This document shows, one piece after another, positions 1-38,037 of a DNA stretch of 38,037 bases (positions are counted from its first letter, which is position 1; the number at the start of each line of letters is the position of its first letter). The stretch covers positions 1 through 38,037 of IMG/VR virus record IMGVR_UViG_3300046011_005921; one strand, written 5' to 3'. Origin of the DNA: a virus. Below the pieces are notes generated by a model that did no database searches, was not told where the DNA came from, and was given only the letters and a program-made list of their open reading frames with translations. The position numbers and the translations under genes were made by a program.

Positions 1-389
1 GTAAAAGGTTGATTTTCGCACCATTCTTCTTCACTTTCTTTATCGTAAGTAAATTCGGTATCATCATCTTCATCTAATTTAATGACTACTTTTCCGTCTT
101 CACCCATATAGTGTCCGTCAGAGTTTACATAAAAATTTACATTATCATAAACAACATCATCGAAATAGTTTTCAATATCAGTAACAATCTCACAATCAAG
201 CAAATCATCATTTGTGTTGTAAACTTCAATACTTGTATCGTTCATACTATCACCACCACAACTGAAAACGAAATGTACTTCTTTTATTTTGAGTTCACCC
301 CAAAGTTTTAGAACACTTGCTTTTTGTTCTTTAAGCCTTTCTTCTCTTTTAAGTCTTTGTTCTTCGACTTGTTTTTCCCAATCTGTCAT
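1..389 (-). CDS. Hypothetical protein, cut off by window edge
   Basis: Only the first 129 codons are visible; the 3' end lies beyond position 1. It starts with ATG at 389 and opens with a charged, probably helical stretch rich in K, E, Q and R (residues 1-25). The following segment FVFSCGGDSMNDTSIEVY recalls the Gly/Asp-rich start of DUF6878-type proteins, a match I hold loosely. The visible tail is very acidic. It begins 12 bases after the stop of the DUF6915-like gene and probably shares the promoter at 844-874. Confidence 0.7.
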   Translation of the reverse strand, partial: MTDWEKQVEEQRLKREERLKEQKASVLKLWGELKIKEVHFVFSCGGDSMNDTSIEVYNTNDDLLDCEIVTDIENYFDDVVYDNVNFYVNSDGHYMGEDGKVVIKLDEDDDTEFTYDKESEEEWCENQPF

Positions 390-401
390 AATATATTAAA
401 T

Positions 402-812
402 TTATTTAGTTTCTTCTTCTATTTGCAATTTATCTATTAAGTCTATTGCAAATTGTGTCGCAATCGGATTTTCAATATCTTTAACGCCATTATGTAACCA
501 CGCAGGAAGTGTTAAGTGTTTTAAATAGTCTTCAAGTGTTGGTACAAATTTCATTCTAAAATCTTCTGCAACGTGCAACATCGCAATATCAATCGTATCA
601 ACTCTTTTGTTATCAGAATTGATAAGGTTGTAACCAAAAATTTTTGGTATAATATGATAACAAAACCATACATTGTGAGTAATAAGTCTTGACGAATTAT
701 TATTCATACTTGCTTTCGGACTATCAATAAGTTCGTGAATTGCTATGTATTCCTCTACTTTACCACCCCATCGTTTCACCGAACTCTGTGCGTGGATTAA
801 TGCGTTCGCCAT
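402..812 (-). CDS. DUF6915-like conserved phage protein
   Basis: A 136-residue protein. The N-terminus MANALIHAQSSVKRWGGK, then EEYIAIHELID, a histidine-rich centre and INSDNKRV followed by HVAEDF match the layout of the DUF6915 family (MANP.YHA.SS..K.GG, IHNWFD, TNSDG, HV.ED). The function of that family is not known. I chose ATG at 812, because the longer frame up to 857 would read through the TATCTTTG promoter element. It has its own promoter and leads into the truncated gene on its left. Confidence 0.8.
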   Translation of the reverse strand: MANALIHAQSSVKRWGGKVEEYIAIHELIDSPKASMNNNSSRLITHNVWFCYHIIPKIFGYNLINSDNKRVDTIDIAMLHVAEDFRMKFVPTLEDYLKHLTLPAWLHNGVKDIENPIATQFAIDLIDKLQIEEETK

Positions 813-843
813 AATAAAATAATTTAATTGATTAATAATGATG

Positions 844-874
844 CAAAGATATAACAATATTTTAAACTACCAAA
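844..874 (-). promoter_or_regulatory. Bacteroidota-type promoter
   Basis: TATCTTTG (-7 element) lies at 851-844 and TTTG (-33 element) at 874-871, with 19 bases between. It serves the gene at 402-812. Confidence 0.8.
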
Positions 875-1731
875 TAATTATCTCTAAAATTTTCAGCTTC
901 TTGTAAAGTTTTAAACCCTTTTCTAAATTTGCCTTTTTGGAATATGTAAACTAATTGTTTTCGATGTTTCTTAACCCAAATATATTTAGGTTTTTTTAAT
1001 TTGGAATATAAATTATCGGCAATACTTTTTTTTCTATTTAAAAACACTTTAGCGTTTAAATAAAAATATTCGTACAATATTTTAAAATCTGAAGACAAAA
1101 AATCTAATGTGTTTACTTTACCCCAATGATTGGTTCTCTCTGAAATTTTACCAATAACACCAATTTCATCTTTTACATGTTCTTCAACTTCATGTAAAAA
1201 AGAAACTGAGGAACTAGAAATACCTATTTTTTTTGTTTTACTTACCCAACCATCGGAATCAATTAACCCCAATATAAAATATTTAATTAAATTTTTATTG
1301 ATATTTGGCAATTTAATTAAATCACTAAATTGTTTTCTTTCAAACATACCCAATAAATTTAATTGCTTAACCATAATTTCAGAAGTAAATTTAATCGACC
1401 CATGACTAATTTTATGACCACTATTTACGAAAAGTTTAAACTTTTGTAAATGTTCAGTATCTTTTGAGGATAAAATTATTGTGTTATTATTTAAAGAACC
1501 GTCACCAAATAAATAACCTAACCAATAAGCTTTTTCTTCTGTGTCTATATTTTCAAAAATATTATGAATAAGGTTTTTGTTGGTTTTGTTTTTTTCAATT
1601 ACGTTTATACGATAAAAATAACAGCGTAAAGTTTCTATTGGTATAGCAAATTTTAACGATGTTTCTTTTAAAGAATTATCAGACTTATAATAGTCTGTTG
1701 CTGAATCTAATTTTTCTTGACTATGTTTCAT
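862..1731 (-). CDS. LAGLIDADG homing endonuclease
   Basis: A 289-residue two-motif LAGLIDADG endonuclease, a site-specific DNA cutter that spreads its own gene. The first dodecapeptide is YWLGYLFGDGSL (residues 69-80) and the second YFILGLIDSDGW (151-162); the acidic catalytic residues are Asp77 and Asp160. Residues 1-45 look like a helix-turn-helix (DNSLKETSLKFAIPIETL). It is a free-standing gene between two phage genes, not inside an intron. It has no TAnnTTTG promoter but carries the ATATTTATAATAAAA element 6 bases before its start, as other endonuclease genes here do. Confidence 0.88.
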   Translation of the reverse strand: MKHSQEKLDSATDYYKSDNSLKETSLKFAIPIETLRCYFYRINVIEKNKTNKNLIHNIFENIDTEEKAYWLGYLFGDGSLNNNTIILSSKDTEHLQKFKLFVNSGHKISHGSIKFTSEIMVKQLNLLGMFERKQFSDLIKLPNINKNLIKYFILGLIDSDGWVSKTKKIGISSSSVSFLHEVEEHVKDEIGVIGKISERTNHWGKVNTLDFLSSDFKILYEYFYLNAKVFLNRKKSIADNLYSKLKKPKYIWVKKHRKQLVYIFQKGKFRKGFKTLQEAENFRDNYLVV

Positions 1732-1737
1732 AATTTG

Positions 1738-1752
1738 TTTTATTATAAATAT
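1738..1752 (-). promoter_or_regulatory. ATATTTATA-type start-proximal element
   Basis: ATATTTATAATAAAA ends 6 bases before the ATG of the LAGLIDADG gene. The same element precedes three other genes or operons with homing endonucleases and the gene at 2836-3096. It may be a second promoter class or a translation signal. Confidence 0.5.
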
Positions 1753-1805
1753 ATCAAAGTTTTATGAAAAGTCAATACTTAAACAAAAAAACCACCCCAT
1801 AAAGA

Positions 1806-1847
1806 TAAAAAAAATATCTACCACTAAATAAATTTAATGGCAGATAT
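1806..1847 (-). terminator. Intrinsic terminator
   Basis: On the minus strand a 10-pair stem (ATATCTGCCA with TGGTAGATAT, one G-U pair) is followed directly by a run of eight T. It ends the gene at 1889-2158. Confidence 0.75.
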
Positions 1848-1888
1848 GAATGTTTTACAAGTGTAAGTCTTTGATAATCAAATAGTTA

Positions 1889-2158
1889 CTAATCCCAAAC
1901 CCTTGATACACTTTGGCTAAAGGGGTTATATTCAACTTGCATACCTTGAACCCAATCACCTTGTTTAATAGGTAAAGTTTTGTGTTCTTCACTCCAAACT
2001 CCCTCACGTTGTTCGTGATGTAAATTACTATTTTCTTTCACTTTTATTGGTGCAAAATCCGTAATGGTATCGTCCATTTCAAATCTACCAACTAATGAAT
2101 GAAAATTCTTTCCCTCTCCAAGAAGAATTGTTTTTCTTGTGTGTGTGCTTTTTGCCAT
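1889..2158 (-). CDS. Hypothetical phage protein
   Basis: An 89-residue soluble protein that I do not recognise. It is polar, with no membrane segment or signal peptide. Its last 20 residues (VEYNPFSQSVSRVWD) resemble the end of the protein at 30578-30811 (ELNPVTKKLQNAWD), so the two may be distant paralogues. It is a single-gene unit, with a promoter at 2197-2228 and a terminator at 1806-1847. Confidence 0.75.
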   Translation of the reverse strand: MAKSTHTRKTILLGEGKNFHSLVGRFEMDDTITDFAPIKVKENSNLHHEQREGVWSEEHKTLPIKQGDWVQGMQVEYNPFSQSVSRVWD

Positions 2159-2196
2159 AACTAAAAATTTTAATTGTTTAACATTATTTTAAAGTG

Positions 2197-2228
2197 CAAA
2201 TATACGAATAGTTTTTTTAATGTGCAAA
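2197..2228 (-). promoter_or_regulatory. Bacteroidota-type promoter
   Basis: TATATTTG at 2204-2197 and TTTG at 2228-2225, spaced by 20 bases. It drives the gene at 1889-2158. The -33 box lies inside the 3' end of the upstream ankyrin gene. Confidence 0.75.
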
Positions 2229-2759
2229 TAATTTAAAATCAAAATAATTCTCACCATTAAAATTTTTAATATTTTTATCTGCATTATGCGAAATTAAAAA
2301 ACTACTAAAATTATCACAATTACTTAAATTATAATATGTTGCAATTAAAAGTAAAGGTGTGTTACCATTATTATCTTGTATATTTACATCAGCACCATTA
2401 TTAACTAAAACTTCCATTAATTTATAATTTTTGTAATATATACAATAATGTAAAGCGGTATTACCATTTCTATCTTTGGTGTTTACATCAGCACCATTTT
2501 TAATTAGTATATGTGCTAATTTACAATCATCATTTTCGTTTTTTCTGATTGTTATACCATTATACCTTTTTTTATTTTCTCTATCTTTTTTAAGAGTTGA
2601 TACTTTAATTAAAGGTGTCCATAATGGTACATCATCATCTTCAAAAATTCTAAAAATTTTATGATTAACTATTTCACTTGATATAGATTTTTCTAATAAA
2701 TCTATATCGTATTCTTTAATACTATTAATAATATTCGTTATTAATTTATTTTCAACCAT
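2217..2759 (-). CDS. Ankyrin-repeat protein
   Basis: A 180-residue protein with two to three ankyrin repeats in its second half. One runs from LAHILIKNGADVNTKDRNGN (residues 81-100) into TALHYCIYYKN, the next from LMEVLVNNGADVNIQDNNGN into TPLLLIATY, and a third partial one contains FLISHNADKNIKNFNGE. Residues 1-75 match nothing I know. Ankyrin repeats bind proteins, so a host-protein target is plausible but unproven. There is no signal peptide. It has its own promoter. Confidence 0.88.
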   Translation of the reverse strand: MVENKLITNIINSIKEYDIDLLEKSISSEIVNHKIFRIFEDDDVPLWTPLIKVSTLKKDRENKKRYNGITIRKNENDDCKLAHILIKNGADVNTKDRNGNTALHYCIYYKNYKLMEVLVNNGADVNIQDNNGNTPLLLIATYYNLSNCDNFSSFLISHNADKNIKNFNGENYFDFKLFAH

Positions 2760-2787
2760 AATACTAAAATTTAATTTGTTTGTTCTG

Positions 2788-2818
2788 CAAAGATATAAAG
2801 TTTATTTTAAATATACAA
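2788..2818 (-). promoter_or_regulatory. Bacteroidota-type promoter
   Basis: TATCTTTG at 2795-2788 with TTG at 2818-2816, 20 bases apart. It drives the ankyrin gene. Confidence 0.7.
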
Positions 2819-2835
2819 TGGTTTATTGAATATTT

Positions 2836-3096
2836 TTACCCACGAACAATTAATTCAGACGCGTCTATTTCCCTAATATTGGTAAAATCTGTGTTTTCAA
2901 ATTGAACATCGTTTAAAATATAATAAATTTCCTTAAAATAAGGTCCGTTAGCGTATCCAATAGCAACGGCATTCATTTTTTTCCCATTATAATCAACTTC
3001 AACTAATCTTGTTGAAGTTTTACTACCCTTATTAATAAAGTCTTCGTTAATAAAATTATTAACCTTATCAATGTATTTTCTCATTTCATTTTCCAT
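2836..3096 (-). CDS. Hypothetical protein
   Basis: An 86-residue protein starting MENEMRKYIDKVNNFINEDF, probably an N-terminal helix followed by strands (LVEVDYNGKKMNAVAIGY). I do not recognise it. Instead of the TAnnTTTG promoter used by its neighbours, its start is preceded by the ATATTTATA element otherwise seen at homing endonuclease genes here, which suggests different timing or control. Confidence 0.72.
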   Translation of the reverse strand: MENEMRKYIDKVNNFINEDFINKGSKTSTRLVEVDYNGKKMNAVAIGYANGPYFKEIYYILNDVQFENTDFTNIREIDASELIVRG

Positions 3097-3105
3097 ATTT
3101 ATGTC

Positions 3106-3121
3106 TTTTAGATATAAATAT
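3106..3121 (-). promoter_or_regulatory. ATATTTATA-type start-proximal element
   Basis: ATATTTATATCTAAAA ends 9 bases before the ATG of the gene at 2836-3096. It is the one member of this class not next to an endonuclease gene. Confidence 0.4.
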
Positions 3122-3158
3122 ATTAAAACTATGAAATAGATTAATTGTAAATTATTTT

Positions 3159-3926
3159 TTATTTTTTCGTTAAAAATTCGTTATAAGCTTTTTCATAATC
3201 AAAATTATCTTGCTGAAAAACTGACTTTAAAAAGTTAATCATATTATCTTTTTCCATTTGTGTAACGTGTTCAACTATTTCTTTTTTAGAACTTGGGATA
3301 AACTTATAACCTTTTTTATTTAGTTCTTCAATATAACCTAATAACCATTCTAACCCTGATATTGGTCTAAATTCAAATATTTGACATTCTCCACAAATGG
3401 TAGAACAATTATTATTACAAGTTCTATCTTGTTTAGATTCTTGTTTTGCAGAAATTTGACCCATATCTAAACCACTCGCAAAATCTTCGTCAATGATTTG
3501 TTGAGTTGTTCTTGGAATTATAATTTTGTAATTATAGACGTATTTGTTTATTTCAAAATCAAATGACTCAATTTTATTAACTTCAACTTTCTCACAACTT
3601 GGGTTCTTAACAAACCATTCTAAAAACTCATCATCAATAGCTTGTACACCATCTTTGATTAAGTCTTCGTTGTCTGTTAGGATGATTTTTTTATAAAGGT
3701 GTGGAAACTTTTTAACAGCTCTTAAATCTGATTCAGATACTTTAAATACTGTATTAGTATCTAAAGCTAAAGCATAATTTCTTTCTTTAATTTCTTCTGA
3801 ATTAGTGACATAGATGTTTTTACCTGTTTTAAAGGTAGTTTTTGGATAGCCTGCAAGTCTAATTTCTGAATCAGCAGTAAACAATCTTGTAGGTTTGTTT
3901 GTTGGTAATATGAATAAGTTTTTCAT
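3159..3926 (-). CDS. Conserved phage protein with KNPSCE motif
   Basis: A 255-residue protein of a family often seen in Bacteroidota phages, function unknown. The central block (IILTDNEDLIKDGVQAIDDE, then FLEWFVKNPSCEKVEV) is almost identical to the same block in the protein at 27020-27793, so the two are paralogues that differ in their first 80 residues and in their tails. Four cysteines in CNNNCSTICGEC (about residues 169-180) could bind metal and are missing from the paralogue. It has its own promoter. Confidence 0.8.
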   Translation of the reverse strand: MKNLFILPTNKPTRLFTADSEIRLAGYPKTTFKTGKNIYVTNSEEIKERNYALALDTNTVFKVSESDLRAVKKFPHLYKKIILTDNEDLIKDGVQAIDDEFLEWFVKNPSCEKVEVNKIESFDFEINKYVYNYKIIIPRTTQQIIDEDFASGLDMGQISAKQESKQDRTCNNNCSTICGECQIFEFRPISGLEWLLGYIEELNKKGYKFIPSSKKEIVEHVTQMEKDNMINFLKSVFQQDNFDYEKAYNEFLTKK

Positions 3927-3949
3927 AAAATATACATTATTTTAAAGTG

Positions 3950-3980
3950 CAAATATACGAATAAATATTTAACCACCAAA
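3950..3980 (-). promoter_or_regulatory. Bacteroidota-type promoter
   Basis: TATATTTG at 3957-3950 and TTTG at 3980-3977, 19 bases apart; serves the gene at 3159-3926. Confidence 0.78.
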
Positions 3981-4012
3981 CATTTTTTAATATTTTTTTA
4001 TCGTGATTAAAT

Positions 4013-4192
4013 TTATTCAGTTTCTTTTAACCAATGCGTAACAATTTGATTACTCACGTTAAAATGCCCCTTATTATTCGTTATAGTATAATTGGTTTCA
4101 ACTTTATGTGAGTTCCCCATAGTTGTACGAGTTTTAACAACATACTTTCCAGCTTGTGTCGGTTGTTCTAAAGATACGTCAATCCATTTCAT
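4013..4192 (-). CDS. DUF551-like small protein
   Basis: A 59-residue protein. It begins MKWIDVSLEQPTQAGKYVVK and ends VSNQIVTHWLKETE. This is the layout of DUF551 proteins of phages and bacteria, which start W-I-x-V-x-x-x-x-P-x-x-G-x-Y-V and end V-T-H-W-x-x-L-P. The family's function is unknown. It has its own promoter and an AU-rich leader. Confidence 0.72.
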   Translation of the reverse strand: MKWIDVSLEQPTQAGKYVVKTRTTMGNSHKVETNYTITNNKGHFNVSNQIVTHWLKETE

Positions 4193-4221
4193 AAGTAAAT
4201 AAATTTAATTGATTAGTGGTG

Positions 4222-4253
4222 CAAAGATATAACAATTATTTTATATTTGCAAA
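4222..4253 (-). promoter_or_regulatory. Bacteroidota-type promoter
   Basis: TATCTTTG at 4229-4222 and TTTG at 4253-4250, 20 bases apart; serves the DUF551-like gene. Confidence 0.78.
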
Positions 4254-4259
4254 TATTAT

Positions 4260-4499
4260 TTAGAATTTTTTTAAAACTTCTTTGATAGCAACTTTTAATT
4301 CTTTAAGCTGCTCTCTTGTCATTTTTGGAATCATCATTGTATTGAAGTTTTGTTCTTTCCTTTCAGCTCGACTATCGTCATCAGGATATATATTGTTATC
4401 GGTTATTTCAATATAACCAATATTACCAACCAAGCCAACACCAACATAATGACCATTGACCAATACGTTACGTTGTGTTAATTTAAGTTTATCACTCAT
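4260..4499 (-). CDS. Hypothetical protein
   Basis: A 79-residue soluble protein. A beta-rich N-terminal half (LVNGHYVGVGLVGNIGYIEI) is followed by an acidic linker and a C-terminal helix (MTREQLKELKVAIKEVLKKF). I do not recognise it. No TAnnTTTG promoter lies directly upstream; the gap to the next gene holds a terminator-like hairpin and a palindrome, so transcription may depend on read-through or on that palindrome. Confidence 0.68.
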   Translation of the reverse strand: MSDKLKLTQRNVLVNGHYVGVGLVGNIGYIEITDNNIYPDDDSRAERKEQNFNTMMIPKMTREQLKELKVAIKEVLKKF

Positions 4500-4533
4500 A
4501 AGTCATTTAATTTAATGTGTTCTACGTGTAATA

Positions 4534-4548
4534 GACACAAATGTGTAC
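4534..4548. promoter_or_regulatory. GACACAAATGTGTAC palindrome
   Basis: An inverted repeat (ACACA, two bases, TGTGT) between a terminator hairpin and the gene at 4260-4499. Related palindromes occur at 12563, 17785 and 18511. It may be an operator or hairpin. Here the ATG present at the other three sites is AAG. Confidence 0.4.
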
Positions 4549-4560
4549 TTGAATAAATTA

Positions 4561-4583
4561 AAGGGGTTATTGATTAACCCCTT
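4561..4583. terminator. Terminator hairpin overlapping a stop codon
   Basis: A 9-pair stem AAGGGGTTA / TAACCCCTT with a 5-base loop. The loop and arm contain the stop codon of the gene at 4567-5082. Only a weak U-rich tract (TTTAATTTATT) follows on the minus strand. Confidence 0.6.
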
Positions 4584-5082
4584 GTCTGTCTTCATCTTGT
4601 AAACATTCAGCTTCCCATTGTTGAGCATAATGTAACACTTCTTCAAGCGTTTCAATTTGCATATCGTGATAGTGTAATAAATAACTATCAATTTCATTAT
4701 CACCGCCGTCTTCGTAAACTTCAACATTGGCACTATCAAAATAAAAATGATTAGCCAAATGAATATGATTACCAGTACTAGGAATTGATACATCACAATC
4801 AGCTTGAATATCAGCAGTAGTGAAACTACCAAACTCTTTAACAATTTTTTGTATATCGTCAATTAATTTATTTTTGATAAACGTTGGGTTATCATTGTTT
4901 GGCAACACCGCATCAGCATCATCTTCGGATAAATCAACTGTAAATTCTTCATTGGTTAATTCATCTTTAACTTCATAAATCATTGCATCAGCTTCCGATA
5001 ACCAGTTAAGAATTTTCTTTGTCGCTTCCAATGGGTTTTCAGCTTCAATATCTGTAAACCTTAAAACTATTTCGTAACTCAT
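4567..5082 (-). CDS. Conserved phage protein, acidic
   Basis: A 171-residue, strongly acidic protein (MSYEIVLRFTDIEAENPLEA at the start). I do not know its function. The first 45 residues look like a ferredoxin-like alpha/beta unit and the end is helical (LEEVLHYAQQWEAECL). The last three codons lie within a terminator hairpin. It has its own promoter at 5110-5140. Confidence 0.78.
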   Translation of the reverse strand: MSYEIVLRFTDIEAENPLEATKKILNWLSEADAMIYEVKDELTNEEFTVDLSEDDADAVLPNNDNPTFIKNKLIDDIQKIVKEFGSFTTADIQADCDVSIPSTGNHIHLANHFYFDSANVEVYEDGGDNEIDSYLLHYHDMQIETLEEVLHYAQQWEAECLQDEDRQGVNQ

Positions 5083-5109
5083 AATATTTTGTTTAATTGA
5101 TTAACTATG

Positions 5110-5140
5110 CAAATATATAACAAATAATTAACCCTGCAAA
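5110..5140 (-). promoter_or_regulatory. Bacteroidota-type promoter
   Basis: TATATTTG at 5117-5110 and TTTG at 5140-5137, 19 bases apart; serves 4567-5082. It lies inside the inverted repeat of the preceding terminator. Confidence 0.75.
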
Positions 5141-5169
5141 TTATTTTTAAAATATTTTTACAGGGTTAA
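5128..5169 (-). terminator. Long-loop inverted repeat, probable terminator
   Basis: TTAACCCTG and CAGGGTTAA form a perfect 9-pair stem with a 24-base loop just after the stop of the gene at 5179-5754. The loop contains the -33 box of the next promoter, so termination and initiation signals are fused. Confidence 0.5.
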
Positions 5170-5178
5170 TAAATTTAT

Positions 5179-5754
5179 TTACCAACTTGCTCGGTAAAGA
5201 ATAACTTGTTTATCAAAATCAGTATTCTTTAATACTTTGGTTATAATCTTTTTTGTTTCAGCAACACCTTGAAAATACCACTCATCAAATTCAGTTCCAC
5301 CAAAAAAGAAACCACTTTGAGTTGGTAAAAAGGTTTCAAGTCCTTCATCATTTTTGATTATTCCATCATTCAAATAAATTTTTTTCAACTTCATAGCACG
5401 TTTACAACGCTCTAATAAATCTTCTAATTTATCTTTTGTGATAAAAGAATATTGACATTCATCAACCCCACCCTGACATTCTTGTACAAAGAAATTGTGT
5501 ATAGCATTAGCCTTACGCCAATAGCCAATATCTTCAAAAATTGAACACCATTTGAAATGTACACCACGTTGTTTAACAAGTTCGTTAAACTCATCGTAAA
5601 TTGGTTTATACTCATCTTTTGACATAGTGTCTTTAACACTCTTAAACTCTTTGATAATGTTAAGATTTGAAATAGCGTTATCCACTTTTTCGTAATCCTC
5701 AACTTCAAGTCCGTTAACTTTTTTAGTGCGATATAAGTACATATCTAATCCCAT
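5179..5754 (-). CDS. Conserved phage protein, MGLDMYL family
   Basis: A 191-residue protein starting MGLDMYLYRTKK, the signature of a very common phage family of unknown function. Other typical elements are GYWRKANAIHNFFVQ (about residues 80-94) and FFFGGTEFDEWYF near the end, where members usually have an FFFGST-type stretch. It is soluble and tryptophan-rich. It has its own promoter and a terminator-like repeat. Confidence 0.85.
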   Translation of the reverse strand: MGLDMYLYRTKKVNGLEVEDYEKVDNAISNLNIIKEFKSVKDTMSKDEYKPIYDEFNELVKQRGVHFKWCSIFEDIGYWRKANAIHNFFVQECQGGVDECQYSFITKDKLEDLLERCKRAMKLKKIYLNDGIIKNDEGLETFLPTQSGFFFGGTEFDEWYFQGVAETKKIITKVLKNTDFDKQVILYRASW

Positions 5755-5783
5755 AATAAAATAATTTTAATTGATTAACTTTG

Positions 5784-5815
5784 CAAATGTATAACAAATA
5801 TTTTACACTTACAAA
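5784..5815 (-). promoter_or_regulatory. Bacteroidota-type promoter
   Basis: TACATTTG at 5791-5784 and TTTG at 5815-5812, 20 bases apart; serves 5179-5754. The -33 box overlaps the end of the lysozyme gene. Confidence 0.75.
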
Positions 5816-6249
5816 TTTTTTTGAATAATTAATTTTAATTTTTTACTATATGTTTTATTCTTTGAATAAACCCTATCCAAATAAGCAAAGTATTGTTGCC
5901 TTGTTAAATTTATTAAGTATCGTTGTTCATATATCAATCTATCTTCAATACTTGAACAAATATCACTATACACCGCATGACGCAAATTAGAGCCAATAGC
6001 GGTCGTTTTTCTTTTTTTTGGTAATCTTATACCAAACACGTTATTATTTTGTCTAAAAACGTCTGAATTAAAGTGTCCAGATTCTAATATTGCTTGTGCT
6101 TTTACAATATCTTTAAATTTAAACTCCATATTATCAACAGCGCTAAACACCATTTCACGATAAATTTGTGTTGTTAAATTTATTTGAGTTGGTCTAAAAG
6201 AAACCAACCCAAAATAAATTAAACCAATTAATAATATTTTCTTTTTCAT
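5809..6249 (-). CDS. Glucosaminidase-type peptidoglycan hydrolase
   Basis: A 146-residue protein with a short N-terminal hydrophobic segment (KKKILLIGLIYFGLVSF) and a glucosaminidase core of the FlgJ/LytG/Bax type: AQAILESGHF (residues 51-60, catalytic Glu56), NNNVFGIR (68-75) and YLDRVYSK near the end. This family cuts the glycan chain of peptidoglycan. It is short, so it may be an endolysin or an export-dependent lysin. I chose ATG at 6249; a TTG two codons upstream is also possible. It lies 16 bases after 6266-6565 and probably shares its promoter. Confidence 0.85.
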   Translation of the reverse strand: MKKKILLIGLIYFGLVSFRPTQINLTTQIYREMVFSAVDNMEFKFKDIVKAQAILESGHFNSDVFRQNNNVFGIRLPKKRKTTAIGSNLRHAVYSDICSSIEDRLIYEQRYLINLTRQQYFAYLDRVYSKNKTYSKKLKLIIQKNL

Positions 6250-6265
6250 AAGCAATTAAATTTAT

Positions 6266-6565
6266 TTACCAAAACATTGATTTCTGCAAATCAACTTTGG
6301 TTTCAATCCATTTAAGAATTTCATCAGTCCAATAAGAAGTCGTTAAATCAGATAAAAACCAATCTATTTTACTTCTACTATCTTTTTCAGCAATATTCAC
6401 TTCAAGTCTATTCCATTCTTTCGCTTGACTTTGGTCGCTACCTTTACTAAAACCCTTTGAAGTGTCCCATTCCTTTGCCTGTATTAATACAGTTTTTTTA
6501 TTTGTCGTTACGGTAATAACGCCACCACGAGCCAGTTCGCCTAGCTTATAAGTTTTTGTTGCCAT
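6266..6565 (-). CDS. Hypothetical protein
   Basis: A 99-residue protein (MATKTYKLGELARGGVITVT at the start) with a beta-rich first half and a tryptophan-rich helical end (DWFLSDLTTSYWTDEILKWI). I do not recognise it. I chose ATG at 6565, since the longer frame to 6604 reads through the promoter. It is the first gene of a two-gene unit with the peptidoglycan hydrolase, which makes a role in lysis or its control possible. Confidence 0.72.
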   Translation of the reverse strand: MATKTYKLGELARGGVITVTTNKKTVLIQAKEWDTSKGFSKGSDQSQAKEWNRLEVNIAEKDSRSKIDWFLSDLTTSYWTDEILKWIETKVDLQKSMFW

Positions 6566-6590
6566 AATATTTTTAATTTTAAATTCTATG

Positions 6591-6622
6591 CAAAGATATA
6601 ACAATTATTTTAATCTACCAAA
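6591..6622 (-). promoter_or_regulatory. Bacteroidota-type promoter
   Basis: TATCTTTG at 6598-6591 and TTTG at 6622-6619, 20 bases apart; serves 6266-6565 and the hydrolase gene. Confidence 0.78.
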
Positions 6623-6672
6623 TATTTTTTAAAAAAATATGAATAAAAATATGAACTTTTTAAAATAACGTT

Positions 6673-6686
6673 ATATTTATAATAAA
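6673..6686 (+). promoter_or_regulatory. ATATTTATA-type start-proximal element
   Basis: ATATTTATAATAAA ends 8 bases before the ATG of the small gene at 6695 that leads into the HNH gene. Confidence 0.45.
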
Positions 6687-6694
6687 GAAAAATA

Positions 6695-6850
6695 ATGAGA
6701 AAAAAATTAAAAAAAGAAGAAAAAAAGGTTAGGGTTATTATAACACTTGACCCCGAACTAAATAAATTTATTTGTGAAAAATCAAATAAATCTAAATACA
6801 TTGAAAATTTAATAAGAATTGATTATAATAAAAAAGACAATGAAAACTAG
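6695..6850 (+). CDS. Small ribbon-helix-helix-like protein
   Basis: A 51-residue plus-strand protein. After a lysine-rich start it reads VRVIITLDPELNKFICEKSN, then KSKYIENLIRIDY. This is one strand followed by two helices, as in CopG/Arc-type ribbon-helix-helix DNA-binding proteins. Its stop overlaps the start of the HNH gene by 11 bases, so the two are probably translated together and the small protein may repress the pair. The family call rests on pattern only. Confidence 0.65.
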   Translation: MRKKLKKEEKKVRVIITLDPELNKFICEKSNKSKYIENLIRIDYNKKDNEN

Positions 6851-7370
6851 AGAAGAATTATTAGAATATAAACGTCAATATCGAGAAAAAAATAAAGCTG
6901 ATATTTTATTAAAAGCTAAACAATATCGTGAAGCAAATAAAGAAAAAATTAAAGAGTATAAAAAAGAGTATAATAAAAACAATCGAGCTAAAATAAATGA
7001 ATATTTTAATAATAGAAAAAAAACTGACCCATTATTTAAAATTTCAAACAATATTCGTAGCCTAATTAGAGTTTCACTTAAATCTAAAGGTGTTAAAAAA
7101 AATACTAAAAGTGAACAAATACTTGGATGTTCTTTCATAGAATTTAAAGAACACATTGAATCTCAATGGGCGTCTTGGATGAATTGGGATAACTACGGAA
7201 ACCCAAAAGACGGTATTCTTGAACCCAATAAAACTTGGGATATCGACCATATTATACCAAGAAGTGTTGGGTTAACAGAACAAAACATTATTGAATTAAA
7301 CCACTATACAAATTTACAACCATTGTGTAGTTACTACAATAGAAAAATAAAAAAACATAACCCTATATAG
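6840..7370 (+). CDS. HNH homing endonuclease
   Basis: A 176-residue protein. The first 65 residues are a very basic helical stretch with repeated KQYREANKEKIKEYKKEY-like units, probably for DNA contact. The HNH core is TWDIDHIIPRS, then ELNHYTNLQPLCSYYNRKIK near the end: the first His activates water, and Asn/His bind metal and phosphate. I chose ATG at 6840, inside the last codons of the ribbon-helix-helix gene. It is on the plus strand among minus-strand genes, as expected for a mobile insertion. Confidence 0.87.
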   Translation: MKTREELLEYKRQYREKNKADILLKAKQYREANKEKIKEYKKEYNKNNRAKINEYFNNRKKTDPLFKISNNIRSLIRVSLKSKGVKKNTKSEQILGCSFIEFKEHIESQWASWMNWDNYGNPKDGILEPNKTWDIDHIIPRSVGLTEQNIIELNHYTNLQPLCSYYNRKIKKHNPI

Positions 7371-7386
7371 TTTTATATAGGGTTAT
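7357..7386. terminator. Bidirectional terminator
   Basis: A perfect 13-pair stem ATAACCCTATATA / TATATAGGGTTAT with a GTTT loop between two converging genes. A run of seven T, one base after the stem, follows on the minus strand. The stop codon of the HNH gene lies in the stem. Confidence 0.85.
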
Positions 7387-7394
7387 TTAATTTA

Positions 7395-7964
7395 TTACCA
7401 ATCTTTTGTTTTACTAGTAATATCTTTATTCAACATAAAGTTTTTTAGTGATAGATTAAGTGAATTAAACACATTTTCTAATGATTCAGGATATAATTTC
7501 CACATCTGTCTTATTTCACCGTTATCTTTATAATAACTTGAAGTGTTATTTATTGGAAAATCATACCAACCACCAGCTGAATATTGACTTGTTTTGATAT
7601 ATTGTTCCACTTTAATAACATCAAATTTATATTTACCATTTTTAAAAGATACTTCTATTTGATACCTAATATCAAAACAAGTCGTTGCACCTAATGATTT
7701 TGTACATAACTTATATTTTTCAACACCTTCAAACCTAATATAATCGTTTTCGATTTGAGCTAACAAAACTTCTTTAGGGTTTTTGTAAGTTACCTGCACC
7801 CAATCTAACGCTCTTTTATATAATTCTGATTGTGTTTTACTGCTATCAACTTTTGTAATAACGTAATCAGTAAAACCCTCTTTTGTAAACTTAAATTCCG
7901 TTTCTTGACCAAAACTTAATATTGTAAATAATAATAATACTAAACTTAATAATAATTTTTTCAT
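7395..7964 (-). CDS. Exported DUF4468-like protein
   Basis: A 189-residue protein with a clear signal peptide (KKLLLSLVLLLFTILSFGQ) and a single domain resembling DUF4468, a TBP-like fold almost confined to Bacteroidota. The typical region is YVITKVDSSKTQSELYKRAL, then DWVQVTYKNPKEVLLAQ. It is likely periplasmic; function unknown. ATG at 7964 is chosen because the longer frame enters the promoter. It is the first of four neighbouring genes that share almost the same signal-peptide DNA. Confidence 0.82.
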   Translation of the reverse strand: MKKLLLSLVLLLFTILSFGQETEFKFTKEGFTDYVITKVDSSKTQSELYKRALDWVQVTYKNPKEVLLAQIENDYIRFEGVEKYKLCTKSLGATTCFDIRYQIEVSFKNGKYKFDVIKVEQYIKTSQYSAGGWYDFPINNTSSYYKDNGEIRQMWKLYPESLENVFNSLNLSLKNFMLNKDITSKTKDW

Positions 7965-7986
7965 AATTTCTGTTTTTAATTTAATG

Positions 7987-8017
7987 CAAATATACAAATT
8001 TATTTTTAATAACCAAA
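7987..8017 (-). promoter_or_regulatory. Bacteroidota-type promoter
   Basis: TATATTTG at 7994-7987 and TTTG at 8017-8014, 19 bases apart; serves 7395-7964. Confidence 0.78.
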
Positions 8018-8024
8018 TTTATTT

Positions 8025-8573
8025 TTAAATTTTTGATTTTGGAGTGAAATCAATAATAACACCAAATTTTATTCCCTCATAATTTGCATAACCAAAATAA
8101 ATGTTTAAAGGGTGTATTGGTTCATATTGAATTAAACCACCTACGTTAAATTTAGTTTCTCTTTGTTCTCGAATAATAGAATAAGAATCGACTAACCGCC
8201 ATTTATCTCTACTTGCTACGATTCCACAAAAAGGTGTTAATATAAAATTTTTAGGTAATTGAAATGAATACCCTAAATTAGCCGAAATAACATCTGTTTG
8301 TTTTTGATGTTCAAAATTAGGTATGTCTTCTATCTCTGGATAATAAAAGTTATATGTTGCAGAACCAACACCACTATCCCAATTTTGAGTAATATCAAAA
8401 TAAACATTCCATAACGTAAATGCAATACCAATCCCAAAATTTGGTGATTCTTTAGTATCAATATTATAATTAGCAAACGTTAAACCACCCGAAAATATTG
8501 GTTTATTTTTTGTTTGACTAAATGTACCTATGCTCAATAGTAGTAGAGCTCCTAATAATAATAATTTTTTCAT
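8025..8573 (-). CDS. Outer-membrane beta-barrel-like protein
   Basis: A 182-residue protein with a signal peptide (MKKLLLLGALLLLSIGTFSQ) followed by alternating amphipathic strands (GGLTFANYNI, IGIAFTLWNVYFDIT, ISANLGYSFQL, NIYFGYANYEGIKFGVIID). It ends in a strand, as small eight-stranded barrels do. A barrel in the host outer membrane is my inference. In a phage such a protein might block receptors or superinfection. No TAnnTTTG element fits upstream exactly. Confidence 0.72.
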   Translation of the reverse strand: MKKLLLLGALLLLSIGTFSQTKNKPIFSGGLTFANYNIDTKESPNFGIGIAFTLWNVYFDITQNWDSGVGSATYNFYYPEIEDIPNFEHQKQTDVISANLGYSFQLPKNFILTPFCGIVASRDKWRLVDSYSIIREQRETKFNVGGLIQYEPIHPLNIYFGYANYEGIKFGVIIDFTPKSKI

Positions 8574-8619
8574 AATTTCTGTTTTTATTTTAATCTACAA
8601 AATATATAAGTGTTAAAAA

Positions 8620-9015
8620 TTAGTTAATTTGATAACCTAAACTGAATAACCCTCTATTTTGATTATCAAAACCAAAACCTATCAATAATTTATTATCTGT
8701 CCTTAAAACTAATTTATTAGCGTTATAGAACACCGCCGATTCTAAATAACTCTCCCTCAATTCATAACCAATATTTGTCTGAAATTGTAAACGTTTAACC
8801 AATTGAATACCACCAATTAAATACAAATTACTTGCACCAAATTGTCCTAATTCAATACCAGCACCACCAATGTAATTAAATTTATTTACTTTAAATTTAA
8901 CTGAACATTCAAAAAAATGCGTGTTATCGGTTGCTTGAATAAGTGTAAGTTGTGTGTTTTGTCCTAAAATATTAAGCGTAAATAATAATAGGAAACTTAA
9001 TAATAATTTTTTCAT
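8620..9015 (-). CDS. Exported beta-rich protein, possible small barrel
   Basis: A 131-residue protein with signal peptide KKLLLSFLLLFTLNILGQ and mostly beta strands (FNYIGGAGIELGQF, LYLIGGIQLVKRLQF, LLIGFGFDNQNRGLFSLGYQ). It may be a short beta-barrel or lipocalin-like protein at the outer membrane. I chose ATG at 9015. The first 35 bases of the gene and its leader are nearly identical to those of the next gene upstream. Confidence 0.7.
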   Translation of the reverse strand: MKKLLLSFLLLFTLNILGQNTQLTLIQATDNTHFFECSVKFKVNKFNYIGGAGIELGQFGASNLYLIGGIQLVKRLQFQTNIGYELRESYLESAVFYNANKLVLRTDNKLLIGFGFDNQNRGLFSLGYQIN

Positions 9016-9018
9016 AAT
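8984..9018. repeat. Signal-peptide DNA repeat, copy A
   Basis: A 35-base stretch covering the start codon and signal-peptide codons. It is the same as 9201-9235, and its core (AATAATTTTTTCATAAT) recurs at 7951-7967 and 8560-8576. Confidence 0.75.
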
Positions 9019-9028
9019 AATTTTAAAT

Positions 9029-9232
9029 TTAATAACAATAATTATCACCAACATTTGTTGACAAATTTGATGTTGTAATTCTTTTAGTTACACCATTATC
9101 AAATTGAATAGTAATATAAATCACATTTTGGTTAATAGTTGTTTCTCTATTAATTACTACACCGCAATTAATATCATCATCACTACAACTTATTAAATTT
9201 AATAATAGGAAACTTAATAATAATTTTTTCAT
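9029..9232 (-). CDS. Small surface lipoprotein
   Basis: A 67-residue protein. MKKLLLSFLLLNLISC is a lipoprotein signal peptide with its lipobox cysteine at residue 16, and it is followed directly by SDDD. A run of acidic residues right after the lipidated cysteine is the export signal that sends Bacteroidota lipoproteins to the cell surface. The rest is a short strand-rich domain. The call rests on the signal alone; the function is unknown. Confidence 0.78.
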   Translation of the reverse strand: MKKLLLSFLLLNLISCSDDDINCGVVINRETTINQNVIYITIQFDNGVTKRITTSNLSTNVGDNYCY

Positions 9233-9235
9233 AAT
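9201..9235. repeat. Signal-peptide DNA repeat, copy B
   Basis: Copy of 8984-9018 at the start of the lipoprotein gene. The leader AATTTCTGTTTTTA beyond it is shared with the copies near 7966 and 8573. Confidence 0.75.
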
Positions 9236-9249
9236 TTCTGTTTTTATTT

Positions 9250-9648
9250 TTAATCTACAAAAGAATATCCAACTTTTTTTATTGTTTGGATTTTTTCTTT
9301 ACCGATAATGTTTCTTAATTTACAAATACAAACATCTATTGTTCTTGTTGTAACACAAACGTCATCACCCCATACATCACGCATAAGAATATCACGAGAA
9401 ACCGTTTCATTCTTATTCTCAATAAGAAAAACCAATAAATTAAACGACAAGCGTTCAACTCGTGTCTTCTTATCGTTAACTGAAATTGTCATATCAGTTC
9501 TATCTAATCTAATATCACCACACTTAATAAATTTAACTTCAAGTTCTTTGGTTGTCTCTAATACCAATTTGAATATTTCATCTTGTGTTAATGTTTCTTT
9601 GTTTGTACGCTTAATAGCGTTAATAATGTTCCCAGCAATTTTGCTCAT
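9250..9648 (-). CDS. Stand-alone OmpR/PhoB-type winged-helix regulator
   Basis: A 132-residue DNA-binding protein without a receiver domain. Residues 40-131 form the C-terminal trans-regulatory domain of OmpR-family regulators: LSFNLLVFLIENKNETVSRD, then ILMRDVWGDD, TTRTIDVCICKLRNIIG and the wing IQTIKKVGYSF. Residues 1-38 are helical and match nothing I know. It could control either the phage promoters or host genes. It follows 9685-9981 by 36 bases and probably shares its promoter. Confidence 0.88.
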   Translation of the reverse strand: MSKIAGNIINAIKRTNKETLTQDEIFKLVLETTKELEVKFIKCGDIRLDRTDMTISVNDKKTRVERLSFNLLVFLIENKNETVSRDILMRDVWGDDVCVTTRTIDVCICKLRNIIGKEKIQTIKKVGYSFVD

Positions 9649-9684
9649 TTAATTTATTTTGTTTAAGGTTATCAATACCATAAG

Positions 9685-9981
9685 TTAATGATTCATTACT
9701 AATTTAACTTTTAAAATGTTTGTTTGAGCTTTTAACTCTTTGAGTTCATTCTCCATTCTAATAACATCAGCCTCACGTTTTGCGTGTAACCTTTGTATTA
9801 AATTTAATATGATTTCGTTTTGTTCATCAGGTCTAAAATCCCTATCTAACAAATAAAGCGTACTCTCAACAGCCTCGCTCTTAATCATAGGCTCATTGTA
9901 ATTAAATTCATCATATAATTTTATACACTTACGTTTAAACGCTCTAAATAACAACGCAACTTTACTAACATTTTTTTTCAT
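9685..9981 (-). CDS. Helical/coiled-coil protein
   Basis: A 98-residue basic protein. The second half is a likely coiled coil (EADVIRMENELKELKAQTNI, then LKVKL). I do not recognise it. It is the first gene of a likely two-gene unit with the winged-helix regulator. Confidence 0.7.
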   Translation of the reverse strand: MKKNVSKVALLFRAFKRKCIKLYDEFNYNEPMIKSEAVESTLYLLDRDFRPDEQNEIILNLIQRLHAKREADVIRMENELKELKAQTNILKVKLVMNH

Positions 9982-10010
9982 AACTCAAATAGTTTTAATG
10001 ATTAATAGTG

Positions 10011-10042
10011 CAAAGATATAACAATAATTTTACACTTGCAAA
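10011..10042 (-). promoter_or_regulatory. Bacteroidota-type promoter
   Basis: TATCTTTG at 10018-10011 and TTTG at 10042-10039, 20 bases apart; serves 9685-9981 and probably 9250-9648. Confidence 0.78.
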
Positions 10043-10059
10043 TTATTTAACATTTTTTT

Positions 10060-10179
10060 TTAATTATTTTTTAAGTCTTCTTCGTGGCACTTATCACACT
10101 TGCCCTCAAACCATTGGTCGTGTCTACCTTGCTCTTGCCCACACTCGGAGCAAGTCCATATATCCTCTTGTTTTGTCAT
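10060..10179 (-). CDS. Small zinc-ribbon protein
   Basis: A 39-residue protein. It has two CxxC pairs, TCSECGQ (Cys10, Cys13) and KCDKCHE (Cys28, Cys31), which should bind one zinc ion, with QGRHDQWFEG between them. Its start lies 3 bases after the stop of the methyltransferase-like gene, so translation is probably coupled. Confidence 0.78.
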   Translation of the reverse strand: MTKQEDIWTCSECGQEQGRHDQWFEGKCDKCHEEDLKNN

Positions 10180-10182
10180 ACG

Positions 10183-11037
10183 TTATTTAATTCTTTGTAA
10201 TACATAAAAAATCATTGGAGTACCCGTTTGGTATGGCATTTTTTTAACAATATTAAATTTATCACCAGCTATCAATTTTAAAAATTCGTCATTAGCAAAT
10301 TCCGTATCAGTCAAACCTGTTTTTTCTTGTTCATTAAATTTCATTAATTGTTCAAATAAAATCCCATAACCTGACTTATAATGTCTAACAGCATTACTAA
10401 ATGTTAAAAATAAGTAACCATTTTTAACAATCAAATCATTATCAATAACGTACTTAAATGAACTTGCTTGTTTTGGCATATAACCGCAATAATCTAACAT
10501 CATACCAACAAAACTATCAGAAGTATAATTCTTAACAACATCATTTAATTCACCATTAATCGGAGTTAAATCTAAATTGTGTAATTTAGCAGTTGCAGTC
10601 ATTCCATTGATTACGTTATCCGATTTGTCAACACCAATAAAAGATAAATTATTGTTTAAGGCAACCACTTTTTTAACACACAAACATTCAATATGTGGTA
10701 AAGCTAAAACTTTGCCACTTAACCCTTTCATATAGTTTGCAACGATACCTCTTATTTCTTCTTTTTTTTCTACACCTTTGCCGTCTTTATAAGCATTGTT
10801 TTTACTCAAACTTTCATTGATAATACTTTGTAAATCTATTTCAGTATCATTAATCAATAAAGTTTTGTTTAATTCATTAACTTTATTTAATAAACCCTTG
10901 CGTATTAATTGAATACGATGTATCGAAAATCTTTGACTTGAAACATTTGGGTAAAGTAAATTTAATTCCTTATTAGATTTTTCTTTATTCTGCAAAATTA
11001 TAGAATAAACTTCTGAACCTCCAACAGCTGAAACCAT
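10183..11037 (-). CDS. Methyltransferase-like protein
   Basis: A 284-residue protein. Residues 105-215 read like a class I S-adenosylmethionine-dependent methyltransferase fold: GKVLALPHIECLCVKKVVAL for motif I without the usual glycine-rich loop, FIGVDKSDN for motif II, and GMMLDYCGYMP followed by NGYLFLTFSNAVRHY. The weak motif I lowers my confidence. The first 100 residues are helical. The substrate is unknown. It has its own promoter and the zinc-ribbon gene follows it. Confidence 0.55.
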   Translation of the reverse strand: MVSAVGGSEVYSIILQNKEKSNKELNLLYPNVSSQRFSIHRIQLIRKGLLNKVNELNKTLLINDTEIDLQSIINESLSKNNAYKDGKGVEKKEEIRGIVANYMKGLSGKVLALPHIECLCVKKVVALNNNLSFIGVDKSDNVINGMTATAKLHNLDLTPINGELNDVVKNYTSDSFVGMMLDYCGYMPKQASSFKYVIDNDLIVKNGYLFLTFSNAVRHYKSGYGILFEQLMKFNEQEKTGLTDTEFANDEFLKLIAGDKFNIVKKMPYQTGTPMIFYVLQRIK

Positions 11038-11080
11038 AATAAAATTGTTTTAATAGATTAATAAATTGATTTTAACACCG

Positions 11081-11111
11081 CAAAGATATAACAAATTTTT
11101 AACCTACCAAA
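11081..11111 (-). promoter_or_regulatory. Bacteroidota-type promoter
   Basis: TATCTTTG at 11088-11081 and TTTG at 11111-11108, 19 bases apart; serves 10183-11037 and the zinc-ribbon gene. Confidence 0.78.
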
Positions 11112-11136
11112 CTTTTTAACAATTATTTTACAAAAA

Positions 11137-11168
11137 AAAATCTGTACCTAATATTAGATACAGATTTT
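11137..11168 (-). terminator. Intrinsic terminator
   Basis: A 10-pair stem AAAATCTGTA / TACAGATTTT with a 12-base loop just after the stop of 11177-11797. On the minus strand the stem runs into a stretch of T. Confidence 0.8.
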
Positions 11169-11176
11169 CCAACAAT

Positions 11177-11797
11177 TTATTCTTCGTCTTCTTCATCCCA
11201 TTCGTCGTCCCATTCGTCGTCCCATTCGTCTTCTTCGTCTTCATCATTCCAGATAAAAACAACAGAAAAAGCAACATACTCACCCTCATCATTTTTAATA
11301 CCAAAAACATCATAAGAGCCGTCACCAAATCCACTTGAAGATACCGCACCATTTGGTAATACACCCCATTGTTCTTTATCCAAAGTTAAATCACAACAAG
11401 CACGATACCAACTATCACCACTTTCTCTATCAAATTCATTACCAAAACCATACTTCTTTAAGTCTTTTGCACTTTCATCATTACGATAAAATTCTTTGTC
11501 AAAGAAACCAAATTGCCCACTATCAACACCCGCACCAAAATTAAGCGGTTCAGTTGAATACATTTCCTCAACTCTATTTGATAACGTAATATCTTTATCC
11601 AAAGAATCTTTATTAACAATAGTCAAAGTTGCAATTCTATCACCCCAAGAACTTGAATCAGTTTTTTCAACTTCGGCAATCCAAGTACCTTTTTTTACAT
11701 TCTCAACAACACCTTGACACCAAGTCGGAGGGTCAATAGTATAACAAGGGTCGCTACATACTATAACACCACTTGTAACTTCAAAAGTTTTTTCCAT
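11177..11797 (-). CDS. DUF4241-like protein with acidic repeat tail
   Basis: A 206-residue protein. The core resembles DUF4241: VCSDPCYTID near the start, GVDSGQFGFFD in the middle and GAVSSSGFGDGSYDVFGI near the end. Function unknown. The last 20 residues are almost only D, E and W, encoded by three tandem copies of a 12-base unit (DEWD). Such a tail could be a DNA mimic or protein-binding segment and could change length by slippage. It has its own promoter and terminator. Confidence 0.75.
   Translation of the reverse strand: MEKTFEVTSGVIVCSDPCYTIDPPTWCQGVVENVKKGTWIAEVEKTDSSSWGDRIATLTIVNKDSLDKDITLSNRVEEMYSTEPLNFGAGVDSGQFGFFDKEFYRNDESAKDLKKYGFGNEFDRESGDSWYRACCDLTLDKEQWGVLPNGAVSSSGFGDGSYDVFGIKNDEGEYVAFSVVFIWNDEDEEDEWDDEWDDEWDEEDEE
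11197..11232. repeat. Three 12-base tandem repeats
   Basis: CCCATTCGTCGT twice and CCCATTCGTCTT once, encoding the DEWD repeats at the end of the DUF4241-like protein. Confidence 0.85.
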
Positions 11798-11822
11798 AAT
11801 AAAATAAATTTAATTAACTTTG

Positions 11823-11852
11823 CAAAGATATAACAATTTTTTAATTATCCAA
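11823..11852 (-). promoter_or_regulatory. Bacteroidota-type promoter
   Basis: TATCTTTG at 11830-11823 and TTG at 11852-11850, 19 bases apart; serves 11177-11797. The -33 box lies within the last codons of the gene at 11845-12021. Confidence 0.75.
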
Positions 11853-12021
11853 TTATTTTACGAATATATAATAAAAATTCGTCTTCGGTAATTTCATCAT
11901 TGGTATCAGAACATAAATTTACCAATACCGTATCAGTATCTTCATACATTGCCATTTTTAACGTGCTTAAACTACCATAGCGTTCCATAATGGCTTTAAG
12001 CATAATTGTATCTTTATCCAT
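11845..12021 (-). CDS. Small helical acidic protein
   Basis: A 58-residue protein (MDKDTIMLKAIMERYGSLST at the start). It is helical and acidic (SDTNDEITEDEFLLYI), with no recognisable family. It has its own promoter, an AU-rich leader and a stop just before the next promoter, as its neighbours do, which supports it as a real gene. Confidence 0.7.
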   Translation of the reverse strand: MDKDTIMLKAIMERYGSLSTLKMAMYEDTDTVLVNLCSDTNDEITEDEFLLYIRKIIG

Positions 12022-12044
12022 AATAATATGTTTTTAATTCAGGG

Positions 12045-12075
12045 CAAAGATATAACAAATTTTTAATCTACCAAA
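12045..12075 (-). promoter_or_regulatory. Bacteroidota-type promoter
   Basis: TATCTTTG at 12052-12045 and TTTG at 12075-12072, 19 bases apart; serves 11845-12021. Confidence 0.78.
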
Positions 12076-12119
12076 TTTTTTTGTAAATATTTTTTAATTA
12101 TATCTTTGCACCATATCAA

Positions 12120-12461
12120 TTATCCTTTTTTGCTGAATAACTTATCCATTGCTTTGCGTTGGTTAATCTTCTCAACAATATCCTGTTTGGTTAACCGTTC
12201 AGCATAATCAAATTCCCAAGCATCCCACAGCGGAAGGTGAATTAATTCAACAGGACTTAACGAAGCTACCATGTATTGCGCGTAACTGTCAGCCACAGGA
12301 AATTTAATAACTTCTCCAACGTGCTCACTGTTATTTCTTTTTTTACAATAACCTCTTAAGTCTTCAATGAACTTTTCATTTGCTCTTTCATACGCGGCAA
12401 TGTCTTCCCAATTAAATTCAGGCGCTTTAATTTCAGCAGGTGGTGAATAAACTTTTCCCAT
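12120..12461 (-). CDS. Conserved phage hypothetical protein
   Basis: A 113-residue soluble protein. It has a proline-rich start (MGKVYSPPAEIKAPEFNWED), a helical centre and a basic end (EKINQRKAMDKLFSKKG). I do not recognise a domain. Its base composition is somewhat less AT-rich than its neighbours. It has its own promoter. Confidence 0.75.
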   Translation of the reverse strand: MGKVYSPPAEIKAPEFNWEDIAAYERANEKFIEDLRGYCKKRNNSEHVGEVIKFPVADSYAQYMVASLSPVELIHLPLWDAWEFDYAERLTKQDIVEKINQRKAMDKLFSKKG

Positions 12462-12492
12462 AATATAAATGTTTTAATGATTAATAACAGCG

Positions 12493-12523
12493 CAAAGATA
12501 TAACAATTATTTTATTCTCCAAA
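12493..12523 (-). promoter_or_regulatory. Bacteroidota-type promoter
   Basis: TATCTTTG at 12500-12493 and TTTG at 12523-12520, 19 bases apart; serves 12120-12461. Confidence 0.78.
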
Positions 12524-12562
12524 TATTTTTTTCACCAGTTCCAGCAGCTCACCAGCCGCGTC

Positions 12563-12578
12563 GTACACAAAAGTGTAC
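12563..12578. promoter_or_regulatory. GTACACAAAAGTGTAC palindrome
   Basis: A 6+6 inverted repeat with an AAAA centre, between the terminator at 12589-12614 and the promoter at 12493-12523. On the minus strand it begins an open frame of 22 codons (12580-12512, starting MYTFVYDAAG) with unusually GC-rich codons. An identical palindrome lies at 18511. Confidence 0.45.
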
Positions 12579-12588
12579 ATAAAATGAA

Positions 12589-12614
12589 ATGACCTCCTGA
12601 AAACAGGAGGTCAT
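12589..12614 (-). terminator. Strong intrinsic terminator
   Basis: A perfect 11-pair stem ATGACCTCCTG / CAGGAGGTCAT with a 4-base loop, then TTTCATTTTA on the minus strand. It lies about 55 bases after the stop of 12669-13232. The gap between (12615-12668) holds no gene that I can see. Confidence 0.82.
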
Positions 12615-12668
12615 CTCGGCGTTAAATCAATTAAATCTATTATGGAGTAGTAGATTCTCTTCTCATGG

Positions 12669-13232
12669 TTACTTCTCAATTAAGTTAAACTCAATCTCTT
12701 TGTAACCCTCTGGTGCTGTATCATCAACACTAACCAAATGGCGTGCCCATGACCCAACTAATTTATTCGGGTCTTTTCCCAGATAATCACCACCACCTAA
12801 ACCATTTCCATTGCTAGTTAGCAAAGGCAACGGGTGTATACGGTATTCCCATATATCTTTCTCATTATCTGGATTAACCCAAGTATCCGTTAATGGTACT
12901 TTAGTTGTATCAACAAATAATTTTTTGGTGTGGTTGATAATAAATCGACAATCTTTATCAGTTAATGTTGTTACTGGATTAACCTTGTTCTTGTCGTTGC
13001 AACGTTGATAAGTGTTTGACTTGCGACCTGTACAAGGCTCCGCATAATCACCACCCCAAACAACACGCTGCGGGTTCTTAAATATAAGCGATTCAAACGC
13101 TCTTACAAAATTGTTGCCTAGCCATGAATGCTCCATTAGCTTAAGCCCGTTATCATATTCATGTGAATACATAAATTTAACAACTGTTGTTTTGTTCTTG
13201 CCTAATATACAAGGCTTGTAATATTGACCCAT
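12669..13232 (-). CDS. Conserved phage protein, MGQYYK family
   Basis: A 187-residue member of a widespread phage family of unknown function. Its signatures are MGQYYKPCILGKNKTTVVKF, then NGLKLMEHSWLGNNFVRAFE (about residues 28-47) and VVWGGDYAE (57-65), all typical of the family. Conserved Cys, His and Asp residues make an enzymatic or metal-binding role possible. It has its own promoter and a strong terminator. Confidence 0.87.
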   Translation of the reverse strand: MGQYYKPCILGKNKTTVVKFMYSHEYDNGLKLMEHSWLGNNFVRAFESLIFKNPQRVVWGGDYAEPCTGRKSNTYQRCNDKNKVNPVTTLTDKDCRFIINHTKKLFVDTTKVPLTDTWVNPDNEKDIWEYRIHPLPLLTSNGNGLGGGDYLGKDPNKLVGSWARHLVSVDDTAPEGYKEIEFNLIEK

Positions 13233-13264
13233 AATAAAAATGTTTTAATGATTAATAACTGGTG

Positions 13265-13296
13265 CAAATGTAAAAAGAATATTTTACATTACCAAA
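13265..13296 (-). promoter_or_regulatory. Bacteroidota-type promoter
   Basis: TACATTTG at 13272-13265 and TTTG at 13296-13293, 20 bases apart; serves 12669-13232. Confidence 0.76.
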
Positions 13297-13553
13297 TAAA
13301 CTTGATTAATTTTTTCATCTTTGTCCAAATGAACCTCAAGTGTCCTGTCTTGATAGTTGATAGCAATTATCTCATCATCAATCAACCCATGTTCATCATC
13401 CATTTTATAATCCGAACTTAACCTCTGGATATTCCCAACACCATGTGGGATTCTTTCAAAAGTCTTAAGCTGTTTGATATCGTGTTTCTTCTTAAAGCTC
13501 TTCAGAACCTTAATAACTAAATCATCTGTTGGTATTGGTAAATGTCCTGCCAT
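13284..13553 (-). CDS. Hypothetical protein
   Basis: An 89-residue soluble protein (MAGHLPIPTDDLVIKVLKSF at the start). The second half has alternating strands (LIDDEIIAINYQDRTLEVHL). I do not recognise it. It starts 16 bases after the stop of 13570-13800 and so is in one operon with it. Confidence 0.72.
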   Translation of the reverse strand: MAGHLPIPTDDLVIKVLKSFKKKHDIKQLKTFERIPHGVGNIQRLSSDYKMDDEHGLIDDEIIAINYQDRTLEVHLDKDEKINQVYLVM

Positions 13554-13569
13554 AATCTAAATAAATTTA

Positions 13570-13800
13570 TTATAAATGACCACCAGTCCCTAATGTAACA
13601 TCATCAAATCTCCATTCAGTTTCACCACCAATTAAACTGGTGTCACCAAACTCAACTTCTGCAATCTCATCAATCTCATCGTTTAATGTCAAATAATCTT
13701 GAATATCATCAATACCAATACTATCATCAACATCAACCTCAAACTCAATTTCTTTTGTATAAGTTCGAGTAACCATTAACTTAACTTTTCTTGTTCCCAT
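13570..13800 (-). CDS. Hypothetical acidic protein
   Basis: A 76-residue acidic protein. It starts with a strand rich in T, K and V (KVKLMVTRTYTKEIEFEVDV), continues with a helical acidic centre and ends GTGGHL. It resembles small phage proteins of the same length whose function is unknown. It is the first gene of a two-gene unit. Confidence 0.72.
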   Translation of the reverse strand: MGTRKVKLMVTRTYTKEIEFEVDVDDSIGIDDIQDYLTLNDEIDEIAEVEFGDTSLIGGETEWRFDDVTLGTGGHL

Positions 13801-13829
13801 AATAATTATGTTTTAATTGTTTAACGATA

Positions 13830-13860
13830 CAAAGATAATACTTTATTTTAATATACCAAA
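13830..13860 (-). promoter_or_regulatory. Bacteroidota-type promoter
   Basis: TATCTTTG at 13837-13830 and TTTG at 13860-13857, 19 bases apart; serves 13570-13800 and 13284-13553. Confidence 0.77.
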
Positions 13861-13873
13861 CTTTTTTTAAAAA

Positions 13874-14272
13874 TTATTTATATATTGAAATATACGCGTT
13901 TAATTTATTCCCATGCGATTGAATAATACTATATTCCGTATTATCCAAATTATTGCCAGATTCATCAACCCAATTTGGTAATACACGCGGATTAAATTTA
14001 ATCACCAGTTTATTGAAATCTGTATCATCAAATATACCAAACGATAAATGCTTACACCATACCCACGCACATACAACTTTTTCACCACCAGCATGAATAC
14101 TTTTTGCCGTACCCTTACGATTATGCAACTGACAGCCAATCATAACCAAATTCTCTTTAGATGGGTCAATAAATTTAACCACCCCATCAGGATATTCAAT
14201 CTTCCAGTGCATGAAATGTTCACCAGCACCCAAATGAAATCTAACCTTTATTCTCTTTGTCTTTGCTCTCAT
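13874..14272 (-). CDS. Hypothetical protein with conserved Cys/His
   Basis: A 132-residue protein. The segment HLGAGEHFMHWKIEY (about residues 11-25), GCQLHNRKGTAKSIHAGGEK and VCAWVWCKHL hold several His, Cys and Trp residues that look conserved for function, perhaps metal binding. I do not know the family. ATG at 14272 overlaps the end of the upstream gene by 32 bases. It is the last gene of a three-gene operon from the promoter at 15114-15144. Confidence 0.75.
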   Translation of the reverse strand: MRAKTKRIKVRFHLGAGEHFMHWKIEYPDGVVKFIDPSKENLVMIGCQLHNRKGTAKSIHAGGEKVVCAWVWCKHLSFGIFDDTDFNKLVIKFNPRVLPNWVDESGNNLDNTEYSIIQSHGNKLNAYISIYK

Positions 14273-14819
14273 AATAATCAAAACAAGTTGGATATTGTTC
14301 CCTATGTTTATCAATCAATTCTTTATACTCTTCTAAAGGTTTAATCTCTTCTTTATTAAAAATAAACATAGCTTCACCACCCAATCCAGCTTTAGCATAT
14401 AACTTATCTGGATTCTCATTGCATATATCATAACGTAAATCATAACAATTAGCATATGATTTTACAAATGAAATACTTAAATCCATTAATTCAGCAAACT
14501 TCTTTTTACTAACAGTTACACATAAAACAGTTAACTCAACTCCCTTATGATATCGCGTAATACTATATGTCTTATGCTTATTGGTTAATGGCTGTTTGAA
14601 ACCAAATGCTTCAATCCCTAACTTATAACCAGTAACCTCATTCGCCTTGCATAACTTAACAGCGTCAGTAAATCTATTCGCTGTACCAATATGCTCTTGA
14701 TTATCCGTGTCCTTAAACACAACATACTTATCCAGCTGTGGATGATTCTGCTCTTGGATAAAACACCCCTTGAACCACCACTCACCAACTTCTATTTGAA
14801 ACGGTTTATTCATTTCCAT
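14241..14819 (-). CDS. Hypothetical protein
   Basis: A 192-residue protein (MEMNKPFQIEVGEWWFKGCF at the start). The first third reads like a small beta-barrel that could bind another molecule; the second half is helical (KKKFAELMDLSISFVKSY) and ends in a charged tail. It starts at ATG 14819, or two codons later at 14813, overlapping the stop of 14806-15084. Unknown function; middle gene of a three-gene operon. Confidence 0.75.
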   Translation of the reverse strand: MEMNKPFQIEVGEWWFKGCFIQEQNHPQLDKYVVFKDTDNQEHIGTANRFTDAVKLCKANEVTGYKLGIEAFGFKQPLTNKHKTYSITRYHKGVELTVLCVTVSKKKFAELMDLSISFVKSYANCYDLRYDICNENPDKLYAKAGLGGEAMFIFNKEEIKPLEEYKELIDKHREQYPTCFDYYESKDKENKG

Positions 14820-15084
14820 AAGGTGACTCATTAAAAGTTGTTGTATTGCAGTTCTTACATAAATCAGAATCATTTACATCAAAATCCATATCAGCTTTGT
14901 GAAAATGCTCATGACAATTGTTGCAAATAAATTTATTCTCATATTGCTCCCATTCCTCCTCAGGTAAGAAATCAATAAGAACATTCTCTGGAACATTCTC
15001 CAGTAAACCTTCAATCGCAGTCTCATCACCGTAGGCAATATCTTCCTTGATTAATTCAATCACTCTATCAATAAGTGCTCCCAT
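14806..15084 (-). CDS. Zinc-ribbon protein with helical N-terminus
   Basis: A 92-residue protein. Residues 1-45 are acidic helices (MGALIDRVIELIKEDIAYGD). The end carries a zinc ribbon, ICNNCHEHFHK (Cys54, Cys57) and LCKNCNTT (about Cys75, Cys78). Such small proteins are common in phages, where they may bind nucleic acid or a host protein. First gene of a three-gene operon. Confidence 0.78.
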   Translation of the reverse strand: MGALIDRVIELIKEDIAYGDETAIEGLLENVPENVLIDFLPEEEWEQYENKFICNNCHEHFHKADMDFDVNDSDLCKNCNTTTFNESPYGNE

Positions 15085-15113
15085 AATAAAAATGTTTTAA
15101 TTGTTTAACGATA

Positions 15114-15144
15114 CAAAGATAATACTTTATTTTTAATTACCAAA
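15114..15144 (-). promoter_or_regulatory. Bacteroidota-type promoter
   Basis: TATCTTTG at 15121-15114 and TTTG at 15144-15141, 19 bases apart; serves 14806, 14241 and 13874. The -33 box lies within the frameshifted small gene at 15133-15281. Confidence 0.77.
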
Positions 15145-15281
15145 TTCTTTTTTAAAATATTTGTATAATTCTTTTTTGTCTTTTATCCTATTACGATATA
15201 ACGCGTCTTGGGTACCATAACCGTCATTAAATTTAATAACATTTCCGTCAGCAATCCATTGTTCAAATAATTCTCTCATAC
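15133..15281 (-). pseudogene. Small gene broken by a frameshift
   Basis: From ATG at 15281 the frame reads MRELFEQWIADGNV and then, after an apparent extra GT near 15240, leaves the frame and stops within 18 codons. In the other frame the sequence continues sensibly as IKFNDGYGTQDALYRN and ends KKELYKYFKKEFGN before TAA at 15133. One protein of about 48 residues seems to have been split by a 2-base insertion. It could also be a read error or programmed frameshifting. Confidence 0.6.
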
Positions 15282-15297
15282 TTGTTATATTTTAAAA

Positions 15298-15326
15298 TGG
15301 GTACCATATAAAATATACGATACCCA
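15298..15326 (-). terminator. Probable terminator
   Basis: TGGGTA and TACCCA pair around a 17-base AT-rich loop just after the stop of the Gp88-like gene; TTTTAAAATA follows on the minus strand. Weaker than the others. Confidence 0.5.
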
Positions 15327-15333
15327 AATAAAT

Positions 15334-16113
15334 TTATTTACTTAAGGCTAATTTACTAATAATCCTATTTTGCAATTCTTTTGTACGAATCACAAATCCA
15401 CTCTCTAAAGCTTCTTTGTTTTTCTCACCAGCTCCTTTGCCAGTAGCAAACTTATAACGCAATCCTAATATCGTTCCCTTTGGGTGCAAAAATGTTAAAT
15501 CATCATCATCACCACCAACAACATTAAAACCCTTATACTCACTCGGCACTTTATCAAATACCATTGCAACATTAACACCCTTATTCAATAACTCAATCGC
15601 TTTATCATAATTCGTTTCACTCAAAGAAAATGTTAAATGATAATTACTAGGCAACTCACCATTAAAACGTAAATGATTTTTTGTGTAATCATAAAATTGA
15701 ATATCACTATGTAACTCAAATAACGTTTTACCCTCACGTACCTTAAATTTCTCAAAACGAATATCACTTGTTCCGTTTAATCGAATTACTGGAATAACAT
15801 CACTATTCAAATGTTTATTCTTTATCTTTGTAATTTCTTTATCCAATTGTAATAAGAAATTTGCTCTATCTGATAAAAAATATTCCGACTTATTTATTTT
15901 ACCATTTTGAACTTTCTCAAATCTAGCAGTACCACTACTAAATAAACATGACTTAATACACCCCTCGCTAGCATGACTACATAAATTTATCCCCTTTGAA
16001 TTTTGTGTATGCGGTGCTAAATACATAATGTAAGTCATGTAATTTTTCTTAAGACCCTTAATAGTTTTTGCATTACGAGTGCTTAAAAGGTTTTTAGATA
16101 CATAATAATCCAT
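15334..16113 (-). CDS. Phage gene product 88 (Gp88)-like protein
   Basis: A 259-residue protein of the Gp88 type known from phages and mobile elements. The diagnostic part is a cysteine cluster, INLCSHASEGCIKSCLFSSG (residues 42-61; Cys45, Cys52, Cys56), followed by RLNGTSDIRFE (about 111-121), FYDYTK and HLTFSLSETN. The cysteines could hold a metal or iron-sulphur cluster; the reaction is not known. It has its own promoter. A second, truncated copy of its first 17 codons lies at 17178-17237 beyond a homing endonuclease gene. Confidence 0.82.
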   Translation of the reverse strand: MDYYVSKNLLSTRNAKTIKGLKKNYMTYIMYLAPHTQNSKGINLCSHASEGCIKSCLFSSGTARFEKVQNGKINKSEYFLSDRANFLLQLDKEITKIKNKHLNSDVIPVIRLNGTSDIRFEKFKVREGKTLFELHSDIQFYDYTKNHLRFNGELPSNYHLTFSLSETNYDKAIELLNKGVNVAMVFDKVPSEYKGFNVVGGDDDDLTFLHPKGTILGLRYKFATGKGAGEKNKEALESGFVIRTKELQNRIISKLALSK

Positions 16114-16140
16114 AATAATAGTTTTTAAAATTTAACATGG

Positions 16141-16170
16141 CAAAGATAATAATTTATTTTAAATTACAAA
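16141..16170 (-). promoter_or_regulatory. Bacteroidota-type promoter
   Basis: TATCTTTG at 16148-16141 and TTTG at 16170-16167, 18 bases apart; serves the Gp88-like gene. Confidence 0.75.
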
Positions 16171-16221
16171 ATAAAAAAGTTATTTATTTTTAAAAATGCT
16201 AAAACTTTAGTAAGTTATAAC

Positions 16222-16236
16222 ATATTTATAATAAAA
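16222..16236 (+). promoter_or_regulatory. ATATTTATA-type start-proximal element
   Basis: ATATTTATAATAAAA ends 4 bases before the ATG of the DUF723/GIY-YIG gene. Confidence 0.45.
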
Positions 16237-16240
16237 AGAT

Positions 16241-17188
16241 ATGTCTAAAAAATTAACAACAAAAGAATTTATCGATAAATGTATATTGATACATGGAGAT
16301 AAATATGATTATAGTATAACTAACTATATAAAAAATAATGAACGTGTAAGTATAAATTGTAAAATACACGGTGAATTTAAACAAATAGCTGGAAATCATA
16401 TTAAAGGACAAGGTTGTCCATCTTGTGGTTTAATTAGTAGTAGTAAAACAAGAAAAACATCAACTGAAAACTTGATAGGTAAATTTAATTTAATACATGA
16501 TGATAAATACGACTATTCATTAGTCGAATATATTAATTCTAAAACTAAAATAAAAATCATTTGTCCAACACATGGTGAGTTTGAACAAATACCCCACAGT
16601 CATCTAAAAGGTAATGGTTGTGTAAAATGTTCAGGTGAACAAAAAACTATTAATCAATCTAGTAATACAAATGAATTTATCCATAAAGCAAAAAATATAC
16701 ATGGTCATAAATATGATTATTCGTTGGTTAATTATAAAACAAACCATGATAAAATAAAAATCATTTGTCCAGAACATGGTGAGTTTGAACAAATACCAAA
16801 TTCACATTTAAAAGGTAGAGGATGCCCAACCTGTGGGTCTAAAATAAAAGGTGGTTGGACAACAACAAATTGGTTAGAAAAATCTGAAAAATCAAAAGTG
16901 TTCGATTCTTTTAAATTTTATGTTATTGAATGTTATAACGATAACGAACGTTTTATTAAAATCGGTAGAACTTTTAAAACCGTTAAAAAAAGATTCTCAG
17001 GCAAAATACCATACAATTATATTTTATTAAAAGAAATTGTATTTGATACACACAACGATGCCTTCGAATTCGAAGTTAAAATCAAAGCGTTAATAAAAGA
17101 ATTCCAATATACCCCTAAATTGGAATTCGGGGGTAGATTTGAATGTTATAATATCGAATATAAAAATACTATTTTATCTAAAGTTTAG
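16241..17188 (+). CDS. DUF723 / GIY-YIG-type homing endonuclease
   Basis: A 315-residue plus-strand protein. Three tandem zinc-finger repeats of about 65 residues (residues 6-63, 74-134 and 142-200) follow the DUF723 pattern: HGDKYDYS, then a strand, CxxHGEFEQIxxxHLKGxGCPxCG. The C-terminal 95 residues (FKFYVIECYNDNERFIKIGR, TFKTVKKRF, then DAFEFEVKIKALIKEF) fit the T5orf172/GIY-YIG nuclease fold. The fingers probably read the target DNA. It sits between the Gp88-like gene and a severed copy of that gene's start, which points to past insertion there. Confidence 0.85.
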   Translation: MSKKLTTKEFIDKCILIHGDKYDYSITNYIKNNERVSINCKIHGEFKQIAGNHIKGQGCPSCGLISSSKTRKTSTENLIGKFNLIHDDKYDYSLVEYINSKTKIKIICPTHGEFEQIPHSHLKGNGCVKCSGEQKTINQSSNTNEFIHKAKNIHGHKYDYSLVNYKTNHDKIKIICPEHGEFEQIPNSHLKGRGCPTCGSKIKGGWTTTNWLEKSEKSKVFDSFKFYVIECYNDNERFIKIGRTFKTVKKRFSGKIPYNYILLKEIVFDTHNDAFEFEVKIKALIKEFQYTPKLEFGGRFECYNIEYKNTILSKV

Positions 17189-17237
17189 TTTTTGCATTGT
17201 TGGTTGACAATAAATTTGTCGGTACATAATAACTCAT
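17178..17237 (-). pseudogene. Severed 5' end of a Gp88-like gene
   Basis: ATG at 17237 opens a 19-codon frame MSYYVPTNLLSTNNAKTKL. Its first 17 residues match the start of the intact Gp88-like protein (MDYYVSKNLLSTRNAKT) at 13 of 17 positions, and the last shared bases are AATGCAAAAACTA. It keeps a complete promoter and leader. The match stops at the end of the endonuclease gene, which it overlaps by 11 bases. This is best explained as the upstream remnant of the gene into which the endonuclease cassette inserted. Confidence 0.78.
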
Positions 17238-17264
17238 AACTAATATTTTAATTGTTTAACGGTG

Positions 17265-17295
17265 CAAAGATATAACAATATTTTAATTGTACAAA
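17265..17295 (-). promoter_or_regulatory. Bacteroidota-type promoter in front of a gene remnant
   Basis: TATCTTTG at 17272-17265 and TTTG at 17295-17292, 19 bases apart. It now drives only the 19-codon Gp88 remnant and antisense RNA into the endonuclease gene. Confidence 0.76.
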
Positions 17296-17321
17296 TATTT
17301 TTTAAAAATAATTTAATTTTT

Positions 17322-17567
17322 TTACATCCAACCCTCTTTGATTATTTCAGGTATACCATTAACGCGAAACCAATTCTCAAACCATTCTCCCCACTCCCCG
17401 CGACGGCGTCTATATACACACACTTCATTCCCGCCGCTGTCTTCAAAGAATTCATCCATTCGTTTCTGAACCTCCTTATAGGTACCAACTGTAAAATACT
17501 TATTGATTCCAAACTTATTAGTGTAAGAAACTGTAGGTCCACTAACACCTCTTCTCTTTCTGGCCAT
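17322..17567 (-). CDS. Small basic tryptophan-rich protein
   Basis: An 81-residue basic protein (MARKRRGVSGPTVSYTNKFG at the start). It is rich in Arg, Trp and Glu (RRRRGEWGEWFENWFRVNGI) with no family that I know. The GC-rich run in its middle is unlike its surroundings. It has its own promoter. Confidence 0.7.
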   Translation of the reverse strand: MARKRRGVSGPTVSYTNKFGINKYFTVGTYKEVQKRMDEFFEDSGGNEVCVYRRRRGEWGEWFENWFRVNGIPEIIKEGWM

Positions 17568-17596
17568 ATTATATACGTATTAAATTAAACTGGCAG

Positions 17597-17628
17597 CAAA
17601 GATATAAACAGTTTTTTTTATATGCAAA
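17597..17628 (-). promoter_or_regulatory. Bacteroidota-type promoter
   Basis: TATCTTTG at 17604-17597 and TTTG at 17628-17625, 20 bases apart; serves 17322-17567. Confidence 0.75.
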
Positions 17629-17640
17629 TTTTTTTAATGA

Positions 17641-17792
17641 TTATTTAATATCACATGCTTGACTCGCATCTTTTTTTATCCAATCTTTGCATCCATGAAT
17701 TTTATAACTTTAATCACCGTGATGGTAACCATTAAATTTATTTTCATCACAATCACCCGCAGATATACCCGCGTAGGCCCTCCAGACACAAA
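17641..17792 (-). pseudogene. Degraded small gene next to the HNH cassette
   Basis: One minus-strand frame reads like protein (VWRAYAGISAGDCDENKFNG, then YHHGD) up to an in-frame TAA at 17712-17710, and then continues in the same frame with SYKIHGCKDWIKKDASQAC to a stop at 17641. I see no start codon in this frame, and the region runs into the palindrome at 17785 next to the HNH gene. It looks like a cysteine-containing gene whose 5' end was lost when the cassette inserted. Confidence 0.4.
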
Positions 17793-17799
17793 TGTGTAC
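17785..17799. promoter_or_regulatory. GACACAAATGTGTAC palindrome
   Basis: Same 15-base word as at 4534. On the minus strand an ATG precedes it directly (MYTFVS...). It lies upstream of the plus-strand HNH gene. Confidence 0.4.
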
Positions 17800-17830
17800 A
17801 TGTAGACTTTACTTTTGTGTTATATTACAC

Positions 17831-17845
17831 ATATTTATATTAAAA
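17831..17845 (+). promoter_or_regulatory. ATATTTATA-type start-proximal element
   Basis: ATATTTATATTAAAA ends 8 bases before the ATG of the HNH gene at 17854. Confidence 0.45.
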
Positions 17846-17853
17846 CTATAGAT

Positions 17854-18282
17854 ATGAAATATAATGAAAAGAAAAGATTGCAAATTGGGTTAAGAAGATT
17901 ATACACTGGACAGGCGCCAAGTAAAGAGATATTAAATTTAATAGGTACCGACAAGGATACCTTTGTTAACCATGTTAACGCGTATAGGATATCTGGGATG
18001 ACTGATGAGAATTTTGGGAAAGAATGGACACTGGACCATATAGTCCCAGTAGATATTTTTGACGTCAGTGACGAAGAGCAGCTAAAGATATGTTATAACT
18101 ATCATAACATAATGCCCATGTTTCTAAATGATAATAGGATAAAAGGTGCGAGCTCCCACTTCAGTTTAATTAAATTAAACAACTTAAAAAAGAACCCTAA
18201 ATTAAATACTGAGATGGTAAATAAATTAATTACCGAATGCGAAAATCATAACAGTAAAATATACGCGAAATACCTGGTTTAA
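17854..18282 (+). CDS. HNH homing endonuclease
   Basis: A 142-residue plus-strand protein with an HNH core of the EGY27-like type: EWTLDHIVPVDIFDVSDEEQ (about residues 64-83), CYNYHNIMPMFLNDNRIKG (87-105). The first His follows Asp, and the Asn-rich second half supplies the NH pair. The basic N-terminus (EKKRLQIGLRRLYTG) likely contacts DNA. I chose ATG at 17854, directly after the ATATTTATA element; an upstream ATG at 17815 lies before that element. Its neighbour on the left is a degraded gene. Confidence 0.82.
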   Translation: MKYNEKKRLQIGLRRLYTGQAPSKEILNLIGTDKDTFVNHVNAYRISGMTDENFGKEWTLDHIVPVDIFDVSDEEQLKICYNYHNIMPMFLNDNRIKGASSHFSLIKLNNLKKNPKLNTEMVNKLITECENHNSKIYAKYLV

Positions 18283-18328
18283 AAATTTTTGGAGAAAAAA
18301 GTGGAAAGAGTTTTTGAATCCTATAAAG

Positions 18329-18368
18329 CTCAAAGCAGATTTTTTTAATCCTCAAGCAGATTTTTTTT
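18329..18368. repeat. Two direct repeats with T-runs
   Basis: CTCAAAGCAGATTTTTTT at 18329-18346 and CTCAAGCAGATTTTTTTT at 18351-18368, separated by AATC. No hairpin accompanies the T-runs. Confidence 0.7.
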
Positions 18369-18378
18369 ATGTATGTTT

Positions 18379-18408
18379 TACCACTATTTACCACATATTA
18401 CCACCATT
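18379..18408. repeat. Three TACCAC repeats, 10-base period
   Basis: TACCACTATT, TACCACATAT and TACCACCATT follow one another with no gap, so the TACCAC words sit on the same face of the helix. Iteron-like; they could bind a replication or regulatory protein. Confidence 0.65.
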
Positions 18409-18484
18409 TCCCATTTTTTAATTGCTTTTAAGGCAAGATTTCTTTAAAAATGATATCATATACCGTTTTTTCATAAAAACCTCT

Positions 18485-18502
18485 TAAAAAGCCCGTACGG
18501 GT
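18485..18502 (-). terminator. Intrinsic terminator of the array operon
   Basis: Around the perfect palindrome CCCGTACGGG, the minus strand reads CCC-GTAC-GGG-CTTTTT. It lies about 26 bases after the last array stop codon. Confidence 0.65.
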
Positions 18503-18510
18503 TTGTCTAT

Positions 18511-18526
18511 GTACACAAAAGTGTAC
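18511..18526. promoter_or_regulatory. GTACACAAAAGTGTAC palindrome at array end
   Basis: Extended to ATGTACACAAAAGTGTACAT it has 8-base arms. It lies between the array stop codon and the terminator. On the minus strand an ATG overlaps the stop codon as TAATG and opens a 14-codon frame (MYTFVYIDKPVRAF) that ends in the terminator. Confidence 0.5.
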
Positions 18527-18527
18527 A

Positions 18528-18713
18528 TTATCTTGCAGTATATAGTTTTTTAGTTAACTTATGTTTTGTATATTCTGTGTAACCGTATTCTATATTTTTT
18601 ACATAGAAACATTTATAGTATAGGTTATTATGACTCCAATATGATTCCCAATATCCATGTCTTTGTCCTTTATTATTATATGAAGGTATGTTTTTTTTAT
18701 TATTATCTTGCAC
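18528..18713 (-). CDS. Array protein, unit 17 (last)
   Basis: A 61-residue MORN-like protein, most likely started by GTG at 18713 within GTGCAAGATAA; an in-frame ATG pair at 18731 is possible but lies in the previous gene. It has YNNKGQRHGYWESYW, YYKCFYVKNIEYGY and ends LYTAR. The terminal junction has changed to CTGCAAGATAA, so the next start codon is lost, which fits its place as the end of the array. Confidence 0.8.
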   Translation of the reverse strand: MQDNNKKNIPSYNNKGQRHGYWESYWSHNNLYYKCFYVKNIEYGYTEYTKHKLTKKLYTAR

Positions 18714-18876
18714 AGTATTTTTTTTCATCATATGTTAATGCATATCCATACATAATCCAATTTACATAGAATCTTGTATACCATATTTTATTTGCTCCCA
18801 TCCAATATACTTTCCAATATCCATGGGGTTGTCCTTTATGATTTCTTGGTGTTATATTTTTATTATTATCTTGCAT
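18703..18876 (-). CDS. Array protein, unit 16
   Basis: A 57-residue MORN-like protein starting MQDNNKNITP at the junction ATGCAAGATAA. It has NHKGQPHGYWKVYW, WYTRFYVNWIMYGY and ends KYCAR, because the junction to the last unit is TGTGCAAGATAA. An earlier in-frame ATG at 18891 lies inside unit 15 and is not needed. Confidence 0.82.
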   Translation of the reverse strand: MQDNNKNITPRNHKGQPHGYWKVYWMGANKIWYTRFYVNWIMYGYALTYDEKKYCAR

Positions 18877-19045
18877 AGTATATTTTATCATTTAATTCAC
18901 CTGTATTTAGATAACTTTCAAGGTAGCCATAGCTTTCCCAATTTACATAGAAGCATTTATACCACATTGTATCTGACCAATATAGTTCCCAATAGCCATG
19001 AGCTTTTCCGTTTTTGTTATATGGTTTTATATTTTTATTTTGCAC
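18866..19045 (-). CDS. Array protein, unit 15 (GTG start)
   Basis: A 59-residue MORN-like protein. It starts with GTG at 19045 in GTGCAAAATAA and reads NKNGKAHGYWELYW, TMWYKCFYVNWESYGY, ending KIYYAR. It has the full family pattern and the 11-base overlap at both ends, which makes the GTG start convincing. Confidence 0.82.
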   Translation of the reverse strand: MQNKNIKPYNKNGKAHGYWELYWSDTMWYKCFYVNWESYGYLESYLNTGELNDKIYYAR

Positions 19046-19220
19046 AGTAGTATTTATCGATTATTTTATTGGTATTAAATTCTACATAACCGTATATGTT
19101 ATCATTTATGTAGAAGGATTTAGCCCATAGTTTATTATTATTCCAATATGTTTCCCAATAGCCATGTCTTTGTCCTTTATTGTTATATAGGTTTTTATTT
19201 ATTGTTGTATTATTTTGCAT
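19035..19220 (-). CDS. Array protein, unit 14
   Basis: A 61-residue MORN-like protein starting MQNNTTINKN at ATGCAAAATAA, with YNNKGQRHGYWETYW, LWAKSFYINDNIYGY and the end KYYCAK. Its first eight codons are shared with the broken unit 12, a sign of recent copying between units. Confidence 0.83.
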   Translation of the reverse strand: MQNNTTINKNLYNNKGQRHGYWETYWNNNKLWAKSFYINDNIYGYVEFNTNKIIDKYYCAK

Positions 19221-19401
19221 AGTATATTTCATCATTTTCGTTGAAGATAGTGTTTGCTATTGGAGAGTATATTTCATATCCGTACAAGGTACCGTTAACG
19301 TAGTGGCATTTGTTCCAAACTTTTTGGTTGGCTACTAGGGTCCATTTTCCATGGGGTTTTCCGTTTTTAATTGTCATTGTATGTTTAGGATTATCTTGCA
19401 T
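19210..19401 (-). CDS. Array protein, unit 13
   Basis: A 63-residue MORN-like protein, one of the more divergent: MQDNPKHTMTIKNGKPHGKW replaces HGYW by HGKW, followed by VWNKCHYVNGTLYGYEIY and the end IYYAK. Overlaps its neighbours by 11 bases on both sides. Confidence 0.83.
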   Translation of the reverse strand: MQDNPKHTMTIKNGKPHGKWTLVANQKVWNKCHYVNGTLYGYEIYSPIANTIFNENDEIYYAK

Positions 19402-19420
19402 AGAATAATATATTAATATC
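19391..19420. repeat. 30-base repeat shared by units 12 and 7, copy 1
   Basis: Identical to 20234-20263. It covers the last codons (DINILFYAR, stop) and the junction, pointing to gene conversion or a copying event within the array. Confidence 0.85.
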
Positions 19421-19553
19421 TGGGAATGTTTTTAATTTACAATATAATTGGCCAAAAGGTATTCCGTTTACGAAATATATTAATTTTATTAAATTATTAT
19501 CGTTATCGTATTTTTTTATTATTTTTTGTATTTATTGTTGTATTATTTTGCAT
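19391..19553 (-). pseudogene. Array unit 12, degenerate
   Basis: ATGCAAAATAA at 19553 opens MQNNTTINTKNNKKIR and then stops. Another frame carries the second half (KLIYFVNGIPFGQLY, ending DINILFYAR). The central HGYW part is missing and the unit is 152 bases, 3n+2, the only interval in the array that breaks the 3n+1 rule. Its last 30 bases are identical to the end of unit 7, so it looks like a recombinant relic. Both junctions remain intact. Confidence 0.75.
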
Positions 19554-19722
19554 AGTATGAATGTCTTATTTCCCCAAAAGATTTAATTATATCGTATCCA
19601 TATATAAATCCATTTACAAAGAAGCATTTATACCATAGTTTATTTTTACCCAAATATACTTCCCAATAACCATGAGGGTTATTCTTTTTATTTTTGGGTT
19701 GTATGTTTTTATTATTTTGCAT
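19543..19722 (-). CDS. Array protein, unit 11
   Basis: A 59-residue MORN-like protein (start MQNNKNIQPKNKKN). It has NNPHGYWEVYL, KLWYKCFFVNGFIYGYDI and ends HSYYAK. Start at 19722 and stop at 19543 both sit in ATGCAAAATAA junctions. Confidence 0.83.
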   Translation of the reverse strand: MQNNKNIQPKNKKNNPHGYWEVYLGKNKLWYKCFFVNGFIYGYDIIKSFGEIRHSYYAK

Positions 19723-19894
19723 AGTATCTTAATTCTGTTATAATTTTATAATTTTGATAATGTTGAAAACCAAAAAGTTTACCATTTACATAGTAGCATT
19801 TATTAGACAAATTGTTATCACTCCAATAGGTTTTCCAACATCCATGGGCCTGTCCTTTATCATTTATTGGTCGTATGTCTTTATTATTTTGCAT
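19712..19894 (-). CDS. Array protein, unit 10
   Basis: A 60-residue MORN-like protein: MQNNKDIRPINDKGQAHGCW, KTYWSDNNLSNKCYYVNGKL, ending RYYAK. HGYW is HGCW here. Overlaps both neighbours by 11 bases. Confidence 0.84.
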   Translation of the reverse strand: MQNNKDIRPINDKGQAHGCWKTYWSDNNLSNKCYYVNGKLFGFQHYQNYKIITELRYYAK

Positions 19895-20066
19895 AGTATT
19901 CGTTTATTTTACCCTTAGGACCAAATAAAAGTGAGTGTCCATATTCCACACCGTTTATGAAGAAGCATTTATACCATAGTTTATTATGACTCCAGTATAC
20001 TTCCCAGTACCCATGGGGTAAATCTTTATCATTTATTGGTCGTAAGTCTTTATTTTTATCTTGCAT
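19884..20066 (-). CDS. Array protein, unit 9
   Basis: A 60-residue MORN-like protein close to the family consensus: INDKDLPHGYWEVYWSHNKL, WYKCFFINGVEYGH, ending NEYYAK. Start in ATGCAAGATAA, stop in ATGCAAAATAA. Confidence 0.85.
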   Translation of the reverse strand: MQDKNKDLRPINDKDLPHGYWEVYWSHNKLWYKCFFINGVEYGHSLLFGPKGKINEYYAK

Positions 20067-20244
20067 AATATATTTTATGTGTTAACTTTCCTGTACTACA
20101 ATAACCTTCATTGTAACCATACATATTCCAATTTACGTAGAAGCATTTATATCTTAGGTTATTTGTTATACTATAATAAAGTTCACAATATCCATGAGGG
20201 ATATCATATTCATTTCTTGGTATTATGTCTTTATTATCTTGCAT
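20056..20244 (-). CDS. Array protein, unit 8
   Basis: A 62-residue MORN-like protein: NEYDIPHGYCELYYSITNNL, RYKCFYVNWNMYGY, ending KIYYAR. HGYW is HGYC. Both junctions are ATGCAAGATAA. Confidence 0.85.
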   Translation of the reverse strand: MQDNKDIIPRNEYDIPHGYCELYYSITNNLRYKCFYVNWNMYGYNEGYCSTGKLTHKIYYAR

Positions 20245-20263
20245 AGAATAATATATTAATATC
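20234..20263. repeat. 30-base repeat shared by units 12 and 7, copy 2
   Basis: Second copy of the 30-base sequence at 19391-19420. Confidence 0.85.
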
Positions 20264-20407
20264 GCTTATTGTCATACCATATTGTTCTCCGTTAACCAGA
20301 TATGTTGTATACCATAAATGGTTTGTGTTAGGGTAATATACTTCCCAATGTCCATGGGGTTGGTTATTTTTGTTATATTGTCTTATGTCTTTTTTTCTAT
20401 CTTGCAT
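20234..20407 (-). CDS. Array protein, unit 7
   Basis: A 57-residue MORN-like protein. It starts MQDRKKDIRQ, then NNQPHGHWEVYY, HLWYTTYLVNGEQYG, and ends DINILFYAR. The last 30 bases are identical to those of unit 12. Confidence 0.83.
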   Translation of the reverse strand: MQDRKKDIRQYNKNNQPHGHWEVYYPNTNHLWYTTYLVNGEQYGMTISDINILFYAR

Positions 20408-20582
20408 AGTATATTTTACTTCTTAATTTTACGTTGGAATCATATATTTCTTCGTATCCATATTCTTCAAAATTTATATAATAGCATGTAAAGAATAGTC
20501 TATCAGAATGTGGGTAGTATTTTTCCCAATATCCGTTAGGTATTCCAATTTTGTTATATGATGTTATATCTTTATGTTGCAT
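20397..20582 (-). CDS. Array protein, unit 6
   Basis: A 61-residue MORN-like protein starting MQHKDITSYN at the variant junction ATGCAACATAA, with IPNGYWEKYYPHSDRLFFTC, YYINFEEYGYEEIY and the end KIYYAR. Confidence 0.84.
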   Translation of the reverse strand: MQHKDITSYNKIGIPNGYWEKYYPHSDRLFFTCYYINFEEYGYEEIYDSNVKLRSKIYYAR

Positions 20583-20763
20583 AATATTCTCTGATTATTT
20601 TTGGTGTATTGCTTAAATTACCGCTCCATGATTCATATATAGCATATCCAAATGTTATATTATCAACATAAAAAATATTCAGAGTATAAGTTTTCTCATG
20701 ATTAAGCCAAATCCATTGCCCATGTGCGTTACCTTTATTGTTATATGGTGTTTTATCTTGCAT
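20572..20763 (-). CDS. Array protein, unit 5
   Basis: A 63-residue MORN-like protein: MQDKTPYNNKGNAHGQWIWL, YTLNIFYVDNITFGYAIY, ending EYYAT. The last residue is Thr because the junction reads ATGCAACATAA; the next protein accordingly starts M-Q-H. Both frames follow the single base change. Confidence 0.84.
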   Translation of the reverse strand: MQDKTPYNNKGNAHGQWIWLNHEKTYTLNIFYVDNITFGYAIYESWSGNLSNTPKIIREYYAT

Positions 20764-20950
20764 AGTAAAACATGTTTATACTTCGTCTATCCAAAGCATC
20801 GCGAGAATTAATTACTTCATATCCGTATATTACATCATTTACATAGAAGCATTTATACCATAGTATTCCATCGTTCCAATATGATTCCCAATAGCCACGA
20901 GCTTGACCTTTATCATTTATTGGTTTTATGTCTTTTTTTCTATCTTGCAT
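20753..20950 (-). CDS. Array protein, unit 4
   Basis: A 65-residue MORN-like protein, the longest interior unit: INDKGQARGYWESYWNDGIL, WYKCFYVNDVIYGYE, then an insertion (SRDALDRRS) and the end FYYAR. An in-frame ATG at 21004 would add 18 residues read from inside unit 3 and is rejected. Confidence 0.83.
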   Translation of the reverse strand: MQDRKKDIKPINDKGQARGYWESYWNDGILWYKCFYVNDVIYGYEVINSRDALDRRSINMFYYAR

Positions 20951-21122
20951 AATATGTTTTATTAGAATATGAGCCATCAATAGAAGAAAATTTATAATAC
21001 CCATAATTTATTGTATTTAAATAATAACCTAGATAGAAAAAGGTACCAGTTGTTTTATAGTATCTTTCATTATACCCATGTCTTTTATAATTTTTACGGT
21101 TTGTTATATTTTTATCTTGCAT
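20940..21122 (-). CDS. Array protein, unit 3
   Basis: A 60-residue MORN-like protein with weaker motif: NYKRHGYNERYYKTTGTFFY, LGYYLNTINYGYYKF, ending TYYAR. The Trp of HGYW is Asn. Confidence 0.82.
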   Translation of the reverse strand: MQDKNITNRKNYKRHGYNERYYKTTGTFFYLGYYLNTINYGYYKFSSIDGSYSNKTYYAR

Positions 21123-21297
21123 AGTATGCTTTATGTATTAAATTTACTTTAAAACTATATATTTCTTCGAACCCATAAACCGTATCATTTGAATAAAAAC
21201 GTTTAAACCATAGGTTATTTGTTATTCTATGATAAACTTCCCAATATCCATGTCTTTTAAAGTCGTGGTTATAAGTTCTTATATTTTTATTTTGCAT
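21112..21297 (-). CDS. Array protein, unit 2
   Basis: A 61-residue MORN-like protein: MQNKNIRTYNHDFKRHGYWE, NNLWFKRFYSNDTVYGFEEI, ending AYYAR. First unit whose start lies in the shared junction (ATGCAAAATAA). Confidence 0.84.
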   Translation of the reverse strand: MQNKNIRTYNHDFKRHGYWEVYHRITNNLWFKRFYSNDTVYGFEEIYSFKVNLIHKAYYAR

Positions 21298-21493
21298 GAT
21301 ATTGTTTGACTCTTAACTCTCCTTCTTTATCGTATATTTCTTCGAAGCCATGTTCTACATCATTTATATAGAAGCATTTATACCACATGATATCTACTTT
21401 ATAGTATACTTCCCAATATCCATATGCTTTACCATTTTTATGTGGTAAAATATTTTGTTCTATATTTGTCATACCTATTTCTATATTTGTCAT
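21287..21493 (-). CDS. Array protein, unit 1 (first)
   Basis: A 68-residue MORN-like protein. Its start is unlike the others: MTNIEIGMTNIEQN comes from a direct repeat of ATGACAAATATAGAA, so either ATG (21493 or 21472) may be used. It continues KNGKAYGYWEVYYK, MWYKCFYINDVEHGFEEIYD and ends QYHAK. It begins 12 bases after the lipoprotein stop and passes ribosomes to unit 2 through the first junction. Confidence 0.83.
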   Translation of the reverse strand: MTNIEIGMTNIEQNILPHKNGKAYGYWEVYYKVDIMWYKCFYINDVEHGFEEIYDKEGELRVKQYHAK

Positions 21494-21505
21494 ACTAATA
21501 ATTTT

Positions 21506-21712
21506 CTATTTAATGTATTGGCGTTTGTAATTTGTTTGTCGGTTGTTTAGTACGATGATATATCTTTTTCCTGATTTTGTTTTATAGACTTGAAATCTCA
21601 TTGTGTCTATATAATACCATTCATCGGTATAAGAATAGTCTTTTAATCTATCTTCTACCGATGCGCATGATATTAGTGTTAGAATTGTTAATAACGTTAG
21701 TAGATGTTTCAT
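21506..21712 (-). CDS. Small lipoprotein
   Basis: A 68-residue protein. KHLLTLLTILTLISC is a lipoprotein signal peptide with its lipobox Cys at residue 16, followed by ASVEDRLKDYSY. The mature part (about 52 residues) ends basic. It is probably anchored in the inner or outer membrane. I chose ATG at 21712; the longer frame overlaps the previous gene. It lies directly upstream of the array in the same operon. Confidence 0.78.
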   Translation of the reverse strand: MKHLLTLLTILTLISCASVEDRLKDYSYTDEWYYIDTMRFQVYKTKSGKRYIIVLNNRQTNYKRQYIK

Positions 21713-21714
21713 AA

Positions 21715-22131
21715 TTAGTCTTTCCAATATTTATATCTTGTTTCAATAATACTTTTAATTCTTTTCACTTCACCTATTTGAGAACCCCCTTGACAATTTT
21801 TAATCAATTCTTGGTATTCATTAGTCCATATGTCTTCTAATTCTTTTTTTGTTTTTACGTTATTGATTAAAGTTTCAATAATTTTTACATAATCCCAAAA
21901 GATAATAGATTTTCTTTCCATAGATGTAAGAAGAATAACCATCCATGAAAGTACCATTCCCATCAACGCACCAAATTTTAAATACATAAAATTTTTAGTA
22001 AATGTGTTTTCACCAGAAAGGTAATCTAACCCATAAACTAAACCAGATATAAATAATATTAATACTGGGTATGTTATTAACCACACTTTAAATAAATGTG
22101 TTTTTTCAAAAAAATTGTTTAATGTTTTCAT
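21715..22131 (-). CDS. Membrane protein with two transmembrane segments
   Basis: A 138-residue protein with two hydrophobic helices (VWLITYPVLILFISGLVYGL, about residues 16-35, and FGALMGMVLSWMVILLTSM, about 53-71) and a charged, helical cytoplasmic tail (KTKKELEDIWTNEYQELIKN). No family recognised. Part of the operon leading into the array. Confidence 0.75.
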   Translation of the reverse strand: MKTLNNFFEKTHLFKVWLITYPVLILFISGLVYGLDYLSGENTFTKNFMYLKFGALMGMVLSWMVILLTSMERKSIIFWDYVKIIETLINNVKTKKELEDIWTNEYQELIKNCQGGSQIGEVKRIKSIIETRYKYWKD

Positions 22132-22140
22132 ATTTTTACC

Positions 22141-22524
22141 TTATATTAATTCGTATTTGGTTAATGTGTCTCTTTTCTCTTCTTTGTTAATACCTATCAA
22201 ATAGTTTTTAACGTTTTTAACGATTAGCTTACTATAAAATGTTCCAATGTAAGCTAATGTTACTTTCTTTTTTTCAGATGGTCTTTGAGTTAAATCTATT
22301 TTAAGATTTTTAACATCACTGATTGCCAATAGTATTTGGTTTTTATAACCAGAATTACCATCAATTAAATTGATAACTCTTTTTGTTAAAATACCATTAA
22401 CAACAACTCTAATTTGATGTGGTCTCTTACCTTTAAGATATGTGATTTGGTATTCGTCATACCCAAGATGTTTAAACCCTTCATCCGTTTTTTCGTATTT
22501 GGCAACTTTAAATATATTTTCCAT
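22141..22524 (-). CDS. Hypothetical protein
   Basis: A 127-residue basic, soluble protein (MENIFKVAKYEKTDEGFKHL at the start) with alternating strands and helices. No family recognised. It starts 3 bases after the stop of 22528-22782 and is in the same operon. Confidence 0.73.
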   Translation of the reverse strand: MENIFKVAKYEKTDEGFKHLGYDEYQITYLKGKRPHQIRVVVNGILTKRVINLIDGNSGYKNQILLAISDVKNLKIDLTQRPSEKKKVTLAYIGTFYSKLIVKNVKNYLIGINKEEKRDTLTKYELI

Positions 22525-22527
22525 GTT

Positions 22528-22782
22528 TTAATACTTTTCCATTACCACTATTCCGTAAATAGTGTATTGTTTACCTGCTAATGATTGAGATTTCAAAATC
22601 CAACCTTTTTTAATCATTTTTTTAATATATTCTGCTTGTACATCACCTATATCAGCATCCGTAAATTCTTTAACAACAAAATACTTTGGAGTAGCAGGTT
22701 TTACGGTTATTACTCTGACGGTGGTTGCTGATGTTAGGATTACTAATGCAATTCCTAACAATACGTAAAATACGTTTTTCAT
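22528..22782 (-). CDS. Membrane-anchored or exported DUF4177-like protein
   Basis: An 84-residue protein with an N-terminal hydrophobic segment (VFYVLLGIALVILTSATTV), then YFVVKEFTDADIGDVQAEYI, KKMIKKGWILKSQSLAG and YTIYGIVVMEKY. The strand-helix-strand-strand layout with GW and a final VMEK strand recalls DUF4177. First gene of the operon that ends with the MORN-like array. Confidence 0.68.
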   Translation of the reverse strand: MKNVFYVLLGIALVILTSATTVRVITVKPATPKYFVVKEFTDADIGDVQAEYIKKMIKKGWILKSQSLAGKQYTIYGIVVMEKY

Positions 22783-22814
22783 GTGTTTTTAAAATTTAGT
22801 TAATAATTATGGTA

Positions 22815-22846
22815 CAAATGTAAAGAATTAATTTGATAATACCAAA
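22815..22846 (-). promoter_or_regulatory. Promoter of the array operon
   Basis: TACATTTG at 22822-22815 and TTTG at 22846-22843, 20 bases apart. I see no other such promoter or strong terminator between here and 18502, so the 4.3-kb transcript probably covers 22528-22782 through unit 17. Confidence 0.72.
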
Positions 22847-22856
22847 TTATTTTTTT

Positions 22857-23048
22857 TTAAGGTAAATAAAATATACATAGATAAAAAACCCAACAAATCA
22901 CAATGGATATCCCCACAAAGAATCCTAACGCATCCATTACGGTTCCTTCATATGGATGAAATGGTTCTTGGTTTTTTTTGGCTAATTTATAAAGTCTGTA
23001 TATGGAGATTACTCCCCATAGGGTTAATATTATTGATAGAGTTATCAT
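22857..23048 (-). CDS. Small membrane protein
   Basis: A 63-residue protein with two transmembrane helices (TLSIILTLWGVISIYRLYKL and GFFVGISIVICWVFYLCIF) joined by a polar loop. No family recognised. Last gene of the operon that begins at 26559. Confidence 0.7.
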   Translation of the reverse strand: MITLSIILTLWGVISIYRLYKLAKKNQEPFHPYEGTVMDALGFFVGISIVICWVFYLCIFYLP

Positions 23049-23061
23049 TGGTTAAAATTTT

Positions 23062-23298
23062 TTACTTTGAGTTACATTTACAATGACCAGCATGTGTTAT
23101 GCTTTTACCATCTCTAACATGACAACTAACATAGGTATGACCTTTATAATCAAATTCTTTTAATTGTGTTTGATGAATAAAGATACCATCTTCTTCTTCA
23201 ATATAACCACCTATTTTTGTGGTTTTGGTTATTGGTTTCTTATTTTCACATGAAACCATTGTTAACATAATAACAATCAATAGTGATAATTTTTTCAT
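23062..23298 (-). CDS. Lipoprotein
   Basis: A 78-residue protein. LSLLIVIMLTMVSC is a lipoprotein signal with Cys17, followed by ENKK. The mature domain ends EFDYKGHTYVSCHVRDGKSI, then THAGHCKCNSK, with Cys/His pairs that could bind metal or form a disulphide. The end of this type is common in Bacteroidota phage proteins. Confidence 0.75.
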   Translation of the reverse strand: MKKLSLLIVIMLTMVSCENKKPITKTTKIGGYIEEEDGIFIHQTQLKEFDYKGHTYVSCHVRDGKSITHAGHCKCNSK

Positions 23299-23302
23299 TG
23301 TA

Positions 23303-23578
23303 TTAATTTTTATACCAGATTTTTTCTGATGTTATTTTTCTTTGTTTACTTTTGAATGGACCGTAATCAGATTCAATCCAACTAATTAATCTAGGATATA
23401 ATTCTTTATAAGCTAGATTAGGTGGTAAATCTATTTTTAATTGAAATCTGAATGAATTATTATTATCGGTTAAGATTGTTATTGGACCGTTATAAAATTT
23501 ATTTGAGATAAAGACACCATTAGGATAATGTGTCATGTCGTATCTTTTTCTAATCTTTTTTAATAGTTTTACTTTCAT
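23303..23578 (-). CDS. Hypothetical basic protein
   Basis: A 91-residue basic protein (KVKLLKKIRKRYDMTHYPNG at the start) with strands in the centre and a basic tail. No family recognised. Its ATG overlaps the stop of the small membrane protein upstream by four bases (ATGA), so translation is coupled. Confidence 0.74.
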   Translation of the reverse strand: MKVKLLKKIRKRYDMTHYPNGVFISNKFYNGPITILTDNNNSFRFQLKIDLPPNLAYKELYPRLISWIESDYGPFKSKQRKITSEKIWYKN

Positions 23579-23736
23579 CGTTCTAGAGTTTTGTTTTGTA
23601 TAAAGAATAAAATAATCAAAAATATCATTACGATATTTGTTGTTGGTTGTAACAATCTATCGTTTGCTATGTAGCACCAGATATTTCCTGTTATAAGCAT
23701 AGCTATTTGAATGAATGTAAATATGTATTTTTTCAT
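23575..23736 (-). CDS. Small membrane protein
   Basis: A 53-residue protein with two hydrophobic helices (YIFTFIQIAMLITGNIWCYI and NIVMIFLIILFFIQ). It ends CGATGA, sharing four bases with the next start. Context and overlap support it as a real gene. Confidence 0.72.
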   Translation of the reverse strand: MKKYIFTFIQIAMLITGNIWCYIANDRLLQPTTNIVMIFLIILFFIQNKTLER

Positions 23737-23748
23737 GTATATTATTTT

Positions 23749-23907
23749 TTAGTCGTTGTCTTCTTCAGTGTCTTTTTCGATGTTTAATTCCCAAAATAGG
23801 AAATAAAATCTTTTTTGAGTTCCATCATTCCATTTCCATTCATAATGGAAAAGAAATGAAAACCCATGGGTTTTCCATATGTTAAAATACCAGTTACCTA
23901 TTTTCAT
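23749..23907 (-). CDS. Small aromatic-rich protein
   Basis: A 52-residue protein rich in Trp, Phe and Tyr (KIGNWYFNIWKTHGFSFLFH, then YEWKWNDGTQKRFYFLFWEL) with an acidic tail (EKDTEEDND). It may be a single beta-sheet unit. No family recognised. In operon with the genes on both sides. Confidence 0.68.
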   Translation of the reverse strand: MKIGNWYFNIWKTHGFSFLFHYEWKWNDGTQKRFYFLFWELNIEKDTEEDND

Positions 23908-23912
23908 AATTT

Positions 23913-24305
23913 TTATTTCTTTTTTACAATTTCTATTAGATTTAAAGCCTCTTGTAATCCAACTTCTAATGCTTCTTCATATTTTAAAAAAGTTTTTGAA
24001 TTACTATTAGTAGTATTTACAAATTTATTATTTACCATAACATTAAAATAGTACTTTTTTTCATTAGTACTCCCAATTTTATTAACCCAAACATCAATAT
24101 TATGAACTTCTCTTAGCCATTTTTGAAGAAGTGATTGTGTTGGAGCTTCAAAGAAACTTTCATTATTATTTGGTATACCAAACAATTCTTCGTTTGTCAA
24201 CTCTTTTGTACTATCATCCCAATATCGGTAATGACACAATATGTTTACAAATCCTTTTTCTTTACCTAATTTAGCTGTTTCAAATGATACTAATTCTTCT
24301 TGCAT
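23913..24305 (-). CDS. Phage paralogue family A, member 1
   Basis: A 130-residue member of a Bacteroidota phage family of unknown function. Typical parts are FETAKLGKEKGFVN near the start, APTQSLLQKWLREVHNIDVW in the middle and YEEALEVGLQEALNLIEIVK at the end. Two paralogues lie at 24396-24803 and 25620-26090. It starts with ATGCAAGAAGAA after the leader AAAAAACTAATAGAAAT, which is repeated before member 2. Confidence 0.82.
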   Translation of the reverse strand: MQEELVSFETAKLGKEKGFVNILCHYRYWDDSTKELTNEELFGIPNNNESFFEAPTQSLLQKWLREVHNIDVWVNKIGSTNEKKYYFNVMVNNKFVNTTNSNSKTFLKYEEALEVGLQEALNLIEIVKKK

Positions 24306-24325
24306 ATTTCTATTAGTTTTTTAAG
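24298..24325. repeat. Leader repeat, copy 1
   Basis: About 27 bases (minus strand AAAAAACTAATAGAAAT followed by ATGCAAGAA) that recur at 24799-24825 in front of the paralogous gene. Confidence 0.75.
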
Positions 24326-24408
24326 ACATTACATATCAAAGCTAACAATGGTAATGATAAGAGTAATAATGAAATTACTAACCCCCAATAATCTTTTATT
24401 TTTTGCAT
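24313..24408 (-). CDS. Small single-pass membrane protein
   Basis: A 31-residue protein, MQKIKDYWGLVISLLLLSLP followed by LLALICNVLKN: one transmembrane helix. Its start overlaps the stop of member 2 by 13 bases in TATGCAAAAAATAA, a junction very like that of the MORN-like array. The short length keeps my confidence moderate. Confidence 0.55.
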   Translation of the reverse strand: MQKIKDYWGLVISLLLLSLPLLALICNVLKN

Positions 24409-24803
24409 AATTCTATTAATTTTAAAGCTTCTTGTAAACCAACTTCTAATGCTTCTTCGTATGATTTGTAAGGAAATTTATCAAATTTATTTCCATTTCT
24501 TTTTGTAATAGAATGTGAAAATAAATCCTCTCTAAATTCATCATACATATAGATTAAAACATTTATTTTATGAACTTCTCTTAACCATTTTTGAAGAAGT
24601 GATTGAGTTGGTGCTGACATCATAGGATAGTCGCATTTACCATAACCATTTATAATTTCAGAATTTCGGTATGGTTCATATTCAGTGTGAAAGGTCGGTC
24701 TTTGGTCTGGATGTTCCACTTCGAAGAAGTGTCTACATTCCTCATCAAATCCTTTTTCTTTAGCTAATTTAGCTGTTTCAAATGTTATTAATTGTTCTTG
24801 CAT
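24396..24803 (-). CDS. Phage paralogue family A, member 2
   Basis: A 135-residue paralogue of 23913-24305: FETAKLAKEKGFDEECRHFF, APTQSLLQKWLREVHKINVL, YEEALEVGLQEALKLIELCK. The middle third is different from member 1, as is usual in this family. It lies directly downstream of the GIY-YIG gene. Confidence 0.83.
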   Translation of the reverse strand: MQEQLITFETAKLAKEKGFDEECRHFFEVEHPDQRPTFHTEYEPYRNSEIINGYGKCDYPMMSAPTQSLLQKWLREVHKINVLIYMYDEFREDLFSHSITKRNGNKFDKFPYKSYEEALEVGLQEALKLIELCKK

Positions 24804-24825
24804 ATTTCTATTAGTTTTTTAATTA
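24799..24825. repeat. Leader repeat, copy 2
   Basis: Second copy of the leader and start region at 24298-24325, suggesting that the genes arose by tandem duplication including the leader. Confidence 0.75.
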
Positions 24826-25590
24826 TTTATACTTCCATATATATCCTCCTGCTGATTTATTTCTACCTAAACACACAGAAGATATATTTTGAGCATTTAT
24901 ATTTGTTTGTCTTGAAGCTTCTGAAAGAGATTCATATTCATTTACAGAGTTCATTGATTTATCATATTGAACTATTGGTTTACTAAACAATCTTTTACAA
25001 TTAGAAGCTGATACTTGTTTACATAATTCTGATATTTTAGGTTTATCTTGTTTTATTATGTCTAAATTAGCTAAATATCTATCATTAGGTGTAAGCATTT
25101 TAAAACTATGATAACCTTTTACTTTACCTGTTGTAGATTTATATAAAGCATTATAAATAGCAGAACTAGTTACACCAATTATACTGGATATTTCTTTACA
25201 ATTACCTGAATATTGTACACCATCAGGTGATGTACAAGTAATCATCTCAGATAACTTCTCAATTGTTTCTTTAGTATGATTATAACCATCAACACCATCA
25301 CCACCAATTGTTAAATTTACTAAATTAAAACCCCATGATTTAAACTGACTTATCCAGTATATTTCAAGATTTCTCCAATCTGTTTCTGTTTCATCTATAA
25401 TTGTCATAATTGGTTTTTTATTATTCTTTATTAATTTTAATAACCAATTTGAAAGATGTCTTCTTCTTGAATACTCTTGAACTTTTTTATTAGTATGTTG
25501 ATACAATCTTTTTTTAAAGTTTGTAGTTTTTCCCACATATCTCACAGATAAGGTGTCTGGGTCTTGTAATATGTATATATATGTTTTCAT
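24823..25590 (-). CDS. GIY-YIG homing endonuclease
   Basis: A 255-residue protein. The GIY-YIG nuclease is N-terminal: YIYIL (residues 4-8), RYVGKT (17-22), Arg of KKRLYQH, and Glu in NLEIYWISQF. The C-terminal part carries NUMOD-type DNA-binding modules, ISSIIGVTSSAIYNAL and IVQYDKSMNSVNEYESLSEA, ending GGYIWKYK. I chose ATG at 25590; an in-frame ATG at 25614 is possible. It separates members 2 and 3 of paralogue family A and, unlike the other endonucleases, is in the same direction as its neighbours and lacks the ATATTTATA element. Confidence 0.88.
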   Translation of the reverse strand: MKTYIYILQDPDTLSVRYVGKTTNFKKRLYQHTNKKVQEYSRRRHLSNWLLKLIKNNKKPIMTIIDETETDWRNLEIYWISQFKSWGFNLVNLTIGGDGVDGYNHTKETIEKLSEMITCTSPDGVQYSGNCKEISSIIGVTSSAIYNALYKSTTGKVKGYHSFKMLTPNDRYLANLDIIKQDKPKISELCKQVSASNCKRLFSKPIVQYDKSMNSVNEYESLSEASRQTNINAQNISSVCLGRNKSAGGYIWKYK

Positions 25591-25619
25591 ACATATACAC
25601 ACTACAAAAACCATACCAA

Positions 25620-26090
25620 TTAACCTTTTAAGTTTTGCTTCTTAACAATTTCAATTAGCTTGACCAAACATTCAAGTTCTGCTTCTTCGTATGTTCCAAA
25701 ATCATCACCAGCTTCTGTGTCAAATATTACTTTACTTTTTTCTGTATATTTTTGAATTATAAAATAAAATGTTCCATAATCTAAATAAATATTACTATGT
25801 AACTTACACTTCTCTCTAAACCATCTAAATGCTTGTGAGAATGTTGGTATTGATGTTATTCTTGAAACAGAATCACCTAAACTTTCTAATCCTTTTTTAA
25901 CTCTTTCTTCATTATTGTCAAAAATACTACCAACATCAACTTTTATAGAATTATAATCTCTTGATTGAGTAGGATTATCAAATAAAATTTTATATTCTTG
26001 ATGATGATAAAAATAAGCAAAACAAGGTTCATCAAATCCTAATTCTTTTAAATCTAGACTTGGTTGATAAGGTACAAATTCTTTATCCAT
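25620..26090 (-). CDS. Phage paralogue family A, member 3
   Basis: A 156-residue, more distant paralogue: LDLKELGFDEPCFAYFY near the start, IPTFSQAFRWFREKCKLHSN in place of APTQSLLQKWLREVH, and YEEAELECLVKLIEIVKKQN at the end. The function of the family is unknown. Confidence 0.8.
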   Translation of the reverse strand: MDKEFVPYQPSLDLKELGFDEPCFAYFYHHQEYKILFDNPTQSRDYNSIKVDVGSIFDNNEERVKKGLESLGDSVSRITSIPTFSQAFRWFREKCKLHSNIYLDYGTFYFIIQKYTEKSKVIFDTEAGDDFGTYEEAELECLVKLIEIVKKQNLKG

Positions 26091-26091
26091 A

Positions 26092-26538
26092 TTAGTTATT
26101 ATTTGCTCGTTCTAAGGCTTCTTGTTTTCTTCTGTAGGCTTTCTCGTCATATTCTTTTTTTTCTTTTCTAAGTCTTTTAACATCTTCCCAAACTTGTTCA
26201 TTATGTTCCAAACAAAGACCAACAGTTGCCCATCGTTTTTTTTCGTATTCAAAGTTACCGTTACCCAATCTATATGAAATATTTTTGCCAACATATTCAT
26301 AGTCATTCATTACGTTAGGTTTATCAACAGATAACAATGGTTGCCATCCATTATGATAGAAATAAGGTGTAACATGGTCATCAGACCACCATGTGGTTTT
26401 GAATTTTAATTTCGAAGGTTTTTCGTATAAGCTTTTCGGTATTTCTTTTTTACCATCACTATTTGTGAATGAAGAGTTGGTTAAATACATGGTGATTAAA
26501 ACGACCAAAACCATAAAAACAATAACTGCTATTAACAT
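26092..26538 (-). CDS. Membrane-anchored protein
   Basis: A 148-residue protein with one N-terminal transmembrane helix (IAVIVFMVLVVLITMYL), then a Trp/Tyr-rich region (TTWWSDDHVTPYFYHNGWQP) and a highly charged C-terminal helix. No family recognised. First gene of an operon of about ten genes running left to 22857. Confidence 0.74.
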   Translation of the reverse strand: MLIAVIVFMVLVVLITMYLTNSSFTNSDGKKEIPKSLYEKPSKLKFKTTWWSDDHVTPYFYHNGWQPLLSVDKPNVMNDYEYVGKNISYRLGNGNFEYEKKRWATVGLCLEHNEQVWEDVKRLRKEKKEYDEKAYRRKQEALERANNN

Positions 26539-26558
26539 AATTTTTAATTTTTTTTTTA

Positions 26559-26590
26559 CAAAGATACTTTAAAAAAAATAAATAACCAAA
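26559..26590 (-). promoter_or_regulatory. Bacteroidota-type promoter
   Basis: TATCTTTG at 26566-26559 and TTTG at 26590-26587, 20 bases apart; serves the operon 26538-22857. Confidence 0.76.
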
Positions 26591-26597
26591 TTTATTT

Positions 26598-27005
26598 TTA
26601 AATTACTTCTGCATAATATTGTACAATCCATAATTCATCTGCATCAATTTCTTGTAGCAATTGTAGCGCATCTTCTTTTGATGTTGGTTCTCTATCAACT
26701 TTGATAGCGCCCTCGTCACCTGATTCTGTTTTATATTGGATATACCAACCTTTTTCTTCTGGTGTGAAGTGTTTGTCCGTGTTGGAAGAATAGAAAACTG
26801 GGTTATTCTTCTTGACATTGTTTCGCCAAAACAGGGTTTCCAGTTGTTCATCTGTTAGTGGTTCGTAATCTGCTGTACCATCTTCGTTAAGATGCCAACC
26901 TATTGTTATTCCACCCTCAACCCATTGTATTTCTTCTCTAACGTATTCGTGACCTTCGGCTTCGCATAGCCATTTTCTTCTTGTTTCTAATTGATGTATT
27001 TTCAT
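26598..27005 (-). CDS. Hypothetical acidic protein
   Basis: A 135-residue acidic protein (MKIHQLETRRKWLCEAEGHE at the start) with several Trp residues and a conserved-looking end (EEDALQLLQEIDADELWIV pattern). No family recognised. Last gene of the operon that starts at 28890. Confidence 0.74.
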   Translation of the reverse strand: MKIHQLETRRKWLCEAEGHEYVREEIQWVEGGITIGWHLNEDGTADYEPLTDEQLETLFWRNNVKKNNPVFYSSNTDKHFTPEEKGWYIQYKTESGDEGAIKVDREPTSKEDALQLLQEIDADELWIVQYYAEVI

Positions 27006-27019
27006 AATTTATTGTTTAA

Positions 27020-27793
27020 TTATTTCTTTTTAAATTTATTAAACCAACTTTTAAATGGTAATGGTCTTTTTAGGTCTACCTCAATACAATCAACTGTGTA
27101 TTCATGGTATTCATTTAATAAGATTTCATTCTGTTCTTGTTGCCATTTAGCACCTATTTTAAAAGAACCAAAATCAAACTCTCGATAATCTAATTCTTTA
27201 TAAATTCTATCAAACCCTTCTTCAAGTGTTTCTTGTTCCTGAATTAATTTCGTCACTCCTTCCATTTTTTCTTCATTCCAAATTTGTTGTGGTTGGATTT
27301 CTTCTTTTGGAATAATGATTTCATATTCCCAACCTTGTTTTGTATCTAAAAAGTTCTTTGGTTCATAAATAACCTTAACTTCCTCACAACTTGGATTTTT
27401 CACAAACCATTCTAAAAAATCATCATCAATAGCTTGTACACCATCTTTGATTAAGTCGGCATCTGTTGTTAGTATGATTTCTCTTATATGATTATAATTC
27501 CAAATATTTTGTTTGTTTTTCCATTTAATCTCAATTAATTTAGAAGAACCTTTAAAAAAACTATTTTTACAAGTTAGTTTACCAATATTTCCATTTTGAA
27601 CATCAATAACATAAATTGATTTTGTTAAATTTTCTTCTTTAATTTCTTCATTATTAGTGATGGAGATGTTTAAGTATTCCCAAAATCTTGTATCATTAGT
27701 TACATTTATTGGTTCTAAAACAATAGTATCATTAATTTTAGATTTTATTAATCTACTTGGTTGTAATATTGGTAATAAGTGTATGTTTTTCAT
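27020..27793 (-). CDS. Conserved phage protein with KNPSCE motif, second copy
   Basis: A 257-residue paralogue of 3159-3926. The shared block is IILTTDADLIKDGVQAIDDD followed by FLEWFVKNPSCEEVKV, then YEIIIPKEE. The N-terminus (MKNIHLLPILQPSRL) also matches (MKNLFILPTNKPTRL). The C-terminus differs and lacks the cysteine cluster of the other copy. I chose ATG at 27793; the frame extends to 27817 without support. Function unknown. Confidence 0.82.
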   Translation of the reverse strand: MKNIHLLPILQPSRLIKSKINDTIVLEPINVTNDTRFWEYLNISITNNEEIKEENLTKSIYVIDVQNGNIGKLTCKNSFFKGSSKLIEIKWKNKQNIWNYNHIREIILTTDADLIKDGVQAIDDDFLEWFVKNPSCEEVKVIYEPKNFLDTKQGWEYEIIIPKEEIQPQQIWNEEKMEGVTKLIQEQETLEEGFDRIYKELDYREFDFGSFKIGAKWQQEQNEILLNEYHEYTVDCIEVDLKRPLPFKSWFNKFKKK

Positions 27794-27794
27794 C

Positions 27795-28043
27795 TTATTT
27801 CTTTTTAAATTGTTCAAACCATTCTTTAGGTACTACATTTAATATTGTTCTTTTTTGTTTTTCTCCAACATGTTCTAAAAATCTATATAATAAGTTATTT
27901 ACTTCTTCTTCACTATACAATTTCTTGTCTTGTTCTTGTTCTAATTGAGAAATATATCTCAACACACTGATTGGAACTGCTAAATAATCTTCTTCTGCGT
28001 TAGCTTTATAATAAGCTAAATCTTTTACTGCTGTTTGTTTCAT
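27795..28043 (-). CDS. Conserved small phage protein
   Basis: An 82-residue helical protein. Its end LYSEEEVNNLLYRFLEHVGE followed by VVPKEWFEQFKKK is a pattern found at the end of many Bacteroidota phage proteins, usually after a variable N-terminus. Function unknown. In operon with the genes on both sides. Confidence 0.8.
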   Translation of the reverse strand: MKQTAVKDLAYYKANAEEDYLAVPISVLRYISQLEQEQDKKLYSEEEVNNLLYRFLEHVGEKQKRTILNVVPKEWFEQFKKK

Positions 28044-28062
28044 AGTCTTATTTGTTTTTAAA

Positions 28063-28179
28063 TTAAATATTACACTTGTGTTTTATTAAACCACAATAAA
28101 TAAATTCTATAAATCTGCCTAGCCAACCAATACCTTTTCCACATTTTTGACAACAATAACTTGGATATTCTTTTTTCAT
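28063..28179 (-). CDS. Small cysteine-rich protein
   Basis: A 38-residue protein: MKKEYPSYCCQKCGKGIGWL, then GRFIEFIYCGLIKHKCNI. One CxxC pair plus two further cysteines and a His could bind zinc. It has a possible start only 3 bases after the preceding frame. Confidence 0.65.
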   Translation of the reverse strand: MKKEYPSYCCQKCGKGIGWLGRFIEFIYCGLIKHKCNI

Positions 28180-28182
28180 ATT

Positions 28183-28281
28183 TTATTTGTTAAATGTTTC
28201 GTTGTAAACTTCTGTAAATGTTCCTTCTCCTGTTAATTGATATTGTCTGCCACATCTAAAAAAGTATTCTTGTTGTTGCTT
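28183..28281 (-). pseudogene. Open frame without a start codon
   Basis: Directly after the TAA of 28282-28560, and in the same frame, 32 codons read KQQQEYFFRCGRQYQLTGEG then TFTEVYNETFNK. This looks like protein but has no ATG, GTG or TTG at its start. It may have lost its start codon, start at a non-standard codon, or be made by read-through of the TAA. Confidence 0.45.
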
Positions 28282-28560
28282 TTACATTTCTTTGGCTTTA
28301 TAAAAAAGATTGTGTTTCATTGGGTATAAAACGTTGGTTAACGTTACTTTATACGCTGAAAATGCAAATGGATTGCTTACATCTGGATTTTCAGTAACTT
28401 CCTTTAATTTTCCTTCAAATAATTCAATAGCTTTATCAACCCCTTCGTACTCCGCTATCATTTTACCAGCTGACGGTACTGTAATTGGTTGTTTTAAGTT
28501 ATTCTTTTCACAAATGGAATCTATTGTTTCCTTAATTTGTTCTTGATATGTTTTTTCCAT
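28282..28560 (-). CDS. Hypothetical protein
   Basis: A 92-residue helical acidic protein (MEKTYQEQIKETIDSICEKN at the start). No family recognised. It starts 4 bases after the stop of 28565-28873 and its own stop is followed in frame by a further open stretch. Confidence 0.74.
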   Translation of the reverse strand: MEKTYQEQIKETIDSICEKNNLKQPITVPSAGKMIAEYEGVDKAIELFEGKLKEVTENPDVSNPFAFSAYKVTLTNVLYPMKHNLFYKAKEM

Positions 28561-28564
28561 GATT

Positions 28565-28873
28565 TTATTTTAACCCAAGTGTTGGTTTGAATTGAATTGT
28601 TAACCATGTATGACATACAAATAGTTTTAACCCTATTGTATATAGATTTACATGGTTGTTTTTATTAAACGTTTTATTAACGGTTTCGCTTTTATCTTTA
28701 CCCTTCTTAACAGGACCTACAGCTTCTTCTCTGTTGAACCAGATGCCAAATTCAGGTCTTTTTCTCATACTCCAAACTGTATAGTTTGTAATATCTCTAT
28801 CTTCTTCCCAGATATGTCTTAATACCCATTTTAATCTTAGAGGTCCTAATTTCAATTTTTTAACTGTGCTCAT
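28565..28873 (-). CDS. Conserved phage hypothetical protein
   Basis: A 102-residue basic protein. It starts with KLKLGPLRLKWVLRHIWEED and has a Trp-rich first half; the end is strand-rich (LYTIGLKLFVCHTWLTIQF). The patt GPLRLKW is familiar from Bacteroidota phages but the function is unknown. First gene of the operon running left to 26598. Confidence 0.75.
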   Translation of the reverse strand: MSTVKKLKLGPLRLKWVLRHIWEEDRDITNYTVWSMRKRPEFGIWFNREEAVGPVKKGKDKSETVNKTFNKNNHVNLYTIGLKLFVCHTWLTIQFKPTLGLK

Positions 28874-28889
28874 TGTTATTATTTTTTTG

Positions 28890-28920
28890 CAAAGATAATA
28901 CTTATTTTTTAATATACAAA
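28890..28920 (-). promoter_or_regulatory. Bacteroidota-type promoter
   Basis: TATCTTTG at 28897-28890 and TTTG at 28920-28917, 19 bases apart; serves the operon 28873-26598. Confidence 0.76.
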
Positions 28921-28921
28921 A

Positions 28922-29107
28922 TTATTTTGCATAATAATTTTTTTTTGCCACTTCACCATCATAATGGTTAGCTTGAAATAAACCTAAAGTCTTTCCATCA
29001 ACAAAATATGCTTTCCATGATAAGCCACCTAAATGCTTTTCATCATAATGTGTTATCCAGAACCCATGAGGGTTTGATTTATTATTATAGTCTCTTTTAT
29101 CTTGCAT
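28922..29107 (-). CDS. Dispersed array-family protein D5
   Basis: A 61-residue member of the MORN-like array family outside the array: MQDKRDYNNKSNPHGFWITH, LSWKAYFVDGKTLGLFQ, ending NYYAK. It keeps the terminal junction ATGCAAAATAA, although the frame begun there is only seven codons long and no further unit follows. It is the last gene of the operon that starts at 30477. Confidence 0.8.
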   Translation of the reverse strand: MQDKRDYNNKSNPHGFWITHYDEKHLGGLSWKAYFVDGKTLGLFQANHYDGEVAKKNYYAK

Positions 29108-29111
29108 GGTA

Positions 29112-29297
29112 TCAGATATTATCTTTTAAAACTTCAAAATACATAAATTCTAAGCATTTATAAACGCTTAAATTTGTTTTAAAACAATCATGAATATAGT
29201 CTTGATATTTCTCAAGGTCTTTATCAGTATAACTATACTGATTTTCATCTCTAAGCACTTTTACAGCTGCTAGATAGTCTTCAAATGTTGCTTTCAT
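29112..29297 (-). CDS. Small helical protein
   Basis: A 61-residue helical acidic protein (MKATFEDYLAAVKVLRDENQ at the start). No family recognised. Its start overlaps the end of the upstream gene by 17 bases and its stop lies 4 bases before the start of D5. Confidence 0.74.
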   Translation of the reverse strand: MKATFEDYLAAVKVLRDENQYSYTDKDLEKYQDYIHDCFKTNLSVYKCLEFMYFEVLKDNI

Positions 29298-29562
29298 AAC
29301 CTTTTTCTTTTTTAAATTGTTCTAGTGATTCTCGGTTGAATTGACTTCTTGGTTTGTCTTTTAACCACTCTGCAAACTCAACAGCGTAATCGTCGGCTAT
29401 ATCATAAGCTATATGTCTTAATTCATCAAACTGCTTTTCATTGAAAGGTTCATCTTTGTTGATATACTTATCCCATGATTCGTTCTTAATTATATTCCAA
29501 TTAATTTCACCAAACATATAAATTAACTCTTTAAATGTTTGTTCTAAAAAATTATTCGTCAT
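29281..29562 (-). CDS. Hypothetical protein
   Basis: A 93-residue helical acidic protein (MTNNFLEQTFKELIYMFGEI at the start, EQFKKEKGYESNI at the end). No family recognised. Overlaps both neighbours (11 and 17 bases), typical of a tightly coupled operon. Confidence 0.75.
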   Translation of the reverse strand: MTNNFLEQTFKELIYMFGEINWNIIKNESWDKYINKDEPFNEKQFDELRHIAYDIADDYAVEFAEWLKDKPRSQFNRESLEQFKKEKGYESNI

Positions 29563-30178
29563 ACCATTTATCTTTTAAAATTGCGTCCCAGAAACATATT
29601 CTTTCTTCTTCACCGTTATTATATCTTATCCAAACACAAGGAAATTCTTTTCTTGCTTGTATAAGTCTTTCTTTTGTTGATTTTGTTTTATTGGTGTTTC
29701 TCGTATAATACAACCAACATTCCCAATAATGTGAATCTTCTATTGGTGTGAACTTGATAGCTACTTGCCATTTAATCAATACGAAGCTCCACACTGGATT
29801 CCATTCATGTCTATAATCTGTATCTTTCCATTTTGTTTTCCAACCAAGACCCACAAAATCAAAACCTATTTTTTTATCAATAAATTTACCTCTTCTACTA
29901 TAATCATAGTATAGTTTTTCGAACCCTATTTTTTCAGCATTAGGGTTATTCTTTAGTTCATTTAAAGTAGCGTCTATCGCTTCTTGTTCTGTTAACCTTA
30001 CTAATTTTCTAGGGAAGAAATAAGGGACACCCACCGCTATTTTACCTATGTATATTTTTGGTATAATAGGTTTAAATGGTGAGTTGTATGTTTTAATAAA
30101 ATCAAATCTTTTAATAAAAAATTTAATTTTATAATATAAACCTAATTTAATTAATATTTCTTTCATTTTATCTTGCAT
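29552..30178 (-). CDS. Conserved phage protein using an array junction as start
   Basis: A 208-residue protein, not an array relative. Its first codons M-Q-D-K come from the ATGCAAGATAA junction at the end of D4; the ancestral start is probably the next ATG (MKEILIKLGL, 30166), directly after the D4 stop. The centre has FDFVGLGWKTKWKDTDYRHE and WSFVLIKWQVAIKF, Trp-rich strands known from Bacteroidota phages. Function unknown. Confidence 0.78.
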   Translation of the reverse strand: MQDKMKEILIKLGLYYKIKFFIKRFDFIKTYNSPFKPIIPKIYIGKIAVGVPYFFPRKLVRLTEQEAIDATLNELKNNPNAEKIGFEKLYYDYSRRGKFIDKKIGFDFVGLGWKTKWKDTDYRHEWNPVWSFVLIKWQVAIKFTPIEDSHYWECWLYYTRNTNKTKSTKERLIQARKEFPCVWIRYNNGEEERICFWDAILKDKWYDE

Positions 30179-30329
30179 AATATATAAAATTTATTCTTCC
30201 TTCAATCCAAAAACCATAATCAACATCGTTAACAAAAAATCCCTTGGAATTAATTTCTCCAGTTAAAGTAGAGTATACTTCCCATATACCATGTAATTGT
30301 TTATTATTATATGAAATTTTATCTTGCAT
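30168..30329 (-). CDS. Dispersed array-family protein D4
   Basis: A 53-residue array-family protein: MQDKISYNNKQLHGIWEVYS, KGFFVNDVDYGFWIEGR, ending IYYAR. Start and stop both lie in ATGCAAGATAA junctions, shared with D3 upstream and with the unrelated gene at 29552-30178 downstream. Confidence 0.82.
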   Translation of the reverse strand: MQDKISYNNKQLHGIWEVYSTLTGEINSKGFFVNDVDYGFWIEGRINFIYYAR

Positions 30330-30456
30330 AATATATTTTTTCAGTTTTTCTTTCAATCCAGAATCCGTAATCAATAAAATTAACAAAAACGCCCTTAGCC
30401 ATAATAACACCATTGGTTCCAAGTAGTTCAAAATGTTCAGTTTTATATTCCATCAT
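30319..30456 (-). CDS. Dispersed array-family protein D3
   Basis: A 45-residue, shortened array-family protein. It starts at ATG 30456 (or the next codon, 30453), not at a junction, and lacks the HGYW half, but keeps KGVFVNFIDYGFWIER and ends IYYAR in the junction to D4. DYGFWIE is shared with D4, so the two are recent duplicates. It is the first gene of its operon. Confidence 0.78.
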   Translation of the reverse strand: MMEYKTEHFELLGTNGVIMAKGVFVNFIDYGFWIERKTEKIYYAR

Positions 30457-30476
30457 CAGTTGTTAATTATTTTATA

Positions 30477-30508
30477 CAAATATACTTAATTTATTTTAAA
30501 TAACCAAA
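30477..30508 (-). promoter_or_regulatory. Bacteroidota-type promoter
   Basis: TATATTTG at 30484-30477 and TTTG at 30508-30505, 20 bases apart; serves the operon D3-D4-29552-29281-29112-D5. Confidence 0.75.
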
Positions 30509-30518
30509 TATTATTAAC

Positions 30519-30552
30519 AAAAAAATAACCCTAACATATGTTAGAGTTATTT
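30519..30552 (-). terminator. Intrinsic terminator
   Basis: AAATAAC-CTAAC-ATAT-GTTAG-GTTATTT stem with one mismatch, followed on the minus strand by seven T. It ends the gene at 30578-30811. Confidence 0.8.
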
Positions 30553-30577
30553 TTATTTTTTTTTTTAACTTAAATTC

Positions 30578-30811
30578 TTAGTCCCACGCATTTTGTAACT
30601 TCTTAGTAACTGGGTTCAACTCTTGTTGAACGTACTTGATTACATGAGGAGCTTCAATACCGATGGTTCCATGTTCGCCGTGTAACACTTGACTATTCTT
30701 GCTAGTTTTGATTTTAAGGATGTTTTCATCGATTTTCTCAACGTCAACAACGTTAGTCATTGTGTGTGTGTTAGTACTAGGTTCTAGTACAATAGTTTTG
30801 TTTCCAACCAT
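30578..30811 (-). CDS. Hypothetical phage protein
   Basis: A 77-residue beta-rich protein (MVGNKTIVLEPSTNTHTMTN at the start; LHGEHGTIGIEAPHV in the centre). The end ELNPVTKKLQNAWD resembles that of 1889-2158. A single-gene unit with its own promoter and terminator. Confidence 0.76.
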   Translation of the reverse strand: MVGNKTIVLEPSTNTHTMTNVVDVEKIDENILKIKTSKNSQVLHGEHGTIGIEAPHVIKYVQQELNPVTKKLQNAWD

Positions 30812-30846
30812 AATTTTCTTTTTTTAATGTTATTTTTATTATAGTA

Positions 30847-30877
30847 CAAATATACTAATTAATTTTTAATAAAACAA
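30847..30877 (-). promoter_or_regulatory. Bacteroidota-type promoter
   Basis: TATATTTG at 30854-30847 and TTG at 30877-30875, 20 bases apart; serves 30578-30811. Confidence 0.7.
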
Positions 30878-30884
30878 GTTAAAT

Positions 30885-31028
30885 TCAACAATAATAACTT
30901 TTATTTTTTATCCCATGACTTGTTACTTCTGTAGGACCAAAAATTTTACCATTTAAAACATAATATTTCATAGTATAACCAATACTAGAAAAATCAAACT
31001 CTTTAATACCGTTTAATTTATTTTGCAT
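30885..31028 (-). CDS. Dispersed array-family protein D2
   Basis: A 47-residue, degenerate array-family protein starting MQNKLNGIKEFDFSSIG in the junction ATGCAAAATAA, with MKYYVLNGKIFGP as the second-half motif and the end KSYYC. The terminal junction has been lost, so the chain ends here. Confidence 0.74.
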   Translation of the reverse strand: MQNKLNGIKEFDFSSIGYTMKYYVLNGKIFGPTEVTSHGIKNKSYYC

Positions 31029-31197
31029 AATATTCACTTTGATAAACAATTGATTCTACATTCAAATCTTCAGAAAACCCAAATATTTCATCATTAACAA
31101 AATATGCGGAATAACCAGTATAATCAAATGATTTAGGTATTATATACCATTTACCATGTCTTTGGCCTAACCCATTTACTGGTTTAAGTTCTTCCAT
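31018..31197 (-). CDS. Dispersed array-family protein D1
   Basis: A 59-residue array-family protein: MEELKPVNGLGQRHGKWYII, SAYFVNDEIFGFSED, ending EYYAK in the junction to D2. Its start is an ordinary ATG, 8 bases after the stop of 31206-32003, so it is a founder type like unit 1. Confidence 0.8.
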   Translation of the reverse strand: MEELKPVNGLGQRHGKWYIIPKSFDYTGYSAYFVNDEIFGFSEDLNVESIVYQSEYYAK

Positions 31198-31205
31198 AAA
31201 CTAAT

Positions 31206-32003
31206 TTATGATTGCGCCACTAACAAACCAAAGTATTGTTCTTTAGTTAACGAAACCAATTCACCTTCTGGTTTGATGTCTTCATCCATTTCAGTTAACA
31301 ATAAATCACCTTGGCGTTTGATTGCTTTGATATGAGGGATAATGTTTTTGTGAACAACAAATGTTGATGCAATTGCATTAAGAGGGTCGTCTTTAAACTC
31401 ATCATTAATCCATAACCAATGTTCTTTATTGGTTGATGTGCACCAGCATTTTACAGCGTATAATGATTCTTCCAACCCTAATTTCTCACCTTGGATTTCA
31501 TAGGTTTCATAAACGTTATGGTAGGCTTCAGTGCCAGTGAAATTACCATTTTCATCATATTTTCTGTGGTTAACTTCGATACCATCAGTTTTAAGTCTTT
31601 CAGCACCCAATTCATTAATCATTTGTGGGATATCGATTGACGAGAACACTAGCGCTTGAAAACTTCTGTTTTCTAATTCAAACGATTCTTTAAACGTGAA
31701 TGGTTCTACGTTGTCATATATTTCCGTTAAGCTATCAAAAAACTTAACAGTTTTGTCGTATTCTTCTTGGCCACAAGATTCTAACAAACTTGGGATATCA
31801 AAATCTAAGTCTGGCATACTACCCTTAGGGTATCCATTTAAGAAAATATTTTTCTTAACGTTGATGAAACGGTTCATAAATCTTTCATAATTAGTATGAA
31901 CACCCTTAAGGTATCTAACTAATTGTTCAGCAGTACAACCAACCATTTCTTCTGTGTCGGTCTCAAAATAGATTTCGTTGAAATCAGTAAAGATAATCTT
32001 CAT
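31206..32003 (-). CDS. Hypothetical protein (DUF6745-like?)
   Basis: A 265-residue acidic protein. The region LYAVKCWCTSTNKEHWLWIN (about residues 182-201), then DPLNAIASTF recalls the conserved V-x-C-x-C-x-S/T-T-x-x-x-Y-W segment of DUF6745-type proteins; I hold this loosely. The first 110 residues are helical. It heads a three-gene operon with D1 and D2, with its own promoter. Confidence 0.72.
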   Translation of the reverse strand: MKIIFTDFNEIYFETDTEEMVGCTAEQLVRYLKGVHTNYERFMNRFINVKKNIFLNGYPKGSMPDLDFDIPSLLESCGQEEYDKTVKFFDSLTEIYDNVEPFTFKESFELENRSFQALVFSSIDIPQMINELGAERLKTDGIEVNHRKYDENGNFTGTEAYHNVYETYEIQGEKLGLEESLYAVKCWCTSTNKEHWLWINDEFKDDPLNAIASTFVVHKNIIPHIKAIKRQGDLLLTEMDEDIKPEGELVSLTKEQYFGLLVAQS

Positions 32004-32029
32004 AATTTGTTTTTTTATAATTTATAACG

Positions 32030-32061
32030 CAAATGTAAAACTTTAATTTTTATATACCAAA
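32030..32061 (-). promoter_or_regulatory. Bacteroidota-type promoter
   Basis: TACATTTG at 32037-32030 and TTTG at 32061-32058, 20 bases apart; serves 31206-32003, D1 and D2. Confidence 0.76.
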
Positions 32062-32083
32062 ATATTTTAACATTTATTTTTTG

Positions 32084-32252
32084 TAGTCAGGACAGGATTC
32101 GAACCTGTACGTAAGGAACTGCATGTCGTGTATCGGATTACTTTTGAACCTTACTTCCCTATAGGTCTTTCACCTATCGAATCCACATGCCAATCAGCGT
32201 CTACCTCGTTATAGCAGGATTTCTCACACTATAAGCTTTCCGCCACCTGACT
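32084..32252 (-). tRNA. tRNA(Leu)-like RNA with inserted hairpins, 169 bases
   Basis: Acceptor arms AGTCAGG (32252-32246) and CCTGACT (32091-32085) pair perfectly, followed by A at 32084 and CAA. The T arm is ACAGG-TTCGAAT-CCTGT. TGGCGGAA and GGTAGACGC are the two halves of a leucine-type D arm. The RNA is about twice normal length: a hairpin (TTATAG...CTATAA, 32234-32209) interrupts the D loop, and the anticodon/variable region is 88 bases with nested helices GCATGT/ACATGC, GGATT/AATCC and ATAGGT/ACCTAT. TTCAAAA at 32148-32142 could be a CAA anticodon loop. It is either a tRNA needing processing or a tRNA mimic. Confidence 0.6.
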
Positions 32253-32907
32253 ATATAAAAAAATCACTTGACCAAATTCTAGTGGAATAACTTCATACTA
32301 CACCCCAGTTACGAGGATACCCTCACTACTTCAAACAGCCCATTCAACACTTTATACATTACGCCTAAGTAGTTACTCTATTATTCTTCGTTAATCTTTA
32401 CAATAAACACAACTGCTAGTACAGTTTATAATACTCCTAAAGGTATAAGCCTACTTTATGTTTATAGGTATTGATATTATTGTTTATCTTCAAGTCAAGT
32501 GATTTATTTTAGCACCCTCTTGTCTTATATTACTACAACATTTCTGCGTAAGCTTATATAAGAGTAGGGTCACGTAGTTAATCATAGATAATGTACTACC
32601 ATTTGATTAAGAATCTTTAATGAATTATACTTTATAGTTACATTTCAAGTACAGAGCATTTACATCAGTTAACTACTTGCTGAGAACTCATTTGTGTTGT
32701 AAGTAAACCGCCATCAGCCTATATTATATCTTCTTTACCTTCTTAACTTCTTTAAGAATATAATAACTGTTATGACCGTTCAGGGTTTTCTCATTTACCC
32801 CAACACATCTACCATTACTGATAGCATCTTTATGTAAATTAAGTCATCCAGTTTCAACCAGTGCCCCTAATCTATTGCAATAGATAGTTGAGGGTTTGCG
32901 TTTTACT
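32253..32907 (-). ncRNA. Large structured non-coding RNA (GOLLD/ROOL class?)
   Basis: About 650 bases with no protein gene on either strand, upstream of the tRNA-like RNA. Paired segments are long and distant: a 12-pair helix joins 32505-32494 to 32272-32261 and runs into seven T; 32570-32566 plus 32562-32556 pair with 32530-32524 plus 32518-32514; 32765-32758 with 32729-32722; 32373-32367 with 32331-32325; local hairpins include 32426-32411 and the palindrome at 32885-32870 inside a CCCT/AGGG clamp. Size, ornate pairing, phage context and the tRNA next door fit the GOLLD and ROOL RNAs. I cannot confirm the family by sequence. Confidence 0.6.
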
Positions 32908-32913
32908 AATTTA

Positions 32914-32921
32914 CAAAGGTA
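32914..32921 (-). promoter_or_regulatory. Possible promoter of the structured RNA
   Basis: TACCTTTG fits the -7 consensus and would start RNA near 32907, just before the first hairpin. I see no TTTG at the usual distance. Confidence 0.45.
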
Positions 32922-32968
32922 TTCAATGTTTAGCCTTGTAGTTGGTTAACACCAACCAGTTTTTTTGA

Positions 32969-33313
32969 TTACTTATCTAAGTTAGCTAAGTGTTTTTCTA
33001 ACACAACAATTTTAGCTTTATGTAATTCTAAAGCGTCCTCAGCTAATGTTATTTTGTTTTCAGCGTCTAATAAGTTTCTTACATAGACATTTCTATCAGC
33101 TATGTTTTTACCATAATTGGCTAACGCTAAGTTTAAATTCTCTTTAGCATCAGAAACATTATCTTCTAATGTGATAATATCACCATTAAGTGATGCAATT
33201 TGAGACTTTAAAGCTGATTCAGCTTGTCTGATAATTCTTAAACCTAACACTTCTGCGTCATCACCTTTGATGATTGCTACTACTGTTTTTACGATGTTTT
33301 TCATTTTGTTCAT
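32969..33313 (-). CDS. Coiled-coil protein, PspA-like in outline
   Basis: A 114-residue, almost wholly helical protein. The basic/hydrophobic start (KMKNIVKTVVAIIKGDDAEV) is followed by a long coiled coil (ALKSQIASLNGDIITLEDNV, then SDAKENLNLAL). It could be membrane-associated like short PspA/IM30 relatives, but I would not name it. ATG at 33313 or 33304. Its own promoter lies at 33340-33371; downstream is the structured RNA. Confidence 0.75.
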   Translation of the reverse strand: MNKMKNIVKTVVAIIKGDDAEVLGLRIIRQAESALKSQIASLNGDIITLEDNVSDAKENLNLALANYGKNIADRNVYVRNLLDAENKITLAEDALELHKAKIVVLEKHLANLDK

Positions 33314-33339
33314 TTTTAAATGTTTATTGTTTTACTTTG

Positions 33340-33371
33340 CAAATATACAAGTTTATTTTTAATCTACCAAA
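33340..33371 (-). promoter_or_regulatory. Bacteroidota-type promoter
   Basis: TATATTTG at 33347-33340 and TTTG at 33371-33368, 20 bases apart; serves 32969-33313. Confidence 0.76.
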
Positions 33372-33376
33372 TAAAA

Positions 33377-35320
33377 TTAAAAAATAATTTTATTTTTTTT
33401 ATTCTTAACTACCAAGTCAATATTAACCGAATAAATCGGTTTAATTAATTCTTCGTTAGGTTGTGTTTTAACAACCTCTTTGATGAATGGTTCATGTGAA
33501 GATATTTCACAAACATTATCTTCTAATATTTCAGCATATTTACCCACCGCATACAACCAACCTTTAGAATTTTGGTAATCTACACCAGAACCTGTTTTTG
33601 TAAACTTATCAGGGTCTACTTCAATAATAAACTCTCCTGTAAACATACCAGAATTATCGGCACTCATTACTCTCATTCCTTTTCTGTATTTCTGTTTACA
33701 GATTTCTAAAGGTGTTAATTCAGATGTATCTGACTTTTTTGGTACAGGACTGGCTTTTAATTGGTTAGAAAAAGCTAAAGCTTCTTCATGAGTTGCAAAC
33801 CATTTAAGATTTTCTTTATATATCCAAAATTTAGATTCTTTAATTCCAACACTAGAATGTCTATCATTTTCAATAGTGTATATTTTTCCTAAACCAACAG
33901 GTTCTCTCTCCTCTGAAAATACTCCAAACCCACCTTTTATACCTACAACATAAGTTCCTTCTGACCATTCTTGTTTTTCATCTTTTTTCATATAACTTCT
34001 TAACAAAGCTTTTTGTTCTTCTGTTGCATGTGCAATAGATAGCATCCACATCCAATTTACATTAAATTCATAATCTTTTCCATGATAAAGAACAGGTCCT
34101 TCTGGGTAAATAACAATATGTTTATTATCATAAAAATAAATCTCTCCTTCAACAAGGTCTTCTTTTGTCAACTTCTTAGGTGTATTTTGAGCTTCATAAG
34201 CTTCTTTTGTAGAAGGTTTAAAGCAATGTTTTTCTGATGTAACTCGCTGACCTCCTTTATCAAATTTTAATATAAAATAACCATTAGCCGAATCAAAAGA
34301 ATCAATTTTATAAATAACTCCTTTTTTAGTTATACTCCAACCTGTAGGCACTTCAATACATTCTACATACTCTGGAATAGATTCTTCTTTCTTTTGTAAT
34401 GTTGTTACATCATAAGGCTTACGTATTCTTTCATATTCAGCTGCTTCTTCAGGTGTAGCATATCTCCAGTCTTTTAAATATTCTTTTTTATCAAAAGACA
34501 TAGCACCATGACCATTACCTGTACTCCCTCTTAAATCTACTGCTGGGTATATTCCTTTATTATTCACTCTTTGTTTAAAGCAATAGTTTCTTTTAGCACA
34601 ATTGTACCCATCTTCAACATCTAATGTAACAATGTAATCTCCTTGATGGAACATTTCTTTCTTTATTTCAGGAAGAGAAACTAATGTTGCCCATTTACCA
34701 TTATTATAAAGACTTCCACACATACTTTGTGCCCAAATTTGGGTACCTAAAATTTTATAAGTACAGTTATCTTCTATTAATGTGTATAATGTGTAAGTTT
34801 CATCCCAATCTACAGGAATAAACTTACAACCAATAGGAAATCTTTTTTTAGCTTCTTCTTGTATTTCTTTCATGTCTATTGCTTTAGGAGATTCTACAAC
34901 AGGAGATTCTTTTAACACATGTTGTTTGAATTGTTCTAGAGTAATTTCTGTGTAATTATGTAGAACTACATCAGTCCAAGTTGTAGAATTATTTATGTAC
35001 CCAGCATCAACCCAACTCATTTTTCTCCATTTATACACTTCTTCAGGTTGACAATTTCTATCAACTTTAACACACCATTTAGAAGGAAGAACAAAAGCTG
35101 TTTCTTTTAATACATACTCAGAAGGAAGAAAACTCCAAGTTTCATATATAAATCCTTCGTACTTATCACAGATTGTATTATAACTATCAGGAATATCTTG
35201 TCCAAGATATTTATTCATATTTCCACTTGAAGCCCACATATTAGGATGGCCATAGCCATGGCCATTCCAACTACCATCTCTTTTAAACTCTTCTTCAGTT
35301 TTAAATCTATATTTACTCAT
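33377..35320 (-). CDS. Large multi-module phage protein
   Basis: A 647-residue protein, the longest in the window. It seems built from several small beta-barrel-like modules of about 70-100 residues with Trp/Tyr and glycine turns: FKRDGSWNGHGYGHPNMWAS at the start, RFPIGCKFIPVDWDETYTLY, LVEGEIYFYDNKHIVIYPEG, EGTYVVGIKGGFGVF and KYRKGMRVMSADNSGMFTGE. Modules are joined by helical, lysine/glutamate-rich linkers. Such proteins recur in Bacteroidota phages and prophages. A binding role is likely; the ligand is unknown. It has its own promoter. Confidence 0.78.
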   Translation of the reverse strand: MSKYRFKTEEEFKRDGSWNGHGYGHPNMWASSGNMNKYLGQDIPDSYNTICDKYEGFIYETWSFLPSEYVLKETAFVLPSKWCVKVDRNCQPEEVYKWRKMSWVDAGYINNSTTWTDVVLHNYTEITLEQFKQHVLKESPVVESPKAIDMKEIQEEAKKRFPIGCKFIPVDWDETYTLYTLIEDNCTYKILGTQIWAQSMCGSLYNNGKWATLVSLPEIKKEMFHQGDYIVTLDVEDGYNCAKRNYCFKQRVNNKGIYPAVDLRGSTGNGHGAMSFDKKEYLKDWRYATPEEAAEYERIRKPYDVTTLQKKEESIPEYVECIEVPTGWSITKKGVIYKIDSFDSANGYFILKFDKGGQRVTSEKHCFKPSTKEAYEAQNTPKKLTKEDLVEGEIYFYDNKHIVIYPEGPVLYHGKDYEFNVNWMWMLSIAHATEEQKALLRSYMKKDEKQEWSEGTYVVGIKGGFGVFSEEREPVGLGKIYTIENDRHSSVGIKESKFWIYKENLKWFATHEEALAFSNQLKASPVPKKSDTSELTPLEICKQKYRKGMRVMSADNSGMFTGEFIIEVDPDKFTKTGSGVDYQNSKGWLYAVGKYAEILEDNVCEISSHEPFIKEVVKTQPNEELIKPIYSVNIDLVVKNKKNKIIF

Positions 35321-35343
35321 GATGTTTATATTTTTATTTTGTA

Positions 35344-35374
35344 CAAAGATACTATTTATTTTTTAACTTCCAAA
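35344..35374 (-). promoter_or_regulatory. Bacteroidota-type promoter
   Basis: TATCTTTG at 35351-35344 and TTTG at 35374-35371, 19 bases apart; serves 33377-35320. The -33 box lies inside the end of the upstream gene. Confidence 0.75.
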
Positions 35375-35913
35375 TTTTTTTCCTTAAATTCTGCAAGTAT
35401 TTGATGAATGGATAGTTTGTGTTTCTTTTCAAAGTCACCTTTCATGTAGTAAAAACCTTTGGCTTTAATGTAGTTTTTACCTACGAACGATACAAAATTT
35501 GTCATATCTTTATCTGTATATTGTTTAATATGGGTTGCACCAGCTTCTTTTAATTTATCATTGGGTGCTGGTGGATTTGTTATGTTTTCAATAAAAATCT
35601 TTGCATCTTCTTGTGTTGCGATAATTTCACCTCGTTTAATTTCTTCTTTTCGATTTAACAAAGCAATTTCGTTAAGAATCCTTTGAGTGATGTCTTTTTT
35701 AGTATAACGCTCTGATTCAATATCAATGGTCATACTAAATAAACCCTCATATTCTAAGTGACTTACTTCTGGACCCCAAAATATGTATTTTTTTCTTGTT
35801 TTGATTATTGGTGTTGGTTTGTAGAAATAAGTACCTGACCAGCTAGCGTAATCACTTTCGCGATGTATAACCTCATATAGATATGTTTTATCTAGGATTT
35901 CAATTTGTTTCAT
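35356..35913 (-). CDS. Hypothetical protein
   Basis: A 185-residue protein. It starts with a strand-rich part (KQIEILDKTYLYEVIHRESD) and has a helical lysine-rich end. The stretch KEAGATHIKQYTDKDMTNFV, then YIKAKGFYYM is a pattern of its own that I do not recognise. Its ATG shares one base with the stop of 35913-36128. Confidence 0.75.
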   Translation of the reverse strand: MKQIEILDKTYLYEVIHRESDYASWSGTYFYKPTPIIKTRKKYIFWGPEVSHLEYEGLFSMTIDIESERYTKKDITQRILNEIALLNRKEEIKRGEIIATQEDAKIFIENITNPPAPNDKLKEAGATHIKQYTDKDMTNFVSFVGKNYIKAKGFYYMKGDFEKKHKLSIHQILAEFKEKNLEVKK

Positions 35914-36128
35914 TATAATCGATTGTTTATTGTTAATACTTCAACCAGTTCTGGTCTTGTTTTGGTTCTACATTGAGAACATGTGCATTTTTCTTCTAAT
36001 TTGAATCTGCCGCAACCTACATTAAAGGTGTAACCTTCTTTAATGTTTTCATCGAACCAACCCAAATCAATCCATCTTTGTAGTGTTTTAGGATTACTTA
36101 TTCTTGTCGTTCCTGAGTAATTTTCCAT
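35913..36128 (-). CDS. Small cysteine-rich protein
   Basis: A 71-residue protein. VGCGRFKLEEKCTCSQCRTK (about residues 38-57) has four cysteines and a zinc-ribbon look. The N-terminus RISNPKTLQRWIDLGWF could be a short helix-turn-helix. It overlaps the SGNH hydrolase gene by 31 bases. Confidence 0.74.
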   Translation of the reverse strand: MENYSGTTRISNPKTLQRWIDLGWFDENIKEGYTFNVGCGRFKLEEKCTCSQCRTKTRPELVEVLTINNRL

Positions 36129-36607
36129 TCTAATTCTGACATTATTGTTTTATATACTTTTTTGTTTTTGTGTGGGTCACCATGACCTATTGGTGTTTGG
36201 ATGATACATGCACCTAAATCTTCAAACTTTTTATAATAGTTATTAAATTTATCGATATTTAATCTTCTAACGTTTCCCCAACCCCATGAACCCTTAATAA
36301 CGTAGATAAAAGCGTTAGGGAATGTTTTCTTTACTCGTAACATTAACTGATTAATACCTTTATCTATGTAACTATCATTAACACCAATACATATTGTTAC
36401 TGATTTGATATTTGATTGTATTGGAAACCTTCTAACTTTAGAAATCAACTGCTGTACACCTATACCAGATTGGCACAATTTTGATTTTTGTATTACAAAT
36501 GAGGAATGTTTTTTTAACAAATAAGTCTGAGAATCACCTATTAAAATATGTTGTGGATTCTTAGTTGTTAATGAAATCATTAAATATATGTAACACAAAA
36601 TTTTCAT
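36098..36607 (-). CDS. SGNH/GDSL-type hydrolase
   Basis: A 169-residue protein with all blocks of the SGNH esterase family: ILIGDSQTYL (residues 21-30, nucleophile Ser26), SGIGVQQL (block II Gly), ICIGVNDSY (72-80, Asn77) and GHGDPHKNKK (141-150, Asp144/His146). Members cleave or transfer acyl groups on polysaccharides, lipids or peptidoglycan. It is small and has a hydrophobic start (KILCYIYLMISL) but no convincing signal peptide. It may modify host surface sugars; the substrate is unknown. Confidence 0.82.
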   Translation of the reverse strand: MKILCYIYLMISLTTKNPQHILIGDSQTYLLKKHSSFVIQKSKLCQSGIGVQQLISKVRRFPIQSNIKSVTICIGVNDSYIDKGINQLMLRVKKTFPNAFIYVIKGSWGWGNVRRLNIDKFNNYYKKFEDLGACIIQTPIGHGDPHKNKKVYKTIMSELEWKITQERQE

Positions 36608-36892
36608 TTATTTTCTAATTTGGTTAATAATATCTTGATTGGATTTGTAATCAAGCGATGGCATATCATCACCAGCAATCGCATCAAGCCTACCTAAATT
36701 ATATGCACGTTGTTTAAGCGGCGTATCATAAGTTTTTTCATCTAGACCATATAGTTCATCTTCAAAACCTTGCATGAAATAACCTAACAATTCTTCATCT
36801 GAAACAGAGTTAGCTTGCTCGATTGAATCGAGCAAGCGTTCTTTGTTTTTGTCTGATGACATTAAGTGTTCTGTATCATCTAGTTCTTGCAT
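36608..36892 (-). CDS. Conserved small phage protein
   Basis: A 94-residue acidic protein. The end AYNLGRLDAIAGDDMPSLDY, then KSNQDIINQIR is typical of a phage family of unknown function. It starts 3 bases after 36896-37204 and its stop touches the SGNH gene start, so the genes form one operon. Confidence 0.8.
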   Translation of the reverse strand: MQELDDTEHLMSSDKNKERLLDSIEQANSVSDEELLGYFMQGFEDELYGLDEKTYDTPLKQRAYNLGRLDAIAGDDMPSLDYKSNQDIINQIRK

Positions 36893-36895
36893 ATC

Positions 36896-37204
36896 TTAAT
36901 GGTTATTAAGATAATGGTCTATGATTCTTTTAGACAAAGTCAGACAGTAGTTAATATCTTCTTCTTCAATTGACCCAGTCATTTCTTTAACTTTGCTCAA
37001 ATGAAATTGAGTTGCGTTATGATTAAAATCCATAAGTTGGATTAAATTGTCTTTTTGTTCTGACAATTTTTCGTTTTCATCGACAAGTTTATTGATATCT
37101 TTGGTAAGCTTATCTCTTAATTCTTGTTCTGTTGGTTTTTGTCTTTTTTTACCACTACTGTCACCCTTACGGTGACGTTTTTCCTTATTGCGTTTTTCGC
37201 TCAT
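36896..37204 (-). CDS. Coiled-coil protein with basic N-terminus
   Basis: A 102-residue protein. Residues 1-25 are extremely basic (SEKRNKEKRHRKGDSSGKKR) and could bind nucleic acid; residues 26-60 form a coiled coil (INKLVDENEKLSEQKDNLI). No family recognised. First gene of the operon running left to 35356. Confidence 0.76.
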   Translation of the reverse strand: MSEKRNKEKRHRKGDSSGKKRQKPTEQELRDKLTKDINKLVDENEKLSEQKDNLIQLMDFNHNATQFHLSKVKEMTGSIEEEDINYCLTLSKRIIDHYLNNH

Positions 37205-37228
37205 AATTATTATTTTTTAAAATTTATA

Positions 37229-37260
37229 CAAATATACTAACAATTTATTTAACATCCAAA
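37229..37260 (-). promoter_or_regulatory. Bacteroidota-type promoter
   Basis: TATATTTG at 37236-37229 and TTTG at 37260-37257, 20 bases apart; serves the operon 37204-35356. Confidence 0.76.
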
Positions 37261-37263
37261 TTA

Positions 37264-37821
37264 TTAATCCATATAATTTGTTATGTCCTTGCACAAGGCA
37301 ACCAATAAATAATCATTAGCATCATCTTCATCACCCGAAGTTGGTGAACATTCAGCTTCAATTATTTCTTCTTTTACACCTTCAATGTTAGCGAAACCTA
37401 ACTCATCATCGAAGTCAAAACCTTCTTCTTCAATAATTCTAGCTAACTTTGCTGGTGATTCATCCCATCTAACGATACCACCATCACCACCACTAACCCA
37501 GATTTTCATTTCCCATGGGTTAAGCCAGACTTCGCCGTAATCGTGAGTATATACTTTACTAGCAACAGCTTGAATTTCTTTTATGGTATCTCGAAAATTG
37601 TAAAGGTTAGTTTCCATTACCTTTGTTTCACGCCCATCAGTTACGATTGAATACGTTTTATCTGATTTATCATCGTGGAATACTCTAACAACATATTGGT
37701 CGTGATTAATATTGATGTTAAATTTATTCTTGCGTTTAAAATTGTGTTGTTTAAACGGGTCAATTAAGGTTAAACAACTCTCAGTTGATTCAACACCTTT
37801 ATTATAAACTTCTGTTCTCAT
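37264..37821 (-). CDS. Hypothetical acidic protein
   Basis: A 185-residue protein. The middle is strand-rich (QYVVRVFHDDKSDKTYSIVT, VWLNPWEMKIWVSGGDGGIV) and the end is acidic and helical. No family recognised. Its ATG overlaps the stop of the upstream membrane protein by four bases (ATGA). Confidence 0.76.
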   Translation of the reverse strand: MRTEVYNKGVESTESCLTLIDPFKQHNFKRKNKFNININHDQYVVRVFHDDKSDKTYSIVTDGRETKVMETNLYNFRDTIKEIQAVASKVYTHDYGEVWLNPWEMKIWVSGGDGGIVRWDESPAKLARIIEEEGFDFDDELGFANIEGVKEEIIEAECSPTSGDEDDANDYLLVALCKDITNYMD

Positions 37822-38033
37822 TTTTTGTATTTTTTATTATCGAAATATTCACCTATTAACATCATAACATAACCTATAAGTGGTGTTGGTACAATAAATA
37901 AGAAATAATATAAGGGTACCCAAGCAATACCTTGAGTAACAAACACATATATTTCAATTAGTAAACAAACGCTAAATATAATACAAGCTAGAAAAAATAA
38001 ACTTGTAAATATTCTAATTAATTTATCTTCCAT
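37818..38033 (-). CDS. Membrane protein with two transmembrane segments
   Basis: A 71-residue protein with two helices (FTSLFFLACIIFSVCLLIEI and YFLFIVPTPLIGYVMMLIG) and a short charged tail. The start codon lies 4 bases from the window edge, so its promoter is not visible. Coupled to 37264-37821. Confidence 0.72.
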   Translation of the reverse strand: MEDKLIRIFTSLFFLACIIFSVCLLIEIYVFVTQGIAWVPLYYFLFIVPTPLIGYVMMLIGEYFDNKKYKK

Positions 38034-38037
38034 TATT

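Follow-up and report, generated by a model that had tools for sequence, protein, structure and literature searches.

Serially overlapping MORN_2-like mini-genes in a huge Bacteroidota phage, with start codons written into the ends of the preceding genes

MORN_2 proteins are often annotated as YwqK-type antitoxins. In Bacillus subtilis, YwqJ and YwqK form a toxin-antitoxin pair of the LXG type (PMC8321402), and in Fusobacterium a lineage-specific expansion of MORN2 domain genes has been described, whose products mostly carry signal sequences and are encoded near autotransporter genes (PMC12940168). As to gene layout, the closest described cases are coupled ATGA/TGATG gene pairs, in which the second gene starts within the end of the first (PMC6728339, PMC10666635, PMC12548453). 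Coupled genes and genes for subunits of heteromeric complexes are rich in short overlaps (PMC10666635), and in reporters coupling is lost as overlaps lengthen from -4 to -25 (PMC12548453). The array described here likewise places each next start inside the end of the previous gene, but with an 11-nt overlap, a dual-coding conserved C-terminus and 16 successive paralogs, their coupling being putative; the ATGA of the coupled pairs is the exact overlap of related MORN arrays. As in Fusobacterium, there are many MORN2 proteins of unassigned function, but those of the array are short, start with MQDK and are encoded in phage operons with start/stop overlaps, and by inspection none of the units has a signal sequence, the N-termini (MQDK or MQNN) lacking a hydrophobic leader. 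The MORN_2 link is also shared with YwqK family antitoxins, although no recognised toxin partner lies beside the array and none was named in Pfam and PHROGs scans of its neighbours.

The window, that is, the whole stretch of 38,037 nucleotides analysed, comes from a huge tailed Bacteroidota phage and covers part of its genome. A 306-kb contig, 99.9% identical to it over 9.25 kb, encodes a T4-like terminase and thereby combines a terminase large subunit with a genome above 200 kb, and the window carries TTTG-N19-TAnnTTTG promoters as Bacteroidota phages do. The array occupies positions 18528-21493 of the minus strand and consists of 17 head-to-tail units of 57-68 codons, 16 of them intact, each starting at its higher coordinate. 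Unit 1 (21287..21493, 68 aa), a MORN mini-protein with two possible start Mets within a short internal duplication, is separated by 12 nt from the upstream gene. It is followed by units 2 (21112..21297, 61 aa), 3 (20940..21122, 60 aa), 4 (20753..20950, 65 aa), 5 (20572..20763, 63 aa, C-terminus YYAT), 6 (20397..20582, 61 aa), 7 (20234..20407, 57 aa), 8 (20056..20244, 62 aa), 9 (19884..20066, 60 aa), 10 (19712..19894, 60 aa) and 11 (19543..19722, 59 aa). Unit 12 (19391..19553) is broken, with MQNNTTINTKNNKKIR-stop after 16 codons and its C-terminal part shifted to another frame, while both of its junctions are intact. Five intact units lie downstream, namely 13 (19210..19401, 63 aa), 14 (19035..19220, 61 aa), 15 (18866..19045, 59 aa, GTG start), 16 (18703..18876, 57 aa) and 17 (18528..18713, 61 aa, GTG start). 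From 21297 onward the starts are spaced by 175, 172, 187, 181, 175, 163, 178, 172, 172, 169, 152, 181, 175, 169 and 163 bases. Recomputation reproduced the units, coordinates and spacings of the initial annotation exactly, the strand being added here. Unit-to-unit identity averages 40% and is independent of distance (Mantel r 0.01). Judged by its sequences the array appears old, and with such old, diverged units it is consistent that tandem-repeat tools detected no array at this locus; an RNA family search found no family either.

The junction reads [A/G]TGCAANATA[A/G] and forms an 11-base overlap, two of the array junctions (the ends of units 3 and 6) terminating in TAG. The window contains 21 copies of RTGCAANATAR, all of them minus-strand, where dinucleotide shuffles lead one to expect 0.97 and reach 4 at most; 16 of the 21 lie within the array. 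Each gene after the first begins inside the terminal Tyr-Ala codons of its predecessor, where TAT-GCN supplies ATG and TGT-GCN supplies GTG. Forty-three junctions were pooled from the window and two related phages, L140 and L141. Their third-last codon is TAT in 35 cases, CAT in 5, TGT in 2 and AAT in 1, all of which spell NTG with the next G, whereas the Tyr immediately preceding it is written almost evenly as TAC (21) or TAT (20; Fisher 1e-7). The wobble base of the Ala codon is free (GCA 34, GCC 3, GCG 3, GCT 2), so that residue 2 of the next protein becomes Q, P, R or L. Furthermore, the embedded start survives in front of a following gene and erodes in the absence of one: NTG is retained at 41/43 joints between units, compared with 3/7 array ends and 5/7 units of the non-overlapping relative L199, and unit 17, with no gene downstream, ends in TATACTGCAAGATAA without a start codon. 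The overlap measures 11 nt in 41 of the 43 family joints as opposed to 3 of 75 other gene pairs. By these patterns the junction is truly dual-coding and selected in both frames. The 3n+1 spacing, which had been taken as a sign of selection for the overlap, is a real regularity but no separate evidence of it, because intact frames that overlap by a constant 11 bases (3x3+2) must give 3n-11 = 3m+1.

The products are, according to profile and structural models, diverged two-hairpin MORN_2 proteins. Fourteen of 40 units match the MORN_2 profile (PF07661) at E 0.1, the best at 3e-7; unit 9, chosen for structure prediction, scores 14.6 bits, under the Pfam gathering cut-off of 29.6, which is exceeded in the related contigs G005 and G006. 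The AF2 model of unit 9 (pLDDT 89.6) has four strands, arranged as an antiparallel meander of tandem beta-hairpins. Its top Foldseek hits in the PDB are the MORN region of SET7/9 and MORN1 structures, with weak E-values (best 0.08), and its viral matches are MORN variant proteins. One viral 'MORN variant', A0A6J5M5P7 of an uncultured Caudovirales phage, is 40% identical to an array product and shares with it and with MORN_2 the GxxHGxWExY motif and the beta-hairpin meander. In contrast to MORN_2 at large, the array proteins have two hairpins only, score below the Pfam cut-off in the window and are encoded by overlapping genes.

The same 11-base overlap is present in L140 and L141, and in more distant viral contigs MORN genes are linked by 4-base ATGA overlaps (about 86 junctions), making about a dozen viral contigs with MORN arrays of either kind, so that the layout is recurrent rather than a unique object. 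The earlier statement that no such system has been described holds for the literature searched, but the layout is found repeatedly, and its parts, MORN_2 expansions and start/stop overlaps, were already known. In the relatives the units are kept as separate genes with dN/dS of 0.19-0.74 (0.19-0.49 for orthologs), which shows that they are real protein genes; one long open reading frame, the sign of sequencing frameshifts, was looked for there and not found. Whole units were gained or lost between L140 and L141, and L141 also contains a broken unit followed by intact ones. In the syntenic relative L199 the MORN genes are separated by gaps, yet Tyr-Ala-Arg ends are already present, which suggests that the embedded start was co-opted from TAT-GCN. 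No contig spanning both array flanks was found, L149 and L150 ending before the array, nor was a near-identical second genome covering the array itself. A 15-mer junction scan of viral contigs gave 120 stretches, never with more than one match per locus among those listed. Bacterial genome scans with two single proteins as queries found no relatives, and neither the window nor the L140 units matched annotated phage records at the DNA or protein level; a protein of L138 weakly matches four such records.

With regard to transcription, of 28 TAT[AC]TTTG sites on the minus strand, 20 fall into the 60-nt zones preceding ORF starts, which make up 9% of positions. The nearest upstream Bacteroidota-type element, TACATTTG (22815..22822, minus strand), stands 32 nt before gene 22782, and no TAT[AC]TTTG promoter precedes any array unit. 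This lack of internal promoters of the phage's own type supports the proposal of the initial annotation that the array is likely read from one mRNA. Directly after the array lies a hairpin, UGUACACUUUUGUGUACA (18496..18528, minus strand, z -2.1), which together with the adjacent CCCGTACGGGCTTTTT dyad is a possible transcript end before a convergent gene; a scan for consensus terminators did not report it.

Bacteroidota do not use Shine-Dalgarno signals. An A at -3 favours initiation in F. johnsoniae (PMC6847099), and 39 of 41 starts have it; junctions are also little structured (MFE -2.34), as are promoter-led starts (-2.77), compared with random array positions (-5.18). Together with the A-rich upstream sequence, this supports a competent Bacteroidota-type initiation context at the internal starts. 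We weighed a strict termination-reinitiation cascade, in which only ribosomes finishing one unit translate the next, yielding matched or graded amounts. In its favour, nearly all joints overlap, by 11 nt here and by 4 nt in the other arrays, internal promoters are lacking, and short overlaps are common in coupled genes and heteromeric-complex subunits (PMC10666635). On the other hand, the internal starts look self-sufficient, intact units follow broken ones both here (five after unit 12) and in L141, coupling drops for overlaps beyond 4 nt (PMC12548453), and 16 imperfect steps would produce steeply falling rather than matched amounts. The strict cascade thus seems unlikely to us, and the matched amounts formerly attributed to it are unproven. 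Independent initiation at all internal starts, the overlap persisting as frozen dual coding and playing no part in expression, is conceivable though short of probable: the unstructured A-3 starts resemble those of promoter-led genes, broken units are tolerated, the spacing is arithmetic, and L199 works with gaps. However, two unrelated junction sequences in different viruses both overlap start and stop, and the general rate of such overlaps is lower (4% of gene pairs for 11 nt, 9% for 4 nt). What we consider fairly probable is a combination, in which paralogous, fast-evolving MORN_2 mini-proteins of two hairpins each are encoded in a polycistronic array whose overlapping genes are entered both by reinitiation and by direct initiation.

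Three further readings fare worse. Since MORN repeats usually stand in tandem within a single chain, multi-MORN chains occur in related arrays and every junction imposes a constant +1 step, one long polyprotein made by programmed +1 frameshifting might be imagined; what is conserved, though, is a start codon (GTG included) with its A-3 and not a slippery sequence, the Ala wobble is free, Arg, Lys, Thr and Ile codons alternate before the stop, and the ATGA arrays would require the opposite shift. We rejected this reading as extremely improbable. A junction kept as a DNA element for recombination or binding would fit a motif of 11-15 bp repeated at every boundary and the gain and loss of whole units between L140 and L141; its variation nevertheless obeys both codes (free Ala wobble; Y, H, N and C each giving NTG) and the motif is eroded at array ends, which makes such an element very unlikely, and we rejected it as the main reason. 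Finally, there is next to no chance that the array is one long gene disrupted by sequencing or assembly frameshifts, or a set of decaying pseudogenes: one of 17 units is broken and the source is metagenomic, but the layout is identical in L140 and L141 and analogous in other contigs, dN/dS between orthologs is below 1, and 21 junction motifs face about one in shuffles. The artefact was rejected on the shared layout.

In the combined mode of entry that we favour, some ribosomes would terminate at the stop codon of the preceding gene, which lies 8 nt downstream of the new AUG, and reinitiate at that AUG, while others would initiate on the unit directly. Likely, the conserved Tyr-Ala-Arg tail contained a latent ATG that came into use as the start of the following gene; from then on the overlap would have been locked, because most changes there would harm either the start codon or the C-terminus; such dual-coding lock-in could maintain the overlap even without any coupling. 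Units would then be gained and lost as whole junction-to-junction modules. As the weakest step of this scheme, the products would be small beta-sheet binding modules, kept in many variants to neutralise or decoy, for instance, host toxins or defence proteins. That they are diversified binding modules of phage-host conflict is probable; we infer this only from their fast evolution, their changes in copy number and the fact that other MORN_2 proteins are annotated as antitoxins. A more far-reaching and rather doubtful idea is that huge Bacteroidota phages carry an expandable cassette of interchangeable mini-proteins, in which the Tyr-Ala-Arg tail provides the initiation signal of the next module, yielding a co-translated repertoire against host toxins or defence, or mixed MORN sheets assembled edge to edge. 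If so, modules could be inserted or lost between junctions with the rest undisturbed.

The array offers a natural example of serial dual-coding start/stop overlaps that, with 16 in succession, is unusually long and clean, and its built-in controls (array ends, broken units, relatives with 4-nt overlaps and relatives with none) make it a test bed for ribosome entry into overlapping genes of Bacteroidota. In addition, the data indicate a large expansion of phage MORN genes, apparently not described so far, one 115-kb contig having 149 MORN_2 matches. Within the window, the five RTGCAANATAR occurrences outside the array (28922, 29097, 30168, 30319 and 31018) mark further family members that were not listed initially, or the start of an unrelated gene. 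All are on the minus strand: a member at 30168..30329, which overlaps an unrelated 208-aa gene (29552-30178) by 11 nt at the latter's start; a short one at 30319..30456 with a TATATTTG promoter element of its own (30477-30484); one at 31018..31197; one at 30885..31028, the last of a two-unit array, with a YYC-stop end from which the start codon is gone; and a stand-alone member at 28922..29107, which retains the embedded ATG at its end despite having no following ORF.

The array of mini-genes described in the initial annotation, here assigned to the MORN_2 type, was confirmed as 17 units (16 intact, 57-68 codons each) on the minus strand, from position 21493 down to 18528, with unit spacings identical to those listed there. 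All internal boundaries fit [A/G]TGCAA[A/G/C]ATA[A/G], a motif occurring 21 times in the window versus 0.97 in shuffles, and even unit 12, broken by a frame change, still has both junctions. The additional argument that the 3m+1 remainder of the spacings implies selection for the overlap does not hold by itself, since an exact 11-nt overlap of two intact frames yields it at any unit length; the remainder is frame maintenance and carries no information beyond the junction itself. The units share a mean identity of 40 % without decay of similarity over distance in the array, and junction conservation is therefore not merely due to recent copying. Unit 1 begins with a short direct duplication (21458-21493; MTNIEIG-MTNIEQ) that provides two alternative start codons.

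For unit 9, a high-confidence structure prediction showed a meander of four strands forming two MORN hairpins, whose top structural matches were MORN regions. MORN_2 matches of single units reached down to 3e-7, and the family exceeded the Pfam cut-off in two related contigs. Judging from sequence, the units are translated: orthologous units of L140 and L141, two related phage loci with the same 11-nt layout, gave dN/dS values of 0.19-0.49 versus 0.03-0.04 for two neighbouring genes, the units thus evolving about ten times faster than their neighbours, and one paralog pair reached 0.74.

Direct evidence, at the sequence level, that the junction is used in both readings came from its codon choice and from the retention of the start codon. 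Codon choice was compared across the window, L140 and L141 at 43 junctions, two of which lead into non-family ORFs. In all 43, the third-last codon is NAT or TGT, which together with the following G forms ATG or GTG, no matter whether Y, H, N or C results, whereas the preceding Tyr is encoded by TAC as often as by TAT (Fisher 1e-7). The Ala codon is unconstrained at its wobble base, which alters residue 2 of the next protein. In a differently composed set of 43 joints between family units, the start codon was retained in 41 (one start moved to -14, one gap), versus 3/7 array ends. Other gene pairs of these phages have the 11-nt overlap in only 3 of 75 cases. The family has five more members between 28.9 and 31.2 kb. 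One of them overlaps a 208-aa non-family gene through the same junction, so that this gene, too, begins MQDK. Overlaps of 11 nt chain four genes at 29281-30456 (minus strand), namely two MORN units, the 208-aa gene and an unrelated 94-aa gene.

TTTG-N19-TAT[AC]TTTG, the Bacteroidota promoter pattern, precedes 20 genes on the array's strand (e.g. at 35344-35351, 30847-30854 and 16141-16148), and its great regularity clearly indicates that the host is a member of the Bacteroidota. As none precedes any array unit in the window, the closest similar upstream element being at 22815, the array is likely read from one long mRNA. For ribosome entry into the units, the initial annotation had proposed termination-reinitiation. 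Short overlaps favour reinitiation, and a strict cascade is a live explanation; in reporters, however, coupling declines with overlaps longer than 4 nt (PMC12548453). Pure independent initiation at each start is likewise live: 39/41 internal starts have A at -3, which in Flavobacterium johnsoniae is the principal signal favouring initiation (PMC6847099), A is commoner at the third codon positions -5, -8 and -17 than the amino acids would lead one to expect, and RNA structure at junctions is below that of random array positions and equal to that of promoter-led starts. Because of these features, the internal starts look competent by themselves. Most likely, entry is mixed, combining reinitiation with direct initiation; the mechanism proposed initially is partly supported.

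Related viral contigs differ in how their MORN genes are joined. About 86 joints in the arrays of L138, L139, L142, L143, L144, L146, L147, L186 and L188 are 4-nt ATGA overlaps (L184, overlapping L138 and L143, was left uncounted), while the genes of L137 are separated by gaps of 7-15 nt instead. The 115,661-bp contig of L138/L143 contains 149 MORN_2 matches in dozens of multi-repeat genes, mostly ATGA-joined. L199, which has neighbouring genes in common with the window, possesses multi-MORN genes without overlap that end in F-Y-A-R-M (TTTTATGCAAGAATGTAA), their ATGs being unused and 2/7 already lost. The Tyr-Ala-Arg tail thus appears to belong to the protein, as part of its last strand, and in the lineage of the window the ATG latent in this tail was probably taken over to start the following unit. 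Units also seem to be gained and lost as modules, because L140 and L141 have the same flanking genes, and orthologs for some of their units, yet hold 20 versus 11 unit frames.

The products may be diversified binders in phage-host conflict, as suggested by their rapid evolution, the many divergent variants, the turnover of modules and the antitoxin role credited to some MORN_2 proteins. They may also oligomerise, as MORN proteins can (PMC7725318). The array joins two known kinds, MORN_2 expansion and start/stop-overlapped genes, in a new combination.

The window is a fragment from IMG/VR, whose 24-38 kb part is matched at ~99-99.9 % by two contigs, of 93 and 306 kb; those of 76 and 362 kb are remoter relatives (mostly 70-80 % where aligned). 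Both the 306-kb and 362-kb contigs encode a terminase. In the 306-kb contig it is T4-like, with ~30 % identity to terminases from phages of Flavobacterium and Microcystis. In the 362-kb phage, the open frame that holds the terminase match (L193, G004:222663-223415) has 1001 codons versus 602 in the 306-kb relative, possibly owing to an insertion such as an intein. Furthermore, the window carries a LAGLIDADG homing-endonuclease-like gene (862-1731; Pfam E 2.7e-11) and, convergent with the array end, an Endonuclease VII-like gene (17857-18282) whose 91 % identical relative in L140 is arranged differently relative to the MORN array. An ORF at 2217-2759 resembles, by eye, an ankyrin-repeat protein (NGADVN.. 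repeats).
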